A DNA stretch of 64,000 nucleotides from Microthrixaceae bacterium (GTDB taxonomy: Bacteria; Actinomycetota; Acidimicrobiia; Acidimicrobiales; Acidimicrobilacustridaceae): assembly GCA_947446975.1 (NCBI GenBank), contig CANFHM010000004.1:1-64000 (forward strand). Reading direction: 5' to 3'. This document shows positions 1-64,000 of this stretch, piece by piece (the first letter of the stretch is position 1; every line of letters starts with the position of its first letter). Under the pieces are notes generated by a model. It ran no database searches. It was not told where the DNA came from and saw only the letters and a program-made list of their open reading frames with translations. A program made the translations under genes and the position numbers.

Positions 1-333
1 CGGCGCCGCCCGGAAGACGAAGTCGATCTGCTGGAGCTGCGCCTCCATCACCACCTCGGGTGGGCCGAGCAGGGTGACCGCGAGCCCGATCTCCTCCATG
101 GTCTCGCGTGCCGCTGCTGCGGCTGCTTCCTCGCCGCGTGCGATGAGTCCTCCCGGCAGACCCCAGTCGGCGCGATACGAGTGTCGGACGAGCACCACCC
201 TCCCGTGCTCGTCGATGACCACGCAGTTGGCCCCGACCGTGAACGACGGCGAGAACAGGCGGACGATGCGACGGCGCAGCGAGCGGGGCAGTCGTCCCCA
301 CGCCCGGTAGAACGCCGCCCGCAGGCGGTGCAT
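1..333 (-). CDS. Nudix hydrolase, C-terminus cut by window edge
   Basis: The 111 visible residues contain a complete Nudix box (G-x5-E-x7-RE-U-x-EE-x-G-U) with the core RETMEEIGL, after a typical first strand (NCVVIDEHGRVVLVRH). Nudix enzymes hydrolyse nucleoside diphosphates linked to another moiety, using Mg2+ held by the box glutamates; the substrate here cannot be read. The N-terminus is basic (MHRLRAAFYRAWGRLP). The ATG at 333 is used, but a GTG at 345 overlaps the stop of the upstream phosphatase gene as GTGA, so translational coupling from that codon is equally possible. The 3' end lies outside the window. Confidence 0.85.
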   Translation of the reverse strand, partial: MHRLRAAFYRAWGRLPRSLRRRIVRLFSPSFTVGANCVVIDEHGRVVLVRHSYRADWGLPGGLIARGEEAAAAAARETMEEIGLAVTLLGPPEVVMEAQLQQIDFVFRAAP

Positions 334-341
334 CGACGGCC

Positions 342-1085
342 TCACGGAGCGAGGCGGGCGGTGAGCATCTCGTCGACGAGCGCCCGGGTGGCGCCGGCCA
401 CCGGCGTACGACGTTCGGCGTGCTCGAGGGTGATGAGATTGCGGCCATGGGCGTCGACGATCACTGCGCCCGCCTCCTGACACATGAGCAGACCACCGAG
501 GTAGTCCCAGGACCCGTGCGCGTTCCACGAGCAGTCGATGTACCCGTCGACCACGCCGGCGGCCACCGCGCAGAGGTCGAGGGCGCAGGCACCGAGGGAC
601 CGGAACTGGTACCAGCCCAACCAGCGGGCGGGGAAGCCCGACAGCGCCACGAGCGACTCCCCGAACACCGTGGCGCCCGATGGTGCGAGCGGACGGCCGT
701 TGCCCCTCGCTCCCCCACCTCGCACCGCCTCGAAGCGATCGCCCGATGCGAGATTGATGACGAGCGCAGCGCGGGCGCCATCGGCATCCACCGCACAGAG
801 GCTGGTGGCGTACCACGGGATGCCCCGGCTGGCGTTGGTCGACCCGTCGAGCGGGTCGAGCACCACGGTGATCTCGGCATCCGGACGATGTCGACCCGAT
901 TCCTCCGACAGCACGCCGAGTCCCGCTCGTTCGAAGACCGCGAGCGCCGCAGCGTCGGCGGCGAGATCGCTGTGGTACTGCCCGTCGCGGGTGCCGGCGA
1001 GGCCCCAGTTGTCGAGATCGCCCAGCACCGCCCGGATCGCGGCCGCGGCCTCGTCGAGCACCTCGAGAAGCACCTCATCACGCAT
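342..1085 (-). CDS. inositol monophosphatase family protein
   Basis: This 247-residue protein has the Mg2+/Li+-dependent phosphatase signatures: LSEESG near residue 62, DPLDGSTN near 78-85, and a C-terminal WDYLGG...EAG motif. The family dephosphorylates inositol phosphates, histidinol phosphate or 3'-phosphoadenosine nucleotides; the substrate cannot be told from sequence. Length is normal. The ATG at 1085 is preceded at six bases by TAGCGT, which suggests a leaderless transcript. The downstream Nudix gene is probably co-transcribed. It is divergent from the operon starting at 1151. Confidence 0.88.
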   Translation of the reverse strand: MRDEVLLEVLDEAAAAIRAVLGDLDNWGLAGTRDGQYHSDLAADAAALAVFERAGLGVLSEESGRHRPDAEITVVLDPLDGSTNASRGIPWYATSLCAVDADGARAALVINLASGDRFEAVRGGGARGNGRPLAPSGATVFGESLVALSGFPARWLGWYQFRSLGACALDLCAVAAGVVDGYIDCSWNAHGSWDYLGGLLMCQEAGAVIVDAHGRNLITLEHAERRTPVAGATRALVDEMLTARLAP

Positions 1086-1150
1086 GGCCCGACGCTATCG
1101 CCACTGGATCCGCAGCGGCCGCTGTCCGATGGGCGTGGCAGGCTTGCGCC

Positions 1151-1711
1151 ATGGCAATCATCGATGTTCCGGGATTCATCGCCGACCTCAAGGACCATGC
1201 CGTCGACCACGCGTTCCATGTCCACGACGAACGCCATTTCGTCGAGACCTACTCGCTGCGGCAGGCATGGGAGATCGACGTGCACCCCGAGGACGCCTGC
1301 GGCGGCCCGCTCGATCTCCACCTCGCCCTCGAGGTCGACCCGCGCACGCTGCTCACCTTCGAGGACCAGATGCTCGAACTCGATGAACTCTCCGACCCCG
1401 TCACCGGATTCGCCTTCCCGCTCATCTTCAACTGGGCGCTGCCCCCGCTGCGCACGCCGCCCGATCTCCTCGTGCTGGCCACCGAACTCGCCGGGCTCGG
1501 CGGCATCAATCTGCCCCTCGAGGTCTCGGCCATCGATTCCTTCGCCGCCGTGACCGACGCCCCCGAGCGCAGTCTCACCATCGTGTCGCGGGTCAACATC
1601 CCGCTCGATCAGATGTACACGGGTCAGGAGCCGCTGTGCGATCTCCTCGACACCTGCCACACCGTGAGCACCTATCTCCTCGATCGCGCCGGGGCATGGC
1701 TCGGCGACTGA
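1151..1711 (+). CDS. conserved hypothetical protein, first gene of the fae operon
   Basis: This is a 186-residue soluble, acidic protein with no signal peptide or membrane segment. I do not recognise a family. It opens MAIIDVPGFIADLKDHAVDH and contains a histidine-rich patch (HAFHVHDERHF) near residue 20. Base composition and codon use match the neighbours. It is the first of four genes that overlap head to tail (16, 4 and 14 bases), so its product is probably made together with the acetyltransferase, oxygenase and Fae homologue that follow. Confidence 0.75.
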   Translation: MAIIDVPGFIADLKDHAVDHAFHVHDERHFVETYSLRQAWEIDVHPEDACGGPLDLHLALEVDPRTLLTFEDQMLELDELSDPVTGFAFPLIFNWALPPLRTPPDLLVLATELAGLGGINLPLEVSAIDSFAAVTDAPERSLTIVSRVNIPLDQMYTGQEPLCDLLDTCHTVSTYLLDRAGAWLGD

Positions 1712-2241
1712 TCCCCGCCGGCGAAGCCCCCGGAGCCGCCGCCATCCTCGCCGGCTGGCTGGTCGAGGAATGGGCCCATCTCTACCCGGACTGGGATCAC
1801 GCCACGGCGGTCGCCGAACTCATCGCCGCGGGCGACCAGGGCCGACCCCCCTGCACCTGGCTGCTGTTCGACGCCGGGGCTGATCAGATCGAGGACGACG
1901 CCGGCGACGGTGGCGGCGATGACAGCGACGCTGCAGTGATCGGTTCGGTCGGCCTGGCCCTCGACGGCGAACTCGGAGACGCCCTCGACGGTGACGCAGC
2001 GCCTGAGGGGGTCTGGCTCGTCAACCTGTTCGTCACCCCGTCGGCCCGCGGGCGCGGCCATGGCTCTGCGCTGCTGGCCCATGCCGTGGCCGCCGCAGCG
2101 GCGCTCGGGCTGCCCGAACTGCTGCTCACCACCGAACGCTCCGCCGACCACTACGCGTCGGTCGGCTGGACCCAGATCGGCACGACCAGCCTCGCCGGTC
2201 ATCGCTCGATCATCATGCGCCTGCGTACGATGACCCGATGA
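1696..2241 (+). CDS. GNAT family N-acetyltransferase
   Basis: A 181-residue acetyltransferase. The acetyl-CoA pyrophosphate loop is visible as RGRGHGSALL near residues 118-127, after the strand VWLVNLFVTPSA, and is followed by the usual C-terminal half (ADHYASVGW). An acidic, low-complexity insert (DQIEDDAGDGGGDD) sits near residue 60. The substrate is unknown. A longer frame starts upstream at 1636, but the ATG at 1696 is preferred because it overlaps the preceding gene by only 16 bases and begins the fold directly. The stop overlaps the next start as ATGA. Confidence 0.82.
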   Translation: MARRLIPAGEAPGAAAILAGWLVEEWAHLYPDWDHATAVAELIAAGDQGRPPCTWLLFDAGADQIEDDAGDGGGDDSDAAVIGSVGLALDGELGDALDGDAAPEGVWLVNLFVTPSARGRGHGSALLAHAVAAAAALGLPELLLTTERSADHYASVGWTQIGTTSLAGHRSIIMRLRTMTR

Positions 2242-3068
2242 TCACCGGGGACCCAGCGCTCGACCTGATCGACACCCGGCGTCACGATCTCGCCGATCCG
2301 GCGCTGCGCGCCGCCTGCCTCCAGCAGTTCCGGGCCGAGGGCATCTGCATCCTGCCGGGCTTCCTGCGTCCGGAGGCCGTCGAGGCCCTCGTGCTGGAGA
2401 GCGATCGACTGGCACCGCTCGCCCATCGTTCCGCCACCCGCGCCACGGTGCATCTCGCCGGCGCCGATCCCTCGCTGCCGGCCGACGATCTCCGGGCCAT
2501 CGCCCTCGACAGCTCGGTCGAGGTGGTCGGCTACGACCTCTTCCCGGCCGACAGCAGCCTCCGGGCGCTCTACGAGTCCGACACCCTGCTCGAGTTCATC
2601 GGCGCCTGCCTCGGCGTCGAGGAACTGCATCGCTACGCCGACCCGTTCGGCGCCCTCAACCTCGCCATCATGCGCGACGGCGATCGACTCGGTTGGCATT
2701 TCGACATGACCGACTTCGTGGTCTCCATCGCCATCCAGTCCTCGGTCGACGGCGGCGAGTTCGAGAACGCGGCCCGCATCCGCAGTGCGGAGGATCCCAA
2801 CACCGCCGGCATCCACTCCGTGCTCGACGGCACCGACCCCGACCTCGTGCGAATCGAGCCCATGACCCCGGGCACGCTCATGATCTTCAACGGCCGGTGG
2901 AGCCTGCATCGGGTCGATCCCATCGTGGGCGAGGTGCCCCGCTACGTCGCACTGCTCGCGTACGACACCCGACCCGGGACCGATTCCACCGACACGCTCA
3001 AGCTCGCCCGCTACGGACGACTCCCCACACCAGCGACCACCAAGGAGGACCCCGATGGAGATCGGTGA
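2238..3068 (+). CDS. Fe(II)/2-oxoglutarate-dependent oxygenase
   Basis: A 276-residue cupin-type oxygenase. The iron triad can be read: His154 and Asp156 in GWHFDMTDF, and His224 in RWSLHRVDP; Arg235 is the likely 2-oxoglutarate ligand. The carboxylate of the triad is present, so this should be a hydroxylase or demethylase rather than a halogenase of the related BesD/HalD group, which has Gly there. Oxygenases acting on N-methyl or O-methyl groups release formaldehyde, which makes the overlapping Fae homologue downstream suggestive. Its ATG overlaps the upstream stop by four bases. The substrate is unknown. Confidence 0.85.
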   Translation: MITGDPALDLIDTRRHDLADPALRAACLQQFRAEGICILPGFLRPEAVEALVLESDRLAPLAHRSATRATVHLAGADPSLPADDLRAIALDSSVEVVGYDLFPADSSLRALYESDTLLEFIGACLGVEELHRYADPFGALNLAIMRDGDRLGWHFDMTDFVVSIAIQSSVDGGEFENAARIRSAEDPNTAGIHSVLDGTDPDLVRIEPMTPGTLMIFNGRWSLHRVDPIVGEVPRYVALLAYDTRPGTDSTDTLKLARYGRLPTPATTKEDPDGDR

Positions 3069-3558
3069 AGGATTCGCCGGCAGCGGCGCCGAGGCCGCCC
3101 ACCTCAACACCGTGCTCGGTCATCGGGTCGGCCCCACCGGCACGGCGTTCGCATCCGCCCTGGCCTCCCCCACCACCGGACACCTCCCGTTCCTGGTCGT
3201 CTGGGAACCGAATGTGCCGGTCACCCCGGCCACCGTGTTCATCAACAAGGCGGCCATCGCCTCAGATCGCCATGGTGAGCTCACATGGGGCGCCGCCCAG
3301 GCCGGCGTGGCGCTCGGTGTCACCCGCTACGCGAGCGAACGGTTCGGCCTCCCCGGCACGGCCGACGACTACGTCCTGATCGCCGCCGTCTGGGTCGACC
3401 CCGAGGCGGCGGACGAGCAGCTCGTCCTCCACAACAACGCCGAAGCCACCTACGACGCACTGGTGGCCGGGGCACGACAGCCCCAGTCGACCGCCGCCAT
3501 CGACGCCCTGCGGTCGGGCCGGCTGCCGAACAATCCCTACCTCGGACGAAGCCACTGA
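3055..3558 (+). CDS. fae: formaldehyde-activating enzyme (Fae) homologue
   Basis: A 167-residue single-domain protein that matches Fae throughout: MEIGEGFAGSGAEAAHLNTV at the N-terminus, GTAFASALASP, then NVPVTPATVFINKAAI, and GAAQAGVALGV. His16 aligns with the catalytic histidine of methylotroph Fae. In methylotrophs Fae condenses formaldehyde with tetrahydromethanopterin. Whether this organism has that cofactor is unknown, so a Fae-like protein acting on another pterin or amine cannot be excluded. The start lies inside the 3' end of the oxygenase gene (14-base overlap), preceded by AAGGAGG, indicating coupled translation. Confidence 0.85.
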   Translation: MEIGEGFAGSGAEAAHLNTVLGHRVGPTGTAFASALASPTTGHLPFLVVWEPNVPVTPATVFINKAAIASDRHGELTWGAAQAGVALGVTRYASERFGLPGTADDYVLIAAVWVDPEAADEQLVLHNNAEATYDALVAGARQPQSTAAIDALRSGRLPNNPYLGRSH

Positions 3559-3573
3559 CCGTCATGCACTCGG

Positions 3574-3647
3574 TGGGGCGGGTGGGGCTCGAACCCACGA
3601 CCCAGGGATTATGAGTCCCCTGCTCTGACCAGCTGAGCTACCGCCCC
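3574..3647 (-). tRNA. tRNA-Met (anticodon CAT)
   Basis: A full cloverleaf: acceptor GGGGCGG pairs with CCGCCCC, discriminator A, anticodon stem GGGGA/TCCCT with loop CTCATAA (anticodon at 3613-3611), T arm GTGGG-TTCGAGC-CCCAC. The acceptor end is fully paired, so this is not an initiator. Elongator Met is the best call; a lysidine-modified Ile(CAT) cannot be strictly excluded. CCA is not encoded (ACCG follows). Confidence 0.95.
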
Positions 3648-3738
3648 GTTGCAGGCCCCGGTGTCGGGCCGTGTCGATGGCCCGATGCCCGGCCGTGTGG
3701 AAGGCCCGGACCCTGCGCCGCCGGGGGGACTGATGGAG

Positions 3739-3811
3739 CTCCGGGGGTGGGGCTCGAACCCACGACATTCTGATTAACAGTCAGACGCTCTGCCAGCTGA
3801 GCTACCCCGGA
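3739..3811 (-). tRNA. tRNA-Asn (anticodon GTT)
   Basis: Cloverleaf with acceptor TCCGGGG/CCCCGGA, discriminator G, anticodon loop CTGTTAA (anticodon at 3778-3776) and T arm GTGGG-TTCGAGC-CCCAC, the same T arm as the tRNA-Met 91 bases away. CCA is not encoded. The two tRNA genes are probably co-transcribed on the minus strand. The spacer between them (3648-3738) holds nothing else recognisable. Confidence 0.95.
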
Positions 3812-3874
3812 ATGAATCGCTGACGATAGCAGTGACCGGGAGGACGGCGAAAAGCCGACCAGCGCCGCCGTGGG

Positions 3875-4114
3875 TCAGGCGTGCGGGGACTCGCCGCGGA
3901 TGTCGGCGAGGATCTCCGCCTCGGTGAGGTCGAAGTCGGGATTGAACTCCAGCCCCGGTTCGAAGGTGGGTTCCGGACCGACGCGTCGGATGGCGGTCAG
4001 CACCGCGATCAGCACCGCGGCCAGCAGGGCGATGAGTCCCGCCAGCACCGCGGTGCGCGGGAGCGTCGATGCGGCACGGGGTCGCCGATGCGTCCCGGTG
4101 CGTGATCGATCCAT
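3875..4114 (-). CDS. small single-pass membrane protein
   Basis: A 79-residue protein: basic N-terminus (MDRSRTGTHRRPRAA), one hydrophobic helix near residues 22-42 (LAGLIALLAAVLIAVLTAI), and an acidic tail ending FDLTEAEILADIRGESPHA. The predicted topology is N-terminus in, short tail outside. No family is recognised. It begins nine bases after the rpoD stop in the same direction, so it is probably the last gene of the dnaG-rpoD transcript. Confidence 0.65.
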   Translation of the reverse strand: MDRSRTGTHRRPRAASTLPRTAVLAGLIALLAAVLIAVLTAIRRVGPEPTFEPGLEFNPDFDLTEAEILADIRGESPHA

Positions 4115-4123
4115 GGTCGCCGT

Positions 4124-5392
4124 TCAGCTCTCGAGGTAGTCGATGAGCCGTGCGCTGTGGTCGGAGTGGCCCAGTTTGAGCAGCGTCTTGGTCTCGATCT
4201 GACGCACCCGCTCCCTCGTCACGTTGAAGGATCGGGCCACCTCCTCGAGGGTGCGGGGTTGCCCGTCGTCGAGGCCGAAACGCATCCGCAGCAGTTCCCG
4301 CTCCCGGGGGGCGAGATCGAAGAGCGCATCCTCGACCGCCTCATGCAGCATTGCCATCTCGGCGACGGCGGCCGGCGATGCCGCGTTCTCATCGCGGACC
4401 CGATCACCGAGGCTGGTGTCACTCTCCTCGTTCATCGGCATGTCGAGCGAGAGCGGATCGACGGCGATGCGCAGCAGTTCCTCCACCCGTTCGACGGGGA
4501 GATCGCTGGCAGCGGCGAGCTCCTCGACGGTGGGTTCGCGTTCGAGCCGCTGGGCCAGTTCGATCTTCGTGCGCAGGACCCGGTTCATCGCCTCGACCAT
4601 GTGCACGGGGATGCGGATCGTGCGCGACTGATCGGCGATCGCCCGGGTGATCGCCTGCCGGATCCACCAGGTGGCATAGGTGGAGAACTTGAAACCCTTC
4701 TCCCCGTCGAACTTCTCGACCGCCCGCATCAGCCCGAGGTTGCCCTCCTGCACCAGATCGAGCAGCGGCATGTTCGTGCTGGCGTATCGCTTGGCGATGG
4801 AGACCACGAGCCGCAGGTTCGCCTGGGTGAGCTCGGCCTTCGCTGCAGCCCCCTTGCGCACGACCCGGGTGAGCGCACGGCGTCGGGCTGCGATCGACGG
4901 ATCGGTGTCGAGCTCGCGCGCACCGACGGTCTCGGCATCAGCATCAGCATCGGCATCGGCATCGAGCAGGGCGAGTTCCTCCTCGGCGGCGATGCCGGCC
5001 TTGATGAGGACCGAGAGCTCGCGCTCCTCAGGCCCCGTGAGCAACGGCACCCGTCCGATCTCTCGCAGGTACATCCGCACCGGATCGGAGGTTCCGGCCG
5101 AAGCGGAGGAACCACGGGCCGATTCCCTGGCCATCGCCTGCTGCCGATCACGATGGCGGCGCTTCAACAGCTCGGTCGCATCATCGAGCAAGGCGGCGAC
5201 ATCGCTCTCCTCTGATTCGAGCTCGATGTCATGCTCGGCGAGTCGGTCGCGCAGGGCGGCGATGACCTCGGGATCGGGTTCGAGCTCCCCGAGGGCGGGG
5301 ACCGCCTCATCGTGGGTGACCATCGCCGGGACCCTGGCCTGCCCCCGGTGCACGAGGCGTCGGAACTCGAGATCATCGAACTGCACGGTCAC
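4124..5392 (-). CDS. rpoD: RNA polymerase sigma factor, primary type (RpoD/SigA)
   Basis: A 422-residue sigma-70 factor. Region 1.2 ([18 protein letters not shown]) is near 104-121, region 2 ([44 protein letters not shown]) near 190-250, region 3 near 270-340, and the region 4.2 helix-turn-helix ([18 protein letters not shown]) near 385-402. It recognises -10/-35 promoter elements. Length and the dnaG neighbour suggest the principal factor. The start is GTG and overlaps the dnaG stop as GTGA. Between regions 1.2 and 2.1 there is an Asp-Ala repeat encoded by a six-base tandem repeat. Confidence 0.93.
4937..4966. repeat. six-base tandem repeat within rpoD
   Basis: About five copies of GCATC(A/G), read on the + strand, encode the run [10 protein letters not shown] on the minus strand. 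It lies in the variable linker between sigma regions 1.2 and 2.1, where length changes by whole units stay in frame. Confidence 0.8.
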
Positions 5393-7251
5393 CCCTCAAG
5401 ACTCTCACGAACAGGGGGTTCCTCGTGCGGGAGGTTCGGTTCGTCGTCGATCAGCCAGTCGAGGAGCTCGTCCAGCGCCAGCTGTCGGGTGAGCGGTTCC
5501 CGCAGTTCCATGATGCGCAGGTTGAGCCAGCCGATGGTCTCGCCGATGGCGAGGGGATCCTCGGCCACCTGGGCCTCCGCCCGCAGCGCAGCCATGGCGG
5601 TGCCGGCGGCCTCATCCACGAGCCGGGCCAGCACATCGGCGGGGTCCGCGGTGGGTTCCTCAACGGCGAGCCGCTGCAGCAGTTCGCCGGCGACGGGCTC
5701 CTCGGCGCCGGCCATGGCGATGGCATCGGCGAGCGTGGCGGTGGCCATCACAGACCGATAAGCGGTGCTGGTGACCGGGTCGGGGAACAGGACCTCGGCC
5801 AACCACGGGGCGATGTCGTCGTGGTTCCAGATCAACAGTCGCAGCGCCTCGGTGGCCGAGGAGTCCCGAGGCAGCCGGCGCGTCCGGCGCGCCGGGGCCG
5901 GTTCGCCGTAGGGCGGCGGTTCGTCATCGGAACCCGTGCGCTTCGGCGCCGACTCCCGCCGGGCGCCGGGCACCACCGGCGCCTCGAACCGACGACCGCG
6001 CAACTGCTGCGGATCGATCCGGCATCGAGCGGCGACCTCGAGCAGGTACTGGTCGCGGACCATCTCCCCCGGGTGCTCCTGCACGACGGCCATGGCCGAT
6101 TCGGCGGCCCGCACCCGATGCTCGGGCGTGTCGAGACTGGCGCCGTCGAGCACGCGGTCGAGCCGGAACTTGAGGAAGGGTCTGGCCTCGGCGATGGCGA
6201 CGGCGAGCGCCCCGGGATCCGACTGGGCGAGTTCGGCCGGATCGACACCACCGGGGAAGGAGGCGACGGCGACGTCGAGGTCGTACTTCTTCTCCCATGC
6301 GTAGACGCGCTCGGCGGCGTTCTGCCCCGCAGCATCGGCGTCGAATGCCAGCACGAGCCGGCGGGCGAAGCTGCGCAGCAGTTTGAAATGTTCCTCGGTG
6401 AGCGCCGTGCCGCAGGTGGCCACCGCTCGCGGCACCCCGGCCTTGGCGAATCCGATCACATCGGTGTAGCCCTCGCACACGATGGCCTCATCGGCGCGCA
6501 CGATGTCGGCCTTGGCGAAGTTCAGGCCGTAGAGCAGGCTCGACTTGTTGTAGATCGGACTGTCGACCGAGTTCTTGTACTTCGCCCCCTCGGCCCCGGG
6601 CATGATGCGCCCACCGAAACCGACGGGGTCACCCTTCACATCGAAGATGGGGAAGAGCACCCGTCCACGGAACGCATCGGTGGGTCGACCCCGACTGTTG
6701 ATGAACCCGAGTCCGGCATCGACGAAGTCCTGATCGGGCAGGCGCAGCGCCCGGGCCAGTTCGTCCCATCCCTCCGGCGCCCATCCGATCCGGTAGGCGC
6801 GCACATCGTCGCCGGTGAGACCACGACCTCGCAGATACGCACGCGCAGCGGCGGCATCGGGGGACGAGAGGAGTCGCTGGTGGTACCAGTCGACGGCCTT
6901 CTCGACCGCCGCGAGCAGTCGGGTTCGTCGCTTGCGCCCCTCGCTCTGCCCCTCATCGCTGTAGCGAAGGGTGATGCCCGCCTTCACGGCGAGCTTCTCG
7001 ACGGCGGCCACGAAGTCGAGGTGCTCGACCTCACGGACGAAGCTGATGGCATCGCCCTTCGCACCGCAGCCGAAGCAGTAGTACAGCTTCTGCTCGGCGT
7101 TCACGGAGAACGACCCGGACTTCTCGTTGTGGAACGGACACAGCCCGACCCATCGGCGACCGGTGCGCTTCAGACCGACATGTTCGGAGATGACCGCGAC
7201 GATGTCCGTGCTCTCGCGTACTGCGACGATGTCGTCGTCGAGAATGCCCAC
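5389..7251 (-). CDS. dnaG: DNA primase DnaG
   Basis: A 620-residue primase. The N-terminal CHC2 zinc finger uses Cys38, His41, Cys59 and Cys62 ([23 protein letters not shown]). The TOPRIM catalytic domain has EGYTD near residue 260 and FDADAAG near 310. The C-terminal third is the helicase-interaction region, which is poorly conserved as is normal. It makes RNA primers for replication. It is directly upstream of, and overlaps, rpoD; this is the core of the macromolecular-synthesis operon. The frame extends no further upstream with a plausible start. Confidence 0.95.
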
Positions 7252-7357
7252 GGACCCCTCCTCCGGACCGGAAGGCTAGACGGTCGCCGGAGGGATCAGA
7301 CAGGGTCGCGACCGGTGCCGCGGCCGGTGCCGCGACAGCTGCCGCGACCGGCGGGGA

Positions 7358-8686
7358 TCAGGCGAGGCGTGGGAGCAGATGGGCGAGGAGATCCACGACC
7401 GGCACGCGCACCTGTTCCATGGAATCGCGCTCGCGGATCGTGACCGACTGGTCCTCGAGCGAATCGAAGTCGATCGTGACGCAGAACGGCGTGCCGAGTT
7501 CGTCCTGACGGCGGTACCGGCGACCGATGGCCTGGGTCTCGTCGAAATCGCACATCACATGCGGCTGCAGCAGCCCGAGGACCTCACGGGCCATCGGCAT
7601 GAGATCGTCCTTCTTCGACAGCGGCAGCACAGCCACCTTGTACGGAGCCAGTCGCGGGTGCAGGCGCAGGACCGTGCGGGTCTCACCGCGCACCTCCTCC
7701 TCGTCGTAGGCGGCGAGCAGGAACGCCATCATGGTGCGGGTGGCACCAGCGGCCGGTTCGATCACATGGGGCACATAGCGGGTGTTGGTGGCCTGATCGA
7801 AGTAGTCGAGCTTCTCGCCCGAGTGCGTGGCGTGCTGGGTGAGGTCGTAATCGCCACGGTTGGCGATGCCCTCGAGCTCGCCCCATCCCCACGGGAACAG
7901 GAACTCCACATCCGAGGTGCCCGATGAGTAATGGCTCAGCTCATCGGCGTCGTGGGGGCGCATGCGCAGCTTCGACTCGGGGATGCCCAGATCCACGTAC
8001 CACTGGTAGCGGGTGGCGCACCAGTACTCGTACCACTGCTGCGCCTCCTCGGGCGGCACGAAGAACTCGAGCTCCATCTGCTCGAACTCACGGGTGCGGA
8101 ACACGAAGTTGCCGGGCGTGATCTCGTTGCGGAAGGACTTGCCGATCTGGGCGATGCCGAACGGCGGCTTCTTGCGGCTGGCCTGCAGCACATTGCCGAA
8201 GTTCACGAACATGCCCTGGGCGGTCTCGGGTCGCAGATACGCCACTGCTGCGTCGGACTCGACGGGACCGGCGTGGGTCTTGAACATCAGGTTGAAGTTG
8301 CGGGCCTCGGTGAAGGTGTTCTTCCCGCCGCATCCGGGACAGGTGGTGAGATCCTCGAGCTGATCCTCACGGAACCGCTCGCGGCACTGACGACAGTCGA
8401 CGAGTGGGTCGGTGAAGTTCTTGAGATGCCCTGAGGCCTCCCAGATGGCCGGCGGCGAGAGAATGGCGGCGTCGAGACCGACGACGTCGTCGCGCATCTG
8501 CACCATCGATCGCCACCAGGCGTCCTTGACGTTGCGCAGCAGCTGCACACCGATGGGTCCGTAGTCATAGGTGGAGCGGAAGCCGCCGTAGATCTCGGCC
8601 GACGGGAACACGAAGCCGCGACGCTTCGAGAGGTTGACCACCTTCTCCATGAGCGTGACATCGTTGGGGACCGAAACATCAGACAT
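7358..8686 (-). CDS. glyS: glycyl-tRNA synthetase (homodimeric class II)
   Basis: A 442-residue class II synthetase. Motif 2 is clear (GIAQIGKSFRNEITP, FRTREFEQMELEFF), a zinc ribbon is present (CRQCRER... CPGCGG), and an anticodon-binding domain is C-terminal. It charges tRNA-Gly. The reading frame is open well upstream, but the ATG at 8686 fits the family N-terminus (MEKVVNLSKRRGFVFPSAEIYGG lies just downstream). It is preceded by TAGGCT at eight bases, consistent with leaderless transcription. The spacer to dnaG (7252-7357) holds only short GC-rich repeats of CCGGTGCCGCG. Confidence 0.95.
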   Translation of the reverse strand: MSDVSVPNDVTLMEKVVNLSKRRGFVFPSAEIYGGFRSTYDYGPIGVQLLRNVKDAWWRSMVQMRDDVVGLDAAILSPPAIWEASGHLKNFTDPLVDCRQCRERFREDQLEDLTTCPGCGGKNTFTEARNFNLMFKTHAGPVESDAAVAYLRPETAQGMFVNFGNVLQASRKKPPFGIAQIGKSFRNEITPGNFVFRTREFEQMELEFFVPPEEAQQWYEYWCATRYQWYVDLGIPESKLRMRPHDADELSHYSSGTSDVEFLFPWGWGELEGIANRGDYDLTQHATHSGEKLDYFDQATNTRYVPHVIEPAAGATRTMMAFLLAAYDEEEVRGETRTVLRLHPRLAPYKVAVLPLSKKDDLMPMAREVLGLLQPHVMCDFDETQAIGRRYRRQDELGTPFCVTIDFDSLEDQSVTIRERDSMEQVRVPVVDLLAHLLPRLA

Positions 8687-8797
8687 GGGCGGTGAGCCTA
8701 GTGGGGGTGGCTCTGTCACAATGACGTCATAACCCCTTCGACACGACTCACACTGCGCCGATTCTGCGGCGCGGCGATCGACATCGGCCTGCTCCTC

Positions 8798-9475
8798 GTG
8801 TTCGCCTGGGGTGGCTGGTCGCTGATCGCCGGACCCACACCCCGGGTGTACGAGGTGCTCGGGATCAGCCCGTGCAGCGGCAATGCCACCTGCCTCCGAC
8901 TCAACGGCGAATACGCCGACGGCTGGCCCCTCGTCGTGCTGATCGCCCTGTGCGCGTCCTATCTCGTGGGGGTGTTCATCGTGCAGCGCGGCCTCACCGG
9001 ACGCACGGTGGGATCGATGCTGTTCATGTTCGAGGTGGTCGCCGAGGACCATCGACCACTCGGAGTGGGGCGCGCCGCGCTGCGCAGCCTCGCCGGTGCC
9101 GTGGACTATCTCCCGTGCTGCGTGCCGATCGTCGGGATCGTCACCATCGCCGCCACCCCGACCCGACAACGGGTGGGCGATCTCGCCGCAGGGAGCATCG
9201 TCGTCGAGGCGCGCCGAAACACCGAGCACTCCGGGGCGCCACCTTCGCCGATTCCGCCGACGCCATCGAACCAGCAACAACCGGGTCGACCGCTCAGCGC
9301 CGACGAGTCGTTGCCGCCGCGACCTCCCACGATGGCCGCGCAGCTCCCACCCCGAACGCCCGGCCCGCTGTGGGATCCATCACGGGGCGCGCATGTGCTG
9401 TGGGATGACGCCGGCTCGCGCTGGCTGGTGTTCGACGTGGACCGTCAGCTGTGGGTCGTGCTCAGGGACCAGTGA
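8798..9475 (+). CDS. RDD family membrane protein (start uncertain)
   Basis: An RDD-type membrane protein with three hydrophobic segments in its first 130 residues, then a Pro-rich linker and a Trp-rich tail (PLWDPSRGAHVLWDDAG). GTG 8798 is the only standard start in frame, but it removes the family's N-terminal Arg-rich stretch and first acidic residue, which are encoded upstream at 8753-8797 (LRRFCGAAIDIGLLL). Upstream, the frame offers only CTG (8753) or ATA (8729) before the in-frame TAG at 8699. The real start is therefore probably non-canonical. Function unknown; it is divergent from glyS. Confidence 0.75.
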   Translation: MFAWGGWSLIAGPTPRVYEVLGISPCSGNATCLRLNGEYADGWPLVVLIALCASYLVGVFIVQRGLTGRTVGSMLFMFEVVAEDHRPLGVGRAALRSLAGAVDYLPCCVPIVGIVTIAATPTRQRVGDLAAGSIVVEARRNTEHSGAPPSPIPPTPSNQQQPGRPLSADESLPPRPPTMAAQLPPRTPGPLWDPSRGAHVLWDDAGSRWLVFDVDRQLWVVLRDQ

Positions 9476-9535
9476 CCGGACCGTCCCCCCGGCCGAACCG
9501 GACTCGACCACCGCTGCTGCGATGGCCCGCCCGGT

Positions 9536-11944
9536 TCAGGCGTCGGGTGGGGTGATCTCCAGCACGCCCCGGGCGATGAGTGCCTCGACCTCGGCCGGAT
9601 CCATCCCGAGCACCTCGGTGGCGATGGCCACGGTGTGCTCGCCGAGCTTCGGCGCCGGCGTCTCGATGGGGTCGGCCATGGCGGTGGCATGGAACGCCGG
9701 TCCCTCGAAGATGACCGGACCGACCACACCGGGCTGCTCGATGTGCACCGGGAACCCGCGCTCGACGAAATGCGGATGGTTCATCATGTCGAGCGAGGTG
9801 ACCATGGGTCCGGCGGGGATGCCGGCGGCCTGGCACCGATCGGCCACGGCGAAGCGATCGTTCTCGATGGTCCATGCGCTGATGAGCTCATCGAGTTCGG
9901 CCACGTTGGCGCGTCGGGTCTCGAGGGAGGCGAAGCGCGGGTCGGAACCGAGCTCGGGGCGGCCGATGAGTTCGGCCAGGGCCCGCCATTCGGCGTCGTC
10001 ACGGCAGGTGATCGCCACCCATTCCTCGGCGCCGGTGCCGCTGTCGGGGTCGGGGGCGCAGCGGTAGTTCCCACCCGGGGTGCCGCGCTCGGTGTGGATG
10101 CCCATGGGATGCACTGATCCGGGTTCGATGGACTCGGCGGCGAGGAGATCCGCGATGGAACCGACCACCGCCTCACACTGGGCGAGCTCGATCAGACCAC
10201 CCTCGAGGATGCCCCGCTCCCGACCGATGAGCGTGGCGAGCGCCCCGCAGGCCGAGAGGCGACCGACGAAGTGATCGGGGAAGATCGATGCGGTGCCCGC
10301 AGGTTCGGTGCTGCCCTCATAGCTCCAGAGGTACGAGAGACCACCGGGCGCCTGGGTGCTCGGGCCGTAGCCCCGCCAGTGGGCCCAGACGCCGCGGGAG
10401 CCCATGAGCTGACTGGCGACCATGGCGATGCGCGGGTTGGCGGCGGAGAGGTCCTCGTAGCCGATCCCCAGCGCGGCCATCGCCCCGGTGGTGGTGTTCT
10501 CGATGACCACGTCGGACTGCTTGACGAGTTCGAGCAGCACCTGTCGGCCCTCGGGGAACTTGGCGTTGACGCCCATGGCTTTCTTGGATCGACTCGACGA
10601 CGCGAACGACGGCCCCATCTCGGTGCCGGTGACGACCCGGATGAAGTCATAGTGCGAGCGGCTCTCGATCTTGATGACCTCGGCGCCGTACTCGGCGAAG
10701 AGCTTGCCGGCCTCGACGCCCACAGCGCCCTGTCCGAAATCCATGACCCGAAGTCCGACAAGCGGCAGCGCCGGAGCGGACGCCGGAGCCCCGGTGCGGG
10801 CCTCGCCGAGCGATGCGAACACAGCCTCGGTGTGCTCACCGACAGCCGGCGGGGGCGTGCGCGGCCCCACCCGACCTCCGTCGAGTTCGAAGTAACCCGA
10901 TGGCATGCGGGCGATGACCCCGGGAGCGAGCTCCATGGACTGGAACGTGCCGCGGGAATCGAAATGCTCGTTGGAGAGGGCCCGGGGAGCGTCGTACACC
11001 GGTGTGCACACGATGCCGCGATCCTGCGCGTACGCGGAGACCTCCTCGATGGAGAGATCGGCGAACAGCTCCTCATAGAGCGGGTTGAGGATGGCTTCGG
11101 CGATGGCGAAGCGACCGGGGAAGCTGTCGTACTCCTCATCCTGCAAGTACTCGGGTTCTCCCAGCCAGGCCCGCATCTCGCGCCACTGCGCCGGGCTCAG
11201 CACGATGAGCCGCACGTAGCCGTCGCGGCACTTGAAGATCGGGTACACGGGGCCAGAGCCCATGCGCAGCTCTGGGAACGTGGAGCCAGCCGCGACGCGG
11301 GCGGTGTAGTTGGGGAGCGACCAATCGGCGGTCTGGGCGAGACACTCATTGATCGAGATGTCGAGGAGCTGGCCCGCACCGGTATGGAGCCGCTGCCAGA
11401 TGGCACACAACATGGCCCACGCCGCGCTCGATGCGGCGACGTCGTTCGAGAACTGCCCGGGGGCGGGGATGGGTTCCCGATCGAGGGTGCCGGCCTTGAA
11501 GGTCATGCCGCCGGTGGCGGAGAGCACCTGATCGGTGAGCTGCCAGTCCGACCACGGCCCGGTGAGTCCGTAGGGCGTGAGCGCGGCAACGATCAGATGC
11601 GGGTGGGCCGCTGCGAGGTCGTGCACGGTGACTCCCGGCGCCACCTCGGCCGACGGACACACGATGAGATCGGCGTGGCGCAGCAGCTCGTGGAGTCGTT
11701 CGACCTCGGACTGCTGGTCGAGATCGAGCACCACACTGCGCTTCCCGGCGTTGTTGACCGCCCAGGACAGCGACACCCCGCCGCGGATCGGCGCGACAGA
11801 CCGGGCCGGGGATCCCTGCGGGGGCTCGACCTTGATGACCTCGGCCCCGAGGTCGGCCAGCAGCCGTGGGGCCAGCTCACCGTTCTCGACGGTGAGATCG
11901 ATCACTCGGATCCCTTCGAGCGGCAGTGCCCTCGACTCAGTCAT
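9536..11944 (-). CDS. tandem-fused class III (CaiB/BaiF) CoA transferase
   Basis: An 802-residue protein made of two full CoA-transferase units of roughly 390 residues. Unit one opens LPLEGIRVIDLTVENGELAP and unit two LPLVGLRVMDFGQGAVGVE; each then has the CoA-binding segment (GAEVIKVE and GAEVIKIE). The family moves CoA between carboxylic acids. At the position where formyl-CoA transferase has its nucleophilic Asp, my alignment by eye puts Glu in both halves (SINECLA and AQCEAVV), which needs checking. Normal enzymes are dimers of single units, so the fusion may act as a pseudo-dimer. Substrates are unknown. Confidence 0.88.
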   Translation of the reverse strand: MTESRALPLEGIRVIDLTVENGELAPRLLADLGAEVIKVEPPQGSPARSVAPIRGGVSLSWAVNNAGKRSVVLDLDQQSEVERLHELLRHADLIVCPSAEVAPGVTVHDLAAAHPHLIVAALTPYGLTGPWSDWQLTDQVLSATGGMTFKAGTLDREPIPAPGQFSNDVAASSAAWAMLCAIWQRLHTGAGQLLDISINECLAQTADWSLPNYTARVAAGSTFPELRMGSGPVYPIFKCRDGYVRLIVLSPAQWREMRAWLGEPEYLQDEEYDSFPGRFAIAEAILNPLYEELFADLSIEEVSAYAQDRGIVCTPVYDAPRALSNEHFDSRGTFQSMELAPGVIARMPSGYFELDGGRVGPRTPPPAVGEHTEAVFASLGEARTGAPASAPALPLVGLRVMDFGQGAVGVEAGKLFAEYGAEVIKIESRSHYDFIRVVTGTEMGPSFASSSRSKKAMGVNAKFPEGRQVLLELVKQSDVVIENTTTGAMAALGIGYEDLSAANPRIAMVASQLMGSRGVWAHWRGYGPSTQAPGGLSYLWSYEGSTEPAGTASIFPDHFVGRLSACGALATLIGRERGILEGGLIELAQCEAVVGSIADLLAAESIEPGSVHPMGIHTERGTPGGNYRCAPDPDSGTGAEEWVAITCRDDAEWRALAELIGRPELGSDPRFASLETRRANVAELDELISAWTIENDRFAVADRCQAAGIPAGPMVTSLDMMNHPHFVERGFPVHIEQPGVVGPVIFEGPAFHATAMADPIETPAPKLGEHTVAIATEVLGMDPAEVEALIARGVLEITPPDA

Positions 11945-12019
11945 GTCTCCCCCTCAGGAACGTCGCAATGGCGCCTCAGCGCAACGGCGCAGACGGTACC
12001 AGCCGTGCATCCATCGGGA

Positions 12020-14002
12020 TCACGCCGCGATCACGAGCCGACGCGCCCGCCATCGGGCGAGCCGGACCAGCTCGTCGACGTCCTCCTCCTCAGTGGATGC
12101 GTCGTGTCCGGTGCCGACTGCAACACCAGCGCCCGCAGATTCGACAGCGGAGCCGGCAGCCGTGCTGCCGAGCGACGCCACGAGTGGCAGCTGCGTCGCA
12201 GGATCATCGGTGTGCAGCGGCTCGCAGAGGATCGAGCCGTCGGCGCGTCGGACGATGAACTCGCCGCGGGAGCCGAACCGGGCCCGCCAGCGGGGACGGT
12301 GCACGACCTGGTGATGGAACGAGCACAGCGCGACAGCATTCGCGAGATCGGTCCGGCCACCCGTCTGCCAGGGTTCGAGATGGTGCACCTGGCAATGACG
12401 CGGACCGAGCGCGCAGCCCGGGAACCGACAGCCCTGATCCCGGGCGAACACCGCCCTGCGTTGGGACGGCGAGAACTCGCGGACGGCCCGGCCGTGGTCG
12501 ATGATGCGCTGATCAGCGGTGAGCAGCCGTTCGAGGACGCTGTCGCAGGTGAGCACCGAGACCGCCAGTGCGCTGATGGGGCGACCGTCGAGGGTGCGGG
12601 CCCCATGGATCGAGGGCGCCCGGGCCAGCTGCCGGCTCGGGCCGACCACTCCCGAGTCGACCACACCCGGCCCGACCACACCCGGGCCGACCTCACCCGA
12701 GCCGGGTTCGGCCGGGGGCGAGCCACCCGAGTGCCGGGCTCCCGGGGGATGGGATCCCGGTATCTGGGTGCCGGCGGGCGATGACCCGGCGATCGGTGTG
12801 GCACCGAGCCTCGTGCCACCAGGCAGTGATCCAGCGTGCGATGCCGCGGAGACCGTTGATCGGGCGAACGTCGTGCCACCGAGCGTTGTTCCGGCGAGAG
12901 CGTCAGCGAACAGGAGGCGATCGCCGGGTGCCACCCGATGGGAGTGGAGGAACTCGTCGAGATCGGCGAGGGTTCGCACCCCGGCGGACCGGAGAGTGGA
13001 GCTGAACATCGACGGGAGGTCGACGACGACGGTGAGATGCGGGCGCTGCCGCCCGAGTTCGTCGGTGCCGACGTGGTTGTCGAGGTAGAAGCCGCAGATG
13101 GCGATGAGCGCATCGGCTCGGCGAGCTGCCTGCGTGCGGGATTCATCGGGTTCGTCGGGACGCTCGGCCACCCGCAGCGCCGCCTCGACCACGGCGGCCC
13201 CATCGGGATGCAGCCGACCGTCGAGGATCGCCACATCATCGAGGGTGCGTGAGCAGAACAACGACCGCTCCGGCGCAGCAGCCTCGCACTCGAGCGCACC
13301 TGACTCGAGGGCTCGCGCCGCCGCCTCGGCATCGGCAGCAGCATCGGCGCACTGCACCCACCGCCGAAGCACGATGCGGGTCTGGGCGGGAGTGAGACCA
13401 CGCAGCGTCCGGGCGGTGTCGGCATCGGTGCGGGCGAAGCGGTCGACATGATGTGCGGGCACCAGGGACACAGCGAGGTCGACCTGTGCGCCGGTGAGCG
13501 CACCGCGCTCCCATGCCCGTGCGACACCGGACCAGACCGAGAGTCGCTCGGCGCGCAGACCGGCCCGTCGCGACTCGGGATCGGTGAGACCGGCGTGGTG
13601 CCGCAGCCATGCCGCCATCGAACCGGTGCCATCGAGCTCGGGGAACCCAGCAGCGGCGAAGGCGGCCTCCGCCCCGGCCACACGGGCGCCGAGTGCGTCG
13701 AGCAGGGACCGAATCTCGACCAGACAGGCGCCATCGATGGGGATCACCAGCCCGGCGATCGCCGCAGCCAGCTGCGAGAACTGCGAGACCGGAGCGAACT
13801 GCGAGACCGGAGCGAACTGCGAGACCGGAGCGAACTGTGAGACCGGAGCGAACTGTGAGACCGGTGCACCCCGCACAGAGCCTCCGCTGGTCGTATCATC
13901 ACCAGCCAGGTACTCATCACACGGAACCCACTCATCACACGGAACCCGCTCGTCACGGGCCATGCAGCTGGCGTCATCGGCGGTGAATCGGCTGCGATCC
14001 AT
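12020..14002 (-). CDS. DUF222 / HNH endonuclease domain protein (13E12 type)
   Basis: A 660-residue protein with an N-terminal DUF222 domain and a C-terminal HNH nuclease motif (CRFPGCALGPRHCQVHHLEPW ... LCSFHHQVVH, shown in parts). Members are abundant in actinobacteria, often repeated, and their role is uncertain; a DNA-damage link is supported here by an SOS box 12 bases upstream. The N-terminus carries five APVSQF repeats, and the linker before the HNH domain has further short Gly/Val/Pro repeats (VGPGVVGPGVVDSGVVGP). An internal ATG at residue 14 is an alternative start. Confidence 0.88.
   Translation of the reverse strand: MDRSRFTADDASCMARDERVPCDEWVPCDEYLAGDDTTSGGSVRGAPVSQFAPVSQFAPVSQFAPVSQFAPVSQFSQLAAAIAGLVIPIDGACLVEIRSLLDALGARVAGAEAAFAAAGFPELDGTGSMAAWLRHHAGLTDPESRRAGLRAERLSVWSGVARAWERGALTGAQVDLAVSLVPAHHVDRFARTDADTARTLRGLTPAQTRIVLRRWVQCADAAADAEAAARALESGALECEAAAPERSLFCSRTLDDVAILDGRLHPDGAAVVEAALRVAERPDEPDESRTQAARRADALIAICGFYLDNHVGTDELGRQRPHLTVVVDLPSMFSSTLRSAGVRTLADLDEFLHSHRVAPGDRLLFADALAGTTLGGTTFARSTVSAASHAGSLPGGTRLGATPIAGSSPAGTQIPGSHPPGARHSGGSPPAEPGSGEVGPGVVGPGVVDSGVVGPSRQLARAPSIHGARTLDGRPISALAVSVLTCDSVLERLLTADQRIIDHGRAVREFSPSQRRAVFARDQGCRFPGCALGPRHCQVHHLEPWQTGGRTDLANAVALCSFHHQVVHRPRWRARFGSRGEFIVRRADGSILCEPLHTDDPATQLPLVASLGSTAAGSAVESAGAGVAVGTGHDASTEEEDVDELVRLARWRARRLVIAA
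13778..13867. repeat. five tandem 18-bp units in the DUF222 gene
   Basis: Five consecutive copies of an 18-base unit (GAACTGCGAGACCGGAGC on the + strand) with only one to three substitutions. On the minus strand each encodes APVSQF. The unit is a multiple of three, so copy-number change alters protein length without a frameshift. Confidence 0.95.
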
Positions 14003-14014
14003 GCCGCCATTCTA

Positions 14015-14030
14015 TCGAACACCTGTTCGA
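14015..14030. promoter_or_regulatory. LexA SOS box
   Basis: A perfect 16-base palindrome, TCGAAC-acct-GTTCGA, exactly matching the mycobacterial/Gram-positive LexA consensus (CGAAC-N4-GTTCG). It lies 12 bases upstream of the ATG at 14002 of the DUF222/HNH gene, where bound LexA would block transcription. No other copy was seen in the window. Confidence 0.88.
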
Positions 14031-14066
14031 TGAACAAGGCCTTCCGACCCGTTCCGCGCCGCCGTC

Positions 14067-14807
14067 TCAGCGGTCGAGCACGGTGACCGATCGCAGACGG
14101 CGCTCGAGATGGTGCTCCACGGCACGGGTGGCGAGATGGTCGATCTCGGCCGATGCCGCGGAGGGCTCGGCGGCGAGTGCCTCGTTGAGACGTCCGCCGA
14201 GGATCTGCTGCAGCAGCGCCACGGCGTCGGGTGACACCGCTGTCCCCCGTCGGCATTCGTGACACAGCAACCCACCGCTGTCGAGATCGAAGGCCACCAG
14301 CGCCACCGTGGCATCGGCGGGACCGCCCTCCCCGCACAGCACGCACCGATCCACCTCGGGTCGATAGCCCTCGAGCGCGAGCACCTTCCAGAAGAACGCC
14401 GGGACCACGAGCGGCGAATGGGAGGCGTCGAGCGTGCGCAGCGCACCGAGCAGCATCTCGTAGAGCCGGGGGTTCACCGCCCCCTCCTGGGCCAGCTGAT
14501 CCGCGGTCTCGAGCATGGCCGAGGCTCTGGCGATGCGATCGAGATCATCACGCAGACCCCGGAAGTGGTCGATGCTGTCGACCTGGGTGACGAGATCGAG
14601 CTCACGACCCTCGTAGAGCTGCAGTGCGACATGACTCATCGGCTCGAGCCGGGATCCGAACTTGGAGCGGGTCTTGCGCACACCCTTGGCCACCGCCCGC
14701 ACCTTGCCGCGCCGGCGGGTGAGGAACACGATGATGCGATCGGCCTCGCCGAGGCGATAGGTGCGCAGCACGATCCCCTCATCGCGATGGATCGTGCCCC
14801 GACTCAT
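14067..14807 (-). CDS. recO: DNA repair protein RecO
   Basis: A 246-residue RecO: N-terminal OB fold (GIVLRTYRLGEADRIIVFLT), a conserved mid-region (GLRDDLDRIARASAMLE), and a four-cysteine zinc site (CVLCGEGG ... LLCHECRRG). It helps RecR load RecA at gapped DNA. The frame is open far upstream because it runs through uppS in another frame; the ATG at 14807 (MSRGTIHRDEG) is chosen because it begins the OB fold and follows the uppS stop by seven bases. Co-transcribed with uppS. Confidence 0.93.
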   Translation of the reverse strand: MSRGTIHRDEGIVLRTYRLGEADRIIVFLTRRRGKVRAVAKGVRKTRSKFGSRLEPMSHVALQLYEGRELDLVTQVDSIDHFRGLRDDLDRIARASAMLETADQLAQEGAVNPRLYEMLLGALRTLDASHSPLVVPAFFWKVLALEGYRPEVDRCVLCGEGGPADATVALVAFDLDSGGLLCHECRRGTAVSPDAVALLQQILGGRLNEALAAEPSAASAEIDHLATRAVEHHLERRLRSVTVLDR

Positions 14808-14814
14808 CGCAGGA

Positions 14815-15537
14815 TCATTCGTCGGAGAGTCCGCCGAAGCGGCGATCCCGGGCCTGGTACTCGCGCACCGCGTCGAAGAGGTGCTCGCGACGGAAATCGG
14901 GCCACAGGACATCGGTGAACACGAGCTCGCTGTAGGCCGCCTCCCACATGAGGTAGTTCGACAGCCGGTACTCCCCCGAGGTGCGCACGAGCAGCTCGGG
15001 ATCGGGCATGTCGGGGGCATAGAGGCGCTTGGCGATGGTCTTCTCGTCGATCCTGTCGGCGGCGATGCCCTCGCGGACGATCTGCCGCACGGCGTCGACC
15101 AGCTCGGCCCTGCCGCCGTAGTTGAACGCGATCGTGAGGGTGAGCGTCCGGTTCTTCTTCGTGAGTTCGATGGACTCATCGATCCGACGCAGCAGCCGCT
15201 TCGGGACCCGCCAGTCGCGCCTTCCGATGAAGCGGATCCGCACACCCTTGGCGTTCAGTTCGTCGCGGCGGCGCACCAGCAGCGACTCGTTGAACCCCAT
15301 GAGGTACCGGACCTCATCGACCGGGCGACGCCAGTTCTCGGTGGAGAACGCATAGACGGTGAGCCAGGAGCTGCCGAGGTCGAGAGCGCCGTCGATGGCA
15401 TCCATCAGCGCCTCCTCGCCGGCGGCGTGCCCCTCGGTGCGCTTGAGGCCCCGACGCTGGGCCCATCGACCATTGCCATCCATGACCGCGGCGATGTGCA
15501 CGGGGATTCGGGTCGGATCGATGCCGGGGACGTCCAC
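14815..15537 (-). CDS. uppS: isoprenyl transferase (undecaprenyl/decaprenyl diphosphate synthase)
   Basis: A 240-residue cis-prenyltransferase. HIAAVMDGNGRWA carries the catalytic Asp, FSTENWRRP and RTSGEYRLSNYLMW the substrate-binding residues, and WPDF the C-terminal motif. It makes the polyprenyl diphosphate carrier for peptidoglycan and other wall polymers. The start is GTG, preceded at six bases by TAACCT (leaderless type). It is divergent from the helicase gene across 51 bases. Confidence 0.94.
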   Translation of the reverse strand: MDVPGIDPTRIPVHIAAVMDGNGRWAQRRGLKRTEGHAAGEEALMDAIDGALDLGSSWLTVYAFSTENWRRPVDEVRYLMGFNESLLVRRRDELNAKGVRIRFIGRRDWRVPKRLLRRIDESIELTKKNRTLTLTIAFNYGGRAELVDAVRQIVREGIAADRIDEKTIAKRLYAPDMPDPELLVRTSGEYRLSNYLMWEAAYSELVFTDVLWPDFRREHLFDAVREYQARDRRFGGLSDE

Positions 15538-15588
15538 CGGGCGAGGTTACCGCTGCCATCAGATGTCGCCGGTACCATCGTTGTTCCC

Positions 15589-17481
15589 ATGGCATCCTCC
15601 GATCGGCTCGTCGCGAACACCACAGCCGCTCTCGGAGCCATCACCGCCACCCTCCCCACCGGCGAGGCCCGCACCGGTCAGATCGAGATGGCGCAGGCCG
15701 TGGCCAGGGCGATCTCCGAGGGTCGTCATCTCGTGGTGGAGGCGGGCACCGGCACCGGGAAGACCTTCGCCTATCTCGTCCCTGCGATCATCTCCGGCCG
15801 CCGCACCGTGGTGGCCACGGCCACGAAGACCCTCCAGGACCAGCTGGCCACCAAGGACCTCCCGCACCTCGTCGAACATCTCGACCGGCCCGTCGAGTTC
15901 GCCGTCCTCAAGGGGCGCTCGAACTACGTCTGCATGCAACGGATCCATGAGCTCGACGACGGCGAGGACCGACTCGACCTCGACACCGGGCCCCGACCCC
16001 CCGCCGAGGAGATCGCCGCCATCGCCCGATGGGCCGTCACCAGCGAGACCGGCGATCGGGCCGAGCTCATGGTCGAACCCTCCCACCGCGCCTGGGCGGC
16101 GGTGAGCGTGGGCCCACGCGAATGCCCGGGCGCCACCCGCTGTCCGAAGGGTGACGAGTGCTTCGCCGAACGCGCCCGGGCGGCCGCCATGGAGGCCGAC
16201 GTCATCATCGTCAACACCCATCTCTACGGGATGCATCTCGCCACCGGCGGTGCACTGCTGCCCGAGCATGAGGTGGTCGTGTTCGACGAGGCCCATCAGC
16301 TCGAGGACACCATCGCCGCCACGTCGGGGGTCGATCTCACCGGCGGTCGATTCACGGCCCTGGCTCGCACGATCGGGGCGATCCTCGCCGATCCGTCGAT
16401 CGTCGCCGGCATCGACGATCTCGGATCGCAGTGGCGCGCCTCCATCGCCGACGAACGCGGACGTCGCCTCCGTGGTGCGGTCGATGGCGATGCCGCCCGG
16501 GTGCTGGGGCTCGCCCGGGCGCGCCTCGAGCCGGCCATGGCCGCACTGCGAGCCATCCCCGACGACAGCTCCGGCGATGTGGGGGCCCGCAAGCTGCGCG
16601 CCATCAAGGCCACGACCTCGCTCATCGAAGACATCGATCGGATCTCCGAGGTGCGCTCCGGCGAGGTGGCGTGGATCGAGGGGACCGAGGAGAACCCGGT
16701 GCTGCGCGTCGCTCCCATCGACGTCGGGGGTCTGCTCGCCGATGTCATGTGGCCGGCCGCCACCGCCGTGCTCACCAGCGCCACGCTCCCGGCCGCGCTC
16801 CCCGACCAGCTCGGACTCGAACCGGGGGCCTTCGAGCGCATCACCGTCGAGAGTCCGTTCGATTATCCGAACCAGTCGATGCTCTACTGCGCCGCCCATA
16901 TGCCCGACCCGCGCAGCGAGGCCTTCGACCCGGCGATGCATGACGAGCTGGCCGCACTGATCGAGGCCGCCGGTGGTCGCACCATGGCGCTGTTCACCAG
17001 CTACCGGGCGCTGAGCGCAGCCGTCGAGGCCCTGCGGGACCGCCTCGACGTCCCGATCCTCGCCCAGGACGAACTGCCCAAGCCGCTGCTCATCGAACGG
17101 TTCACCGCCGAGCCGGAGACCTGTCTCTTCGCCACGATGGGCTTCTGGCAGGGGGTGGACGTCCCCGGTGCCACGCTGAGCCTCGTCACGATCGACCGGC
17201 TGCCGTTCCCCCGCCCCGACGACCCGTTGCTGCAGGCCCGACGGGACCGCGCCCGGGCCGATGCGTTCCGACTCGTCGACCTCCCCCGGGCCACGACCCT
17301 GCTGGCCCAGGGTGCGGGGCGCCTCATCCGCACGACCACCGACCGTGGTGTCATCGCGGTGTTCGATCCGCGCATGGCGACGAACGCCAGATACCGATGG
17401 GATGTCATCGCCGCGCTGCCCCCCATGCCGCGCACGAAGATCCGCACCGATGCCGAGGAGTTCCTCCGCTCCCTGCGCTGA
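15589..17481 (+). CDS. DinG-family ATP-dependent DNA helicase
   Basis: A 630-residue superfamily 2 helicase of the XPD/DinG type. Walker A is EAGTGTGKT near residue 50 and the DEAH box is VVFDEAHQ near 230. Four iron-sulphur cysteines lie between them (SNYVC, then CPGATRC and CPKGDEC). The C-terminal helicase lobe ends with QGAGRLIRTTTDRG. It unwinds 5'-3' branched or damaged DNA. The ATG at 15589 (MASSDRLVANT) is chosen over a much longer open frame that would run antisense through uppS and recO. No SOS box is seen upstream. Confidence 0.92.
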   Translation: MASSDRLVANTTAALGAITATLPTGEARTGQIEMAQAVARAISEGRHLVVEAGTGTGKTFAYLVPAIISGRRTVVATATKTLQDQLATKDLPHLVEHLDRPVEFAVLKGRSNYVCMQRIHELDDGEDRLDLDTGPRPPAEEIAAIARWAVTSETGDRAELMVEPSHRAWAAVSVGPRECPGATRCPKGDECFAERARAAAMEADVIIVNTHLYGMHLATGGALLPEHEVVVFDEAHQLEDTIAATSGVDLTGGRFTALARTIGAILADPSIVAGIDDLGSQWRASIADERGRRLRGAVDGDAARVLGLARARLEPAMAALRAIPDDSSGDVGARKLRAIKATTSLIEDIDRISEVRSGEVAWIEGTEENPVLRVAPIDVGGLLADVMWPAATAVLTSATLPAALPDQLGLEPGAFERITVESPFDYPNQSMLYCAAHMPDPRSEAFDPAMHDELAALIEAAGGRTMALFTSYRALSAAVEALRDRLDVPILAQDELPKPLLIERFTAEPETCLFATMGFWQGVDVPGATLSLVTIDRLPFPRPDDPLLQARRDRARADAFRLVDLPRATTLLAQGAGRLIRTTTDRGVIAVFDPRMATNARYRWDVIAALPPMPRTKIRTDAEEFLRSLR

Positions 17482-17513
17482 TCGCACTCTCCGTGGACTC
17501 CTATGATTCTCCG

Positions 17514-19541
17514 ATGCTGAAGCGATCAGGCGGGCGACGTCGAGCACTCATCGATGGAGGTGGCACAGCACTTGCCGTCGTCGTGGCGCTCACCACGATC
17601 CTCGCCGGCACCTCCGCCGCCGCGACCGCACCGACCGCACCGACCGCACCCGCGACGGTCCGGGCGGTGGCCGGCATCACGTCGGCCACGGTCACCTGGA
17701 GCCGATCCACCCGGACGGGCGGGTCGGCGGTCACGTCCTATCGGACGTGGGCCGTGGAGGATCCGGCGAAGTCCTGCTCCACCACGACGACCCTCTCGTG
17801 CACCATCACCGGGCTCACCGATCGGCCCTACACCTTCGTCGTCACCGCCTCGAACAGGATCGGCACCTCGACGCCGTCAGGTCGCTCGCCAGCGGTCACA
17901 CCAACGGTCTCCGTTCCCGAGCAGCCCCGCAACGTCGTCGGAGCGTCCGGTGATGGCGCAGTGGTCGTCGCCTGGGCGGCACCCGCCGGTGACGGGGGTC
18001 GACCCATCACCGAGTACCGGGTCACCGCCGTGCAGGATCCCACCAGGTCGTGCACCACCACGGTCGGGCTCTCATGCACGGTTCGCGGGCTCACCAACGG
18101 GCGCGCCTACATGTTCACCGTGCGTGCCGCGAACGCGATCGGCACCGGTCCACCCTCGACACCCTCGGCGGCGAAGGCCGCGTTCGCCCTCCCGATGCTC
18201 ACGAGCCACGACGGCATCAAGAAGATCGAGCATGTCGTGATCATCATGCAGGAGAACCGATCCTTCGACAGCTACTTCGGTACCTTCCCCGGGGCCAACG
18301 GCATCCCGATGGAGAACGGCGTCCCCACGGTCTGCGCCCCGGACGATCGCACCGGCATCTGCGTGAAACCGTTCCACAGCAGCAAGATCTTCGAGACCGC
18401 AGGCCCGCACAGCGCCGCCAGTGCCGCCTCGGACATCGACGGCGGGTTGATGGATGGCTTCGTGAAGCTCGCCAATTCCGCGCTGGTCAACTGCGGAAAG
18501 GCGGGACGCCCGGCCTGCGACAAGTTCTCGCCCACCGACGTGATGGGCTGGCACGACGCCCGGGACATCCCGAACTACTGGAAGTACGCCGAGAACTTCG
18601 TGCTGCAGGACAACATGTTCGAGCCCACATCGTCGTGGAGCCTGCCGCAGCATCTGGCGATGGTGTCGGGCTGGTCGGCGAAGTGCCCGATCCTGCGTGA
18701 TCCGATGAGCTGCGTCTCCGAACTGGGCCCGGCCACGAACCTCTCGACCAACGATCTCCTCGAGCAGTGGATCAGCGGGTCGAACCCGGCGATCCCCGAT
18801 CCGAACGCGGCCTGGACCGATCTCACGCATCTGCTGTTCAAGAAGAACATCTCCTGGGGCTACTACGTCGCCGAGGGCAACGAACCCGACTGCCGCGACG
18901 ATGCCGCCGACTGCCTGCCCCATCGCCAGAAGTCCGACACGCCCGGGATCTGGAATCCCCTTCCGCTCTTCTGGACCGTCCGTGACAACAAGCAGCTCGG
19001 GAACATCCAGCCGCATGTGAATCTCATGAACGCGGCCAGGAACGGCACGCTGCCTGCGGTGTCATGGGTGGTGCCCGATGACGCCCATTCGGAACACGCC
19101 CCTGCGTCCATCACCGGCGGACAGTCCTATGTCACGGCGATCGTCAACGCGATCATGTCGGGCCCGAACTGGGCGACCACGGCGATCTTCATCAGCTGGG
19201 ATGACTGGGGCGGCTTCTACGACCACGTCGTCCCACCGGTGGTGGATCAGAACGGGTACGGCCTGCGGGTGCCCGGACTCGTGATCTCCCCGTACGCCAA
19301 GAAGGGCTACGTGGACCACCAGATCCTCAGTCACGACGCCTACCTCAAGTTCATCGAGGACGTGTTCCTCGATGGGCAGCGGATCGACCCGCGCACCGAT
19401 GGCCGACCTGACTCGCGCCCCACCGTCCGCGAGAGCCTTCCCATTCTGGGCGACCTCGCCGAGTCGTTCGACTTCACGCAAGCGCCGCGGAAGCCACTGC
19501 TGCTGTCCACGAATCCAACCCCGGGCCCGGCCTCACGCTGA
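17514..19541 (+). CDS. secreted phosphoesterase (phospholipase C / acid phosphatase type) with two Fn3 domains
   Basis: A 675-residue exported enzyme: signal segment (ALAVVVALTTILAGTSAAA) to about residue 40, two fibronectin type III domains at about 44-130 and 138-222, then the phosphoesterase. The diagnostic motif HVVIIMQENRSFDSYFG is at 240-256 and SWDDWGGFYDHV near 561, as in AcpA and bacterial phospholipase C. Substrates may be phospholipids or phosphomonoesters. The basic N-terminus has no clear Tat motif. N-terminal Fn3 domains are unusual for the family and suggest surface or polysaccharide binding. The start is preceded by TATGAT at six bases. Confidence 0.87.
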   Translation: MLKRSGGRRRALIDGGGTALAVVVALTTILAGTSAAATAPTAPTAPATVRAVAGITSATVTWSRSTRTGGSAVTSYRTWAVEDPAKSCSTTTTLSCTITGLTDRPYTFVVTASNRIGTSTPSGRSPAVTPTVSVPEQPRNVVGASGDGAVVVAWAAPAGDGGRPITEYRVTAVQDPTRSCTTTVGLSCTVRGLTNGRAYMFTVRAANAIGTGPPSTPSAAKAAFALPMLTSHDGIKKIEHVVIIMQENRSFDSYFGTFPGANGIPMENGVPTVCAPDDRTGICVKPFHSSKIFETAGPHSAASAASDIDGGLMDGFVKLANSALVNCGKAGRPACDKFSPTDVMGWHDARDIPNYWKYAENFVLQDNMFEPTSSWSLPQHLAMVSGWSAKCPILRDPMSCVSELGPATNLSTNDLLEQWISGSNPAIPDPNAAWTDLTHLLFKKNISWGYYVAEGNEPDCRDDAADCLPHRQKSDTPGIWNPLPLFWTVRDNKQLGNIQPHVNLMNAARNGTLPAVSWVVPDDAHSEHAPASITGGQSYVTAIVNAIMSGPNWATTAIFISWDDWGGFYDHVVPPVVDQNGYGLRVPGLVISPYAKKGYVDHQILSHDAYLKFIEDVFLDGQRIDPRTDGRPDSRPTVRESLPILGDLAESFDFTQAPRKPLLLSTNPTPGPASR

Positions 19542-19560
19542 GGCCTGCGCCCGCCCGGTC

Positions 19561-20400
19561 TCAGAACCCCAGTCGGTCGAGCGCGCTGGCCTGACGCTGC
19601 CAGTCCTTGTCGACCTTCACGAACAGTTCGACGAAGGCTCCCGGCGGCAGCTGCTCGCGGACGTTGATCCCCACCTGCTTGAGCACCGACCCCTTGCGAC
19701 CGATGACGATGCCCTTCTGGGAATCACGTTCCACGAGGATCTCGACACGGATCCTCGGCCATTCCCATTCCACGACCCGGGTGGCGATCGAATGCGGGAG
19801 TTCATCGCGGGTGACGGCCAGCAACTGCTCGCGGACCAGCTCGGCGACCCAGAACGCCTCGGGCACATCGGTGACCGTGTCGTCGGGGTACCAGGCCGGG
19901 CCTTCGGGGAGGCGGGAGATGATCTCGTCGACGAGCGCCTCGATGCCCTCACCGGTCCTGGCCGACACCGGGAAGTAGGCCGATCGATCGAGCTGATCGG
20001 CGGCCCGGGCGAGCTGGGCGATGACCTGTTCGGCCGAGGCGATGTCGGTCTTGTTCACGATGACGATGGCATCGGCAGGCATCTGCTCGGCGACGAATCG
20101 ATCGCCGGGGCCGATGGGTCCGGTGGCATCGACCACCATGCACACGACATCCACACCGGTGGCGGCATCGGTGGCAGTGGCGTTGAGCCGCTCTCCGAGC
20201 AATGTGCGCGGCCGATGGATGCCCGGGGTGTCGACGAACACGACCTGCACATCGGGTCGGTTCAGCACCCCGCGGATCTGGGAGCGGGTGGTCTGCGGCT
20301 TGTCGGAGGTGATGGCCACCTTCGTGCCGAGGATGCGGTTGAGCAGCGTCGACTTGCCCACGTTCGGTCGTCCCACGATCGAGACGAATCCGGATCTCAT
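19561..20400 (-). CDS. era: GTPase Era
   Basis: A 279-residue Era. G1 GRPNVGKS is near residues 10-17, G3 DTPG near 60, G4 NKTD near 117, and the C-terminal KH RNA-binding domain has VIGRKGSVLKQVG. It binds 16S rRNA and monitors 30S assembly. Its ATG overlaps the stop of the CNNM gene by four bases, and it ends the phoH-ybeY-CNNM-era operon. It is convergent with the phosphoesterase gene. Confidence 0.96.
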   Translation of the reverse strand: MRSGFVSIVGRPNVGKSTLLNRILGTKVAITSDKPQTTRSQIRGVLNRPDVQVVFVDTPGIHRPRTLLGERLNATATDAATGVDVVCMVVDATGPIGPGDRFVAEQMPADAIVIVNKTDIASAEQVIAQLARAADQLDRSAYFPVSARTGEGIEALVDEIISRLPEGPAWYPDDTVTDVPEAFWVAELVREQLLAVTRDELPHSIATRVVEWEWPRIRVEILVERDSQKGIVIGRKGSVLKQVGINVREQLPPGAFVELFVKVDKDWQRQASALDRLGF

Positions 20401-21698
20401 GTCGAGCTCTCCTGTACCTCTTGCGGTCCATCGATCGGTTCGATGTGCACGGCGCCGATCCGACGACCGACGACATTCTCGGCGCGCAGGCGGTGTCCGT
20501 CACAGTCGGCGCTCTCACCGGACACGGGGACCCGACCGAGCAGATGGAACATGAGCCCCCCGATCGTGTCCCAGTCGCCCTCGGGGAGGTCGGTCCCGAG
20601 CAGTTCCACCACCTCGTCGAGCGGCAGTCGGGCGTTGACCCGCAGCGCCCCACCGGGCAGGCGCACCACCATCGGGTCCTCCCGATCGAACTCGTCGACG
20701 ATCTCACCCACGAGCTCCTCGAGCACATCCTCGAGCGTGACGAGGCCGGCGGTGCCGCCGTACTCGTCGACGACCACGGCGAGGTGGAACTTGCGGGCCT
20801 GCATCTCGGGCAGCAGTTCGGCGATCCGCTTGGTCTCGGGCACGAAATGCGCACGTCGCATGGCCCGGGTGATCACCTCGGCGCCGCGCCCGCTCCGATC
20901 CGCTCGCATGAGGTCCTTGGCGTAGGCGACGCCGACGATGTCGTCGATGCCCTCACCGCAGACCGGCACCCGACTGCGCCCGGCGGCGAGTGCCACCTCG
21001 AGCGCATCGGACACCGTGACGTCGTCGTCCACGGTGACCATGTCGGGACGCGGAGCCATGACCTCGCGGCAGATCGTGTCGCCGAACTCGATGATCTGCT
21101 CGATGAGCACCCGTTCCTCGGCCTGGATGACATCCTCCTCGACCGCCGCATCGGCGAGCGCCAGGATCTCGTCCTCGGAGACGTACTGGCTCTCCTTCGA
21201 CGCCCGCCCCGGGAGCAGCAGGTTGGCGATGCCGATCGATGCACCCGAGAGCAGCCGGACGGGCCAGAACCGCACCAGCAGGAACACCGGTGAGGCGGTG
21301 AGCTGCGCCGCCCGCTCCAGATGCTCGAGCGCCCACAGGCGGGGGGCGGCGTCGGCGAGCACGTACACGACGAGCACGTTGACGACGCCCGACACGGCCA
21401 GGCCCTGCAGCCCGCGGTGATGTTCGAACACGGCGCCGACGATGGCGGCCTCGGTGAGCAGCAGCGACAGCACGATCAGCTTCAGCGGGTTCATGAAGCG
21501 ATCCGGATGCGAGGTGAGCTGCAGGAGGTGCCGGGTGCCCCAGCGACCGTCGTCGATCATGGACTGCGCCCGCGAGCGGGTGATGCGCAGGAGCGCGGTC
21601 TCGGCGATGGACAGATACGCCGACACCGCGATCAGCGATGCCACGACCACCGTGACCACGAACTCCGAACTTCCGAAGAACGAGGAGATGGAACTCAT
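20397..21698 (-). CDS. CNNM/CorC-type membrane transporter (hemolysin-like)
   Basis: A 433-residue protein: N-terminal DUF21 membrane domain (three to four helices in residues 10-150), a paired CBS region at about 190-330 (MAPRPDMVTVDDD and DEYGGTAGLVTLEDVLEEL), and a CorC_HlyC domain at the C-terminus. The family is tied to Mg2+/Co2+ export or homeostasis and was formerly named hemolysin. The position between ybeY and era is the usual actinobacterial arrangement. The start lies six bases from the ybeY stop. Confidence 0.92.
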   Translation of the reverse strand: MSSISSFFGSSEFVVTVVVASLIAVSAYLSIAETALLRITRSRAQSMIDDGRWGTRHLLQLTSHPDRFMNPLKLIVLSLLLTEAAIVGAVFEHHRGLQGLAVSGVVNVLVVYVLADAAPRLWALEHLERAAQLTASPVFLLVRFWPVRLLSGASIGIANLLLPGRASKESQYVSEDEILALADAAVEEDVIQAEERVLIEQIIEFGDTICREVMAPRPDMVTVDDDVTVSDALEVALAAGRSRVPVCGEGIDDIVGVAYAKDLMRADRSGRGAEVITRAMRRAHFVPETKRIAELLPEMQARKFHLAVVVDEYGGTAGLVTLEDVLEELVGEIVDEFDREDPMVVRLPGGALRVNARLPLDEVVELLGTDLPEGDWDTIGGLMFHLLGRVPVSGESADCDGHRLRAENVVGRRIGAVHIEPIDGPQEVQESST

Positions 21699-21703
21699 GT
21701 CAG

Positions 21704-22309
21704 TCAGTCCTCATCGGAACGTTCGAGACGCAGCGCCGCCCATGGGTCGGCGGCGAGCGGACCATGATGGGCCGCCAGCAGCACACTCTCGCGGCCCTGC
21801 ATCGCCTCGCGCCCGATGTCATCGGCGTGGTCCATGCCGAGCAGATGCAGGATGCCGTGCACCACGAGCAGCGCCACCTCGTCATCGAACGAACCGGCGT
21901 GGGTCGGAGCGTTGCGATCGGCGACCATCGGGCAGATCACGACGTCGCCGAGCAGCAGCGGCAGTTCATCCTCGATGTCGTCATCGCGATCGGGTCCCGG
22001 TCCTCCAGCGTCGGGCCAGCGACCGGGAGGGTCACCGTCGCCGTCGATGGGGAACGAGAGCACATCGGTGGGTCCGTCGGACCCCATGAACCGCGTGTTC
22101 AGGTCCGTGATCGTGGCCTCATCGACGAACATGACGGAGAGTTCGCACTCCCCCTCCACGCCCTCGTCGGCGAGCACGGCGAGGGCCAGGCGCTGCCAGC
22201 GATCGAGGTCGATCGTGACATGTCGCTGCTCGTCGGACACGAAGACCGTGACCTCACCATCGGCCGGGCCCCGCCGGCGGGCCCGATGCGAACGCGGCGG
22301 CTCGGTCAC
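21704..22309 (-). CDS. ybeY: endoribonuclease YbeY
   Basis: A 201-residue YbeY. The three zinc-binding histidines are in HGILHLLGMDH, with the family motif NTRFMGSDGPTDVLSFP upstream. It matures the 16S rRNA 3' end. An acidic insert (PDAGGPGPDRDDDIED) follows DVLSFPID, and about 35 residues extend past the active site. The ATG overlaps the phoH stop by four bases. Confidence 0.95.
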   Translation of the reverse strand: MTEPPRSHRARRRGPADGEVTVFVSDEQRHVTIDLDRWQRLALAVLADEGVEGECELSVMFVDEATITDLNTRFMGSDGPTDVLSFPIDGDGDPPGRWPDAGGPGPDRDDDIEDELPLLLGDVVICPMVADRNAPTHAGSFDDEVALLVVHGILHLLGMDHADDIGREAMQGRESVLLAAHHGPLAADPWAALRLERSDED

Positions 22310-23256
22310 TGGTGATCCACCGCCGCTTCATAGGCCGACACGATGTCCTGCACGATGCGATGCCGCACGACGTCCGCAGCGGTCAGCTTGACCCAGGCCA
22401 GTCCATCGATGTGGCTGAGCACCGGTTCGAGACCGAGCAACCCGCTGCGACCGCCCTGGAGATCGACCTGGGTGGTGTCGCCGGTGACGACGACCTTGGA
22501 ACCGAAGCCGATGCGGGTGAGGAACATCTTCATCTGCTCGGGCGTGGTGTTCTGCGCCTCGTCGAGGATGATGAACGAGTTGTTGAGCGTGCGGCCGCGC
22601 ATGAACGCCAGCGGGGCCACCTCGACAGTGCCCCGCTCGAGCATCCGCTGGGCACCCTCGGCCTCGAGCATGTCGTGGAGGGCGTCGTAGAGCGGACGCA
22701 GGTAGGGGTCGACCTTGGCCATCAGATCGCCGGGCAGGAACCCGAGGCGCTCGCCGGCCTCCACCGCCGGGCGGGTGAGGATGATGCGATCCACCTCCTT
22801 GTTCTGCAGGGCCTGCACCGCCATCGCCACCGCCAGCCAGCTCTTGCCGGTGCCGGCGGGGCCGACCCCGAAGGTGACGATGTTGCGGCGGATGGCGTCG
22901 ATGTAGCGCTTCTGTCCGCTGGTCTTGGGCCGGACCATGCGCCCGCGCGAGCTGCGCAGCACATCGGTGGTGAGCACCTCGGAGGGTCGCTCGTCAGCGC
23001 GCACCATGTCGATGCTCCGGCGCACGGCCACCGGCTCGAGCACCTGACCCTGCTGGAGCAGCACGACCAGCTCCTCGAAGAGGCGCCCGACCTGCTCGGC
23101 CTGGGCTCCCGCCACGCTGATCTCGTTGCCGCGCACATGCACGACGACCTCGGGGAAGGCGTCCTCGACGAGACGCAGCAGTTCGTCGCGCTGGCCCAGC
23201 AGACCGGGCATGAGGTGGTTGCCGGGGACATGCACGATGACGGTGGATTTCGACAT
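22306..23256 (-). CDS. PhoH family protein
   Basis: A 316-residue PhoH-type ATPase. Walker A is [11 protein letters not shown] near residue 137 and Walker [12 protein letters not shown] near 235, with an N-terminal KH-like segment ([13 protein letters not shown]). The biochemical role of actinobacterial PhoH-like proteins is not settled; linkage to ybeY and era suggests an RNA function. The first gene of a four-gene operon. TAGGCT lies eight bases upstream of the ATG, so transcription is probably leaderless. Confidence 0.93.
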
Positions 23257-23353
23257 TTGCTCACAGCCTAGAGGCGGGCCATTCGGCCCTCACCCCCGAA
23301 GGGACCCGCTGGCAGGATCGATCGGCTCGGTGACCCGACACGAGGAGCGCGTG

Positions 23354-23914
23354 ATGCACGACGACGAGGATCGTGGACTGCAGGACTGGATGAGCGATGC
23401 TGGGATCTCCGAGGCCGCCCGGCGGCGGCGACGCCTCGGATCATGGCGTTCCCATGGCCCCGACGAGGCCACCTTCGTAGGGGTCCTCGCCGATCTCGCC
23501 GATCGCCGGTATCCGGTGCGCGTCACTCTCGGCGCCGATCGCCAGCACGTCGGCGTCATTCTCGACATGCAGCGCAGCTGGGTCATCCTCAACTCCCGCG
23601 ACGATCGTCAGGTGGGGTTGCGCATCCGATCGATCCTCGCCGTCGACTGCGAGGAGGTGGGGCTTCCGTTCGGGGATCGGTCCCACGGGAACGCATCCGG
23701 TCAGTTCGGTGCTGTCGTCGGTGACGGCACCGACCGTGTCATCGAATCGCTGACCGATCCCGCCGGACGGCTCAGCCTGCGATGCGGTGTGCTGACGACC
23801 TCGGGCAGTCTCCGCTCGCTGACCCCGGAACTCGCCGTGATGGAGACCAGCGGGGGCCTGCGCTACCTGCCGCTCGACGCCGTGGACGAGGTGATCGGTT
23901 CCATCCGCTCCTGA
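23354..23914 (+). CDS. hypothetical protein (186 residues)
   Basis: No family is recognised. An acidic start (MHDDEDRGLQDWMSDAGI) is followed by an Arg run (ARRRRRLGSWR) and a beta-rich body (VRVTLGADRQHVGVILDMQRSWVILNS split between strands) ending YLPLDAVDEVIGSI, which resembles small cytoplasmic beta-barrel regulators only in outline. The ATG at 23354 follows GAGGAG at a short distance; GTG 23351 is adjacent. It overlaps tail to tail with the HTH gene by 52 bases. Divergent from phoH. Confidence 0.75.
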   Translation: MHDDEDRGLQDWMSDAGISEAARRRRRLGSWRSHGPDEATFVGVLADLADRRYPVRVTLGADRQHVGVILDMQRSWVILNSRDDRQVGLRIRSILAVDCEEVGLPFGDRSHGNASGQFGAVVGDGTDRVIESLTDPAGRLSLRCGVLTTSGSLRSLTPELAVMETSGGLRYLPLDAVDEVIGSIRS

Positions 23915-24162
23915 GCGCCGGTGGCGTCGGGGTAGAGGTGCTCGAGTGATCCGGGCGCGATCCGACAGCGCTCGACGAATGCATCGACCTCATGGCGCTT
24001 GAGACGGATGACGCGACCGAAGCGATAGGCCGGCAGCTGGCCCTCGTCGATGAGGCGGTAGAGGGTGCGGGTGCGCAGACCGAGCGTGTCGGCGGCCTCG
24101 CCGCTGCTCATCCATTCAGTGGGGGGCGCAGTGGGCGCGGATGCGGGTCGTCGATCATCCAT
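23863..24162 (-). CDS. excisionase-type helix-turn-helix protein
   Basis: A 99-residue DNA-binding protein with a MerR/excisionase-type HTH: WMSSGEAADTLGLRTRTLYR then GQLPAYRFGRVIRLKRHEV at residues 17-60. Proteins of this shape ending GSLEHLYP are common actinobacterial regulators and need not be linked to phage excision; no integrase is nearby. It is divergent from the Tad pilus operon with 112 bases between, so it is a candidate regulator of that operon. Its 3' end overlaps the convergent upstream gene. Confidence 0.85.
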   Translation of the reverse strand: MDDRRPASAPTAPPTEWMSSGEAADTLGLRTRTLYRLIDEGQLPAYRFGRVIRLKRHEVDAFVERCRIAPGSLEHLYPDATGAQERMEPITSSTASSGR

Positions 24163-24274
24163 GCCCCAAGGGTACGGATCACCCGGTCGGAGGGAATGGG
24201 CCCGATGACCCCTTCCCGAGACGGCAGAGCATCCCTATGTTCCGCTCCCCACTCACCCGATGGAGGCAGCGACG

Positions 24275-25048
24275 ATGCAGCTGGCGTTCCCCAGATCGAG
24301 CACCGCGACGAGTCATCGCAGCAGTCCGGGGCTGATCCCCCGCGTGATCCCGGGTGTCATCCCGAGGCATCGTGCGGTGATCGGCGGGCTGCTCATCGCG
24401 ATGGCAGCGGCCCTGGCGTTCGTCGCCGCCTCCGGGGGTGGCGGTGTCCCGGGCCGCACGGTCATCGTCGCCAGCCGGGCCATCGCACCCGGCACGAGAG
24501 TCGCTCCCTCCGATCTCGAACTCCGCTCCGGACCCATCTCCGCCGATCTGGCGGCGAACGGCTTCACCGACCTCGACGAACTGCTCGCCGCCACCACCGT
24601 GGCCCCGGTCGGCGCCGGAGAGATCATCCAGCACAGCGCTGTGCGCACCGACGGGGGCGGAGGGTCCGGCGTCGGGCTCTCGTTCCCCATCGACCGCGAG
24701 CATGCGCTCGACGGCGATCTCCGTCCGGGCGACACCGTCGATGTCCTCGCCACCTTCGGCTCGGGACTCGACGCCGAGACGGCCGTGCTCGCCCGATCCG
24801 TCCGACTCGCAGGGATCACCACCACCGACGCCACCTCGGTCACCGGCGCCGGACGGCTCGTCATCACCGCCACCTTCACCGACACCGATCAGCTGCTCGA
24901 CGTGGCCCATGCCGCACAGTCGGCGGCGCTCACCCTGGTCAGGACCACCGGTGCCGTCCCAGGCCCGGCCACGCGGTCGCTCGTCACCAGTCCCGGCGCC
25001 ACGCCCACCTTCGGCGCCGGCACCACCGCCCAGTGGGGGATGCCATGA
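24275..25048 (+). CDS. SAF-domain pilus assembly protein (CpaB/RcpC-like)
   Basis: About 257 residues: one membrane helix (AVIGGLLIAMAAALAFVAAS) near residues 35-55, then a SAF domain (RTVIVASRAIAPGTRVAPSDLELR) and a beta-rich periplasmic part (GLSFPIDREHALDGDLRPGD, DTVDVLATF). CpaB/RcpC proteins stabilise the Tad pilus channel in the periplasm. ATG 24275 is preferred over 24260 because GGAGGC sits at the proper distance upstream. First gene of the pilus operon; the stop overlaps the next start (ATGA). Confidence 0.83.
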   Translation: MQLAFPRSSTATSHRSSPGLIPRVIPGVIPRHRAVIGGLLIAMAAALAFVAASGGGGVPGRTVIVASRAIAPGTRVAPSDLELRSGPISADLAANGFTDLDELLAATTVAPVGAGEIIQHSAVRTDGGGGSGVGLSFPIDREHALDGDLRPGDTVDVLATFGSGLDAETAVLARSVRLAGITTTDATSVTGAGRLVITATFTDTDQLLDVAHAAQSAALTLVRTTGAVPGPATRSLVTSPGATPTFGAGTTAQWGMP

Positions 25049-26415
25049 GGGCGTCGACCTTCTCGGTGGTGGCGGTGGCACCACCACGCACGGCATGGAT
25101 CTCCACCGTCATCGGCTGGTCGAACGACGGTTCACTCGGCATCGACGTCATCCGCTGCGTCTCCATCGAGGAGCTGCGGGCACGGGTCGGTTCGATGCAG
25201 CGGTTCTCGGCCGCACTGATCGACGAGTCCATGCTCGGTCTCGATCGTGAGCTGCTCATGGCCGTGCACGATGCCGGCTCCGCCCCCATCGTCGTCACCC
25301 GGGGCATCAGCCGCCGCCAGTGGGAGTCACTCGGCGCCAGCGCGTGCATCGCCGCCGGCTTCGAAGCGGATGAGCTGCTCCATGTGCTGCGTGCGTGGGC
25401 CGAACCGCTCGACACCCGTGATCGACCCGGGACACTCGAACCAGCCGCCGCCGATCCCGACCGACGCAGTCGTTCCGTCGGCGGCGGCGTCGGGCCCGGC
25501 ACGGAGATCGATCCTGCCCCGGTCCGGGCTCCGCTCGTGGCGGTGCTGGGCGCCGGCGGCTCCGGCACCTCCACGGTGGCCATCGCGCTGGCCCAGGCCT
25601 TCGGTTCGATCGGATCCCGGGTCACGCTCCTCGATGCCTCCCTCGACGCATCGCTCGCGCTCATGGTGGGCAGCACCGGCCTCGTGCCCTCCCTGCAGCA
25701 TCTGGTCGAGCTCCATCGACTCTCGTCTCCGACCGGCGAGGATCTCCGGCCGTTCCTCCACCCGTGTCCGGACCACGGGTTCGCACTCGTCCCGGGTCTC
25801 CGTCGGCATCGGGACTGGACCTCGCTCGGGGATCACGCCGTGGCGGCGACCATCGCATCACTCCGACACTGCAGCGGACTCCTCATCGCCGACATCGATC
25901 CGGATCTCGAGGGCGAATCCGAGACCGGATCCTTCGACATCGCCGATCGGAACTCCCTCTCCCGCAGGATCGCCATGGGCGCCGATGTCGTCGTCGTCAC
26001 CGGTCGCCCCGATCTCGTCGGGGTCAGTCGCATCGTGCGCATCCTCGCCGACCTGATCGAACTCGGCGTCGAGACCTCGTGCATCCGCACGGTGGTGCTC
26101 CGCCCCGCTCGCACCGCGCTCTCCCCCGCCGAGATCCGTCGCAGCCTCGATCACCTCCTGCTCGAACTCCGACCATCGCTGGATCCACCGCCGACCTCCT
26201 TCCTCGACCTGCCCAAGGGGCTCGACGCGCTGATGCTCGACGCACTGCCCCTGCCCGGCAGCTTCGTGGACTCGATGCGATCGATCGTCGAACCGGTTCT
26301 CGGGTCGGGGTGGTCCACCCCCGCCACCTCCGACCCCGTTCCCCGTCCCGCCGGGCCACGGTCCCCGCAGGACGCCGAGCCGATCGTCCCCGGATCACTC
26401 GGGATCGCATCATGA
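25045..26415 (+). CDS. tadZ: TadZ/CpaE-like MinD-family ATPase
   Basis: A 456-residue protein with an N-terminal receiver-like region (residues 1-120) and a MinD/ParA-type ATPase domain from about 165. The P-loop GAGGSGTST near 168-176 lacks the two signature lysines of KGGxGKT, as is seen in some TadZ/CpaE proteins, so ATP hydrolysis may be weak or absent. TadZ positions the pilus machine in the cell. A long open frame upstream is not used: the ATG overlaps the CpaB stop by four bases. Its own stop overlaps tadA in the same way. Confidence 0.84.
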   Translation: MRASTFSVVAVAPPRTAWISTVIGWSNDGSLGIDVIRCVSIEELRARVGSMQRFSAALIDESMLGLDRELLMAVHDAGSAPIVVTRGISRRQWESLGASACIAAGFEADELLHVLRAWAEPLDTRDRPGTLEPAAADPDRRSRSVGGGVGPGTEIDPAPVRAPLVAVLGAGGSGTSTVAIALAQAFGSIGSRVTLLDASLDASLALMVGSTGLVPSLQHLVELHRLSSPTGEDLRPFLHPCPDHGFALVPGLRRHRDWTSLGDHAVAATIASLRHCSGLLIADIDPDLEGESETGSFDIADRNSLSRRIAMGADVVVVTGRPDLVGVSRIVRILADLIELGVETSCIRTVVLRPARTALSPAEIRRSLDHLLLELRPSLDPPPTSFLDLPKGLDALMLDALPLPGSFVDSMRSIVEPVLGSGWSTPATSDPVPRPAGPRSPQDAEPIVPGSLGIAS

Positions 26416-27698
26416 CCACCTCGAAGCCGCTCATCGAGATCGAGCGCACCGTCCAGCAGGGCGCACGCTCGATCGCCGTCGACATGTCCACCGATCGCGG
26501 CCGCGATGCACTCCGGACCCTCATCGACGATGCGATCGGCACCTGGCAGGCGGAGGCGGCCGGGGGCCTGCGTCCGGCGGCCATCGCCGACCCGGACACC
26601 CTCGCCCATCGGGCCTGGCGCAATCTCGCCGAGTACGGGCCGCTCACCGAACTGCTCGGGGATCCGCAGGTCTGGGAGATCGAGATCAACAGCCCGACCG
26701 ACATCTTCGTGAAGCGTCACGACGGGACGAGCGGCTACCACCACGAGACCTTCCACGACGACGACCATGTGCTGCGCACACTCACGAAACTCCTCGACGA
26801 CGCATCGGGGAGTCATCGTCGACTCGACCCCACCGAGGGACTGCAGGACGCCCAGCTCGACGACGGTTCCCGTCTGCACATCGTGCACGGCGACATCGCC
26901 CGCGGCGGACACTGCATGGTCAACATCCGCCGGTTCACCGGTGTGCCCTTCACCCGCCTCGACCAGCTGGTCACCTCGGGCACGCTGCCCGACGGTGCAG
27001 CGCGGTGTCTGGCCATGGCCGTCCGCAGCGGCGCATCGGTCGTGTTCGCCGGTGCCCCCGGTTCGGGAAAGACCACCCTGCTGTCCTGCTGCCTCGGTGA
27101 GCTCGATCCCTCGCTCCGGGTCGTCACCGCCGAGGAGGTCTTCGAGATCGACGCCCCGCTGGCCAACGTCGCCAGCATGCAGACCCGGGCGGCCCGGTCC
27201 GATCGACCCGGCATCGACCTCCGACGACTCGTCAGCGGGTTCCTGCGCATGGCTCCCGATGTCGCCGTGGTGGGAGAGGTCCGAGACCGGGAAGCGCTCC
27301 CGCTGCTGCTCACCCTCTCCTCCGGGGTCACCGGCTTCACCACCGTGCACTCCTCCGATGCCAGGGGCGCGCTCTCACGACTGCGGTTCCTCGCCGAGCT
27401 CTCCGACTCCGCCCGCAACCTCCCCCACGCGGCGCTCACCTCCCTCGTGGCCGAGTGCATCGATGTGGTGGTGTTCAGCGAACGCTCCGCCAGCGGACCA
27501 CGGGTGCGGGAGATCCTCGCCGTCGAGGACCTCAGCGCCGGCCCCGAACACGGCACCTTCACCGTCACCGAACTGTTCCGCACCGACCTCGACGGCACAC
27601 TGCGCTGGACGGGATCCCTCCCGGCCCGACTCACCGCCCGTGCCGCATCCCGCGGGCTCGATCTGCCGGGGCTCCTCCGAGAGCAGGTCGGCCGATGA
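26412..27698 (+). CDS. tadA: TadA/CpaF secretion ATPase
   Basis: A 428-residue type II/IV secretion ATPase. Walker A is GAPGSGKTTLL near residue 213, Walker B MAPDVAVVGEVRDREAL near 280, and the His box FTTVHSSDARGALSRL near 310. It powers pilus assembly as a cytoplasmic hexamer. The N-terminal segment (ELLGDPQVWEIEINSPTDIFV) is the usual CpaF recognition region. Start by four-base overlap with tadZ. Confidence 0.93.
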   Translation: MTTSKPLIEIERTVQQGARSIAVDMSTDRGRDALRTLIDDAIGTWQAEAAGGLRPAAIADPDTLAHRAWRNLAEYGPLTELLGDPQVWEIEINSPTDIFVKRHDGTSGYHHETFHDDDHVLRTLTKLLDDASGSHRRLDPTEGLQDAQLDDGSRLHIVHGDIARGGHCMVNIRRFTGVPFTRLDQLVTSGTLPDGAARCLAMAVRSGASVVFAGAPGSGKTTLLSCCLGELDPSLRVVTAEEVFEIDAPLANVASMQTRAARSDRPGIDLRRLVSGFLRMAPDVAVVGEVRDREALPLLLTLSSGVTGFTTVHSSDARGALSRLRFLAELSDSARNLPHAALTSLVAECIDVVVFSERSASGPRVREILAVEDLSAGPEHGTFTVTELFRTDLDGTLRWTGSLPARLTARAASRGLDLPGLLREQVGR

Positions 27699-28558
27699 TC
27701 CCGCTGCTGGCCGCCGTCCTCGCCGCCGCCGGCGTCGGGGTGCTCGTCATCCCCCGCTCGGGCGATGGTGGTGCATCGACACCGGGTCTCCCGTGGCGCA
27801 CGCCTGCACCCGCACGCCTCGTCGCGCTGCTCGAGCAGCGCAGGATCCACCAGTTGCTGGTCAGCGTCATGGGGGCGTTCCTCCTCGGCGTGGCTGTCTG
27901 TCTGACCATCTTCGGTGCCCCGCTCCCGGCGGTCGCCGGAGGGATGTTCGCCGCATCGTTCCCGATCACCGCCGCCCATCAGCGCCGATATCAGCGTCTC
28001 GAGGTCGCCCGGGACGCCTGGCCCCGGATGATCGATGAACTGCGGGTGCTCACCGCTGCGGCCGGTCGCTCCATCCCCCAGGCTCTGCTGGAGGTCGGCG
28101 CCACCGCACCGATCGAGCTGCGCCCCGCCTTCGCCGAGGCATCACGGGAGTGGATGCTCAACACCGATCTCGAGCGCATGCTGCATGTGCTGCGAACCGC
28201 CCTCGCCGACCCCACCTGCGACACCGTGTGCGAGACCCTCCTCATCGCCGCAGAGCTCGGAGGTGCCGATCTCGATCATCGTCTCATCGCACTGGCCGAG
28301 GACCGCCGTATCGACGCCCGGCATCGACGCGAGGCCCGTGCCCGGCAGGCCGGCGTGCGTTTCGCCCGCCGGTTCGTCCTGCTCGTCCCGCTGGGCATGG
28401 CGGCCGCAGGGCTGGCCATCGGCTCCGGCCGGTCCGCCTATCGCAGCCCGGTCGGCCAGGTGGCGGTGCTGTGCGCAATCGTCGTCACGGCCGCCTGCTG
28501 GGTCTGGGCCGGTCGGATGCTGCGGCTCCCCGTCGAGGAACGGGTGTTCCGCACATGA
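27695..28558 (+). CDS. tadB: TadB-type pilus membrane protein
   Basis: A 287-residue protein with hydrophobic helices near residues 2-20, 55-90, 225-250 and 255-275, flanking a cytoplasmic type II secretion F domain (DELRVLTAAAGRSIPQALLEVG). TadB forms the inner-membrane platform with TadC. Four-base overlaps link it to tadA and tadC. Confidence 0.88.
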   Translation: MIPLLAAVLAAAGVGVLVIPRSGDGGASTPGLPWRTPAPARLVALLEQRRIHQLLVSVMGAFLLGVAVCLTIFGAPLPAVAGGMFAASFPITAAHQRRYQRLEVARDAWPRMIDELRVLTAAAGRSIPQALLEVGATAPIELRPAFAEASREWMLNTDLERMLHVLRTALADPTCDTVCETLLIAAELGGADLDHRLIALAEDRRIDARHRREARARQAGVRFARRFVLLVPLGMAAAGLAIGSGRSAYRSPVGQVAVLCAIVVTAACWVWAGRMLRLPVEERVFRT

Positions 28559-29463
28559 TCCGCCTGCTCGTCCCCGTGATGCTGCTGACCTGGACCGGCA
28601 CGACCCTGCTGCTCGGCGAGCTCCGATGGTTCCGTCGCCCCTCGCTCACCGACCGACTCCGCCCGCATCTCACGGCGCCGGTCCCGCGCCGGGTCAGCAC
28701 CGGCACATCGTCCCTCCTCGACCTCGCACCCGATCTCGCTCCAGCGGCGACACGTCTCGGCGATCGTCTCGCATCCTTGCTGGGCGCGCGCGAACCACTC
28801 GCCATCCGCCTCAGCCGGATCCATGCCACTGAGACACCGACCGGATTCCGGATCCGCCAGCTCTCCCGGTCCCTCGCCACGGGGTCGTCGGTCATCCTGG
28901 TGGCGCTGGCGGCCGGAGTCGGCGCCACCGTCGCCGCCGTCATGGGTGCCGGCGCCGCACTCCTGTGCTTCCTCATCATCGAGCAGCGTCTCGCCCACCG
29001 CTCCGAGCAGTGGCGACGCCGGTTGTTCCTCGAGCTCCCCGTGGTGAGCGAACAGCTCGGCATGCTGCTGTCGGCCGGCCATTCCCTCGGCCAGGCCCTG
29101 ACCCGCATCTCGATGCGCAGCGACGCCGCGATCTCCCTCGATCTCGGCATCGTGGTGGGCCGGCTCCAGCAGGGCGTCGAGGAGACCGCGGCCCTGCGCG
29201 AATGGGCCGATCTCGCCGGTGTCCCCGCACTCGACCGCCTGCTGTCGGTCCTGGCGCTCAACCGCGAGGCCACCGATCTCGGGGCACTCATCACCGCAGA
29301 GGCACGGGCCACCCGGGCAGAGGTCCACCGCGAACTCATCGAACAACTCGAACGTCGGGCCCAGCAGGTCTGGATCCCCGTGACGGTGGCCACCCTCGTG
29401 CCCGGGGTCCTGTTCCTGGCTGTGCCCTTCCTCGAGGCCATGCGGCTGTTCACCACCTCCTGA
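28555..29463 (+). CDS. tadC: TadC-type pilus membrane protein
   Basis: A 302-residue partner of TadB. A helix at the N-terminus is followed by a central pair (SVILVALAAGVGATVAAVMG onward) and a C-terminal helix (IPVTVATLVPGVLFLAVPFL); the F domain reads LPVVSEQLGMLLSAGHSLGQ. Start by overlap with tadB. About 100 bases without a gene follow, ending in a strong ribosome binding site for the pilin-like gene. Confidence 0.88.
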   Translation: MIRLLVPVMLLTWTGTTLLLGELRWFRRPSLTDRLRPHLTAPVPRRVSTGTSSLLDLAPDLAPAATRLGDRLASLLGAREPLAIRLSRIHATETPTGFRIRQLSRSLATGSSVILVALAAGVGATVAAVMGAGAALLCFLIIEQRLAHRSEQWRRRLFLELPVVSEQLGMLLSAGHSLGQALTRISMRSDAAISLDLGIVVGRLQQGVEETAALREWADLAGVPALDRLLSVLALNREATDLGALITAEARATRAEVHRELIEQLERRAQQVWIPVTVATLVPGVLFLAVPFLEAMRLFTTS

Positions 29464-29564
29464 CCCGCTTCCCGCGTACCCGGCCCATCCGGACGCCACG
29501 ACACCACAGCGACCGACACAGCACCGACCGACCAGCACCAACCATCAACCACCAAGGAGCAGTG

Positions 29565-29774
29565 ATGCGCATCACCAATCGGACACTTCAGAGCTTCATC
29601 CGCAACTGCATGCGGTCCCGGGCCAACGGCGACCGTGGCGAGGGCGTCATCTCGGCGGCGATCGCCATCCTGATCATGGCGTTCCTCGGCGCCGCCATGT
29701 GGGTGGGGTTCAACCAGATGTGGAAGACCACCCAGACGACCACGAACACCAAGATCACCCAGATCGGCAAGTAG
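29565..29774 (+). CDS. small pilin-like protein
   Basis: A 69-residue protein in the Flp-pilin position: basic leader (MRITNRTLQSFIRNCMRSRAN), then GDRGEGVISAAIAILIMAFL as hydrophobic helix, and a Thr-rich tail. The canonical class III prepilin signature (Gly, then Glu-Tyr/Phe at +5) is not present; Gly22 with Glu26 is the closest. AAGGAG five bases before the ATG is the strongest ribosome binding site in the operon, in keeping with high expression of a structural subunit. Confidence 0.8.
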   Translation: MRITNRTLQSFIRNCMRSRANGDRGEGVISAAIAILIMAFLGAAMWVGFNQMWKTTQTTTNTKITQIGK

Positions 29775-30173
29775 ATGGACGATCGGGGCGGGGGGCTCAT
29801 CGGATCGATCGCCGGGCTCCTCGTCCTGCTCGCCCTGCTGCTGTTCGCGGTGCAGTCGCTGATCGCACTCTTCGCCCGCTCGGCGGTCACCGATGCCGCC
29901 TACGAGGGGGCCCGGCAGGTCGCCGGCGCACGGATCGAGCACGACGATCTCAGGTCCGTCGTCCTCGCCCGCCAGCAGGCGGAGCGCACGGTCCGCTCGC
30001 ATCTCGGTCGGTTCGGGGAGCAGATCAGCCTCGACTGGTCGGGGTCGTCCCCCGACACCATCTCGCTCACGGTGCACGCCCGCCCGCCGGGATTCCTCTG
30101 GGACGCGCTGCGGGGGACCGGCACCGAACCCATCGCCCGAACCGTGCGGGTGCGGGTGGAGAGGCCCCGATGA
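29775..30173 (+). CDS. TadE-like minor pilin
   Basis: A 132-residue protein starting MDDRGGGLIGSIAGLLVLLALLLF: short leader and one helix, then a soluble domain (AAYEGARQVAGARIEHDDL) typical of TadE-type pseudopilins. Its ATG directly follows the stop of the pilin-like gene with no gap. The stop overlaps the next start. Confidence 0.78.
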   Translation: MDDRGGGLIGSIAGLLVLLALLLFAVQSLIALFARSAVTDAAYEGARQVAGARIEHDDLRSVVLARQQAERTVRSHLGRFGEQISLDWSGSSPDTISLTVHARPPGFLWDALRGTGTEPIARTVRVRVERPR

Positions 30174-30682
30174 ACCGCACCACCCGCCGGGGCACGGCTC
30201 CTCAGGCCCGTGCCGGATCGGTCGTGAGCCGACGACGGATGCGCGGCGATCGCGGGCAGGTCGCCGGCGTCGAGGCGCTGCCGTTCGGCATCCTCATGTT
30301 CATCATCGGGATGCTGCTGGTGGCCAACGCCTGGGGTGTGGTCGACGCGCAGCTGGCCACCACCACCGCTGCTCGTGAGGGCGTGCGGGCCTACGTCGAG
30401 TCCCACTCGGCGGCCGAGGCCCGTGATCGTGCGGTGCAGGCCGCCGCCGCAGCGATCGTGGGGTACGGCAGATCGCCGTTCTCCACCAGGGTCGACATCG
30501 ACACGGTCGGTGCACGCGGCTGGCAGCGCTGTTCGCTCGCCATGGTCACCGTCCACCATGAGGTCCCCCTGCTCGTGCTCCCCTTCATCGGTGGGTACGG
30601 CCACGCCTTCGATGTGGTCTCCCGTCAGACCGAGGTCATCGATCCCTATCGGGATGGTGTCGACGGTGAGGCCGCATGCTGA
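30170..30682 (+). CDS. TadE-like minor pilin
   Basis: A 170-residue protein: Arg-rich leader with RGDRGQVAGVEALPFGIL, where Glu follows the cleavage-type Gly as in TadE, then one helix and the usual ATTTAAREGVRAYVESHS stretch. A four-base overlap with the preceding gene and a seven-base overlap with the next mark it as part of the pilus operon. Confidence 0.8.
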   Translation: MNRTTRRGTAPQARAGSVVSRRRMRGDRGQVAGVEALPFGILMFIIGMLLVANAWGVVDAQLATTTAAREGVRAYVESHSAAEARDRAVQAAAAAIVGYGRSPFSTRVDIDTVGARGWQRCSLAMVTVHHEVPLLVLPFIGGYGHAFDVVSRQTEVIDPYRDGVDGEAAC

Positions 30683-31128
30683 CCCCGCCCGACCAGCGGC
30701 GTCGTTGCACCACCGACCGGGGCAGCGTCCTGATGCTGCTGCCCGCCGCCTTCATGATCCTGCTGGTGCTGGGTGCCATCGCCGTCGATCTCACCGCGAT
30801 CCGCGTCGGACAACGGTCCCTGCTCAGCTCAGCCACCGACGCCGCCAACGATGCCGTCACCGTCGGACTCGATGAATCCGCGTTCCGGGCCGGCGAGGGA
30901 TACCGCCTCGACCCCGAGCGGGTGCGCAGCGCCGTCTACGGCGTGCTGTTCGCCAAGGGGATCCTCAACCACCTCACCGAGACCCCGGTGATCGTGATCC
31001 ACCCCGACCGATCCGTCACGGTGTCGCTCCGGGGTCGGGTGGAGCACATCTTCGCCAGGGCCCTGCCCGGAGCCTCCGACCCGGTGCCCGTGCACGCCGA
31101 GGCCACCGCACACGTCGTCACCCGCTGA
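30676..31128 (+). CDS. TadG/TadE-like pilus protein
   Basis: A 150-residue protein: leader TTDRGSVLMLLPAAFMILLV with one helix, then VDLTAIRVGQRSLLSSATDA as in TadG-like N-termini (the short form without the von Willebrand domain). Last gene of the pilus operon. No prepilin peptidase is present in the window, so maturation would rely on a gene elsewhere. Confidence 0.78.
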   Translation: MLTPPDQRRRCTTDRGSVLMLLPAAFMILLVLGAIAVDLTAIRVGQRSLLSSATDAANDAVTVGLDESAFRAGEGYRLDPERVRSAVYGVLFAKGILNHLTETPVIVIHPDRSVTVSLRGRVEHIFARALPGASDPVPVHAEATAHVVTR

Positions 31129-31175
31129 GACCGGTTCGTCCGCAAGCCGGTCCCCGCCGTACCCTCGTCGGTGCC

Positions 31176-32558
31176 ATGACACCCTCCGACGACTCCCCTG
31201 CTGATCCGGTCCCCGGGTCCGAGGTCGAGCCCGAGGAGTTCGTCCTCGAGGAGGCCGAGGAGGCGGTCGTCGACGCCGATCGCACCGTCGAGGTGAGCGC
31301 CGTGCGGGCCGCACTGCGCAACAGCAACTTCCGCACCATGTGGCTCAGCTCGCTCGGTTCGAGCGTCGGGACCTGGATGCAGAACGTCATCCTCGCCGCC
31401 TACGTCTACTCGGTCACCCGCAGCGTGTGGCTCGTGAGCCTCATCGGGTTCGCCAATCTGGTTCCCCAACTCGTCTTCGCCACGCTCGGCGGCGTGATCG
31501 CCGACATGTTCAGCCGCAAGAAGCTGATCTTCTGGTTGTCGTTCGAGCAGCTCCTCGGCTCCCTGGCCATCGCATGGATCACCCGCACCGAGAACTTCTC
31601 GGAGCCGGTGCTGCTGGCCGCCGTGGCCTCGGTCGGCATCGGCGCTGCGCTGTCGGGTCCGGTGTTCCTGTCGGTCACCCCCTCGCTCGTCCCCCCGAAG
31701 GATCTGGCCGGCGCCATCTCGCTGAACTCGGTGAGCATGAACGTCTCCCGGGTGGTGGGGCCGGCGATCGGCGCCATGCTGTACGTGGCGATCGGTGCGT
31801 CCTGGGTGTTCGTGCTCAACGCCGCCACCTATCTGTTCATCATGATCGGCATCACGTTCGTCAGGGTCCCCGTGTTCCCCAAGACCGGCGATGTGGGTCC
31901 GTTCCGGAAGATCGCCGAGGGATTCCGCTTCGTGCGTCATGAGCCGGTGGTGCGCCGGGCTGTCGGCACCGTGTTCATGTTCTCCCTGTTCTGCATGCCG
32001 TTCGTGGTGGTGTTCCCCGCCATCGCGGAGCGCGATCTCCATATCGCCGCCAAGAGCACCGAGTACGGGTTCCTCTACGCCACCTTCGGATTCGGAGCGG
32101 TGGTCGGGGCGCTGTCCATCGGCACCTTCCTGTCCGGTCGCAACCTGGCCGTCGTGGTGCGGTTCGCCCTCGTCGGCTTCAGCCTCTGTCTGGCCACCTT
32201 CGTCTCGCTGAGCACCGGGCTCCCTGCGTTCCCCGTGGCCTTCATGCTGGGCTTCTGCTACTTCGCGGCCGTCACCTCGTTGTCCACGGTGTTCCAGTCG
32301 CGTCTCACGCATGCGATCCGGGGGCGGGTCAGTGCGATCTGGATGATGTGCTTCGGTGGGACGGTACCGGTGAGCGGGCTCATCGCCGGCTGGGTCATCT
32401 CCCTGACCTCCATCAACACGGTGATCTACTTCGGTGCGGCGTTCGCCCTGTTCCTCGCGTGGTTCGCCGATCTGCGTCCGCCCGCCGAACGTCGATCTCT
32501 GCTCGATGAGTGGCGGGCCCAGCGCGAACCGATGATCGAGGGCGGCGACCCGGCCTGA
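31176..32558 (+). CDS. MFS transporter (MFS_3 / enterobactin-exporter type)
   Basis: A 460-residue protein: acidic cytoplasmic N-terminus (EVEPEEFVLEEAEEAVVDAD), then about twelve hydrophobic helices starting at RTMWLSSLGSSVGTWMQNVI. The loop GGVIADMFSRKKLIFW is the MFS motif A. The substrate is unknown; the family exports siderophores, drugs or metabolites. It abuts the convergent murF gene with no bases between stops. Confidence 0.88.
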   Translation: MTPSDDSPADPVPGSEVEPEEFVLEEAEEAVVDADRTVEVSAVRAALRNSNFRTMWLSSLGSSVGTWMQNVILAAYVYSVTRSVWLVSLIGFANLVPQLVFATLGGVIADMFSRKKLIFWLSFEQLLGSLAIAWITRTENFSEPVLLAAVASVGIGAALSGPVFLSVTPSLVPPKDLAGAISLNSVSMNVSRVVGPAIGAMLYVAIGASWVFVLNAATYLFIMIGITFVRVPVFPKTGDVGPFRKIAEGFRFVRHEPVVRRAVGTVFMFSLFCMPFVVVFPAIAERDLHIAAKSTEYGFLYATFGFGAVVGALSIGTFLSGRNLAVVVRFALVGFSLCLATFVSLSTGLPAFPVAFMLGFCYFAAVTSLSTVFQSRLTHAIRGRVSAIWMMCFGGTVPVSGLIAGWVISLTSINTVIYFGAAFALFLAWFADLRPPAERRSLLDEWRAQREPMIEGGDPA

Positions 32559-33878
32559 TCAGTCGAGCAGCGCAGCGGCCACCCGTTCGAGGCCGGCGAC
32601 CCGACTCCCCTTCACCAGCACCGCGTCATCACCGGTGAGCTCGCCGAGCAGTGCGACCGCCTCGGCCACATCGGCGGCATGGCCGATGGATACTGCCGAG
32701 CGCCCGTAGTCGGCAGCGCCGAAGGAGATGACTCCGATGCCGAGCTCGGCCGCGACCTCCCCGATCCGGGCATGGGCCGCATCGCTCTCCGGGCCGAGTT
32801 CCGCCATCACACCGAGCACGGCGGTGTGATGGGCGGCGGGCAGCTGCGCGAGCGCCCGCAGCGCGGCCTCCATCGAGGCCGGTCCGGCGTTGTAGGCGTC
32901 GTTGAGCACCCGGGCACCGGTGGCGGTGATGCCCAGCTCCATGCGCCACGGGGAGAGCTGCGCCTCGGCGAGTCCGGCGACGACCTCGTCGAGCGTGAGC
33001 CCGCAGCGCAGCGCCACCGACGCCGCCGCCAGCGCGTTGTTCACCTGATGTCGTCCCCGAACGGCGAGCACGATGTCGGCGCCACCCCAGTCGGACTCGA
33101 GTCGGAACCGGGGACGGAGCTGCTCGTCGAGGGTGAGTGCGGTGGCCCGAACCTCACCGATGAGGAATCCGAAGCCGACGACCTCCGCCGAGGTGCGCGC
33201 ACGCATCGCCCACACCCGCGGATCATCCGCGTTGAGCACGGCGGTCCCCGATGCCGGCAACGCCTCCACGAGCTCCCCCTTGGCGATGGCGATCTCGTCG
33301 AGTCCACCCATCGTCTCGGAGTGCACCAGTTCGACCGCGGTGACCACACCGATGGTGGGGGTGACGATGGCGCAGAGATCATCGATGTGTCCGCGCCCAC
33401 GGGAGCCCATCTCGACGACGGTGACGGACGAATCGGCACGGGCGTTCACGAGCGTGAGCGGAACACCGAGTTCGTTGTTGAAGCTCTTCTCGCTGGCGGA
33501 GACCACCATCGAGCGGGCCAGCACCGATGTGACGAGGTCCTTCGTGGAGGTCTTGCCCACTGAACCGGTGATGCCGACGACGCGATCCCCGAGACGACGA
33601 CGAGCAGCGCCGCCGAGTGCCCGCAGCGCCGCCTCCGGATCCTCGACGAGGATCGACGACATGCCCTCGACGGGCCCGCCGGCACTGAACGTGGCGGCCG
33701 CACCCGATGCTCGGGCGGCGTCGATGAAGTCATGGCCGTCGCGTTCGCCCCGCACCGGCACGAAGAGCTGCCCGGCCCGCAGCGCACGGGAATCGATGGA
33801 TGCCCCATCCACCTCGATGTCGTCGCCGACCAGTGTTCCGCCCACGGCATCGGCGATCTCGGCGGCTCGGAACCTCAC
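32559..33878 (-). CDS. murF: UDP-N-acetylmuramoyl-tripeptide--D-alanyl-D-alanine ligase MurF
   Basis: A 439-residue Mur ligase. The ATP loop is GITGSVGKTSTKD, the central domain has EMGSRGRGHIDDL and NADDP, and the C-terminal domain LNDAYNAGPASME. It adds D-Ala-D-Ala to the peptidoglycan precursor. The GTG at 33878 is chosen because RFRAAEIADAVGG is the family start; a longer frame would run into ddl. TACGGT lies exactly seven bases upstream. ddl, which makes the D-Ala-D-Ala substrate, is divergent 34 bases away. Confidence 0.95.
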   Translation of the reverse strand: MRFRAAEIADAVGGTLVGDDIEVDGASIDSRALRAGQLFVPVRGERDGHDFIDAARASGAAATFSAGGPVEGMSSILVEDPEAALRALGGAARRRLGDRVVGITGSVGKTSTKDLVTSVLARSMVVSASEKSFNNELGVPLTLVNARADSSVTVVEMGSRGRGHIDDLCAIVTPTIGVVTAVELVHSETMGGLDEIAIAKGELVEALPASGTAVLNADDPRVWAMRARTSAEVVGFGFLIGEVRATALTLDEQLRPRFRLESDWGGADIVLAVRGRHQVNNALAAASVALRCGLTLDEVVAGLAEAQLSPWRMELGITATGARVLNDAYNAGPASMEAALRALAQLPAAHHTAVLGVMAELGPESDAAHARIGEVAAELGIGVISFGAADYGRSAVSIGHAADVAEAVALLGELTGDDAVLVKGSRVAGLERVAAALLD

Positions 33879-33885
33879 CTCGTCA

Positions 33886-33905
33886 ACCGTATCGGGGACT
33901 ACGGT
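33886..33905. promoter_or_regulatory. symmetric divergent promoter of murF and ddl
   Basis: ACCGTA (33886-33891) and TACGGT (33900-33905) are inverted copies eight bases apart. On each strand the hexamer TACGGT lies exactly seven bases from a GTG start, the layout of a leaderless -10 element. The two promoters must overlap, so murF and ddl would be expressed from one shared element. Confidence 0.75.
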
Positions 33906-33912
33906 CGGCGCC

Positions 33913-34965
33913 GTGACTCGGATCCCCCTGCTCGTGCTGTTCGGCGGTCGATCGGCCGAACACGATGTCTCCCGGGTCACCGCCCGGCATGTGCTCGCCG
34001 CCATCGACCCCGATCGCTACGACATCGACGCCATCGGCATCGATCATGACGGCTCCTGGCACCGGGCCGAGGCCGCCCTCGAGGCGCTCGCCGCCGGTCC
34101 CGATGCGCTGCCCGAGGCACTGCTGGTGGAGGGCCCGGTGGTCGACCCGGGCGCGGTGCTCACGCAGCCCGAGCTCGTCGTGCTGCCACTGCTGCACGGC
34201 CCCAACGGCGAGGACGGCACCATCCAGGGCCTGTTCGAGGTGCTCGGGGTCACCTACGTGGGTTCCGGCGTGCTCGGCTCGGCCATGTCCATGGACAAGG
34301 TGGCGGCCAAGCATCTCGCCGACGCCATGGGCTTCCCCCAGACCGACTGGGCCGGCCTGCATCGCTCCGATCTGGCCGGTTCCCGACTCGACACCGTGGT
34401 CGCAGAGCTCACCGAGCGCTTCGGGTTCCCCATGTTCGTGAAGCCCGCCAACATGGGATCCTCGATCGGCGTGTCACGAGCCTCCGACGCCGATGGCCTG
34501 CGCACCGCGATCGCCACCGCCCTCGAGTTCGACGAATGGATCGTGGTCGAGGAGGGCGTGGTCGCCCGGGAGATCGAGGTGGCCGTGCTCGGGCACACCA
34601 CCGCCGCTCGTGCCTCGGTGCCCGGCGAGATCGTGCCCGGCGCCGAGTTCTACGACTACGCCGACAAGTACACCGACGGCGTGGCCCAGCTGCACATCCC
34701 GGCGCCGCTGCCCGACGAGATCACCGCGGCCGTCCGTGCGCTCGCGGTGGAGGTGTTCCGGGCCTACCGGGCCGAGGGCCTGGCCCGGGTGGACTTCCTC
34801 CTCGAGGAGGACGGCCGCGGCCTGCTGCTCAACGAGATCAACACCATGCCCGGCTTCACGCCGATCTCGATGTACCCGCAGATGTGGCAGGCCACCGGCC
34901 TCACCTACCGGGCGCTCATCGACGAACTCATCACGCTGGCCCTCGAACGCGCGGGTCGGGGGTAG
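33913..34965 (+). CDS. ddl: D-alanine--D-alanine ligase
   Basis: A 350-residue ATP-grasp enzyme. The N-terminal LFGGRSAEHDVSRVTA, the ATP-binding loop PANMGSSIGVSRAS and metal-binding NEINTMPGFTPISMYPQMW are all clear. It joins two D-Ala for the peptidoglycan stem. GTG start with a leaderless-type -10 seven bases upstream, shared with murF. It is convergent with the TetR gene. Confidence 0.96.
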   Translation: MTRIPLLVLFGGRSAEHDVSRVTARHVLAAIDPDRYDIDAIGIDHDGSWHRAEAALEALAAGPDALPEALLVEGPVVDPGAVLTQPELVVLPLLHGPNGEDGTIQGLFEVLGVTYVGSGVLGSAMSMDKVAAKHLADAMGFPQTDWAGLHRSDLAGSRLDTVVAELTERFGFPMFVKPANMGSSIGVSRASDADGLRTAIATALEFDEWIVVEEGVVAREIEVAVLGHTTAARASVPGEIVPGAEFYDYADKYTDGVAQLHIPAPLPDEITAAVRALAVEVFRAYRAEGLARVDFLLEEDGRGLLLNEINTMPGFTPISMYPQMWQATGLTYRALIDELITLALERAGRG

Positions 34966-34982
34966 CGACTCCGCAGTCGGCG

Positions 34983-35633
34983 CTACGGCGCCACGATGGC
35001 GGCGCGCAGGAACGACAGCAGCTCGCGGCGACGCACCACCGTGGAGCGGGCGGTGGGTTCGAAGCCCACAGCCCGCAGCACCTCGACCTCGGTGGCGGCA
35101 CCGAGCACCGTCGAGTAGGCGCTCACGAACAACAGCCCGGGATCACAGCGGCGGAACCGACCGGCATCCATCTCGCGCTGCAGGAAGCCGCGGGCACGAG
35201 CCACGAACGGTTCCAGATCGGCGGAGATGCGCGCCGCCGCATCGCCACCCAGCCGACTGACCTCGCGCACGAAGCCGAGCAGCTCGGGTCGGCGGATGGC
35301 CACACGGAACACCGAACGCACGATCGCCTCGATGCGATCCCATCCCTCGCCGGCATCGCGCAGCACACCGTCGAACTCCACCACGAGATCGAGACAGGCG
35401 TGATCGATGACGGCATCGAGCAGGGCGGCCTTCGAGGGCCAGTGATAGAGGATCGCCTGCTTCGACAGGCCGAGGCCGGCGGCCAGTGCGTCGAGAGACG
35501 TCGCGTCGTAGCCGGCGGTGCCGAATGACTCGAGGGCGGCGGTGAGGATGCGGTGCTCGGTCTCGCGGGTGCGTGCCGCCCGGGATCCGGGCATGCGGTC
35601 CGGCTTGGCGGGAGCAGTCACGGTGGCGGCCAC
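34983..35633 (-). CDS. TetR family transcriptional regulator
   Basis: A 216-residue regulator. The N-terminal HTH (HRILTAALESFGTAGYDATS, then LGLSKQAILYHWPSKAALL) covers residues 27-70; the C-terminal helical ligand domain is too divergent to identify a ligand. The gene is divergent from the acyl-reductase operon with a palindromic operator between them, so it probably represses both. ATG 35633 is used; an internal ATG (MPGSRAAR) is possible. Confidence 0.9.
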   Translation of the reverse strand: MAATVTAPAKPDRMPGSRAARTRETEHRILTAALESFGTAGYDATSLDALAAGLGLSKQAILYHWPSKAALLDAVIDHACLDLVVEFDGVLRDAGEGWDRIEAIVRSVFRVAIRRPELLGFVREVSRLGGDAAARISADLEPFVARARGFLQREMDAGRFRRCDPGLLFVSAYSTVLGAATEVEVLRAVGFEPTARSTVVRRRELLSFLRAAIVAP

Positions 35634-35655
35634 ATGACGATCCTAGACGATTCAC

Positions 35656-35669
35656 TTACCAAGTGGTAA
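35656..35669. promoter_or_regulatory. probable TetR operator
   Basis: The 14-base palindrome TTACCA-AG-TGGTAA lies between the divergent TetR gene and the acyl-reductase operon, 10 bases before the GTG at 35680. Sequences of this kind are typical TetR-family operators. It is the only copy seen. Confidence 0.72.
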
Positions 35670-35679
35670 ACATTCATCC

Positions 35680-38037
35680 GTGATCGCTGACTCCCTCGCC
35701 GGCCGACGCCTGTTCATCACCGGCACCACCGGCTTCCTCGGCACCAACCTCCTCGAACGTCTGCTGCGCAGCGTCCCGGACTGCGAGCTCGTGCTGCTCG
35801 TGCGCGCCGGCCGCCGCTCCACCGTCGAGCAGCGACTGGCCCGCGAGATCCTCAAGAACGACGCCTTCGACCGACTGCGTGCCGAGCTCGGCAAGGAGGG
35901 CTTCGCCGAGATGGCCGCCCGCCGCATCACCGCGGTGGCCGGCGATGTGGGCCGCGACGGCCTGGGCCTCGATGCCGCCGGCCGTGAGCTGTTCGCCTCC
36001 TGCGACACCATCATCCATTCGGCGGCCACCGTGAGCTTCGACTCACCACTCGACTCCGCGGTCGAGGTCAACCTCATGGGCCCCACCCGCATCGCCCAGC
36101 TGTGCACCGAGCTCCGCGTCACGCCGCATCTCGTCGCCGTGTCCACCTGTTACGTGGCCGGCAACCGTCGCGGCACCGCCCCCGAGATCATGGTCGACGA
36201 GAGCCCGTTCTTCGTCGACGTCGACTGGCGGGGCGAGGTCGAGGGCGCCCGTCGGGCCCGTCGAGACGCCGATGCCGAGAGCCGCACCCCCGAGAAGCTC
36301 GAAGCGTTCCGGGACGATGCCCGCCGCGAGCTCGGCGCCGCCGGCACCCCGCTGCTGGCCGAGAAGACCGAGAGCCTGCGCATCAAGTGGGTCTCCGATC
36401 GCATGGTCGAGACCGGCCGGGCCCGCGCCGCATCACTGGGCTGGCCCGATGCCTACGCCTACTCCAAGGCGCTCGGCGAACGGGCGCTGCTCGAGAACCG
36501 CGGCGATGTGCCCGTCAGCATCGTGCGTCCCTCCATCATCGAATCCGCGCTCGCCGAACCGGTGCCGGGCTGGATCCGAGGCTTCCGCATGGCCGAGCCC
36601 ATCATCATCAGCTACGCCCGCGGCCTGCTCAAACAGTTCCCCGGCGTGCCCGAGGGCATCGTCGACGTCATCCCCGTCGATCTCGTGTCGGCCGCCATCA
36701 TCGCCGTGGCCGCCAAGGGCCCCGAGCCCGAGCCCGAGGTCGTGCAGGTGGCATCGGGGTCGCGCAACCCCCTCCACTACCGCCGTCTCGTCGATCTGGT
36801 GAGCGACTGGTTCGGCGAGCACCCGCTGTACGACACCAAGGGTCAGCCGATCATGGTGCCGAAGTGGTCGTTCGGTGGCCGGGGTGATGTCAAGGATCAG
36901 CTGCGCCGGGCCACGAAGTCGCTGAGCCGGGCGGAGTCCGTGCTGGGCGCACTCCCCCTGCGGGGCAGGCAGGCCGAGTTCGGCACCTCCCTCGAGGAGA
37001 AGCGCGAGGAGGCCGAACGGGCACTCGGCTACGTCGAGATCTACGGGGCCTATGCCGAATGCGAGGCGATCTACGGACTCGACCGTCTCATCGCCCTGTG
37101 GGAGGCACAGACCCCCGACGATCAGCGGGACTTCTGCTTCGACCCCCGGGTCATCGAATGGGACTCCTTCGTCCGCGAGATCCATCTGCCCTCGGTGGTG
37201 AAGCAGGCCCGCGTGCGCACCACGCCGGGCGGCAAGGTCGGTCCCACCCGCGAACAGCGCCTCCGCACCCAGGTGCTCGCCCCCGAGCGGCAGTTCGCCG
37301 CCTTCGATCTCGAGAACACGCTCATCGCCTCCAACGTGGTCACGAGCTACGCGTTCCTCGCCACCCGTCGTCTCCCCCGCGCCGACCGCATCCGATTCGC
37401 CACCTCGCTCATCGCCGAGGGCCCCTCGCTGCTGTCGCTCGATCGCAGGGACCGCAGTGATTTCCTGCGCATGTTCTACCGACGCTACGACGGCGCTCCC
37501 GTCCAGCAGATCGACGAGGACGCCGCCGAGATGTTCAGTCGTCTCATCATCGCCAAGTCGTTCCCGGCGGCCATCCGTCGGGTGCGGGCCCATCGGGCGG
37601 CCGGCCATCGCACCGTGCTCATCACCGGCGCCCTCAGCTTCGTGGTCAAGCCGCTCGAGCCGCTGTTCGACGACATCATCGCCGCCGAGATGGCCGTGGA
37701 ACGCGGCGTGTACAACGGCGAGCTCCGCAGCGTGCCCCCCACCGGTGAGAGCCGGGCCCAGGCCCTGTTCGACTACGCCGATGCGCATGGTCTCGACGTG
37801 CGCGAGGGCGTGGCCTATGCGGACTCCACCTCGGATCTCCCGATGCTCGAGGCCGTCGGGTTCCCGGTCGCCGTCAATCCCGAGACCCGCCTCGCCACAC
37901 TGGCCCGCAAGCGCGGCTGGCTCGTCGAGCAGTGGGCCAAGGCGCCCGGCGCGCCGCGCACGCTCATCCCGATCGGCCCGCGCCGCGGTCGCACCGGTGG
38001 CCTCGCCAACCCGCTCGTGCCCGGAGGTCGGGCATGA
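35680..38037 (+). CDS. fatty-acyl-reductase-like SDR fused to HAD-IB domain
   Basis: A 785-residue two-domain protein. Residues 1-450 are an extended SDR of the fatty acyl-CoA reductase type, with GTTGFLGTNLLERLL near 15 and YAYSKALGE near 260 (catalytic Tyr/Lys). Residues 535-770 are a HAD-IB phosphatase-like domain with GVAYADSTSDLPMLEA as motif IV. The HAD nucleophile motif reads D543-L-E545 instead of DxD, so the general acid is Glu. GTG start behind the TetR operator. It heads a five-gene operon and probably reduces acyl-CoA or acyl-ACP; the HAD activity is uncertain. Confidence 0.85.
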   Translation: MIADSLAGRRLFITGTTGFLGTNLLERLLRSVPDCELVLLVRAGRRSTVEQRLAREILKNDAFDRLRAELGKEGFAEMAARRITAVAGDVGRDGLGLDAAGRELFASCDTIIHSAATVSFDSPLDSAVEVNLMGPTRIAQLCTELRVTPHLVAVSTCYVAGNRRGTAPEIMVDESPFFVDVDWRGEVEGARRARRDADAESRTPEKLEAFRDDARRELGAAGTPLLAEKTESLRIKWVSDRMVETGRARAASLGWPDAYAYSKALGERALLENRGDVPVSIVRPSIIESALAEPVPGWIRGFRMAEPIIISYARGLLKQFPGVPEGIVDVIPVDLVSAAIIAVAAKGPEPEPEVVQVASGSRNPLHYRRLVDLVSDWFGEHPLYDTKGQPIMVPKWSFGGRGDVKDQLRRATKSLSRAESVLGALPLRGRQAEFGTSLEEKREEAERALGYVEIYGAYAECEAIYGLDRLIALWEAQTPDDQRDFCFDPRVIEWDSFVREIHLPSVVKQARVRTTPGGKVGPTREQRLRTQVLAPERQFAAFDLENTLIASNVVTSYAFLATRRLPRADRIRFATSLIAEGPSLLSLDRRDRSDFLRMFYRRYDGAPVQQIDEDAAEMFSRLIIAKSFPAAIRRVRAHRAAGHRTVLITGALSFVVKPLEPLFDDIIAAEMAVERGVYNGELRSVPPTGESRAQALFDYADAHGLDVREGVAYADSTSDLPMLEAVGFPVAVNPETRLATLARKRGWLVEQWAKAPGAPRTLIPIGPRRGRTGGLANPLVPGGRA

Positions 38038-39251
38038 GGGCGCTCCGGTTCGAACGCAACGTCCCGCGCTTCGCGGCGGCCAACCTCGCCAGTCGTCTCG
38101 CCCCGGGCGGCGGGGCCAAGATCGGCCCGCTCCGTCTTCGCGACATCGATGCTCCCCATCTCCCCGGCGAGGGCTGGGTCGAGGTGCTCCCCCGCCTCGC
38201 TGGCATCTGTGGTTCCGATCTCGCCACCATCGAGGCCCGCAGCTCGCGCTATTTCGAGCCGATCGTGTCGTTCCCGTTCGTGCCGGGCCATGAGGTCGTG
38301 GCCGATCTGCGCGAGTCCGCGGGCGACATCCCCGCCGGTCGGGTCGTCATCGAGCCGGTGCTCGGATGCGTCACCCGTGGCATCGATCCGGTGTGCCCGG
38401 CCTGTGCCCGTGGCGATCTCGGCAACTGCGAACGCATCGCCTTCGGCGCCATCGAACCCGGTCTGCAGAGCGGATTCTGCTGCGACACCGGTGGCGGCTG
38501 GTCCACCCGGATGGTCGCCCATGTCAGCCAGCTGCACGCCGTGCCCGAGAGCTGGACCGATGAGGCGGCCGTGATGGTCGAGCCCACTGCATGCGCAGTG
38601 CATGGTGCACTCGCCGCCGATGTGGCAGAGGGCGATCTCGTCGTGGTCCTCGGTTCCGGTGCGCTCGGTCTGCTCACCATCGCCGCGCTGCGTCGCTTCG
38701 GCCGCCCCTGCACGATCATGGCGGTGGCCAAACACCCCACCCAGCAGCGGCTCGCCCTGGCGCTCGGCGCTGATGCGGTGGTGCTGCCCCATGAGCTCAC
38801 CCGTGCCGTGCGCCGCGCCAGCGGCTCACTCGCCCTCGGCGACGGCGACATCATCCGCCTCACGGGTGGTGCCGACCATGTCATCGACTGCGTCGGCAGC
38901 GAAGCGAGCCTCACCGAGGCCCTCGGGGTGGTGCGCCCCCGTGGTCGCATCACCATGGTCGGCATGCCCGGGCAGGTGTCGGTCGATCTCACCGGACTGT
39001 GGCAGCGCGAGATCCTCCTCGCCGGCGCCTACGCCTACGGCACCGAGACCCTCCCCTCCGGCGAGCGCCGTCGCACCTTCGACCTGGCGATCGAACTCGT
39101 GGCCGCCGCCGACCTCGGCCGTCTCGTGAGCGCCACCTATCCCCTGTCGCAGTACGAGACCGCCATCACCCATGCCGCCACCGCCGGCGCCCGCGGCGCT
39201 GTTCGCATCGCCTTCGATCTCCGCAACGAAAAGGAACGTGACCGTGCCTAG
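38034..39251 (+). CDS. zinc-dependent medium-chain alcohol dehydrogenase
   Basis: A 405-residue MDR dehydrogenase. Catalytic zinc ligands lie in ICGSDLATIE and PGHEVV; four cysteines in GCVTRGIDPVCPACARG and GNC match the structural zinc lobe. The NAD(P) fold has VVVLGSGALGLLTIAALRRF near residue 203. Four-base overlap with the acyl-reductase gene and seven-base overlap with the LarA-like gene. The likely role is redox of a long-chain alcohol or aldehyde in the same pathway. Confidence 0.87.
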   Translation: MRALRFERNVPRFAAANLASRLAPGGGAKIGPLRLRDIDAPHLPGEGWVEVLPRLAGICGSDLATIEARSSRYFEPIVSFPFVPGHEVVADLRESAGDIPAGRVVIEPVLGCVTRGIDPVCPACARGDLGNCERIAFGAIEPGLQSGFCCDTGGGWSTRMVAHVSQLHAVPESWTDEAAVMVEPTACAVHGALAADVAEGDLVVVLGSGALGLLTIAALRRFGRPCTIMAVAKHPTQQRLALALGADAVVLPHELTRAVRRASGSLALGDGDIIRLTGGADHVIDCVGSEASLTEALGVVRPRGRITMVGMPGQVSVDLTGLWQREILLAGAYAYGTETLPSGERRRTFDLAIELVAAADLGRLVSATYPLSQYETAITHAATAGARGAVRIAFDLRNEKERDRA

Positions 39252-40839
39252 ACCAGGGTTCGTACTCGACGTCGATCGCTCGACCCCCCCGATCCTCTTC
39301 CATCATGGCGAGGGCTTCCGTCTCGAGCGGCTGCCCGCCGGCCGCAGCCGCGTCATCTACCCGGCCGAGCCCATCGAGCCGCTCAAGAACCCCGACGCCG
39401 CCATCCGCCATGCGCTGGTGAACCCCATCGGCGACAGCGAGCCGCTCACGGCGCTGCTGAAGCCGGGCATGAAGCTCACCATCGCGTTCGACGACATCTC
39501 GTTGCCGCTGCCCCCGATGAAGCGCCCCGACATCCGTCAGCGCGTCATCGAAGCCGTGCTCGAACTCGCTGCGGCCGCCGGCGTCGATGACGTCATGCTC
39601 ATCGCCGCACTCGCACTGCATCGGCGCATGACCGAGGCCGAGCTGCGTCATGCCGTGGGCGATCGCGTCTACGACTCCTTCGCCCCCCATGGGCTGCTGC
39701 TCAACCACGACGCCGAGGATCCCGACAACCTCCTCTTCATCGGCACCACCGAGAAGGGCGAGGAGGTCGAGATCAACAAGCGGGCCGCCGAGAGCGACCT
39801 CATCGTGTACGTCAACATCAACCTCGTCTCCATGGACGGCGGCTGGAAGTCCACCGCCACCGGCCTCGCCAGCTACCGCTCGCTGCGCCATCACCACAAC
39901 GTGCGCACCATGCGTCATTCGAAGTCGTTCATGGACCGCCACGCGTCGGAACTGCACTCGGCCAACTGGCGCATGGGCGAGGTGCTCAAGAACGCCGGGG
40001 TCAAGGTCTTCCAGATCGAGACCACCATGAACAACAACGTGTTCGGCACCGAGGGCCCCATGAGCGTGCTGCAGAAGCGCGAATGGGAATGGAGCCTCAC
40101 CGATCGCATCTCGATGGCCGGCATGAAGACCGCTCTCGACCTCATGCCCCAGCGCACCCGACGTCAGATCTTCCAGAACTGGCAGGCACCGCACGCCATG
40201 ACCTCCGTGCAGGCCGGCGAGGTCGAGGCGGTGCATGAACTCACCACCGCCAACGTCTACAAGCAGCACCTCGTGGACGTCGAGGGTCAGACCGACATCA
40301 TGACGATGGGCCTGCCGTACATCAGTCCCTACAACGTCAACTCGATCCTCAACCCGATCCTCGTGGCCTGTCTCGGACTCGGGTACTTCTTCAACCTGTA
40401 CCGCGGGAAGCCACCTGTGCGTGAGGGCGGTGTGCTCATCATGAGCCATCCCACCCCATGGGAGTTCCACCCGGTGCACCATCCCAGCTACATCGACTTC
40501 TTCGAACAGGTGCTGTCGCAGACCACCGACCCGATCCGCATCGAAGCCGAGTTCGAGAAGTCCTTCGCCGAGGACGAGTGGTACCGCCATCTCTATCGCA
40601 CCAGCCACGCCTATCACGGCGTGCACCCGTTCTACATGTGGTATTGGTGCTCGCACGCCCTGCAGCATCTCGGTCAGGTGATCATCGTGGGTGGCGATGT
40701 CCGTGCGGTCCGTCGACTCGGGTTCAAACCGGCCAGCACCCTGCAGGACGCCCTCGAGATGGCCAGCGATGTCGTGGGTCGCGACGCCACCATCACCCAC
40801 ATCCACAATCCGCCCATCCTCATGGCCGACGTGCACTGA
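39244..40839 (+). CDS. LarA-like (lactate racemase / DUF2088) protein
   Basis: A 531-residue protein whose N-terminal half matches LarA: AFDDISLPLPPMKRPDI, LALHRRMTE, and MDGGWKSTATG. His126, Lys202 and His218 keep LarA spacing exactly (H108, K184, H200; 76 and 16 apart); in LarA K184 holds the nickel-pincer nucleotide and H200 coordinates nickel. The second catalytic histidine (H174, ten residues before the lysine) is replaced by Ile192. It is therefore likely to use the nickel pincer but not to be a racemase. The C-terminal part is unrecognised. GTG 39244 is eight bases from AAAAGGA. Confidence 0.82.
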   Translation: MPRPGFVLDVDRSTPPILFHHGEGFRLERLPAGRSRVIYPAEPIEPLKNPDAAIRHALVNPIGDSEPLTALLKPGMKLTIAFDDISLPLPPMKRPDIRQRVIEAVLELAAAAGVDDVMLIAALALHRRMTEAELRHAVGDRVYDSFAPHGLLLNHDAEDPDNLLFIGTTEKGEEVEINKRAAESDLIVYVNINLVSMDGGWKSTATGLASYRSLRHHHNVRTMRHSKSFMDRHASELHSANWRMGEVLKNAGVKVFQIETTMNNNVFGTEGPMSVLQKREWEWSLTDRISMAGMKTALDLMPQRTRRQIFQNWQAPHAMTSVQAGEVEAVHELTTANVYKQHLVDVEGQTDIMTMGLPYISPYNVNSILNPILVACLGLGYFFNLYRGKPPVREGGVLIMSHPTPWEFHPVHHPSYIDFFEQVLSQTTDPIRIEAEFEKSFAEDEWYRHLYRTSHAYHGVHPFYMWYWCSHALQHLGQVIIVGGDVRAVRRLGFKPASTLQDALEMASDVVGRDATITHIHNPPILMADVH

Positions 40840-40850
40840 GCGACGTGACC

Positions 40851-41837
40851 ATGGCCCGCATGCCCATCAACCGGTCGCAGACCACCTCGGTCATGAAGCG
40901 ACTCCCCATCAACCGGATGGTCGCCAACACCGTCGGCCGTTCCAGCGCGTCGGTCGGTCGGATCGCCCGTTCGGTCCTCTCCGAACCCACCGTGCCGGCG
41001 GGTGTGCAGATCGAGCCGCGGCCCAGCGCCGTCGGCGCCAACTACGACACCGAATGGGCCCGCACCTATCCCGCCCGGTTCGCCCGTCTGCTGGTCCGGA
41101 CGCTCGTGATGAAGCCCATCGTCGACGCACTGGCCAGCCCGAGGATCATCGGAGCGGAGCGACTCGCCGATGTCGACGGCCCGGTCATCTTCGCCGCCAA
41201 CCATCGCAGCCACGCCGATACGCCGCTCATGATGACCGCCGTGCCCGAACCCTGGCGCGACCGACTCTTCATCGGCGCCGCCGCTGATTACTGGTTCACC
41301 AACCGCCTCACCTCGCCGTTCTCCGCCCTCGTCATCGGTGCCATCCCGGTGGAGCGTCGGAAGGTGTCACGCACCGCCATCGACACCTCGCTCGAACTTC
41401 TCGGCGAGGGCTGGTCGATGCTGATCTTCCCGGAGGGTGCCCGCTCCCCCGACGGTTGGGCGCAGGAGTTCACCGCCGGCGCGGCGTTCCTGGCCATCCG
41501 ATCCGGTGTGCCCATCGTCCCGGTGTTCCTGATCGGCACCGATGCGGTCTGGCCGAAGGGTTCGAAGCTCCCCCGGCGGGCGGAGGCCACTGTCGTGTTC
41601 GGCTCACCGATCACGGCCCTGCCCACCGACGACAACCGGTCGTTCGCGGCACGGATCGAGCTCGCCGTCGCCATGGTCGCCGACGAGCACAGCACCGACT
41701 GGTGGCAGGCCCGACAGCGCGCCGCCGCCGGCACGACACCATCACTGCAGGGTCCGCCGGCCGCATCCTGGCGACGTGCATGGGCCCGCACCGAGCCACG
41801 ACGCAGTGGCGGGCGTCGCTCATGGCCATCGGTCTGA
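40851..41837 (+). CDS. lysophospholipid acyltransferase (PlsC-like)
   Basis: A 328-residue acyltransferase. The catalytic HX4D motif is NHRSHAD (His118, Asp123), followed by FPEGARSP near residue 195 and VPIVPVFLIG near 220. It transfers acyl chains to lysophosphatidate or a related acceptor at the membrane. A basic N-terminal 90 residues (MPINRSQTTSVMKRLPINR) precedes the fold, and a basic tail follows it. Eleven bases after the LarA-like stop, so part of the same operon. Confidence 0.88.
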   Translation: MARMPINRSQTTSVMKRLPINRMVANTVGRSSASVGRIARSVLSEPTVPAGVQIEPRPSAVGANYDTEWARTYPARFARLLVRTLVMKPIVDALASPRIIGAERLADVDGPVIFAANHRSHADTPLMMTAVPEPWRDRLFIGAAADYWFTNRLTSPFSALVIGAIPVERRKVSRTAIDTSLELLGEGWSMLIFPEGARSPDGWAQEFTAGAAFLAIRSGVPIVPVFLIGTDAVWPKGSKLPRRAEATVVFGSPITALPTDDNRSFAARIELAVAMVADEHSTDWWQARQRAAAGTTPSLQGPPAASWRRAWARTEPRRSGGRRSWPSV

Positions 41838-41859
41838 TCCACCCCGTCGGTCCCTCCTG

Positions 41860-42339
41860 ATGAGCGCCGCCGGCATCGGATACAGCGCCGCAGCGGTCCT
41901 GGCCGCGCTCTTCGCCACGGCGTCGATCGCCAAGCTGCGTGATCTCCCCGCCACGCTGCAGCAGTTCACGGCGCTCGGGCTGCCCCGTCCGGGGGTGTTC
42001 ACCCGTCTCGTGCCGCTCGCCGAACTCGCGCTCGTCGTCCTGCTGCTCATCGTTCCCGCCGTCGGTGCGATCTTCGCTCTGGTCACACTCGCTTTCTTCA
42101 CCACGTTCCTCGTCGGTCGGATCCGGGCGGGGGTCACCGCTCCCTGCGCCTGCTTCGGTGCGACGGTGAGCACACCGCTGTCGCGGGTCGACATCGTCCG
42201 CAACCTGCTGCTCGCCGGTCTCGCCGGCCTCGCCCTCATGGCCAGCCGACCGATCGCTCCGGGTGCAGCCGATCTCCTCGCCATGGCGGTGCTGCTGCTG
42301 GTCGGCACCGGACTGCTCGCACTGCTGCGCCGCCGATAG
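41860..42339 (+). CDS. MauE/DoxX-like membrane protein
   Basis: A 159-residue protein with four hydrophobic helices. The loop APCACFGATVSTPLS carries a CxCFG motif found in MauE/DoxX-like proteins associated with quinone or disulphide chemistry. The function here is unknown. Twenty-two bases after the acyltransferase, same strand, possibly the last gene of the operon. Confidence 0.75.
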   Translation: MSAAGIGYSAAAVLAALFATASIAKLRDLPATLQQFTALGLPRPGVFTRLVPLAELALVVLLLIVPAVGAIFALVTLAFFTTFLVGRIRAGVTAPCACFGATVSTPLSRVDIVRNLLLAGLAGLALMASRPIAPGAADLLAMAVLLLVGTGLLALLRRR

Positions 42340-42351
42340 CCTCTCGGCACC

Positions 42352-42912
42352 ATGACCGATCCGTGGGGCAACCCCCTCCCCCAGCCGAACGAACCGCCGG
42401 CAGCCGCACCGACTCCGCCGGCGCCTCCGGCAGCTCGGTCGTCCGCTCCGGCACCGCCCCCTCCGCCGCCGAGCCCGGTCCCTGCCCCGCCCGACCCGGC
42501 ATGGCCCGGTGCAACAACAGCCCCGCCACCTCCCCTCGCGGCGCAGAACGCCGCATGGCCGGCGTCGCCCCCTCCGCAGATCCAGCTGCCACGGAACTCC
42601 GGCGCGGCGGTGGCGTCGCTCGTGCTCGGCATCACCTCGCTGACCTGCTCGGGCTATCTCGGATTCATCCTCGCCCCGCTCGCCGTGATCTTCGGGGTGC
42701 GGGCCCGCCGCACCATCGCCGCCTCCAACGGCTGGCGCCGCGGCGACGGCATGGCCGTGGCCGGCATCGTGCTCGGCATCATCGGCATCGTGGTGTCGGT
42801 GGTGTATCTCGTGTTCATCCTGCGCAATCCGCACTTCCTGCAGGATCTCCTCGATCGGATGAGCACCACCACCACGGTCGACACCGGTCGGTCCGGTCTG
42901 AACAACGCCTGA
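42352..42912 (+). CDS. DUF4190-type membrane protein with Pro-rich N-terminus
   Basis: A 186-residue protein. Residues 1-75 are Pro/Ala-rich and soluble; residues 82-150 hold two helices (GAAVASLVLGITSLTCSGYL and GMAVAGIVLGIIGIVVSVVY), joined by the loop RARRTIAASNGWRRGDG. This is the DUF4190 arrangement, function unknown. TAGCCT nine bases upstream could be its -10. The stop codon lies inside the first unit of an 11-base repeat. Confidence 0.82.
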   Translation: MTDPWGNPLPQPNEPPAAAPTPPAPPAARSSAPAPPPPPPSPVPAPPDPAWPGATTAPPPPLAAQNAAWPASPPPQIQLPRNSGAAVASLVLGITSLTCSGYLGFILAPLAVIFGVRARRTIAASNGWRRGDGMAVAGIVLGIIGIVVSVVYLVFILRNPHFLQDLLDRMSTTTTVDTGRSGLNNA

Positions 42913-42933
42913 ACAACGCCTGAACAACGCCTG
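42901..42933. repeat. three tandem 11-bp units across a stop codon
   Basis: AACAACGCCTG occurs three times in a row. Each junction reads CTGA, so a TGA is present in all three frames (42910, 42921, 42932). The first ends the DUF4190 gene. Confidence 0.95.
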
Positions 42934-42989
42934 ATCGACCGACGGAACACACCCGATCGGCGTCTGATGGGGCTCGGAGGCCCGTTGTC

Positions 42990-42995
42990 TATGAT
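42990..42995 (+). promoter_or_regulatory. -10 element of aconitase gene
   Basis: TATGAT lies 51 bases before the ATG of acn. The -35 region is weak. The mRNA would have a leader of about 45 bases with GAGAAAGG seven bases before the start, unlike the leaderless genes nearby. Confidence 0.5.
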
Positions 42996-43046
42996 CGGAG
43001 CAGTCGCGCGGACGCATGGTCGCCGACCATTGAGAAAGGCTCCCCC

Positions 43047-45323
43047 ATGGCTGTTGCTGCCAACACTCCGATCGAACTGATCAACGCCGTCTACGGCCGC
43101 CTCGCCGAGCGCGTCTCGCTCGGCCGTGAGCGCCTCGGGCGTCCCCTCACCTTCGCCGAGAAGGTGCTCATCAACCACCTCCGCGACCCGCAGAACCAGG
43201 AACTCGAGCGCGGCCGCAGCTACGCCGATCTCGACCCCGATCGCGTCGCCATGCAGGACGCCACCGCCCAGATGGCGCTGCTGCAGTTCATGACCGCCGG
43301 TCTCCCCGAGGCCGCCGTGCCCTCCACCGTGCACTGCGACCACCTCATCCAGGCCAAGAGCGAGGGCCGGATCGATCTCGCCGTGGCCAACGATGTCAAC
43401 GCCGAGGTCTACGACTTCCTCGAATCGGTGTCGGCCAAGTACGGCATCGGGTTCTGGAAGCCGGGTTCGGGCATCATCCATCAGGTCGTGCTCGAGCAGT
43501 ACGCGTTCCCAGGCGGCATGATGATCGGCACCGACAGCCACACCCCCAACGCCGGTGGTCTCGGAATGATCGCCATCGGTGTCGGTGGCGCCGATGCCGT
43601 CGACGTCATGACCGGCTACCCGTTCAACGTGCGCTGGCCCAAGCTCATCGGCGTGAAGCTCACCGGCGAGCTCTCCGGCTGGTCGGCACCGAAGGACATC
43701 ATCCTCGAGGTGGCCCGCATCCTCACCGTGAAGGGCGGCACCGGCGCCATCGTCGAGTACTTCGGTCCCGGGGCTGAATCCATCTCGTGCACCGGCAAGG
43801 CCACCATCTGCAACATGGGGGCCGAGATCGGTGCGACCACCTCGCTGTTCCCGTACGACGCCGCCATGGGTCGCTACCTCGCCTCCACCGATCGCGCCGA
43901 TGTCGCCGCCGCCGCCGATACCCATGCTGCAGATCTCCGGGCCGACGACGAGGTCCTCGCCGATCCCGCCGCCTACTTCGATCAGCTCATCGAGATCGAT
44001 CTCTCGACGCTCAAGCCCCTCATCAACGGTCCCCACACCCCTGATCGCGCCCGCAGGGTGAGCGAGCTCGGCGCCGAGGCACAGGCCGAGGGCTGGCCGA
44101 TGGAGATCTCCTCGGCCCTCATCGGTTCCTGCACCAACTCCTCCTACGAGGACATCAGCCGCGCCGCCAGCATCGCCCGCTTCGCCGCCGACAACGGGCT
44201 CGTGGCGAAGACCCCGCTGCTGGTCACCCCCGGCTCCGAGCAGGTCCGCGCCACCATCGAACGCGATGGCCTCCTCGCCGACCTCGAGCGCATCGGCGCC
44301 ACGGTGCTGGCGAACGCCTGCGGGCCGTGCATCGGCCAGTGGTCTCGAAGTGATGTCGCCGAGGGCGACACCAACATCATCGTCACCAGCTACAACCGCA
44401 ACTTCCCGAAGCGCAACGACGGGCTCGCCTCCACCCTGGCGTTCGTCACCTCGCCCGAGACGGTCGTGGCCATGGCGCTGGCCGGTCGCGTCGACTTCGA
44501 TCCCACCGTCGACACCCTCACCAACGCCGCCGGCGACTCGGTGAGCATCCCGGTCCCGGTGGGCATGGAGCTCCCCGGCAAGGGGTTCACCCCCGGCGAG
44601 GCCAGCTTCATCGCCCCGCCGGCCGATTCCTCGAACGTCACGGTCAAGGTCTCACCGACCTCCGATCGTCTCCAGCTGCTCGAACCCTTCGACGCATGGG
44701 ACGGTCAGGACTTCATCGGTCTGCCCATCCTCATGAAGGCCAAGGGCAAGTGCACCACCGACCACATCTCGGCGGCCGGCCCGTGGCTCAAGTACCGCGG
44801 TCACCTCGAGAACATCTCGGGCAACATGTTCATCGGGGCCGTCAACGCCTTCAACGACGCCGTCGGCCAGGGCAAGGACCAGCTCGACGGCTCCACCCGT
44901 TCGTTCCCCGACATCGGCAAGCACTACCACGAGGCCGGTCAGCCGTGGGTGGCCATCGGCGATGAGAACTACGGCGAGGGATCGTCCCGCGAGCACGCCG
45001 CCATGGAGCCCCGCTTCCGTGGCGCCAAGGTCGTGTTCACCCGCAGCTTCGCCCGCATCCACGAGACCAATCTGAAGAAGCAGGGCGTGCTGCCCCTCAC
45101 GTTCGCCGACCCGGCCACCTACGACCTCATCGGCGAGGACGACCGCATCAACGTGCTCGGCCTGGCCGACCTCGCCCCTGATGTCCCGGTGGCCTGCCAG
45201 ATCGTCAAGCCCGACGGCACGACCATCGACTTCGAGGGTCTGCACACCATGAACGACGAGCAGATCGGCTGGTTCCGCGCCGGCGGTGCGCTCAACATCA
45301 TCCGGCAGCGTCAGGGCGTCTGA
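43047..45323 (+). CDS. acn: aconitate hydratase
   Basis: A 758-residue aconitase of the mitochondrial-like type. The [4Fe-4S] ligands are Cys362 (GSCTNSS), Cys425 and Cys428 (ACGPCIG); the small swivelling domain near 590-740 has [13 protein letters not shown] and [11 protein letters not shown]. It interconverts citrate and isocitrate. Ribosome binding site GAGAAAGG. Citrate synthase lies 4.2 kb downstream, so two consecutive TCA enzymes share the region. Confidence 0.95.
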
Positions 45324-45345
45324 CCCGCCCCACGGGGAACCACTA

Positions 45346-45395
45346 CCCTCTGTGCGATCCGTCACAGCATCTTGCCTGTGACATCACGCAGAGGG
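45346..45395 (+). promoter_or_regulatory. nested hairpin upstream of a His-rich membrane protein
   Basis: The outer stem CCCTCTG/CAGAGGG (45346-45352, 45389-45395), a short GAT/ATC helix and the inner stem GTCACAG/CTGTGAC (45361-45367, 45376-45382, loop CATCTTGC) give a three-part hairpin ending nine bases before the GTG at 45404. It has no T-run, so it is a poor terminator. It may be a leader structure or, as DNA, an operator. Confidence 0.65.
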
Positions 45396-45403
45396 GGCTC
45401 CAC

Positions 45404-46780
45404 GTGACCGCATCATCGACCAGCACTGGATCATCGACCAGCACCGCCGGGGATGCTGCTGAGACCACTCCGGCCCCGCTGCTGCGCGCCACGATCGCCG
45501 CATGCGCGGTGGGTGCCGCCGCGATCCATCTGGCGATGGTCCCCACCCATATGGCCGACTGGGCGCCGGAGGGCGTGGCCTTCGTGCTCACCGGATGGCT
45601 GCAGCTCGCCATCGCCGCGCTGGTCATGTTCCGCTGCCGCCGTTGGGTGCTGCTCACCTCGGTGATCTCCTCGGTGGTCTTCATCGCCGCCTATCTGATC
45701 ACCCGGACCTCGGGTGCCCCGTTCGGTCCCCATCAGGGTGTGGCCGAGAGTTACGGGTTCGTCGACATCGCGTGCGCCGGGCTCGAGGGAGCCATGCTGC
45801 TCGTCTCGGCCCTGGCGATCTCCCGTCCCCGCCTCACCGCCCGCTGGAACCATCAGGCCATGGTGTTCGCATCGATCATCCCGGTGGCGGCACTGGTGTT
45901 CGCCACCACGGCGATGACCTCGAAGAGCGCCAGCAACCATTCCCATGGCTGTCCGAAGGGGCAGATCCCCACGCCGAAGCCCACGCTCGCCGCCGGCTCG
46001 TCGGCTGCCACCAGTTCCACCACCTCCACCACGCTCGCCGCTGATGGTCACAACCACGCCGCTCCTGCGTGTGTCGCCGAGAACGACAACGGTTTCTCGC
46101 TGCTGGGCAACGGCCATCACCACGCCATCGTGAACAACCCGCTCGATCCGGTCACCCAGGCGGCGCTGGACAAGCAACTGGCGATCACCCGCGAGGTGGC
46201 GGAGCAGTACCCGACCGTGGCCTCGGCGATCGCCGCCGGGTACAAGAAGGCCGGCCCCTACTCCCCCGGCCTGGGCTCGCACTACACGAAGAGCACCCCT
46301 GCCGAGCTGAACGCCAGCGGGGTCATGGACGAGGAGGCGCTGCGCCATCCGCTGTCGCTGCTCTACTTCGGGAACGATCCGGACTCCGAACTCGTCGGCT
46401 TCATGTACTACTCGGTGAGCGCCGTGGAACCCACTGGGTTCGTGGGCACCAATGATGTCTGGCACAGCCACACCGACATCTGCCTGAAGAGTGGACCCGA
46501 TGGCGTCGACGCACCGTTCGGTGCCGACCTCCAGGCCACCAACGAGCAGTGCGCCCAGGTGGGCGGTTTCATGCTGAAGCAGACCCAGTGGATGATCCAC
46601 GTCTGGACCGTGCCCGGCTGGGACAACCTCTCCGGCGGCACCTTCCAGGAGGAGAACAACAAGCTGGCCTGCTCCGACGGCACCTTCTACGTGCTGCCGC
46701 CCGATCAGTGGGCCGACAACCCGATCAACATCTGCCGCTCGAAGGCGCCCGGGGCACCCTCCGACAAGCGGGTGGCCTGA
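45404..46780 (+). CDS. multi-pass membrane protein with secreted His/Cys-rich domain
   Basis: A 458-residue protein with about five helices between residues 27 and 180, then a Ser/Thr linker and a soluble domain of about 260 residues outside the membrane. This domain is rich in His and Cys (GHNHAAPACVAEND, GNGHHHAIVNN, HSHTDICLK, HVWTVPGW), which suggests metal binding. No family is recognised with confidence. GTG start next to a nested hairpin. It is divergent in function from its TCA neighbours as far as can be seen. Confidence 0.75.
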   Translation: MTASSTSTGSSTSTAGDAAETTPAPLLRATIAACAVGAAAIHLAMVPTHMADWAPEGVAFVLTGWLQLAIAALVMFRCRRWVLLTSVISSVVFIAAYLITRTSGAPFGPHQGVAESYGFVDIACAGLEGAMLLVSALAISRPRLTARWNHQAMVFASIIPVAALVFATTAMTSKSASNHSHGCPKGQIPTPKPTLAAGSSAATSSTTSTTLAADGHNHAAPACVAENDNGFSLLGNGHHHAIVNNPLDPVTQAALDKQLAITREVAEQYPTVASAIAAGYKKAGPYSPGLGSHYTKSTPAELNASGVMDEEALRHPLSLLYFGNDPDSELVGFMYYSVSAVEPTGFVGTNDVWHSHTDICLKSGPDGVDAPFGADLQATNEQCAQVGGFMLKQTQWMIHVWTVPGWDNLSGGTFQEENNKLACSDGTFYVLPPDQWADNPINICRSKAPGAPSDKRVA

Positions 46781-46832
46781 GGTCGGTCGGCCGACGGTGT
46801 CTCGATCGTGACGGCTGCGCCCCGATCCCCGA

Positions 46833-47708
46833 TCAGCTTCGGGGCAGGTCGAGCAGTTCGGCGGCCTCGTCGGGGGTGGCGACCCGCACGCCGAGCCGCT
46901 CGCACACCTGCACCGCCTCGCTGACCAGTTCGGCGTTCGTCGGGGTGCGATCCCCGGCGTGGAACTCGAGTCCGAGATGGACATGTCCGCCCCGCTCGAT
47001 CGCGAGCTGGGCCAGTCCGCTGCCCACGACATCGCCGCCGACCACCGACACCGCCCACGGAACGGGGCAGTCCCCGAGCAGGTCGAGGTAGGCGTCGAGC
47101 CCGGCGGGTGTGGCGGGGAGTCCGAACGGTGCACCCATGTAGCCCTGCTCGGTCGACAGGTAGAACTTCAGCATCGAACCCCGGGGCAGGCGCCCGGCGC
47201 GCCACCATGCGAGCGCGCACCGGAGGAATCCGGGTTCATAGATGGCGAGGCTCGGACCGACCCGGTCGCGCGACGCCTGCTCCATCTGGATGCCGATGGC
47301 GTCGAAGGAGTTCGTGTACACGAACGAGCCCACGGGCACCCCGTCCGCATCGACCCCGCCGAGATTGAGCGATCCGGGATCGCACAGACTCACCCGCAGC
47401 ACACCGGTGTCGGCCAGCAGGGCGAGGTGACGAACATCGAGCACACCGTCGACCACGTTGGCGGTCGGGTAGAGCAGTGCGTCGGGTCGCCCGGCGAGCA
47501 CCGGTTCCCATCCGGCGAGGTACTCGGCGGCCACCGCCTCCGGATCGCCGAACACGGCGCCGTGATTGTGCACGATCGCCGCCCCGGCGGCGAAGCAGGC
47601 CGACGCATCAGCGGCGATCTCGGCCGCGGTCTTCGGCACGTTCGGGTTGACGGTGCGGGGGGTGAACCCGTTGATCGCCGCCTCGATGATGACCGGTGGT
47701 CGTTCCAT
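46833..47708 (-). CDS. BKACE family beta-keto acid cleavage enzyme (DUF849)
   Basis: A 291-residue TIM-barrel protein. VHNHG near residue 46 and GGHVHLGLE near 233 provide the zinc-binding histidines of the family, and IEAAINGFTP is the family N-terminus. BKACE enzymes condense a beta-keto acid with acetyl-CoA to give acetoacetate and a CoA ester; the substrate varies and cannot be read here. Convergent with the membrane protein; a minus-strand 6C-type RNA lies upstream in the same direction. Confidence 0.86.
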   Translation of the reverse strand: MERPPVIIEAAINGFTPRTVNPNVPKTAAEIAADASACFAAGAAIVHNHGAVFGDPEAVAAEYLAGWEPVLAGRPDALLYPTANVVDGVLDVRHLALLADTGVLRVSLCDPGSLNLGGVDADGVPVGSFVYTNSFDAIGIQMEQASRDRVGPSLAIYEPGFLRCALAWWRAGRLPRGSMLKFYLSTEQGYMGAPFGLPATPAGLDAYLDLLGDCPVPWAVSVVGGDVVGSGLAQLAIERGGHVHLGLEFHAGDRTPTNAELVSEAVQVCERLGVRVATPDEAAELLDLPRS

Positions 47709-47795
47709 CGGCGGACCCTAGAACACCGGCCGGTGTCCACTCCGGAGCTGGGCCGGGGAACATGCCCGGCGACACAGGCCCGCGTCCTGGCCCCA

Positions 47796-47916
47796 GAAAC
47801 ACCAAAGCCGACTCTCTGAGCCGGCGTTGGAGGAGCTTCTCCATCAGAGGGGGGATCCGATGTGGGCTCTTGCCGCAGCTGGAGAGGGGGGACTCACCGT
47901 GGTGCTGCAGCTCTGT
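47796..47916 (-). ncRNA. 6C RNA
   Basis: In the minus-strand transcript there are two runs of six C (47891-47886 and 47854-47849), each in a hairpin loop. The second is perfect: stem CATCGGA/TCTGATG, loop TCCCCCC. The first has GGTGAG/CTCTCC with one mismatch inside an outer GCAGC/GCTGC. An intrinsic terminator follows: GCCGGCT-CAGAG-AGTCGGC (47825-47807), then TTTGGTGTTTC. This is the layout of the actinobacterial 6C RNA family (Rfam 6C, mycobacterial B11). The 320-base stretch 47709-48028 has no protein gene. Ends are approximate. Confidence 0.88.
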
Positions 47917-47922
47917 GATGAC

Positions 47923-47951
47923 AGTATGCCTGCAAGTTACCGATGAGTCAA
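47923..47951 (-). promoter_or_regulatory. promoter of the 6C RNA
   Basis: On the minus strand TTGACT (47951-47946), a 17-base spacer and CATACT (47928-47923) form a near-consensus sigma-A promoter. The predicted start is about position 47916, just before the first hairpin. This is one of the best -35/-10 pairs in the window. Confidence 0.78.
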
Positions 47952-48028
47952 GTGATTCAGCACTAAAGATGCGAAATCTCCTCGGTGGGGGTGGACGGTA
48001 CGCTCCGGGTCCCCCGACGATCGTTGCG

Positions 48029-49420
48029 ATGACCGACTCCTCCGCCACCCCGACACCCGACTCCCGCACGCTCGTCTCGCTGCGCGCCGCGGTCCCGGGC
48101 ATCGTGCGGGCCGGGGTCGAGACCATCACCACCGTGCACGGGGAACGACCAGTCGTACGTGTGCGGGTCGGCAGCACCGAACGGGCCGGAGCGCTCACCC
48201 CCCGTGATGGTGAGACCATCGCCGCTGCCGCCCGGACTGCGTTGCAGGAACGACTCCCGGTCGTCGTCGACATCGCATCCACCGGCGCCGACATCCGTGA
48301 GGGGCTCGCCGCGCTCCATGGGTGGGGTCAGGCCGCCCGGGCCCTCACCGCCTGCTCGGGCATCGTCCCCACCATCATGACCGTCGACGGTCCGGCGGTG
48401 TCCGGGCCGGCTCTGCTGCTCGGACTCGCCGACCACGTGATCATGACCGACGACGCGTATGCGTTCGTCACCGGCCCCCATATGGTGCGCCAGTTCACCG
48501 GTGAGCCGATCACGGCGGTGGAGCTCGGAGGTGCCGGGCTGCATGCCCGGGTCACCGGCGTGGCCGCGCTCGTCGTCGCCGATGCCAGCGCTGCCGATGC
48601 CGCCGTCGAAGCGCTGTTCGATCTCCTCCCCGGACACAACGACGAACTCCCGCCGCGGATCCCCACTGACGATCCCGCCGATCGACCCACCCCCGAGGCA
48701 GGAGCGCTCATCCCCGCCACCGCCACGGGCAGCTACGACGTGCGCTCGGTGATCCGTGCGCTGGTCGATGATGGCGAACTGCTCGAGCTGCGGGCCGCAT
48801 GGGCCCCGAACCTGGTCACCGGGTTCGCAGCCATCGACGGCCGACCGGTCGGGTTCGTCGCCAACCAGCCCTGCGCCCTCGCCGGCACGCTCGACATCCC
48901 TGCATCGCAGAAGGGCGCCCGGTTCGTCTCGTTCTGCGATGCGTTCAACATCCCGATCGTGACGCTGGTGGACACGCCGGGGTTCTATCCGGGCAAGGAC
49001 CTCGAATGGCGCGGCATGATCCGCCACGGTGCCCAGCTGGCCTTCGCCTACGCCCGCGCAACGGTGCCCCGGGTCAACGTCACGCTCCGGAAGTCCTATG
49101 GCGGGGCCTACATCGTGATGGACTCGAAGAAGATGGGCAACGACCTCGCGCTCGCCTGGCCCTCGGCGGAGATCGCCGTCATGGGGGCGAAGGGTGCCGT
49201 CGAGATCCTGCATCGGCGAGCCACGGTCGAGGAGCGACTCGAGCTCGAGGCGGCCTACGAGGCCCGGCTGCTCAACCCCTACATCGCCGCCGACCGCGGA
49301 TTCATCGATGCGGTGATCGATCCCGCCGACACACGCCGCGAACTCGCTGCGGCGCTCGCAGTGCTCGAGGACAAGCGCGAGACCCTCGTGCCGCGCGGTC
49401 ACGACAACTCACCCCTCTGA
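48029..49420 (+). CDS. acyl-CoA carboxylase carboxyltransferase (beta) subunit
   Basis: A 463-residue member of the biotin-dependent carboxyltransferase family. The C-terminal half is clear: SVIRALVDDGELLELR, GFVANQPCALAGTLDI, VTLVDTPGFYPG and YGGAYIVMDSKKMG. The N-terminal half is weak for its acyl-CoA pocket, and the protein is about 50 residues shorter than PccB/AccD. It transfers CO2 from carboxybiotin to an acyl-CoA; no biotin carboxylase is near. ATG 48029 (MTDSSATPTPDS) is chosen; a longer frame would run through the 6C RNA. Confidence 0.85.
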   Translation: MTDSSATPTPDSRTLVSLRAAVPGIVRAGVETITTVHGERPVVRVRVGSTERAGALTPRDGETIAAAARTALQERLPVVVDIASTGADIREGLAALHGWGQAARALTACSGIVPTIMTVDGPAVSGPALLLGLADHVIMTDDAYAFVTGPHMVRQFTGEPITAVELGGAGLHARVTGVAALVVADASAADAAVEALFDLLPGHNDELPPRIPTDDPADRPTPEAGALIPATATGSYDVRSVIRALVDDGELLELRAAWAPNLVTGFAAIDGRPVGFVANQPCALAGTLDIPASQKGARFVSFCDAFNIPIVTLVDTPGFYPGKDLEWRGMIRHGAQLAFAYARATVPRVNVTLRKSYGGAYIVMDSKKMGNDLALAWPSAEIAVMGAKGAVEILHRRATVEERLELEAAYEARLLNPYIAADRGFIDAVIDPADTRRELAAALAVLEDKRETLVPRGHDNSPL

Positions 49421-49532
49421 GGCAGCGACGGCCCACCATGAGTGGACGACGTGAGGGCTGTGCATCGATCACCGTTGTGAGAACTGTCGATGAACGCCGA
49501 TCCCGACGGTTCCGAAGGCCTTGTTCGCCCAC

Positions 49533-49538
49533 TAGGAT
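49533..49538 (+). promoter_or_regulatory. -10 element of gltA, leaderless type
   Basis: TAGGAT lies six bases before the GTG start of citrate synthase. The spacing leaves no room for a ribosome binding site, so the mRNA should begin at or next to the start codon. Confidence 0.65.
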
Positions 49539-49544
49539 CGGCCC

Positions 49545-50813
49545 GTGCCTGAGACTGTGACAATCACCGACAACCGCACCGGCGAATCCATCGAGGTTCC
49601 GATCTCCAACGGTGGCGTCGACGCCACCTCATGGTCGAAGCTCATGCCGGGCATCTGGTTCTACGACCCCTCCTTCGGCGCCACAGCTGCCGCCTCCAGC
49701 TCGATCACCGAGCTCGACGGCGAGGCCGGCATCCTCCGGTACCGCGGCTACCCGATCGAGCAGCTGGCCGAGAGCTCCACCTACCTCGAGGTGGCGTATC
49801 TGCTCATCAACGGCGAGCTCCCCGACGCCCAGCAGTACGAGACCTGGAAGCACGACATCACGTACCACACGTTCATCCATGAGAACGTGCGCAAGCGCTT
49901 CATGGAGGGCTTCCACCACGACGCCCATCCGATGGGGATCCTGGTGTCCACGCTCGCCGCGCTGTCCACCTTCTACCCGGACGCCAAGGAGATCTTCGAT
50001 CCCGAGAGCCGGCACAAGCAGATCATCCGCCTGATCGCGAAGATGCCCACCATCGCCGCCGGCGCCCACCGTCACAGCGTCGGCATGCCGTTCGTCTACC
50101 CGGACAACAACCTCGACTTCTGCTCGAACTTCCTGTCGATGATGTGGAAGGTCGCCGAGCCGCACTTCGAGCCCGATCCGGTGCTCTCCCATGCACTCGA
50201 CGTGCTGTTCATCCTCCATGCCGACCACGAGCAGAACTGCTCCACGACCGCCATGCGTGTCGTCGGTTCCTCGCACTCCGATGCCTACTCGGCCAGTGCT
50301 GCCGCTGCCGCTGCGCTCTACGGTCCCCGCCATGGTGGCGCCAACGAGGCCGTGATCCGCATGCTCACCGAGATCGGGACCCTCGACAACGTCGAGCCGT
50401 TCATCGCCTCGGTCAAGGAGGGCAAGGGCCGTCTGCAGGGCTTCGGCCATCGGGTCTACAAGAACTACGACCCGCGTGCCCGCATCATCAAGAAGGTCGC
50501 CTACGACGTCTTCGAGGTCACCGGCAAGAACCAACTGCTCGACATCGCCCTCAAGCTCGAGGAGACCGCGCTGAGCGACGACTACTTCATCAGTCGCAAG
50601 CTCTACCCGAACGTGGACTTCTACTCCGGCCTCATCTACCAGGCCATGGGCTTCCCGATGGAGATGTTCACGGTGCTGTTCGCCATCCCGCGCGTCGCCG
50701 GATGGCTGGCGCACTGGAACGAGATGCTCGATCAGGATTCGCGCATCGCTCGTCCCCGCCAGCTCTACACCGGTGCCGAGGTGCGCGACTACGTGCCAAT
50801 GGTCGGTCGCTGA
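49545..50813 (+). CDS. gltA: citrate synthase
   Basis: A 422-residue type I citrate synthase. Catalytic histidines are in ILHADHEQNCST and YGPRHGGANE; the catalytic Asp and following Arg lie in FGHRVYKNYDPRAR. It condenses oxaloacetate and acetyl-CoA at TCA entry. Length and motifs match the hexameric bacterial type. GTG start with a leaderless-type -10. Confidence 0.96.
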   Translation: MPETVTITDNRTGESIEVPISNGGVDATSWSKLMPGIWFYDPSFGATAAASSSITELDGEAGILRYRGYPIEQLAESSTYLEVAYLLINGELPDAQQYETWKHDITYHTFIHENVRKRFMEGFHHDAHPMGILVSTLAALSTFYPDAKEIFDPESRHKQIIRLIAKMPTIAAGAHRHSVGMPFVYPDNNLDFCSNFLSMMWKVAEPHFEPDPVLSHALDVLFILHADHEQNCSTTAMRVVGSSHSDAYSASAAAAAALYGPRHGGANEAVIRMLTEIGTLDNVEPFIASVKEGKGRLQGFGHRVYKNYDPRARIIKKVAYDVFEVTGKNQLLDIALKLEETALSDDYFISRKLYPNVDFYSGLIYQAMGFPMEMFTVLFAIPRVAGWLAHWNEMLDQDSRIARPRQLYTGAEVRDYVPMVGR

Positions 50814-50883
50814 ACCGACCGACCGACTCCATCAGCAGGGCTGACAGCCCGGCCCGACCACGATCTGTTCGGGCGCTGAAGTC

Positions 50884-51882
50884 TCAGGCAGTGATGTCGA
50901 TGAGGATCTTCCCCACGTTGGCGTTGCGCTCCATCGCTGCATGCGCCTCGGCGATCTCGCCGAGCGCGAACCGTGAGTCGATCACCGGTTCGAGGCGTCC
51001 CTGATCGAACAGCGGGAGCATCTCGGCGGCGAACCGACGGGTGATGGCGATCTTCTCCTCGAGTGGTCGAGAGCGCAGCACGGTGCCGATGAGAGTGGCC
51101 CGCTTCGGCAGCAGCATGCCGATGTTGACATCGGTGCGGCCACCCCCCATCGTTCCCACCTGCACGATGCGTCCGCCGGTGCGCAGGGCCGAGATGTTGC
51201 GGTTCACGTAGTCCCCACCGATGACGTCGAGGACCACGTCGACACCGTCACCGTCGGTGAAGGCGAGCGCTGAGGCCACGAAGTCCTCGGTGGAGTAGTC
51301 GACGGCGAGATCCGCACCGAGTGCCGTGCACGCAGCGAGCTTGCCCGCCGACGCGGTGACGATGACCCGGGCTCCGATGGCGCGGGCGATCTGGATCGCT
51401 GCCGTCCCCACTCCGGACGCACCGGCATGCACCAGTGCGGCGAGTCCCGAAGTGAGTCCACCCTGCACGACGAGCGCGTCGAAGGCGGTGATGAAGACCT
51501 CGGGGATGGCCGCGGCATCACGCAGGCCGACCGACGCGGGGATCGGCATGGTCTGGCGTTCATGGACGACAAGGCGCTCGGCGTACGCGCCGCCACCGAC
51601 GATGCCCATGATCTCGTCCCCGACCTGCAGTTCGGTGACGCGCTCCCCGATGGCGATCACCCGGCCGGCGAACTCCATGCCGGGGATCTCGGGCGCCGGT
51701 GGGGCGAACCCCGCCAGGGGCGGGCTCGGGTAGAGACCCCGTCGTTGCAACAGATCCGCGCGGTTGAGCGCGGTGGCCACCACCTCGACCACGACCTCCT
51801 CCGGACCGGCGGTCGGTTCGGCGACCTCCACCACTCGCAGCACGTCGGTGTCGCCGTACTCGCCGAGGACCACTGCGCGCAT
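50884..51882 (-). CDS. NAD(P)H quinone oxidoreductase (zinc-independent MDR)
   Basis: A 332-residue MDR enzyme of the QOR/PIG3 type. LNRADLLQRRGLYPSPP and PGMEFAGRV lie in the catalytic domain and HAGASGVGTAAIQIARA is the cofactor loop; the zinc cysteines of true alcohol dehydrogenases are missing. It reduces quinones or enones with NADPH. AGGAG six bases before ATG 51882. It is convergent with gltA and divergent from the molybdopterin gene. Confidence 0.9.
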   Translation of the reverse strand: MRAVVLGEYGDTDVLRVVEVAEPTAGPEEVVVEVVATALNRADLLQRRGLYPSPPLAGFAPPAPEIPGMEFAGRVIAIGERVTELQVGDEIMGIVGGGAYAERLVVHERQTMPIPASVGLRDAAAIPEVFITAFDALVVQGGLTSGLAALVHAGASGVGTAAIQIARAIGARVIVTASAGKLAACTALGADLAVDYSTEDFVASALAFTDGDGVDVVLDVIGGDYVNRNISALRTGGRIVQVGTMGGGRTDVNIGMLLPKRATLIGTVLRSRPLEEKIAITRRFAAEMLPLFDQGRLEPVIDSRFALGEIAEAHAAMERNANVGKILIDITA

Positions 51883-51975
51883 CGTCGCTCCTGTTCATGC
51901 ACCCACCCGGATGCGATCGGATCCTGAGCCTACGATCGCATCCGACCGAGCAGAGGCGCGCACGCGGAGGTTCCG

Positions 51976-54252
51976 ATGACGGACATAGGATCTGGCATGG
52001 CTACTGACACAATCCACCATCGCAGCTGCCCGCTGTGCGAGGCCTCCTGCGGACTGGAACTCACCATCCGCGACGGCGCCGTGCTGCGGATCCGGGGCGA
52101 TCGCGAGAACGTGCTGTCGCGGGGGTTCATCTGTCCGAAGGGCTCCGCCCTGCAGAAGCTGCATGAGGACCCCGATCGTCTGCGGGCCCCCATCGTGCGC
52201 CGCGGCGCCGATCCCGCCACCGCCACCTGGGAGGAGGTCTCCTGGGACGAGGCGTTCGCCATCGTCGAGGAGGGTCTGCGCGGTGTGCAGGAGCGTCACG
52301 GTCGTGACGCCGTGGCCGCCTACTTCGGCAACCCGGGTGTCCATTCGCTGGGTGCCGTGATCTTCAACGCACCGCTCATCCGGGCCATGGGCTCGAAGAA
52401 CATCTACTCCGCCTCAACCGTCGATCAGATGCCCAAGCACGTGTCGAGCGGCTACCTGTTCGGCAATCCGATCTCCATCCCCGTGCCCGATCTCGATCGC
52501 ACCGACTTCCTGTTCATGCTCGGCGCCAATCCGTACGAGTCCAACGGCTCGCTGTGCACGGCTCCTGACTTCCCCGGTCGCATGGAGGCGATCCGCGCCC
52601 GAGGTGGTCGCATCGTCACCGTCGATCCCCGCAACACCAGGACGGCCCAGAACTCCGACGAATGGATCCCCATCCGCCCCGGCACCGATGCCCATCTGCT
52701 CGTCGCCATGCTGCAGGTGCTGTTCGCCGAGGAACTCGTCGATCTCGGCTCCGTCGCCGGGTTTACCTCCGGCGTCGAGGAGATCGCCGCAGCGGTGGCT
52801 CCATTCACCCCGGAACGGGCCGCGGCCATCACCGGCATCCCGGCCGACACCATCGTGCGACTGGCCCGTGAGCTCGCCGCAGCCCCCACCGCCGCGGTGT
52901 ACGGCCGCATCGGCACCCACACCGTCGAGTTCGGCACCCTCGCCTCATGGGCCGCCGAGGCGCTCAACATCGTCACCGGCAACCTCGACTCGCCCGGCGG
53001 CATGATGTTCCCGCTCGCCGCCCATGAGTCGGGCCGGGGCAGGGGTCGGGGCCGGGGGTTCACCACCGGCAGACGCAGGAGCCGGGTCCGCGACTACCCC
53101 GAGATCCGCAGCGAGTTCCCCGTGGCCACGCTCGCCGAGGAGATCACCACCCCGGGCGAGGGGCAGGTGCGAGCACTGATCACCGTGGCCGGGAACCCCG
53201 CTCTCAGCACCCCGAGCGCCGATCGCCTCGACGCCGCGCTCACCGAACTCGAGTTCATGGTGTGCGTGGATCCCTGGCTCAACGAGACCACCCGCCATGC
53301 GAATGTCATCCTGCCGCCACCGAGCGCACTCGAACGCAGCGACTACCACATGGCGTTCCTCGCCATGGCGGTGCACAACTTCGCCGAATGGTCCGGCCCG
53401 TTGTTCCCGACCGACTCGCTGCAGGAGAGCGACATCCTCGCCCGCCTCGCGCTCATCGTCACCGGCGCCGAAGCTGGTTCCGATCCGCAGACCCTCTACG
53501 ACCTGATGATCGACGGCGCCCTGCAGGGGGCCATCGCCCTGCCGGACTCCCCCATCGCCGATCGCACCGTCGAGGAACTGAAGGCGATCGTCACCGCTGA
53601 TCCCGACCGCATGGCCGTCGACCACATCATCGACATCATGATCCGCACCGGCGCCTATGGCGACTGGTTCGGCGCCGTGCCCGACGGACTCTCGCTCGAT
53701 GTGCTGGCTGCGTCGCCCCATGGCGTCGACCTCGGCGATCTCCGGCCCCGCCTCCCGGGTCATCTGCGCACGGAGTCGGGCACCATCGAACTGGCCAATC
53801 CGGCCATCGTGGCCGACTTCGACCGGCTGGAGGCCTCCTTCGCCGGACCGCTCGCCGATGCGAGCACCCTCGTGCTGGTGGGCCGACGCGACCTCCGGTC
53901 CAACAACTCGTGGATGCACAACGTCAATGTGCTCGTGAAGGGTCGGGAGCGCTGCACCCTCAACGTGCACCCCGATGATGCAGCGCGCTTCGGACTCTCC
54001 GACGGCGGCGAGGCCGTCGTGGCCTCCCGGGTGGGGTCCCTCACCATCCCCGTCGAGGTCACGACCGACATCCTCCCCGGTGTCGTGAGCATCCCCCACG
54101 GCTGGGGCCATTCCCTGCCGGGGGTCCGTGCCGGTGTGGCCACCGGTCGACCCGGGGTCAACACCAACGTGCTGACCGACCCCGAGCAGCTCGATCCGCT
54201 GTCGGGCAACGCCGTGCTGAATGGCATCCCGGTCACCGTCGCCCCCGCCTGA
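51976..54252 (+). CDS. molybdopterin (bis-MGD) oxidoreductase
   Basis: A 758-residue DMSO-reductase-family protein. An N-terminal [4Fe-4S] site uses Cys18, Cys21, Cys25 and Cys53 (CPLCEASCG and GFICPKG). The MGD domains follow, with the C-terminal beta barrel ending LSGNAVLNGIPV. The molybdenum ligand position reads STVDQMPK, so Asp150 is the likely ligand rather than Cys or Sec; this is by eye. An RG-rich insert (SGRGRGRGRGFTTGRRRSR) near residue 355 is unusual. No partner subunit gene is adjacent. RBS GGAGG fits ATG 51976; the substrate is unknown. Confidence 0.88.
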   Translation: MTDIGSGMATDTIHHRSCPLCEASCGLELTIRDGAVLRIRGDRENVLSRGFICPKGSALQKLHEDPDRLRAPIVRRGADPATATWEEVSWDEAFAIVEEGLRGVQERHGRDAVAAYFGNPGVHSLGAVIFNAPLIRAMGSKNIYSASTVDQMPKHVSSGYLFGNPISIPVPDLDRTDFLFMLGANPYESNGSLCTAPDFPGRMEAIRARGGRIVTVDPRNTRTAQNSDEWIPIRPGTDAHLLVAMLQVLFAEELVDLGSVAGFTSGVEEIAAAVAPFTPERAAAITGIPADTIVRLARELAAAPTAAVYGRIGTHTVEFGTLASWAAEALNIVTGNLDSPGGMMFPLAAHESGRGRGRGRGFTTGRRRSRVRDYPEIRSEFPVATLAEEITTPGEGQVRALITVAGNPALSTPSADRLDAALTELEFMVCVDPWLNETTRHANVILPPPSALERSDYHMAFLAMAVHNFAEWSGPLFPTDSLQESDILARLALIVTGAEAGSDPQTLYDLMIDGALQGAIALPDSPIADRTVEELKAIVTADPDRMAVDHIIDIMIRTGAYGDWFGAVPDGLSLDVLAASPHGVDLGDLRPRLPGHLRTESGTIELANPAIVADFDRLEASFAGPLADASTLVLVGRRDLRSNNSWMHNVNVLVKGRERCTLNVHPDDAARFGLSDGGEAVVASRVGSLTIPVEVTTDILPGVVSIPHGWGHSLPGVRAGVATGRPGVNTNVLTDPEQLDPLSGNAVLNGIPVTVAPA

Positions 54253-55084
54253 TCGATCCCCGGAATCGGCGCGAGGAGCGTCGTGCCCTCTTCCCGAGCC
54301 GGTGGAACGATCTGCTCCTCGCCTCCAGGAACATGAGCCGCTTCCGGAGAGCGCCGTGATCCGACACGTGGATGAGACCGTCCGAGTTCCCGCGGAGGAG
54401 CGCGATCCACAACGACACATTCGATGTGGTGACGATGACCGTCCGGCAGCGTGAGAGGAGAAGAACAGCGCTCAGGAAATCGTCGAGCAGTTCTGCATCG
54501 TGGAACTGCGAGGCCAGATGAGGATCCGCATCCGCCGAATACCTGGGAAGCTCGGTGAATGTGACGACCTCGAAGGCGATCTCCTCCGTCAGCCGTTCGA
54601 GGATCGTCTCGTCATCGGTCTGCACGATGATCGAGTCGTGGTCGGCGCCGAATCGGTTCACGAGTCGGGCGATCTCCGCCGGGTCGGCGAGCGCGGTCTC
54701 CGTGCTCTTGTCCGTGCCCCTGCAGAAGACTGCGAGCGTTCGCTCGGGATCGATCCCATACCTCTCCTCAAGAGCGATGGAGCGCTCCTTGATGAACCCC
54801 CTGAAGGTGAACCATCTCGTCACCGATGGTGAGAATGCGGCGAGCGGAAGACTCGGGTAGTCGAAGGCGCACATCCAACGATCGAAGTGGACCTTCCTGA
54901 TCGGCATGCCGGCGACCGGCTCGAAGCACTTCTCGTGGACATCAGTCGTCGACGCAGATCTGTACAGGGAGAACGACGCAGTGGTGTCGATGACGAAGGG
55001 CTCGTCCATCCGCTGGATCTCCTCCAGCAGGACCGAGCAGTTCGAGAAGAACCCGAAATCGTGGGTCAGCACCAACCGTTCCAT
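54233..55084 (-). CDS. putative glycosyltransferase (fucosyltransferase-like)
   Basis: A 283-residue protein, recognised only in part. AVFCRGTDKSTETA, SIIVQTDDETILE and VIVTTSNVSLWIAL occur in the order of the donor-binding motifs of NodZ/FUT8-type fucosyltransferases (HVRRTD, ATDD, SS/SN). No signal peptide; the C-terminus is very Arg-rich (RRSSRRFRGSIRRGRR). ATG 55084 is preferred over 55108 because GAGGAG sits six bases upstream. Ten bases follow the MFS stop. The 3' end overlaps the convergent molybdopterin gene by 20 bases. The gene looks slightly lower in GC than its neighbours. Confidence 0.55.
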   Translation of the reverse strand: MERLVLTHDFGFFSNCSVLLEEIQRMDEPFVIDTTASFSLYRSASTTDVHEKCFEPVAGMPIRKVHFDRWMCAFDYPSLPLAAFSPSVTRWFTFRGFIKERSIALEERYGIDPERTLAVFCRGTDKSTETALADPAEIARLVNRFGADHDSIIVQTDDETILERLTEEIAFEVVTFTELPRYSADADPHLASQFHDAELLDDFLSAVLLLSRCRTVIVTTSNVSLWIALLRGNSDGLIHVSDHGALRKRLMFLEARSRSFHRLGKRARRSSRRFRGSIRRGRR

Positions 55085-55094
55085 GCGTCGCTCC

Positions 55095-56384
55095 TCACGA
55101 GCCGGCATCGGGACCGGGACGAACCTCGAGTTCCTCGATGATCGGAGCAGGCTGGTTGGCGTTCACCTCGGCCTCGGCATCAGCCCGGATGGTGCGCGTG
55201 AGGATGAGGAACACGAGTCCCCAGGTGAGGCTCGTGACCGCGATGATCGCGATGGTGGCCGACGGACCGATGAACCCGCTCACCGTGCCGGCGAACACGA
55301 GGGAGATGCTCATGGCGAGGGTCACGAACGCCGCATCGGCGGCGAAGATGCGGCCCCGCAGTTCGTCGGGGGTCGTGAGGTTGAGGCCATAGGTGGTGAG
55401 TGACCACTGGGCCCCACCACCGAAATGGGCGAGCGCCACGCACACGAACGCCACCAGCAGCCACGGCACGACCGACACGAACAGGTACATCGTGCCGTAC
55501 CAGACCGCCGCGAACCCACAGGCCAGCAGCACCCCGTGGATGCCCCGCCGGGCGAGACGGCGCACCAGCAGCGGTCCGATGAGCACGCCGATGCCTCGCC
55601 CGGCCAGCAACAGGCCCGTGGCGGCATCGGTGCCATGGAACTTGGATGTGGCCAGCACGGCCAGCAGGCCGACCACACCGGCGCCGAACCCGAATCCGAC
55701 ATGGGAACCGAGCAGGGCCAGGATCGTCGGATGCCGACGGGCATGGCGGAGTGCCTCGACGGAATCGTGGATCGGTCGCATCCGGGGTGTCGCCGCATCT
55801 GTGGCTCGCTCGGCCTGCAGCGACTGACGGATGCTGATGATGAGCAGACCGGCGAGCACGAAGCTCGCCGCATCGGCGAGGAAGGCGGCGTCGCGTCCGA
55901 AGGCCACGGTGAACGCCGCTCCCAGCGCCGCACCCACGGCGAGCATGGCTCCCCAGGTGGCGCCCATGAGTGCCGCTGCGGTGGGGAGTTCCTCCTCGGT
56001 GACGAGATTGGCCACCCCGGCCTGTGCCGCCGGACCGAAGAACGCTCCCAGCGCGGTGACTCCGCCCTGGGCGATGAACACGAACCACGGCATCCCGCGC
56101 CCGGCCAGCAGGAAGGTCAGTGCGACCAGCGCCTGCAGGAACGACACGATGATCATGATGCGGCGCCGGTCGAAACGGTCGGCCATGGGTCCGGCGATGG
56201 GGCCCATGATGAAGGTGGGGAGGGTCTGCGCCACCCAGAACACCGACGCGAGCAGGTCCGACCCGGTGGCGTCGATCAGCAGACCGAGTGCGGCGACGGT
56301 GGCGAACCAGTCACCGGCGTAGCTGATGAGCTGGGCGATGAAGAGACGTCGGAACGCGCCGTTGGACCGCAGCAGTGACCACAT
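55095..56384 (-). CDS. MFS transporter
   Basis: A 429-residue MFS_3-type protein with about twelve helices. Motif A is GPMADRFDRRRIMIIV near residue 65. The N-terminus begins MWSLLRSNGAFRRLFIAQL. The substrate is unknown. Downstream overlap is close to the glycosyltransferase-like gene (10 bases), so a shared transcript is likely. Confidence 0.86.
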   Translation of the reverse strand: MWSLLRSNGAFRRLFIAQLISYAGDWFATVAALGLLIDATGSDLLASVFWVAQTLPTFIMGPIAGPMADRFDRRRIMIIVSFLQALVALTFLLAGRGMPWFVFIAQGGVTALGAFFGPAAQAGVANLVTEEELPTAAALMGATWGAMLAVGAALGAAFTVAFGRDAAFLADAASFVLAGLLIISIRQSLQAERATDAATPRMRPIHDSVEALRHARRHPTILALLGSHVGFGFGAGVVGLLAVLATSKFHGTDAATGLLLAGRGIGVLIGPLLVRRLARRGIHGVLLACGFAAVWYGTMYLFVSVVPWLLVAFVCVALAHFGGGAQWSLTTYGLNLTTPDELRGRIFAADAAFVTLAMSISLVFAGTVSGFIGPSATIAIIAVTSLTWGLVFLILTRTIRADAEAEVNANQPAPIIEELEVRPGPDAGS

Positions 56385-56443
56385 CGGGGGCTGTGGCGCT
56401 GCTCAGCGGGTGATCGTCGCAGCGACGATCCGATGGGCGGCAC

Positions 56444-57568
56444 TCATGATGGCTGGTAGCCGTCGAGGATGCCGGTGAGGCCGGTGGGTGCATGCGGACC
56501 GAACGCCAGCTGTTCGAGCACGCCGACGCCCACACGGTCGCCCATCCGGACCCGGCAGAGGGTCTGGACATGGATGCTGGAGGGGTCCAGCGGCGCGAAG
56601 TCCTCGAGGGCGATGGACTCGCCGCCCACCTCGAGCTCACCGTGGATGGAACCATGGGCCCAGTGCGGATGCATGTACCCGATGCCGCGCATCCGGAACG
56701 TGTAGAAGGGCTCGAACACGATGCGATCCAGCGAGCCGTCGGCGTGGGTGACCTCGATCGCCGCCGACTCCATCTCCCGCCTGCCGGCCTGCCACTGCAG
56801 CTCATAGGCCACGCCCGCGAGCTCCTCGGCCTTCACCACATCGCCGTAGGTGGGCGCCTCAGGCGATTCGAGCACCGGCACCACCAGCGCACTCTCCATC
56901 CACCGACTGCCGTCGCAATGCTCGAACAGGGCGAGATGGGTGCAGATGTCGTCGAAGTGCAGCGGGGCCCACAGCCAGAAGATCTCGGGGGCGGCGGCCG
57001 GGAAGTTGGTGGGCGCCTGTGTTCCCACACCACGCACACCCCAGGATCGGTCGCGCACCCCGAAGGTCGTGTCCGCCGAGACCTCGACAGTTCGATCGCC
57101 GACGGTGATCGAACCCTCCCACGTGCCCCACTGCGTGAGGCGGGTGTAGTCCATGATCTTCGCGCTGTTGCGCACGATGGTCTGCTTCGGTTCCTCGATG
57201 GCCGCGGTGCGGGCCCGGAAGAGCAGGTCGCCGGAGAGGCCCTGCTCGTTGGGGGCGATCACCAGTCGGATGGCCCGCAGCGGTTCGACCACCTCGATGG
57301 TGATCGGCCCGATGGTGGTGGCCCGATCGATGGGCATGAGGCCGGAGGCGAACACCGAATGCTCCACCCCGTCGATCACGAAGCTGAAGGCGGCGTCGAT
57401 GACCCCGCGGTTCGGGTAGTGCCCCATGGCACCACCGATCATGAACGCGCCGTCACGGTCGAAGCCGTTGAAGAAGTACCGGTCGTAGTGATTGGGATCC
57501 GCCGACACGGTCTGGGCGATCGGATCGCCCGTCTGATGGATCGGGAAATCGTCGAACGGTGTGAGCAT
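56444..57568 (-). CDS. DUF7064/AttH-like protein
   Basis: A 374-residue soluble, beta-rich protein. The diagnostic stretch is ADTTFGVRDRSWGVRGVG near residue 170. AttH-like proteins (DUF7064/DUF7065, lipocalin-like) are found with lipid and terpenoid genes in actinobacteria, but their reaction is unknown. ATG 57568 is chosen, behind GAGGGGG at six bases. It is between GH13 and MFS on the same strand. Confidence 0.7.
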   Translation of the reverse strand: MLTPFDDFPIHQTGDPIAQTVSADPNHYDRYFFNGFDRDGAFMIGGAMGHYPNRGVIDAAFSFVIDGVEHSVFASGLMPIDRATTIGPITIEVVEPLRAIRLVIAPNEQGLSGDLLFRARTAAIEEPKQTIVRNSAKIMDYTRLTQWGTWEGSITVGDRTVEVSADTTFGVRDRSWGVRGVGTQAPTNFPAAAPEIFWLWAPLHFDDICTHLALFEHCDGSRWMESALVVPVLESPEAPTYGDVVKAEELAGVAYELQWQAGRREMESAAIEVTHADGSLDRIVFEPFYTFRMRGIGYMHPHWAHGSIHGELEVGGESIALEDFAPLDPSSIHVQTLCRVRMGDRVGVGVLEQLAFGPHAPTGLTGILDGYQPS

Positions 57569-57624
57569 GGTTCCCCCTCGAACAGTGCAGGCGCACAGTC
57601 TGCCCCAGCCGACGGGAGCGCCCG

Positions 57625-59277
57625 TCACACGGTGAGGATGATCGCCTGATCCGCTCCGAGCATGAACCGATCGGTGGATGTGGCACGGGCCGCTCCGGTG
57701 CGCCCGAGGTCATCGGATGCGATGAGGAGGGTCGACCCCACGGGGACGAGGACCCCGGAGAGCTCGACCTCGGCATCGGTGGTGTTGATGACCACGTGAC
57801 AGACGCCGGCGCCGAGACTGCGGCGGAGGGCGAGCACTCCCGGCGGTGTGTCGAGCAGTTCGAGTTCGCCGGCGCGCAGTTCCGGAGTGGCCCTGCGCAC
57901 GGCGAGGAGTCGTCGGTACAGATGGAGGATCGAGTTCGGATCGGTATGCAGCGCCTCCCGGTTCCGGACATCGGCCTCGGGAGGGAACGGCAGCCAGGGA
58001 TCGATCCCCGCCCCCGGACCGGTCGACCAGCCGTGCCCCGCCGAGCCGTCCCATGGCAGCGGTGCACGGCATCCGTCGCGACTGCCCGGATCCAGCGCCT
58101 GCTCCGGGCGGATGTCGGCGTCGAGCAGGCCGAGCTCCTCCCCCTGGTACAGGAACGGGGTGCCCCGCAACGTGAGCAGCAGCACCGCAGCAGCCCGGGC
58201 GCGTGCCTCCGAGCGTCGTGCGGTGGTGGCCGCATCCTCGCCGCGATGGATCGCTGCCCGGTCGTAGCGGGTCCGATGACGGGGGTTGTCATGGTTCGAC
58301 AGCACCCAGGTGGGCCAGGCTCCACGAGATCCCAGCGTGGCCTCGGTCTCCTCGATCGCCGCCCGCCATCGATCGGCGTCCCATGGCGCATACAGCGCCG
58401 GGAAGTTGAACGCGAGGTGCACCTCATCACCGTCCCCGTAGTAGGAAGCGATCGCGTCGGTGGTCATCAGGTAGATCTCGCCGACGAGCACCCGATCATC
58501 CGGATAGGAGTCGATCAGCGATCGGATCGCCCGGATCCGCTCATGGGTGACCGGCACATCGTTGAGCGCGCAGTGCGGGATGCCCGCCACCGGCGGCGGA
58601 TCATCGGGAAGGTCGGGGAACTTCCCGATGGTGTGGAGCACATCGGCGCGGAATCCGTCGACTCCGCGATCCAGCCAGAACTGCAGCACCTCATGCATGG
58701 CCCGGACCACCGCAGGCTGATCCCAGTCGAGATCGGGCTGCGCTGGATCGAACAGATGCAGATACCACTGGCCGGTCGGTTCGTGGAAGGTCCAGGCCGG
58801 CGCGGTGAGATCGAAGGCCGCCACCCAGTTGTTCGGGGGCGAGCCGTCCTCCACCGGATCGCGCCACACGTACCAGTCGCGATGCTCGGAATCGCGGGAT
58901 GACGCAGCGTCCAGGAACCACGGGTGCTGATCCGAGGTGTGGTTCGGGACCCAGTCGATGATGACGCGCAGCCCGAGCGCATGGGCCTCCGTGAGCAAAG
59001 CATCGAAGGCCGCCAGATCGCCGAAGATCGGGTCGACATCACAGTGGTCGCTGACGTCGTAGCCGAAGTCCGCCATCGGTGATCGATAGAACGGCGAGAG
59101 CCACAGCGCATCAACCCCGAGCCACACCAGGTGCTCGAGCCGGGCCAGGATGCCATCGAGATCGCCCACGCCATCGCCGTTCGCGTCGGCGAACGAGCGG
59201 GGGTAGAGCTGGTAGAAGACCGCCTCGCGCCACCATGGACCGCCCTCCGCCGAGGGTTCCTGCTCCTGCTCGTGCAT
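57625..59277 (-). CDS. GH13 alpha-glucosidase
   Basis: A 550-residue GH13 enzyme of the oligo-1,6-/alpha-glucosidase type. The catalytic Asp212 (FRADVLH), Glu267 (VGEIYLM) and Asp330 (SNHDNPR) are present, with the N-terminal FYQLYPRSFADANGDGVGD. It hydrolyses alpha-glucosidic bonds or transglycosylates. ATG 59277 opens the fold; a longer frame runs into the antisense of tRNA-Val. No signal peptide, so cytoplasmic. Confidence 0.93.
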   Translation of the reverse strand: MHEQEQEPSAEGGPWWREAVFYQLYPRSFADANGDGVGDLDGILARLEHLVWLGVDALWLSPFYRSPMADFGYDVSDHCDVDPIFGDLAAFDALLTEAHALGLRVIIDWVPNHTSDQHPWFLDAASSRDSEHRDWYVWRDPVEDGSPPNNWVAAFDLTAPAWTFHEPTGQWYLHLFDPAQPDLDWDQPAVVRAMHEVLQFWLDRGVDGFRADVLHTIGKFPDLPDDPPPVAGIPHCALNDVPVTHERIRAIRSLIDSYPDDRVLVGEIYLMTTDAIASYYGDGDEVHLAFNFPALYAPWDADRWRAAIEETEATLGSRGAWPTWVLSNHDNPRHRTRYDRAAIHRGEDAATTARRSEARARAAAVLLLTLRGTPFLYQGEELGLLDADIRPEQALDPGSRDGCRAPLPWDGSAGHGWSTGPGAGIDPWLPFPPEADVRNREALHTDPNSILHLYRRLLAVRRATPELRAGELELLDTPPGVLALRRSLGAGVCHVVINTTDAEVELSGVLVPVGSTLLIASDDLGRTGAARATSTDRFMLGADQAIILTV

Positions 59278-59305
59278 CAGACGACAGTAGCGGCAGGGAA
59301 TGCGA

Positions 59306-59382
59306 TGGTGGACCTGACTGGACTCGAACCAGCGACCCCTTCCGTGTCGAGGAAGTGCTCTAGCCAACTGAGCTACAGGTCC
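59306..59382 (-). tRNA. tRNA-Val (anticodon GAC)
   Basis: Acceptor GGACCTG/CAGGTCC, discriminator A and an encoded CCA (59308-59306). Anticodon stem CTTCC/GGAAG with loop TCGACAC; the anticodon GAC is at 59348-59346. Position 33 is C instead of the near-universal T. T arm GCTGG-TTCGAGT-CCAGT. Confidence 0.9.
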
Positions 59383-59475
59383 GTGTTGATCGATGGCGGG
59401 CCATCGGACGAACCGAGACCATAGCAGGGTGGTGAATCCCGCCCCATTCCGCCGATCCGACGATAGAACCTCCGC

Positions 59476-59874
59476 ATGGAGAACCGCCGAGTCATCGCCC
59501 TGCTGTCCATCGCCCGCGTCGGAGTGGGGACTGCACTGCTCGTGTCTCCGCATCGGATGGGCCGCACCTGGGTCGGATCGGTGGCCGGGGACCGTCGGGC
59601 GGCGCTGGTCATCCGCGGGTTCGGCGCACGGGATCTCGCGCTCGGTCTCGGCACGCTGCGTGCTCTGCGGCGCGACGAACCCCTCACCGGGTGGGTGCAG
59701 ATGGCGGCGTTCGGCGACGCCTGCGACGCCGTCGCCGGTCTGGCCGGGGCATCGAGTGTCGGGATGCTGCGATCGATCCCAACCGTGGTGAGCGCTGCGG
59801 CGGCGGCGGTCATCGGGGCGGGCGCCGCCGCAGGACTCGGCACCGACTCCACTGTGGAGACGACCCAGATCTGA
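59476..59874 (+). CDS. small membrane protein (DUF4267-like)
   Basis: A 132-residue protein with three or four short hydrophobic segments and the conserved-looking stretch RGFGARDLALGLGTLRAL. It resembles DUF4267 membrane proteins, function unknown. TAGAAC six bases before the ATG could be a leaderless -10. Confidence 0.65.
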   Translation: MENRRVIALLSIARVGVGTALLVSPHRMGRTWVGSVAGDRRAALVIRGFGARDLALGLGTLRALRRDEPLTGWVQMAAFGDACDAVAGLAGASSVGMLRSIPTVVSAAAAAVIGAGAAAGLGTDSTVETTQI

Positions 59875-59895
59875 GCACTAGTGTCTGCCGTTCGT

Positions 59896-59970
59896 GGCGT
59901 CGTGGCCGAGTGGCTGAGGCAGGGGCCTGCAAAGCCCCCCACGTGGGTTCGATTCCCACCGACGCCTCCA
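59896..59970 (+). tRNA. tRNA-Cys (anticodon GCA)
   Basis: Acceptor GGCGTCG/CGACGCC, discriminator T, encoded CCA (59968-59970). Anticodon stem GGGGC/GCCCC with loop CTGCAAA; anticodon at 59929-59931. A hairpin terminator begins 10 bases later. Confidence 0.94.
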
Positions 59971-59980
59971 CGACAGAAGG

Positions 59981-60003
59981 GCCCCGACCCACTGGGTCGG
60001 GGC
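59981..60003. terminator. hairpin after tRNA-Cys
   Basis: GCCCCGACCC-ACT-GGGTCGGGGC forms a perfect 10-bp stem with a three-base loop. The T-run after it is weak, as is common in high-GC genomes. It lies between tRNA-Cys and the surface-protein gene. Confidence 0.78.
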
Positions 60004-60063
60004 TCCTCTCGTTCCGGGCGCCGAGCACCCGACCCCCAATGAACGATGTGCTTTACTTTCGTC

Positions 60064-61953
60064 ATGAAAAGAACAGGATTCACCTCACGGATCCGATCCC
60101 TCATGGTGGTGGTCGCCCTCATGGCCACCAGCGTGGTGGGAGCGGTCGCCGCCACCCCAGTCGCTGCCCAGGCCCAGGCCTGGTCCTGCAACTGCATCAA
60201 GACCAACGTCAGCATCGATGGCGACGCCTACCCGGGCAGAGGCATCTGGATGAATTTCGACTGGACGAACGACTCCGATCGCACCTGGACGAATGCCCGG
60301 ATGTCCGTGATCTTCCCCGAGGGTGTCGAACTCGAATGGTCGAACTGGACGGATCAGAGCTACGACCCGGCCACGCGCACCCTCACCGGAACGCCGAGCT
60401 TCTACAACGACGGTGTCAGCTCCGACACGATCCATCCGTGGGCGGAGAACTCGGAGTGGTTCGAGGTCACGTTCGACGAGAGTCTGGTCGGCACCCGGGT
60501 GAACATCCTGAACGTCGCCTCCTACGTCTCGCCCAATGGCATACCGAGCTCCAACCGCAACGGCCTCTACGTCGACGTCCAGGAGAAGGCGGTCGACTTC
60601 GACTACCGCACCGAGACGCGGTTCACACCCGACAGCTCCGACTACAGCGGCACCTCCACCCTCACCTCCAAGGTGTACAACGACGGTCCCGGTCGCGGCG
60701 GCCAGGTGGAGGCTGAGATCTACTTCGACGGCGCTCTCACCCTCGTCTCAGATGTGCCCGACGGATGCCGCGACTATGGCGTCAACTGGCGGGGAATGCG
60801 CAACATCGACTGCACCCAGGAGGTCCCTGCGGGCGGCGCCGACGTCGGTATCGTGGCGTCCTGGAGCTTCACCGTCACGATCCCCGATGCACCGATCGCG
60901 GCCGATGTCGCCACGGAGACCTACGAGGCCGAGACCGGTCTCGGTTGCTCGACCTCGGGTGTCTCCGGGAGCGAGGACTCCAACGATGAGAACAACTCCG
61001 ACTCCGCCATCCTCACCGTTCCGCCCTCACCGGTCGGCCGCCTCGCCGTGGTCCGCAACCTTCCGGCGTCCATCGACAAGCCCGGCATCACCACCAATCC
61101 CACCGCAGGTCGTTCCATGACCTCCAGTGTGGACGTGTTCAACGCCGGCGATGCGACGATCACCGGCCCGATCAGCGTCGTGATCGATCCGATGCCGGGA
61201 TTCACCCCCACCAGCATCACCGCCACCTCCGAGGACAGCTCCACGCCGGCGCCCAGCTGCGACCTCGCCACGCTGACCTGCACCTTCAGCCAGCTCGGTG
61301 ACGGCCTCAGGGCACGGATCGTCATCGTCGGCGATCTCGCTCCCACCATCGCCGACGGCACCGAGTTCACCAGTTCGGTCACCGTCTCGGCCACGGGTTA
61401 TGACCCGGCGAGTGACACCGGCTCGACGACGATCTCGGCGCTCGCCGAGGGCATCATCTCCATCACCTCGGTGACCCACGCCGCTCCCGGCGAGGAGGTC
61501 AGCTACGACGTGACCGTGGTCAACGCCGGCCCGAGCACGATGCTCAGCCCGGTGGTCACCGTCACCCTGCCGACCGGCATGACCATCGTCAGCCTCCCCG
61601 ACAACTGCACCCAGAGCGGCTCCACGCTCACCTGCACGCTCGGCGAGTCGCTCGACCCCGATCAGGAACTCTCCTTCGGGTTCGTGGCCGGGCTTCCCGA
61701 TGAGGCCGGGGATCACCAGGTCACCGCCACCCTCTCGAGCGCCACACCGCTGGCCGACACCAGCGCCATCGATGCCGAGCATCTCGTCGCCACGTCGACG
61801 GTGGTGTCCGATCTCGAGGTCGCCGATGGTGCACTTCCCTACACCGGTTCGAACTCCACGATGCTGGCGCTGGTCGCCGGCGGGCTCGCCCTCGGCGGTC
61901 TCATCCTCGTGGGCGCCACCGGCATGGTCGCCACCCGGCGACGCAACGACTGA
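60064..61953 (+). CDS. LPYTG-anchored surface protein with DUF11-like repeats
   Basis: A 629-residue exported protein. A signal peptide covers about residues 1-40 (LMVVVALMATSVVGAVAAT). The body has beta-sandwich domains of DUF11 type (VDVFNAGDATITGPISVVID; VTVVNAGPSTMLSPVVTVTL). The C-terminus is a sorting signal: LPYTG, a hydrophobic helix and RRRND. A sortase would link it to the wall; none is in the window. The ATG at 60064 gives the signal peptide; an earlier in-frame ATG (60046) adds six residues. Function unknown, perhaps a stalk or adhesin. Confidence 0.85.
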   Translation: MKRTGFTSRIRSLMVVVALMATSVVGAVAATPVAAQAQAWSCNCIKTNVSIDGDAYPGRGIWMNFDWTNDSDRTWTNARMSVIFPEGVELEWSNWTDQSYDPATRTLTGTPSFYNDGVSSDTIHPWAENSEWFEVTFDESLVGTRVNILNVASYVSPNGIPSSNRNGLYVDVQEKAVDFDYRTETRFTPDSSDYSGTSTLTSKVYNDGPGRGGQVEAEIYFDGALTLVSDVPDGCRDYGVNWRGMRNIDCTQEVPAGGADVGIVASWSFTVTIPDAPIAADVATETYEAETGLGCSTSGVSGSEDSNDENNSDSAILTVPPSPVGRLAVVRNLPASIDKPGITTNPTAGRSMTSSVDVFNAGDATITGPISVVIDPMPGFTPTSITATSEDSSTPAPSCDLATLTCTFSQLGDGLRARIVIVGDLAPTIADGTEFTSSVTVSATGYDPASDTGSTTISALAEGIISITSVTHAAPGEEVSYDVTVVNAGPSTMLSPVVTVTLPTGMTIVSLPDNCTQSGSTLTCTLGESLDPDQELSFGFVAGLPDEAGDHQVTATLSSATPLADTSAIDAEHLVATSTVVSDLEVADGALPYTGSNSTMLALVAGGLALGGLILVGATGMVATRRRND

Positions 61954-61979
61954 TCCACTGACCCGTCAGCGGTGAACGA

Positions 61980-62011
61980 GAAGGGCCCCGACCGATCGGT
62001 CGGGGCCCTTC
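61980..62011. terminator. bidirectional hairpin terminator
   Basis: A perfect 32-base palindrome: a 14-bp stem (GAAGGGCCCCGACC with its complement) and loop GATC. It lies between convergent genes and can serve both. Its core is shared with the hairpin at 59981. Confidence 0.85.
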
Positions 62012-62050
62012 GTCATGATGGGCTGCCTGCAGCAGGCAGAGCGAGGTGGA

Positions 62051-62731
62051 TCAGTTCCCGCCCGAGGAGCCGCCACGGGGACCACGGGGACCGTGATCGC
62101 CACCGGGACCATGATCACCACCGGGACCACCATGACCACCGGGGCCCTCGGCGGGACGGGGGTTGTTCACCATGTCGGTGATGTGGGTGGTGAGGTCGGC
62201 GAGCTTGGCGTCGGCCTCGGTCTGGGTGATCTCACCGCTGCTGACCTCATCGGCGATGTGGTTCTTCATCTCGGCGGTGAGGGCGTCGATCACGACCTGC
62301 ACATCCACGCCCTGGTCGGATGCCACCTGGGCGATGGTCTTGCCGGACTCGAGCGCCGTGTGGAGATCGGCATCGCTCATGCCGAGCGCCTGGGCGAGGA
62401 CCTGGGATCCACCGGGACCGCCGGGGCCGCGCTGCCCGTGATCGCCCTCATGGGCCTGATGGTCGGCGGCGAGCGCAGCGGTGACCGCATCGGCCTGGGC
62501 CTGGGTGATGGTGCCGTCGTCGACGAGCGGCTTGAGCACATCGGCGATGTGGGTGGCCGGATCAGGACGGTCAGCCGGGGCGCCCGCAGGGGCCGAGAGC
62601 GCTGAGGCGTCGGCCGACTGGGTGGTGGAGGTCTGGGCGCCGGAGATGGCCGGCACGGCCAGGATGAGGCCGCCGAGGCCACCGGCGGCGAGGCCTGCGG
62701 TGACTCCGATCGCTGTGAGCTTCTTGTTCAT
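62051..62731 (-). CDS. secreted Gly/His-rich protein
   Basis: A 226-residue exported protein: signal peptide (LTAIGVTAGLAAGGLGGLIL) to about residue 31, then two copies of a helical motif (LVDDGTITQAQADAVTAAL and EVSSGEITQTEADAKLADL), and a tail of GPGGDHG repeats ending GGSSGGN. This motif is seen in several small actinobacterial exported proteins of unknown function. AAGGAG six bases before ATG. Three 13-base repeats lie just upstream. Convergent with the surface-protein gene. Confidence 0.8.
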   Translation of the reverse strand: MNKKLTAIGVTAGLAAGGLGGLILAVPAISGAQTSTTQSADASALSAPAGAPADRPDPATHIADVLKPLVDDGTITQAQADAVTAALAADHQAHEGDHGQRGPGGPGGSQVLAQALGMSDADLHTALESGKTIAQVASDQGVDVQVVIDALTAEMKNHIADEVSSGEITQTEADAKLADLTTHITDMVNNPRPAEGPGGHGGPGGDHGPGGDHGPRGPRGGSSGGN

Positions 62732-62735
62732 GGGG

Positions 62736-62774
62736 TTCTCCTTGGGTGAGGAACTTCGGTGAGGGACTTCGGTG
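62736..62774. repeat. three tandem 13-bp units upstream of the secreted protein gene
   Basis: On the minus strand CACCGAAGTCCCT, CACCGAAGTTCCT and CACCCAAGGAGAA follow one another. The last, degenerate copy contains the ribosome binding site. The first two could bind a regulator. The rest of the spacer to 62878 shows nothing. Confidence 0.75.
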
Positions 62775-62878
62775 GGGGGTGTTCGTCCGGTTGGGGACAT
62801 CCACAGAATCGTCGTCGTGTGTAAGGAGTGAACAGGACGAAGGTGAGAATCGGGGAAGAATCCCCGGATCCTCAGATC

Positions 62879-63661
62879 TCAGTCCTCGAGCAGGTCGATC
62901 GCGGCGAAATCCGGGGTGCGGCGCTCGGCGAGGGCGGTGAGCGCCTCGATGTTGGCGGGGGTGCCCATGAGCTTGGCGAACGCTGCGTTCTCCCGTTCGC
63001 GGGCGGCGGCGATCGGACCGCGGATGGATTCGATGATCGTGCGCTTGCTCTCCATCAGCGAGGAGATGGACTTCCCGGCCAGTACCCGGGCATGACGCAT
63101 GGTCTCAGTGAGCAGCTCCTCGGGTGTGGTGACGCGCCAGGCCAGACCCATCTGCAGACAGTCCTCGGCGGAGAGCCATTCCGAACTCATGAGCGCCCAG
63201 GTGGCGTTGTGGCGACCGAGCAGCATCGGGAACGTGTAGCTGCTGGCGGCCTCGGGGGCCACGGCCAGATCGGTGAACGGGCAGCGGACCCGTGCCTCGG
63301 TGGACATGAACACGAGATCCGACAGCGCCAGCATCGTGGCGCCGATGCCGAGGGCGAGTCCGTTGACGGCACAGATGAGCGGCTTGGGGAACTCGACCAG
63401 CTGATCCACGAACCCGGGGAAGCCGTGCACCCCGTTGGCGATCCCACCGGTGTTGCGCTGGGCCATCTCGACGACGTCCTGACCGGCGGAGAAGGCACGG
63501 CCGGTGCCGGTGATGACCACCACGGCGACGGAACGGTCGGTGGCGGCGTCGATCAGAGCGTCGGAGGCGGCGTCGTAGAGCGCCTCGTTGAAGGAGTTGA
63601 GCGCCTCCGGCCGGTTCAGGGTGATGGTGCGGATGCGGTCGACGTCGGAGATCTCGAGCAC
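62879..63661 (-). CDS. enoyl-CoA hydratase/isomerase family protein
   Basis: A 260-residue crotonase-fold protein. The oxyanion-hole motif is GTGRAFSAGQDV near 52-63, and LALGIGATMLALSDLVF near 100 is the second; the catalytic Glu of true hydratases near 123-133 reads FTDLAVAPEAAS, where Glu is present. It acts on enoyl-CoA esters, substrate unknown. GTG 63661 is used (VLEISDVDRI), behind GAAGGTGAG. Confidence 0.9.
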   Translation of the reverse strand: MLEISDVDRIRTITLNRPEALNSFNEALYDAASDALIDAATDRSVAVVVITGTGRAFSAGQDVVEMAQRNTGGIANGVHGFPGFVDQLVEFPKPLICAVNGLALGIGATMLALSDLVFMSTEARVRCPFTDLAVAPEAASSYTFPMLLGRHNATWALMSSEWLSAEDCLQMGLAWRVTTPEELLTETMRHARVLAGKSISSLMESKRTIIESIRGPIAAARERENAAFAKLMGTPANIEALTALAERRTPDFAAIDLLED

Positions 63662-63748
63662 GGGGACTCACCTTCGGAAAGGACATGGCCAGGGGCGTTC
63701 CGTGGCTCCCCAATCGTGCCACTCCAGCACCACCGGTAACGTCGCAGC

Positions 63749-64000
63749 GTGCTGCTCGATCGTCTCCGTTCCTCCATCGACCGCATCGCGCTGCTCGATC
63801 CCGAAGGATCGCTCAGCTATCTGTCGCTGATCGAGCGCTCGCAGGGACTCTGCGAGGAGCTGTGCGCACCGAACCTCGATCGACGCGGTGAACGGGTGGC
63901 GATCCTGTGCCGTCCCGGCCGGGAGTTCACCATCGCCATCCTCGCCGTGTGGTGGGCCGGTGCCATCGCCGTGCCGCTGCATCCCGAGCATCCCGGTCCC
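63749..64000 (+). CDS. AMP-binding acyl-CoA synthetase, N-terminus only
   Basis: The first 84 residues of an ANL-superfamily enzyme, cut by the right edge. RIALLDPEGSLSYLSLIERS and RRGERVAILCRPGREFTIAILAVWWAGAIAVPLHPEHP are the usual N-terminal pattern. The P-loop motif lies beyond the window, so the subfamily is unknown. GTG start with TAACGT six bases upstream. It is divergent from the enoyl-CoA hydratase gene, with which it may share a fatty-acid role. Confidence 0.82.
   Translation, partial: MLLDRLRSSIDRIALLDPEGSLSYLSLIERSQGLCEELCAPNLDRRGERVAILCRPGREFTIAILAVWWAGAIAVPLHPEHPGP

Follow-up and report, generated by a model that had tools for sequence, protein, structure and literature searches.

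A conserved actinobacterial cassette of lipid enzymes and a LarA homologue, tentatively read as an alkyl glycerolipid operon

Ether-lipid synthesis in animals uses a gene set of alkyl-DHAP synthase (AGPS), acyltransferase and SDR together with a fatty acyl-CoA reductase (FAR). We know of no enzyme of the nickel-pincer (NPN) type that acts on lipids or forms C-O bonds, and nickel enzymology has yet to settle the function of the single-histidine members of the LarA superfamily. A purified Frankia LarAH14 protein was inactive in seven hydroxyacid assays (PMC7583248); the main text of that paper does not discuss a FAR/acyltransferase operon. The nearest structural relatives of the LarA protein considered here were solved in 2025, and two of them (9q3k and 9q3j) have sugar- and triose-phosphate gene contexts (PMC12611868). 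In myxobacteria, the elb ether-lipid operon groups FAR, HAD, acyltransferase and dehydrogenase (PMC9131029), as does the locus described below.

This locus lies in a stretch of 64,000 nucleotides from a Microthrixaceae draft genome (contig CANFHM010000004.1), referred to throughout as the window. We read it, tentatively and with somewhat less than even confidence, as a TetR-autoregulated glycerolipid operon with a LarA-dependent alkyl (ether) glycerolipid route that dispenses with AGPS. The families of its parts are known; the pathway that they would form has no description in the searchable literature, a search for LarA combined with lipid genes having found none, in agreement with the claim of an earlier sequence-only reading that no described pathway has this combination.

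Gene organization and probable TetR control

Four same-strand genes (FAR-HAD, Zn-ADH, LarA and PlsC, spaced by -4, -8 and +11) are packed behind a palindrome that separates them from a divergent TetR gene (Table 1). The ORF list and the sequence bear out the gene coordinates and spacings of the sequence-only reading, and the palindrome it had noticed is confirmed. The end of the palindrome is 10 bp 5' of the FAR start codon. Scans for sigma-70 promoters and terminators gave matches no better than chance. A MauE-like gene adjoins PlsC in close relatives only.

Table 1. Coordinates of the cassette, its candidate operator and adjacent genes in the window
Feature	Position	Strand	Details
TetR-family regulator, divergent	34983-35633	-	PF00440, E 1.1e-14
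Candidate TetR operator TTACCAAGTGGTAA	35656-35669	.	Perfect 14-bp palindrome, 6-bp arms, 2-bp spacer
FAR-HAD	35680-38037	+	GTG start; FAR domain fused to HAD-IB phosphatase domain
Zn-ADH, zinc-type medium-chain dehydrogenase (polyol/threonine dehydrogenase-like)	38034-39251	+	PF00107, 2.9e-18
LarA homologue, LarAH14/15/16 family, single-histidine type	39244-40839	+	GTG start; NF052592
PlsC-type acyltransferase (AGPAT-like)	40851-41837	+	PF01553, 7.7e-22
MauE-like gene	41860-42339		Close 3' of PlsC

The sequence TTACCAAGTGGTAA has one exact match in the window, against an expectation of 0.08 even with two mismatches allowed. Its looser form TACCNNNNGGTA (TACC-N4-GGTA) is found in the 150 bp preceding FAR in 56 of 61 TetR-bearing loci and in 1 of 20 related loci without TetR, on a background of 8 matches in 1.4 Mb of flanking DNA. 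This conservation supports the control by TetR that had been proposed from the sequence. The consensus is YTACCAAnTGGTAR, its distance to the FAR start being mostly 22 or 43 bp. A TetR gene accompanies the cassette in most Acidimicrobiales loci and is adjacent or downstream in other classes, in some of which (L121, L131) it lies 3' of PlsC with the palindrome still before FAR. The strict site, TACCANNTGGTA, occurs once in the draft genome, which points to local autoregulation by TetR at the predicted operator as the likely arrangement. The genome contains eleven further loose TACC-N4-GGTA sites. These do not show the A/T symmetry seen in the family consensus, and a regulon built on them was rejected.

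Conservation of the cassette and of the nickel-pincer genes

Relatives of LarA are encoded by at least 575 stretches of GTDB genomes, and LarA is present in 55 of 61 sampled relatives, mostly at 69-98% identity. Of 396 Actinomycetota genomes, 89 carry both LarA and FAR-HAD, 3 carry only LarA, 5 carry only FAR-HAD and 299 carry neither, counts that are phylogenetically non-independent. The three with LarA only are 60-79% complete. In three of the five with FAR only, a contig end falls within or just after the dehydrogenase gene, FAR and ADH both being visible; in the remaining two, which are 62% and 77% complete, FAR borders a contig edge. The co-occurrence on which the sequence-only reading had staked its case is thus upheld, all 8 genomes in which the genes appear apart having assemblies that are incomplete or broken.

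FAR precedes LarA on the same strand in all 82 testable loci, and PlsC lies downstream in 91/91 loci outside one family of another class (f44). In the named set of 80 loci, FAR-HAD precedes LarA in the same orientation in 60/60 that are testable, PlsC is downstream in 72/72 and ADH is intercalated in 30/60. A phylum-wide sample, in which FAR is 38-45% identical to that of the window and the outer neighbours differ, retains the order FAR-HAD, ADH, LarA, with FAR in 22/22 and ADH in 20/22. Pairwise identities of LarA and FAR are correlated (r = 0.91). That the genes stay physically linked at this divergence, with no wider synteny around them, is stronger evidence than the counts, and it is nearly certain that the cassette is conserved. 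The four-enzyme operon of the sequence-only reading stands for the window, but its dehydrogenase is optional elsewhere, 50 of the 82 testable loci having it between FAR and LarA.

The inseparability of LarA from FAR bears on a reading of the locus as an operon for fatty alcohols and wax esters, or neutral lipid, in which FAR would make the alcohol, PlsC would esterify it, the HAD domain would give diacylglycerol and LarA would epimerise an unrelated polar head group or acyl precursor. Microthrix relatives are lipid accumulators, and FAR with an acyltransferase forms the core of wax ester synthesis; however, the linkage in 82/82 loci is left unaccounted for, and neither PlsC nor the PlsY that replaces it in some loci (see below) is a wax synthase. 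We consider this reading unlikely.

Other actinobacteria have second LarA subfamilies (32-42% identity), whose neighbours are CoA-transferase III, AMP-binding and SDR genes, with no FAR-HAD. LarA matches in a plasmid collection are ordinary lactate racemases only, at 25-30% identity.

The presence of nickel-pincer biosynthesis genes in a host was a further point on which the sequence-only reading could have fallen, and larB, larC and larE are all in the host genome. LarB and LarC are encoded side by side, both over NCBIfam cut-offs, LarE scores 287.6 bits, and the LarA of the operon is the single Lar_N protein of the draft genome. LarC occurs in 81 of 92 LarA-positive genomes across the phylum; within the class it occurs in 19 of 21 LarA-positive and 0 of 17 LarA-negative genomes, the pattern expected if the operon LarA is the client of LarC. 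LarC and LarE are both missing from about eight LarA-positive genomes (G319, G055, G164, G217, G143, G269 and G237, plus G053 among the relatives), several of which are more than 90% complete. These genomes favour an NPN-free LarA, a protein acting without cofactor or with a metal, or serving FAR or PlsC as a structural partner. Their LarA nevertheless retains all cofactor ligands, Lys202, His218, His126 and Asp84 being invariant throughout, and this, the in-class distribution of LarC and the presence of LarB, LarC and LarE in a host with a single LarA make such a protein highly improbable.

The LarA protein and its partner enzymes

The operon LarA is a full-length member of NF052592 (LarAH14/15/16; 891.7 bits against a curated cut-off of 740, positions 1-519 of 520), a family named 'hydroxyacid isomerase', and carries the Lar_N domain (PF09861, 3.3e-39). 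Its AlphaFold model (pLDDT 83, pTM 0.87) is closest in fold to 9q3k (Z 36.7) and 9q3j (33.0), followed by 9eia (31.0) and 5huq (29.3). Asp84, His126, Asn193, Lys202, His218, Tyr363 and His461 are invariant among 122 family members, Lys202 being the cofactor-tethering lysine and His218 the nickel-binding histidine. The first catalytic histidine is kept as His126; the second is Asn193, with a shortened loop, in 122/122. Position 87, occupied in known LarAs by an arginine that contacts the carboxylate and NPN phosphate, is Leu in 112, Ile in 9 and Cys in 1 of the 122. The protein is a member of the LarA superfamily of single-histidine type in which two defining features of 2-hydroxyacid racemases are missing, and the replacement of the carboxylate arginine by Leu or Ile and of the second histidine by Asn makes 2-hydroxyacid racemase activity appear unlikely. 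What the sequence-only reading called unknown nickel chemistry is partly charted, through a named family, its one tested member from Frankia (PMC7583248) and the 2025 structures (PMC12611868).

The FAR-HAD protein has an acyl-CoA reductase domain at residues 13-340 (PF07993, 2.5e-60, 204 bits), for which the closest solved FAR is 7eoz (7.7e-62), and a HAD-IB phosphatase domain at 540-737 (PF12710, 2.2e-28; TIGR01490 over cut-off). A partial FAR_C (Sterile) match at 451-501 scores 24.3 bits against a cut-off of 35.4 and is locally similar to the C-terminus of 7eoz. The GxxGFLG and YxxxK features of FARs are present and kept in 86 relatives, among which Tyr259/Lys263, Asp543, Asp715 and Asp719 are at least 97% conserved; HAD motif I is DxE in most. 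The best NCBIfam relatives of Zn-ADH are IolM, L-idonate 5-DH and Tdh, all below cut-off, and its Cys59, His86, Glu87 and Glu183 are conserved. PlsC keeps HX4D (His118, Asp123) and PEG-RS in 91 relatives.

The acyltransferase is not the same in every lineage. PlsC is absent from the 26 cassette loci of f44, and in 26/26 of these a PlsY gene (TIGR00023, 185 bits, cut-off 137) directly precedes FAR-HAD, a replacement that is new here. PlsY is a glycerol-3-phosphate acyltransferase; it is unrelated to PlsC, with which it has the glycerol-phosphate backbone in common, and the exchange of one for the other points to a glycerol-phosphate acceptor. The f44 PlsY could be the general acyltransferase of its host, which would weaken, not remove, the link to glycerol.

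This swap weighs on another product, a long-chain 1,2-diol (or 2-hydroxy) lipid, for which LarA would act on a 2-hydroxyacyl or 2-hydroxyaldehyde compound, FAR would yield the 1,2-diol and the acyltransferase would acylate the diol and not glycerol. FAR and acyltransferase are consistent with such a route, known LarA chemistry concerns 2-hydroxy compounds, and the genes for the diol lipids of Thermomicrobium roseum were left open by its genome paper (PMC2615216). The carboxylate arginine and second histidine of hydroxyacid LarAs are missing here, however, and with PlsY indicating glycerol phosphate in place of a diol the route seems rather unlikely.

A candidate ether-lipid route and its parallels

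A FAR-HAD on a Streptomyces plasmid, 36% identical over its full length, adjoins alkyl-DHAP synthase, PlsC and SDR genes, a link to AGPS that consists of one Streptomyces locus with genes on opposite strands. This alkyl-DHAP synthase matches 2uuu (Dictyostelium ADPS) at 1.6e-114 and mammalian AGPS at 8.9e-85; a 264-aa protein encoded next to the Streptomyces FAR-HAD gave no Pfam match and nothing solid in the PDB, and no FAR-HAD was detectable in the genomes carrying the two AGPS genes closest to the Streptomyces one. AGPS was not found in the draft genome at a threshold of 1e-60, and there is none in the operon. In the phylum, AGPS homologues and LarA are anti-associated (6/86/66/238, p ~6e-4). 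AGPS is missing from many genomes anyway.

The PlsY swap, the Streptomyces AGPS neighbourhood, the likeness to elb, the anti-association and the absence of AGPS from the host together suggest a glycerolipid pathway with a fatty-alcohol-derived chain. A glycerolipid product is likely and an ether bond moderately likely; the LarA reaction and the role of the HAD domain are speculative. The sequence-only reading had proposed a pathway to an unusual alcohol, diol or ether lipid. Its union of lipid enzymes with LarA in one operon stands, and the PlsY swap and the FAR-HAD beside alkyl-DHAP synthase tilt the evidence toward an ether-type glycerolipid; the unusual product itself is a proposal.

In the proposed route, FAR would reduce acyl-CoA to a fatty alcohol, and PlsC (PlsY in f44) would handle the glycerol-3-phosphate/lysophosphatidate backbone. 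LarA with NPN would transiently oxidise the C2 hydroxyl of 1-acyl-glycerol phosphate to a ketone, the hydride passing to NPN with His126 as base. With a ketone at C2, the C1 acyl group could leave and the fatty alcohol take its place, and return of the hydride would give the alkyl (ether) glycerolipid. Where present, the Zn-dehydrogenase may interconvert C2 alcohol and ketone with NAD(P), and the HAD domain may take the phosphate off an intermediate or off alkyl-acyl phosphatidate. Such hidden-redox logic is that of S-adenosylhomocysteine hydrolase, here applied to an ester-to-ether exchange. The full proposal is of a nickel-pincer enzyme in lipid biosynthesis that performs hidden redox at glycerol C2 and swaps ester for ether, an additional ether-lipid route that needs neither AGPS nor PlsA/Ger and would be widespread among Acidimicrobiia and in other classes of actinobacteria. 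We hold it to be unlikely as a whole.

A glycerol backbone, as fixed by the PlsC/PlsY swap, would also suit an isomerisation in which LarA shifts a hydride or alters the stereochemistry at the C2 position of an acylglycerol (phosphate), while FAR and HAD separately supply an alcohol-based head or chain. Single-histidine LarAs have been proposed to shift a hydride to an adjacent site (PMC7583248) or to be one-directional (PMC12611868). That scheme leaves FAR without a clear role, however, and stereochemically unusual glycerolipids are not known from these bacteria; it is quite unlikely.

For the single-histidine LarAs, the locus gives a large branch of the superfamily fixed partners, and this partner set and the glycerol phosphate backbone allow LarA substrates to be chosen rather than guessed. 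If the alkyl glycerolipid reading is true, the reach of the nickel-pincer cofactor would widen beyond small hydroxyacids to include lipids, and abundant actinobacteria of fresh water, the sea and soil would gain an overlooked lipid that is possibly a biomarker.

Compared with lactate racemase and other characterised LarA racemases (5huq, 9eia), the operon LarA has a common fold, the cofactor lysine, the nickel-binding histidine and the first catalytic histidine, but has Asn for the second catalytic histidine and Leu for the carboxylate/phosphate arginine. The closest solved proteins in both fold and sequence are the single-histidine LarAs of Streptococcus plurextorum and Blautia wexlerae (9q2u, 9q3k, 9q3j; PMC12611868), at about 23-26% identity. 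The seven invariant residues correspond in order to Asp73, His115, Asn185, Lys195, His211, Tyr307 and His401 of the S. plurextorum protein, the Asn being paired across an alignment gap; the phosphate-binding Lys76 and His306 of these proteins are not conserved in the operon LarA, whose loop ahead of Lys202 is shorter, and the context is lipid here and carbohydrate metabolism there.

Among the features of AGPS-type aerobic ether-lipid synthesis, FAR, a backbone acyltransferase and a dehydrogenase are found here and alkyl-DHAP synthase is not. The mammalian peroxisomal set (FAR1, GNPAT, AGPS and acyl/alkyl-DHAP reductase) likewise combines fatty alcohol supply, a backbone acyltransferase and a C2 dehydrogenase, whereas the operon has no AGPS homologue and its acyltransferases are of the glycerol-3-phosphate or lysophosphatidate type (PlsC/PlsY), not DHAP acyltransferases. 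In contrast to the myxobacterial elb and AGPS operons, the cassette is without an acyl-CoA synthetase/ACP domain and without AGPS, its dehydrogenase is zinc-type where that of elb is short-chain (NAD-dehydrogenase), and it carries LarA instead (PMC9131029). By analogy, LarA and the Zn-ADH may be read as occupying the place that AGPS and SDR hold elsewhere.

LarA carriers with no LarC or LarE detected

Neither LarC nor LarE, both of nickel-pincer cofactor biosynthesis, was detected in the LarA-positive genomes G319, G055, G164, G217, G143, G269, G237, and G053 (loci L157, L159-L161, L163-L165, and L169), the LarA proteins of which retain their cofactor ligands. It is unlikely that assembly removed both genes in every case, because larC and larE lie on two different contigs in the window's genome. 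In that genome, a long stretch of repetitive ORFs adjoins larBC (L003:1-5500, contig C21); their translations contain internal repeats, and they probably encode a repetitive surface protein.

Sister subfamilies and database records

Sister LarA subfamilies, at 32-42% identity, occur in other actinobacterial classes (L128, L140-L142, L130; L146-L149) and also lack the second histidine. Their genes neighbor CoA-transferase III, AMP-binding, ferredoxin, or SDR genes, and FAR-HAD is absent beside them. The acidimicrobial cassette is also present in public MAGs titled 'Bifidobacterium breve' (L040, CAMCTY010000010.1; LarA identity 92%) and 'Acidobacteria bacterium' (L089, JADFOM010000229.1; 76%), titles that look wrong.

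FAR-HAD and cassette neighbors

Features of the window within and behind the cassette
Feature	Position	Remarks
HAD motif I	37306-37320	FAR-HAD residues 543-547
MauE/DoxX-like membrane protein	41860-42339	close behind PlsC
DUF4190 protein	42352-42912	downstream of PlsC, close spacing

The MauE-PlsC adjacency is limited to close relatives. On a plasmid of Streptomyces sp. NBC_01450, two diverged copies (32% mutual identity) of a 264-aa, possibly ferritin-like protein without a match in a Pfam search flank the FAR-HAD gene by an alkyl-DHAP synthase cluster (L158:11138-11872 and 14229-15020). Motif I of the window's FAR-HAD reads DxENT in place of DxDxT, the second acidic residue being Glu in 77 and Asp in 9 of 87 aligned sequences; a Glu at this place is unusual among HAD phosphatases.
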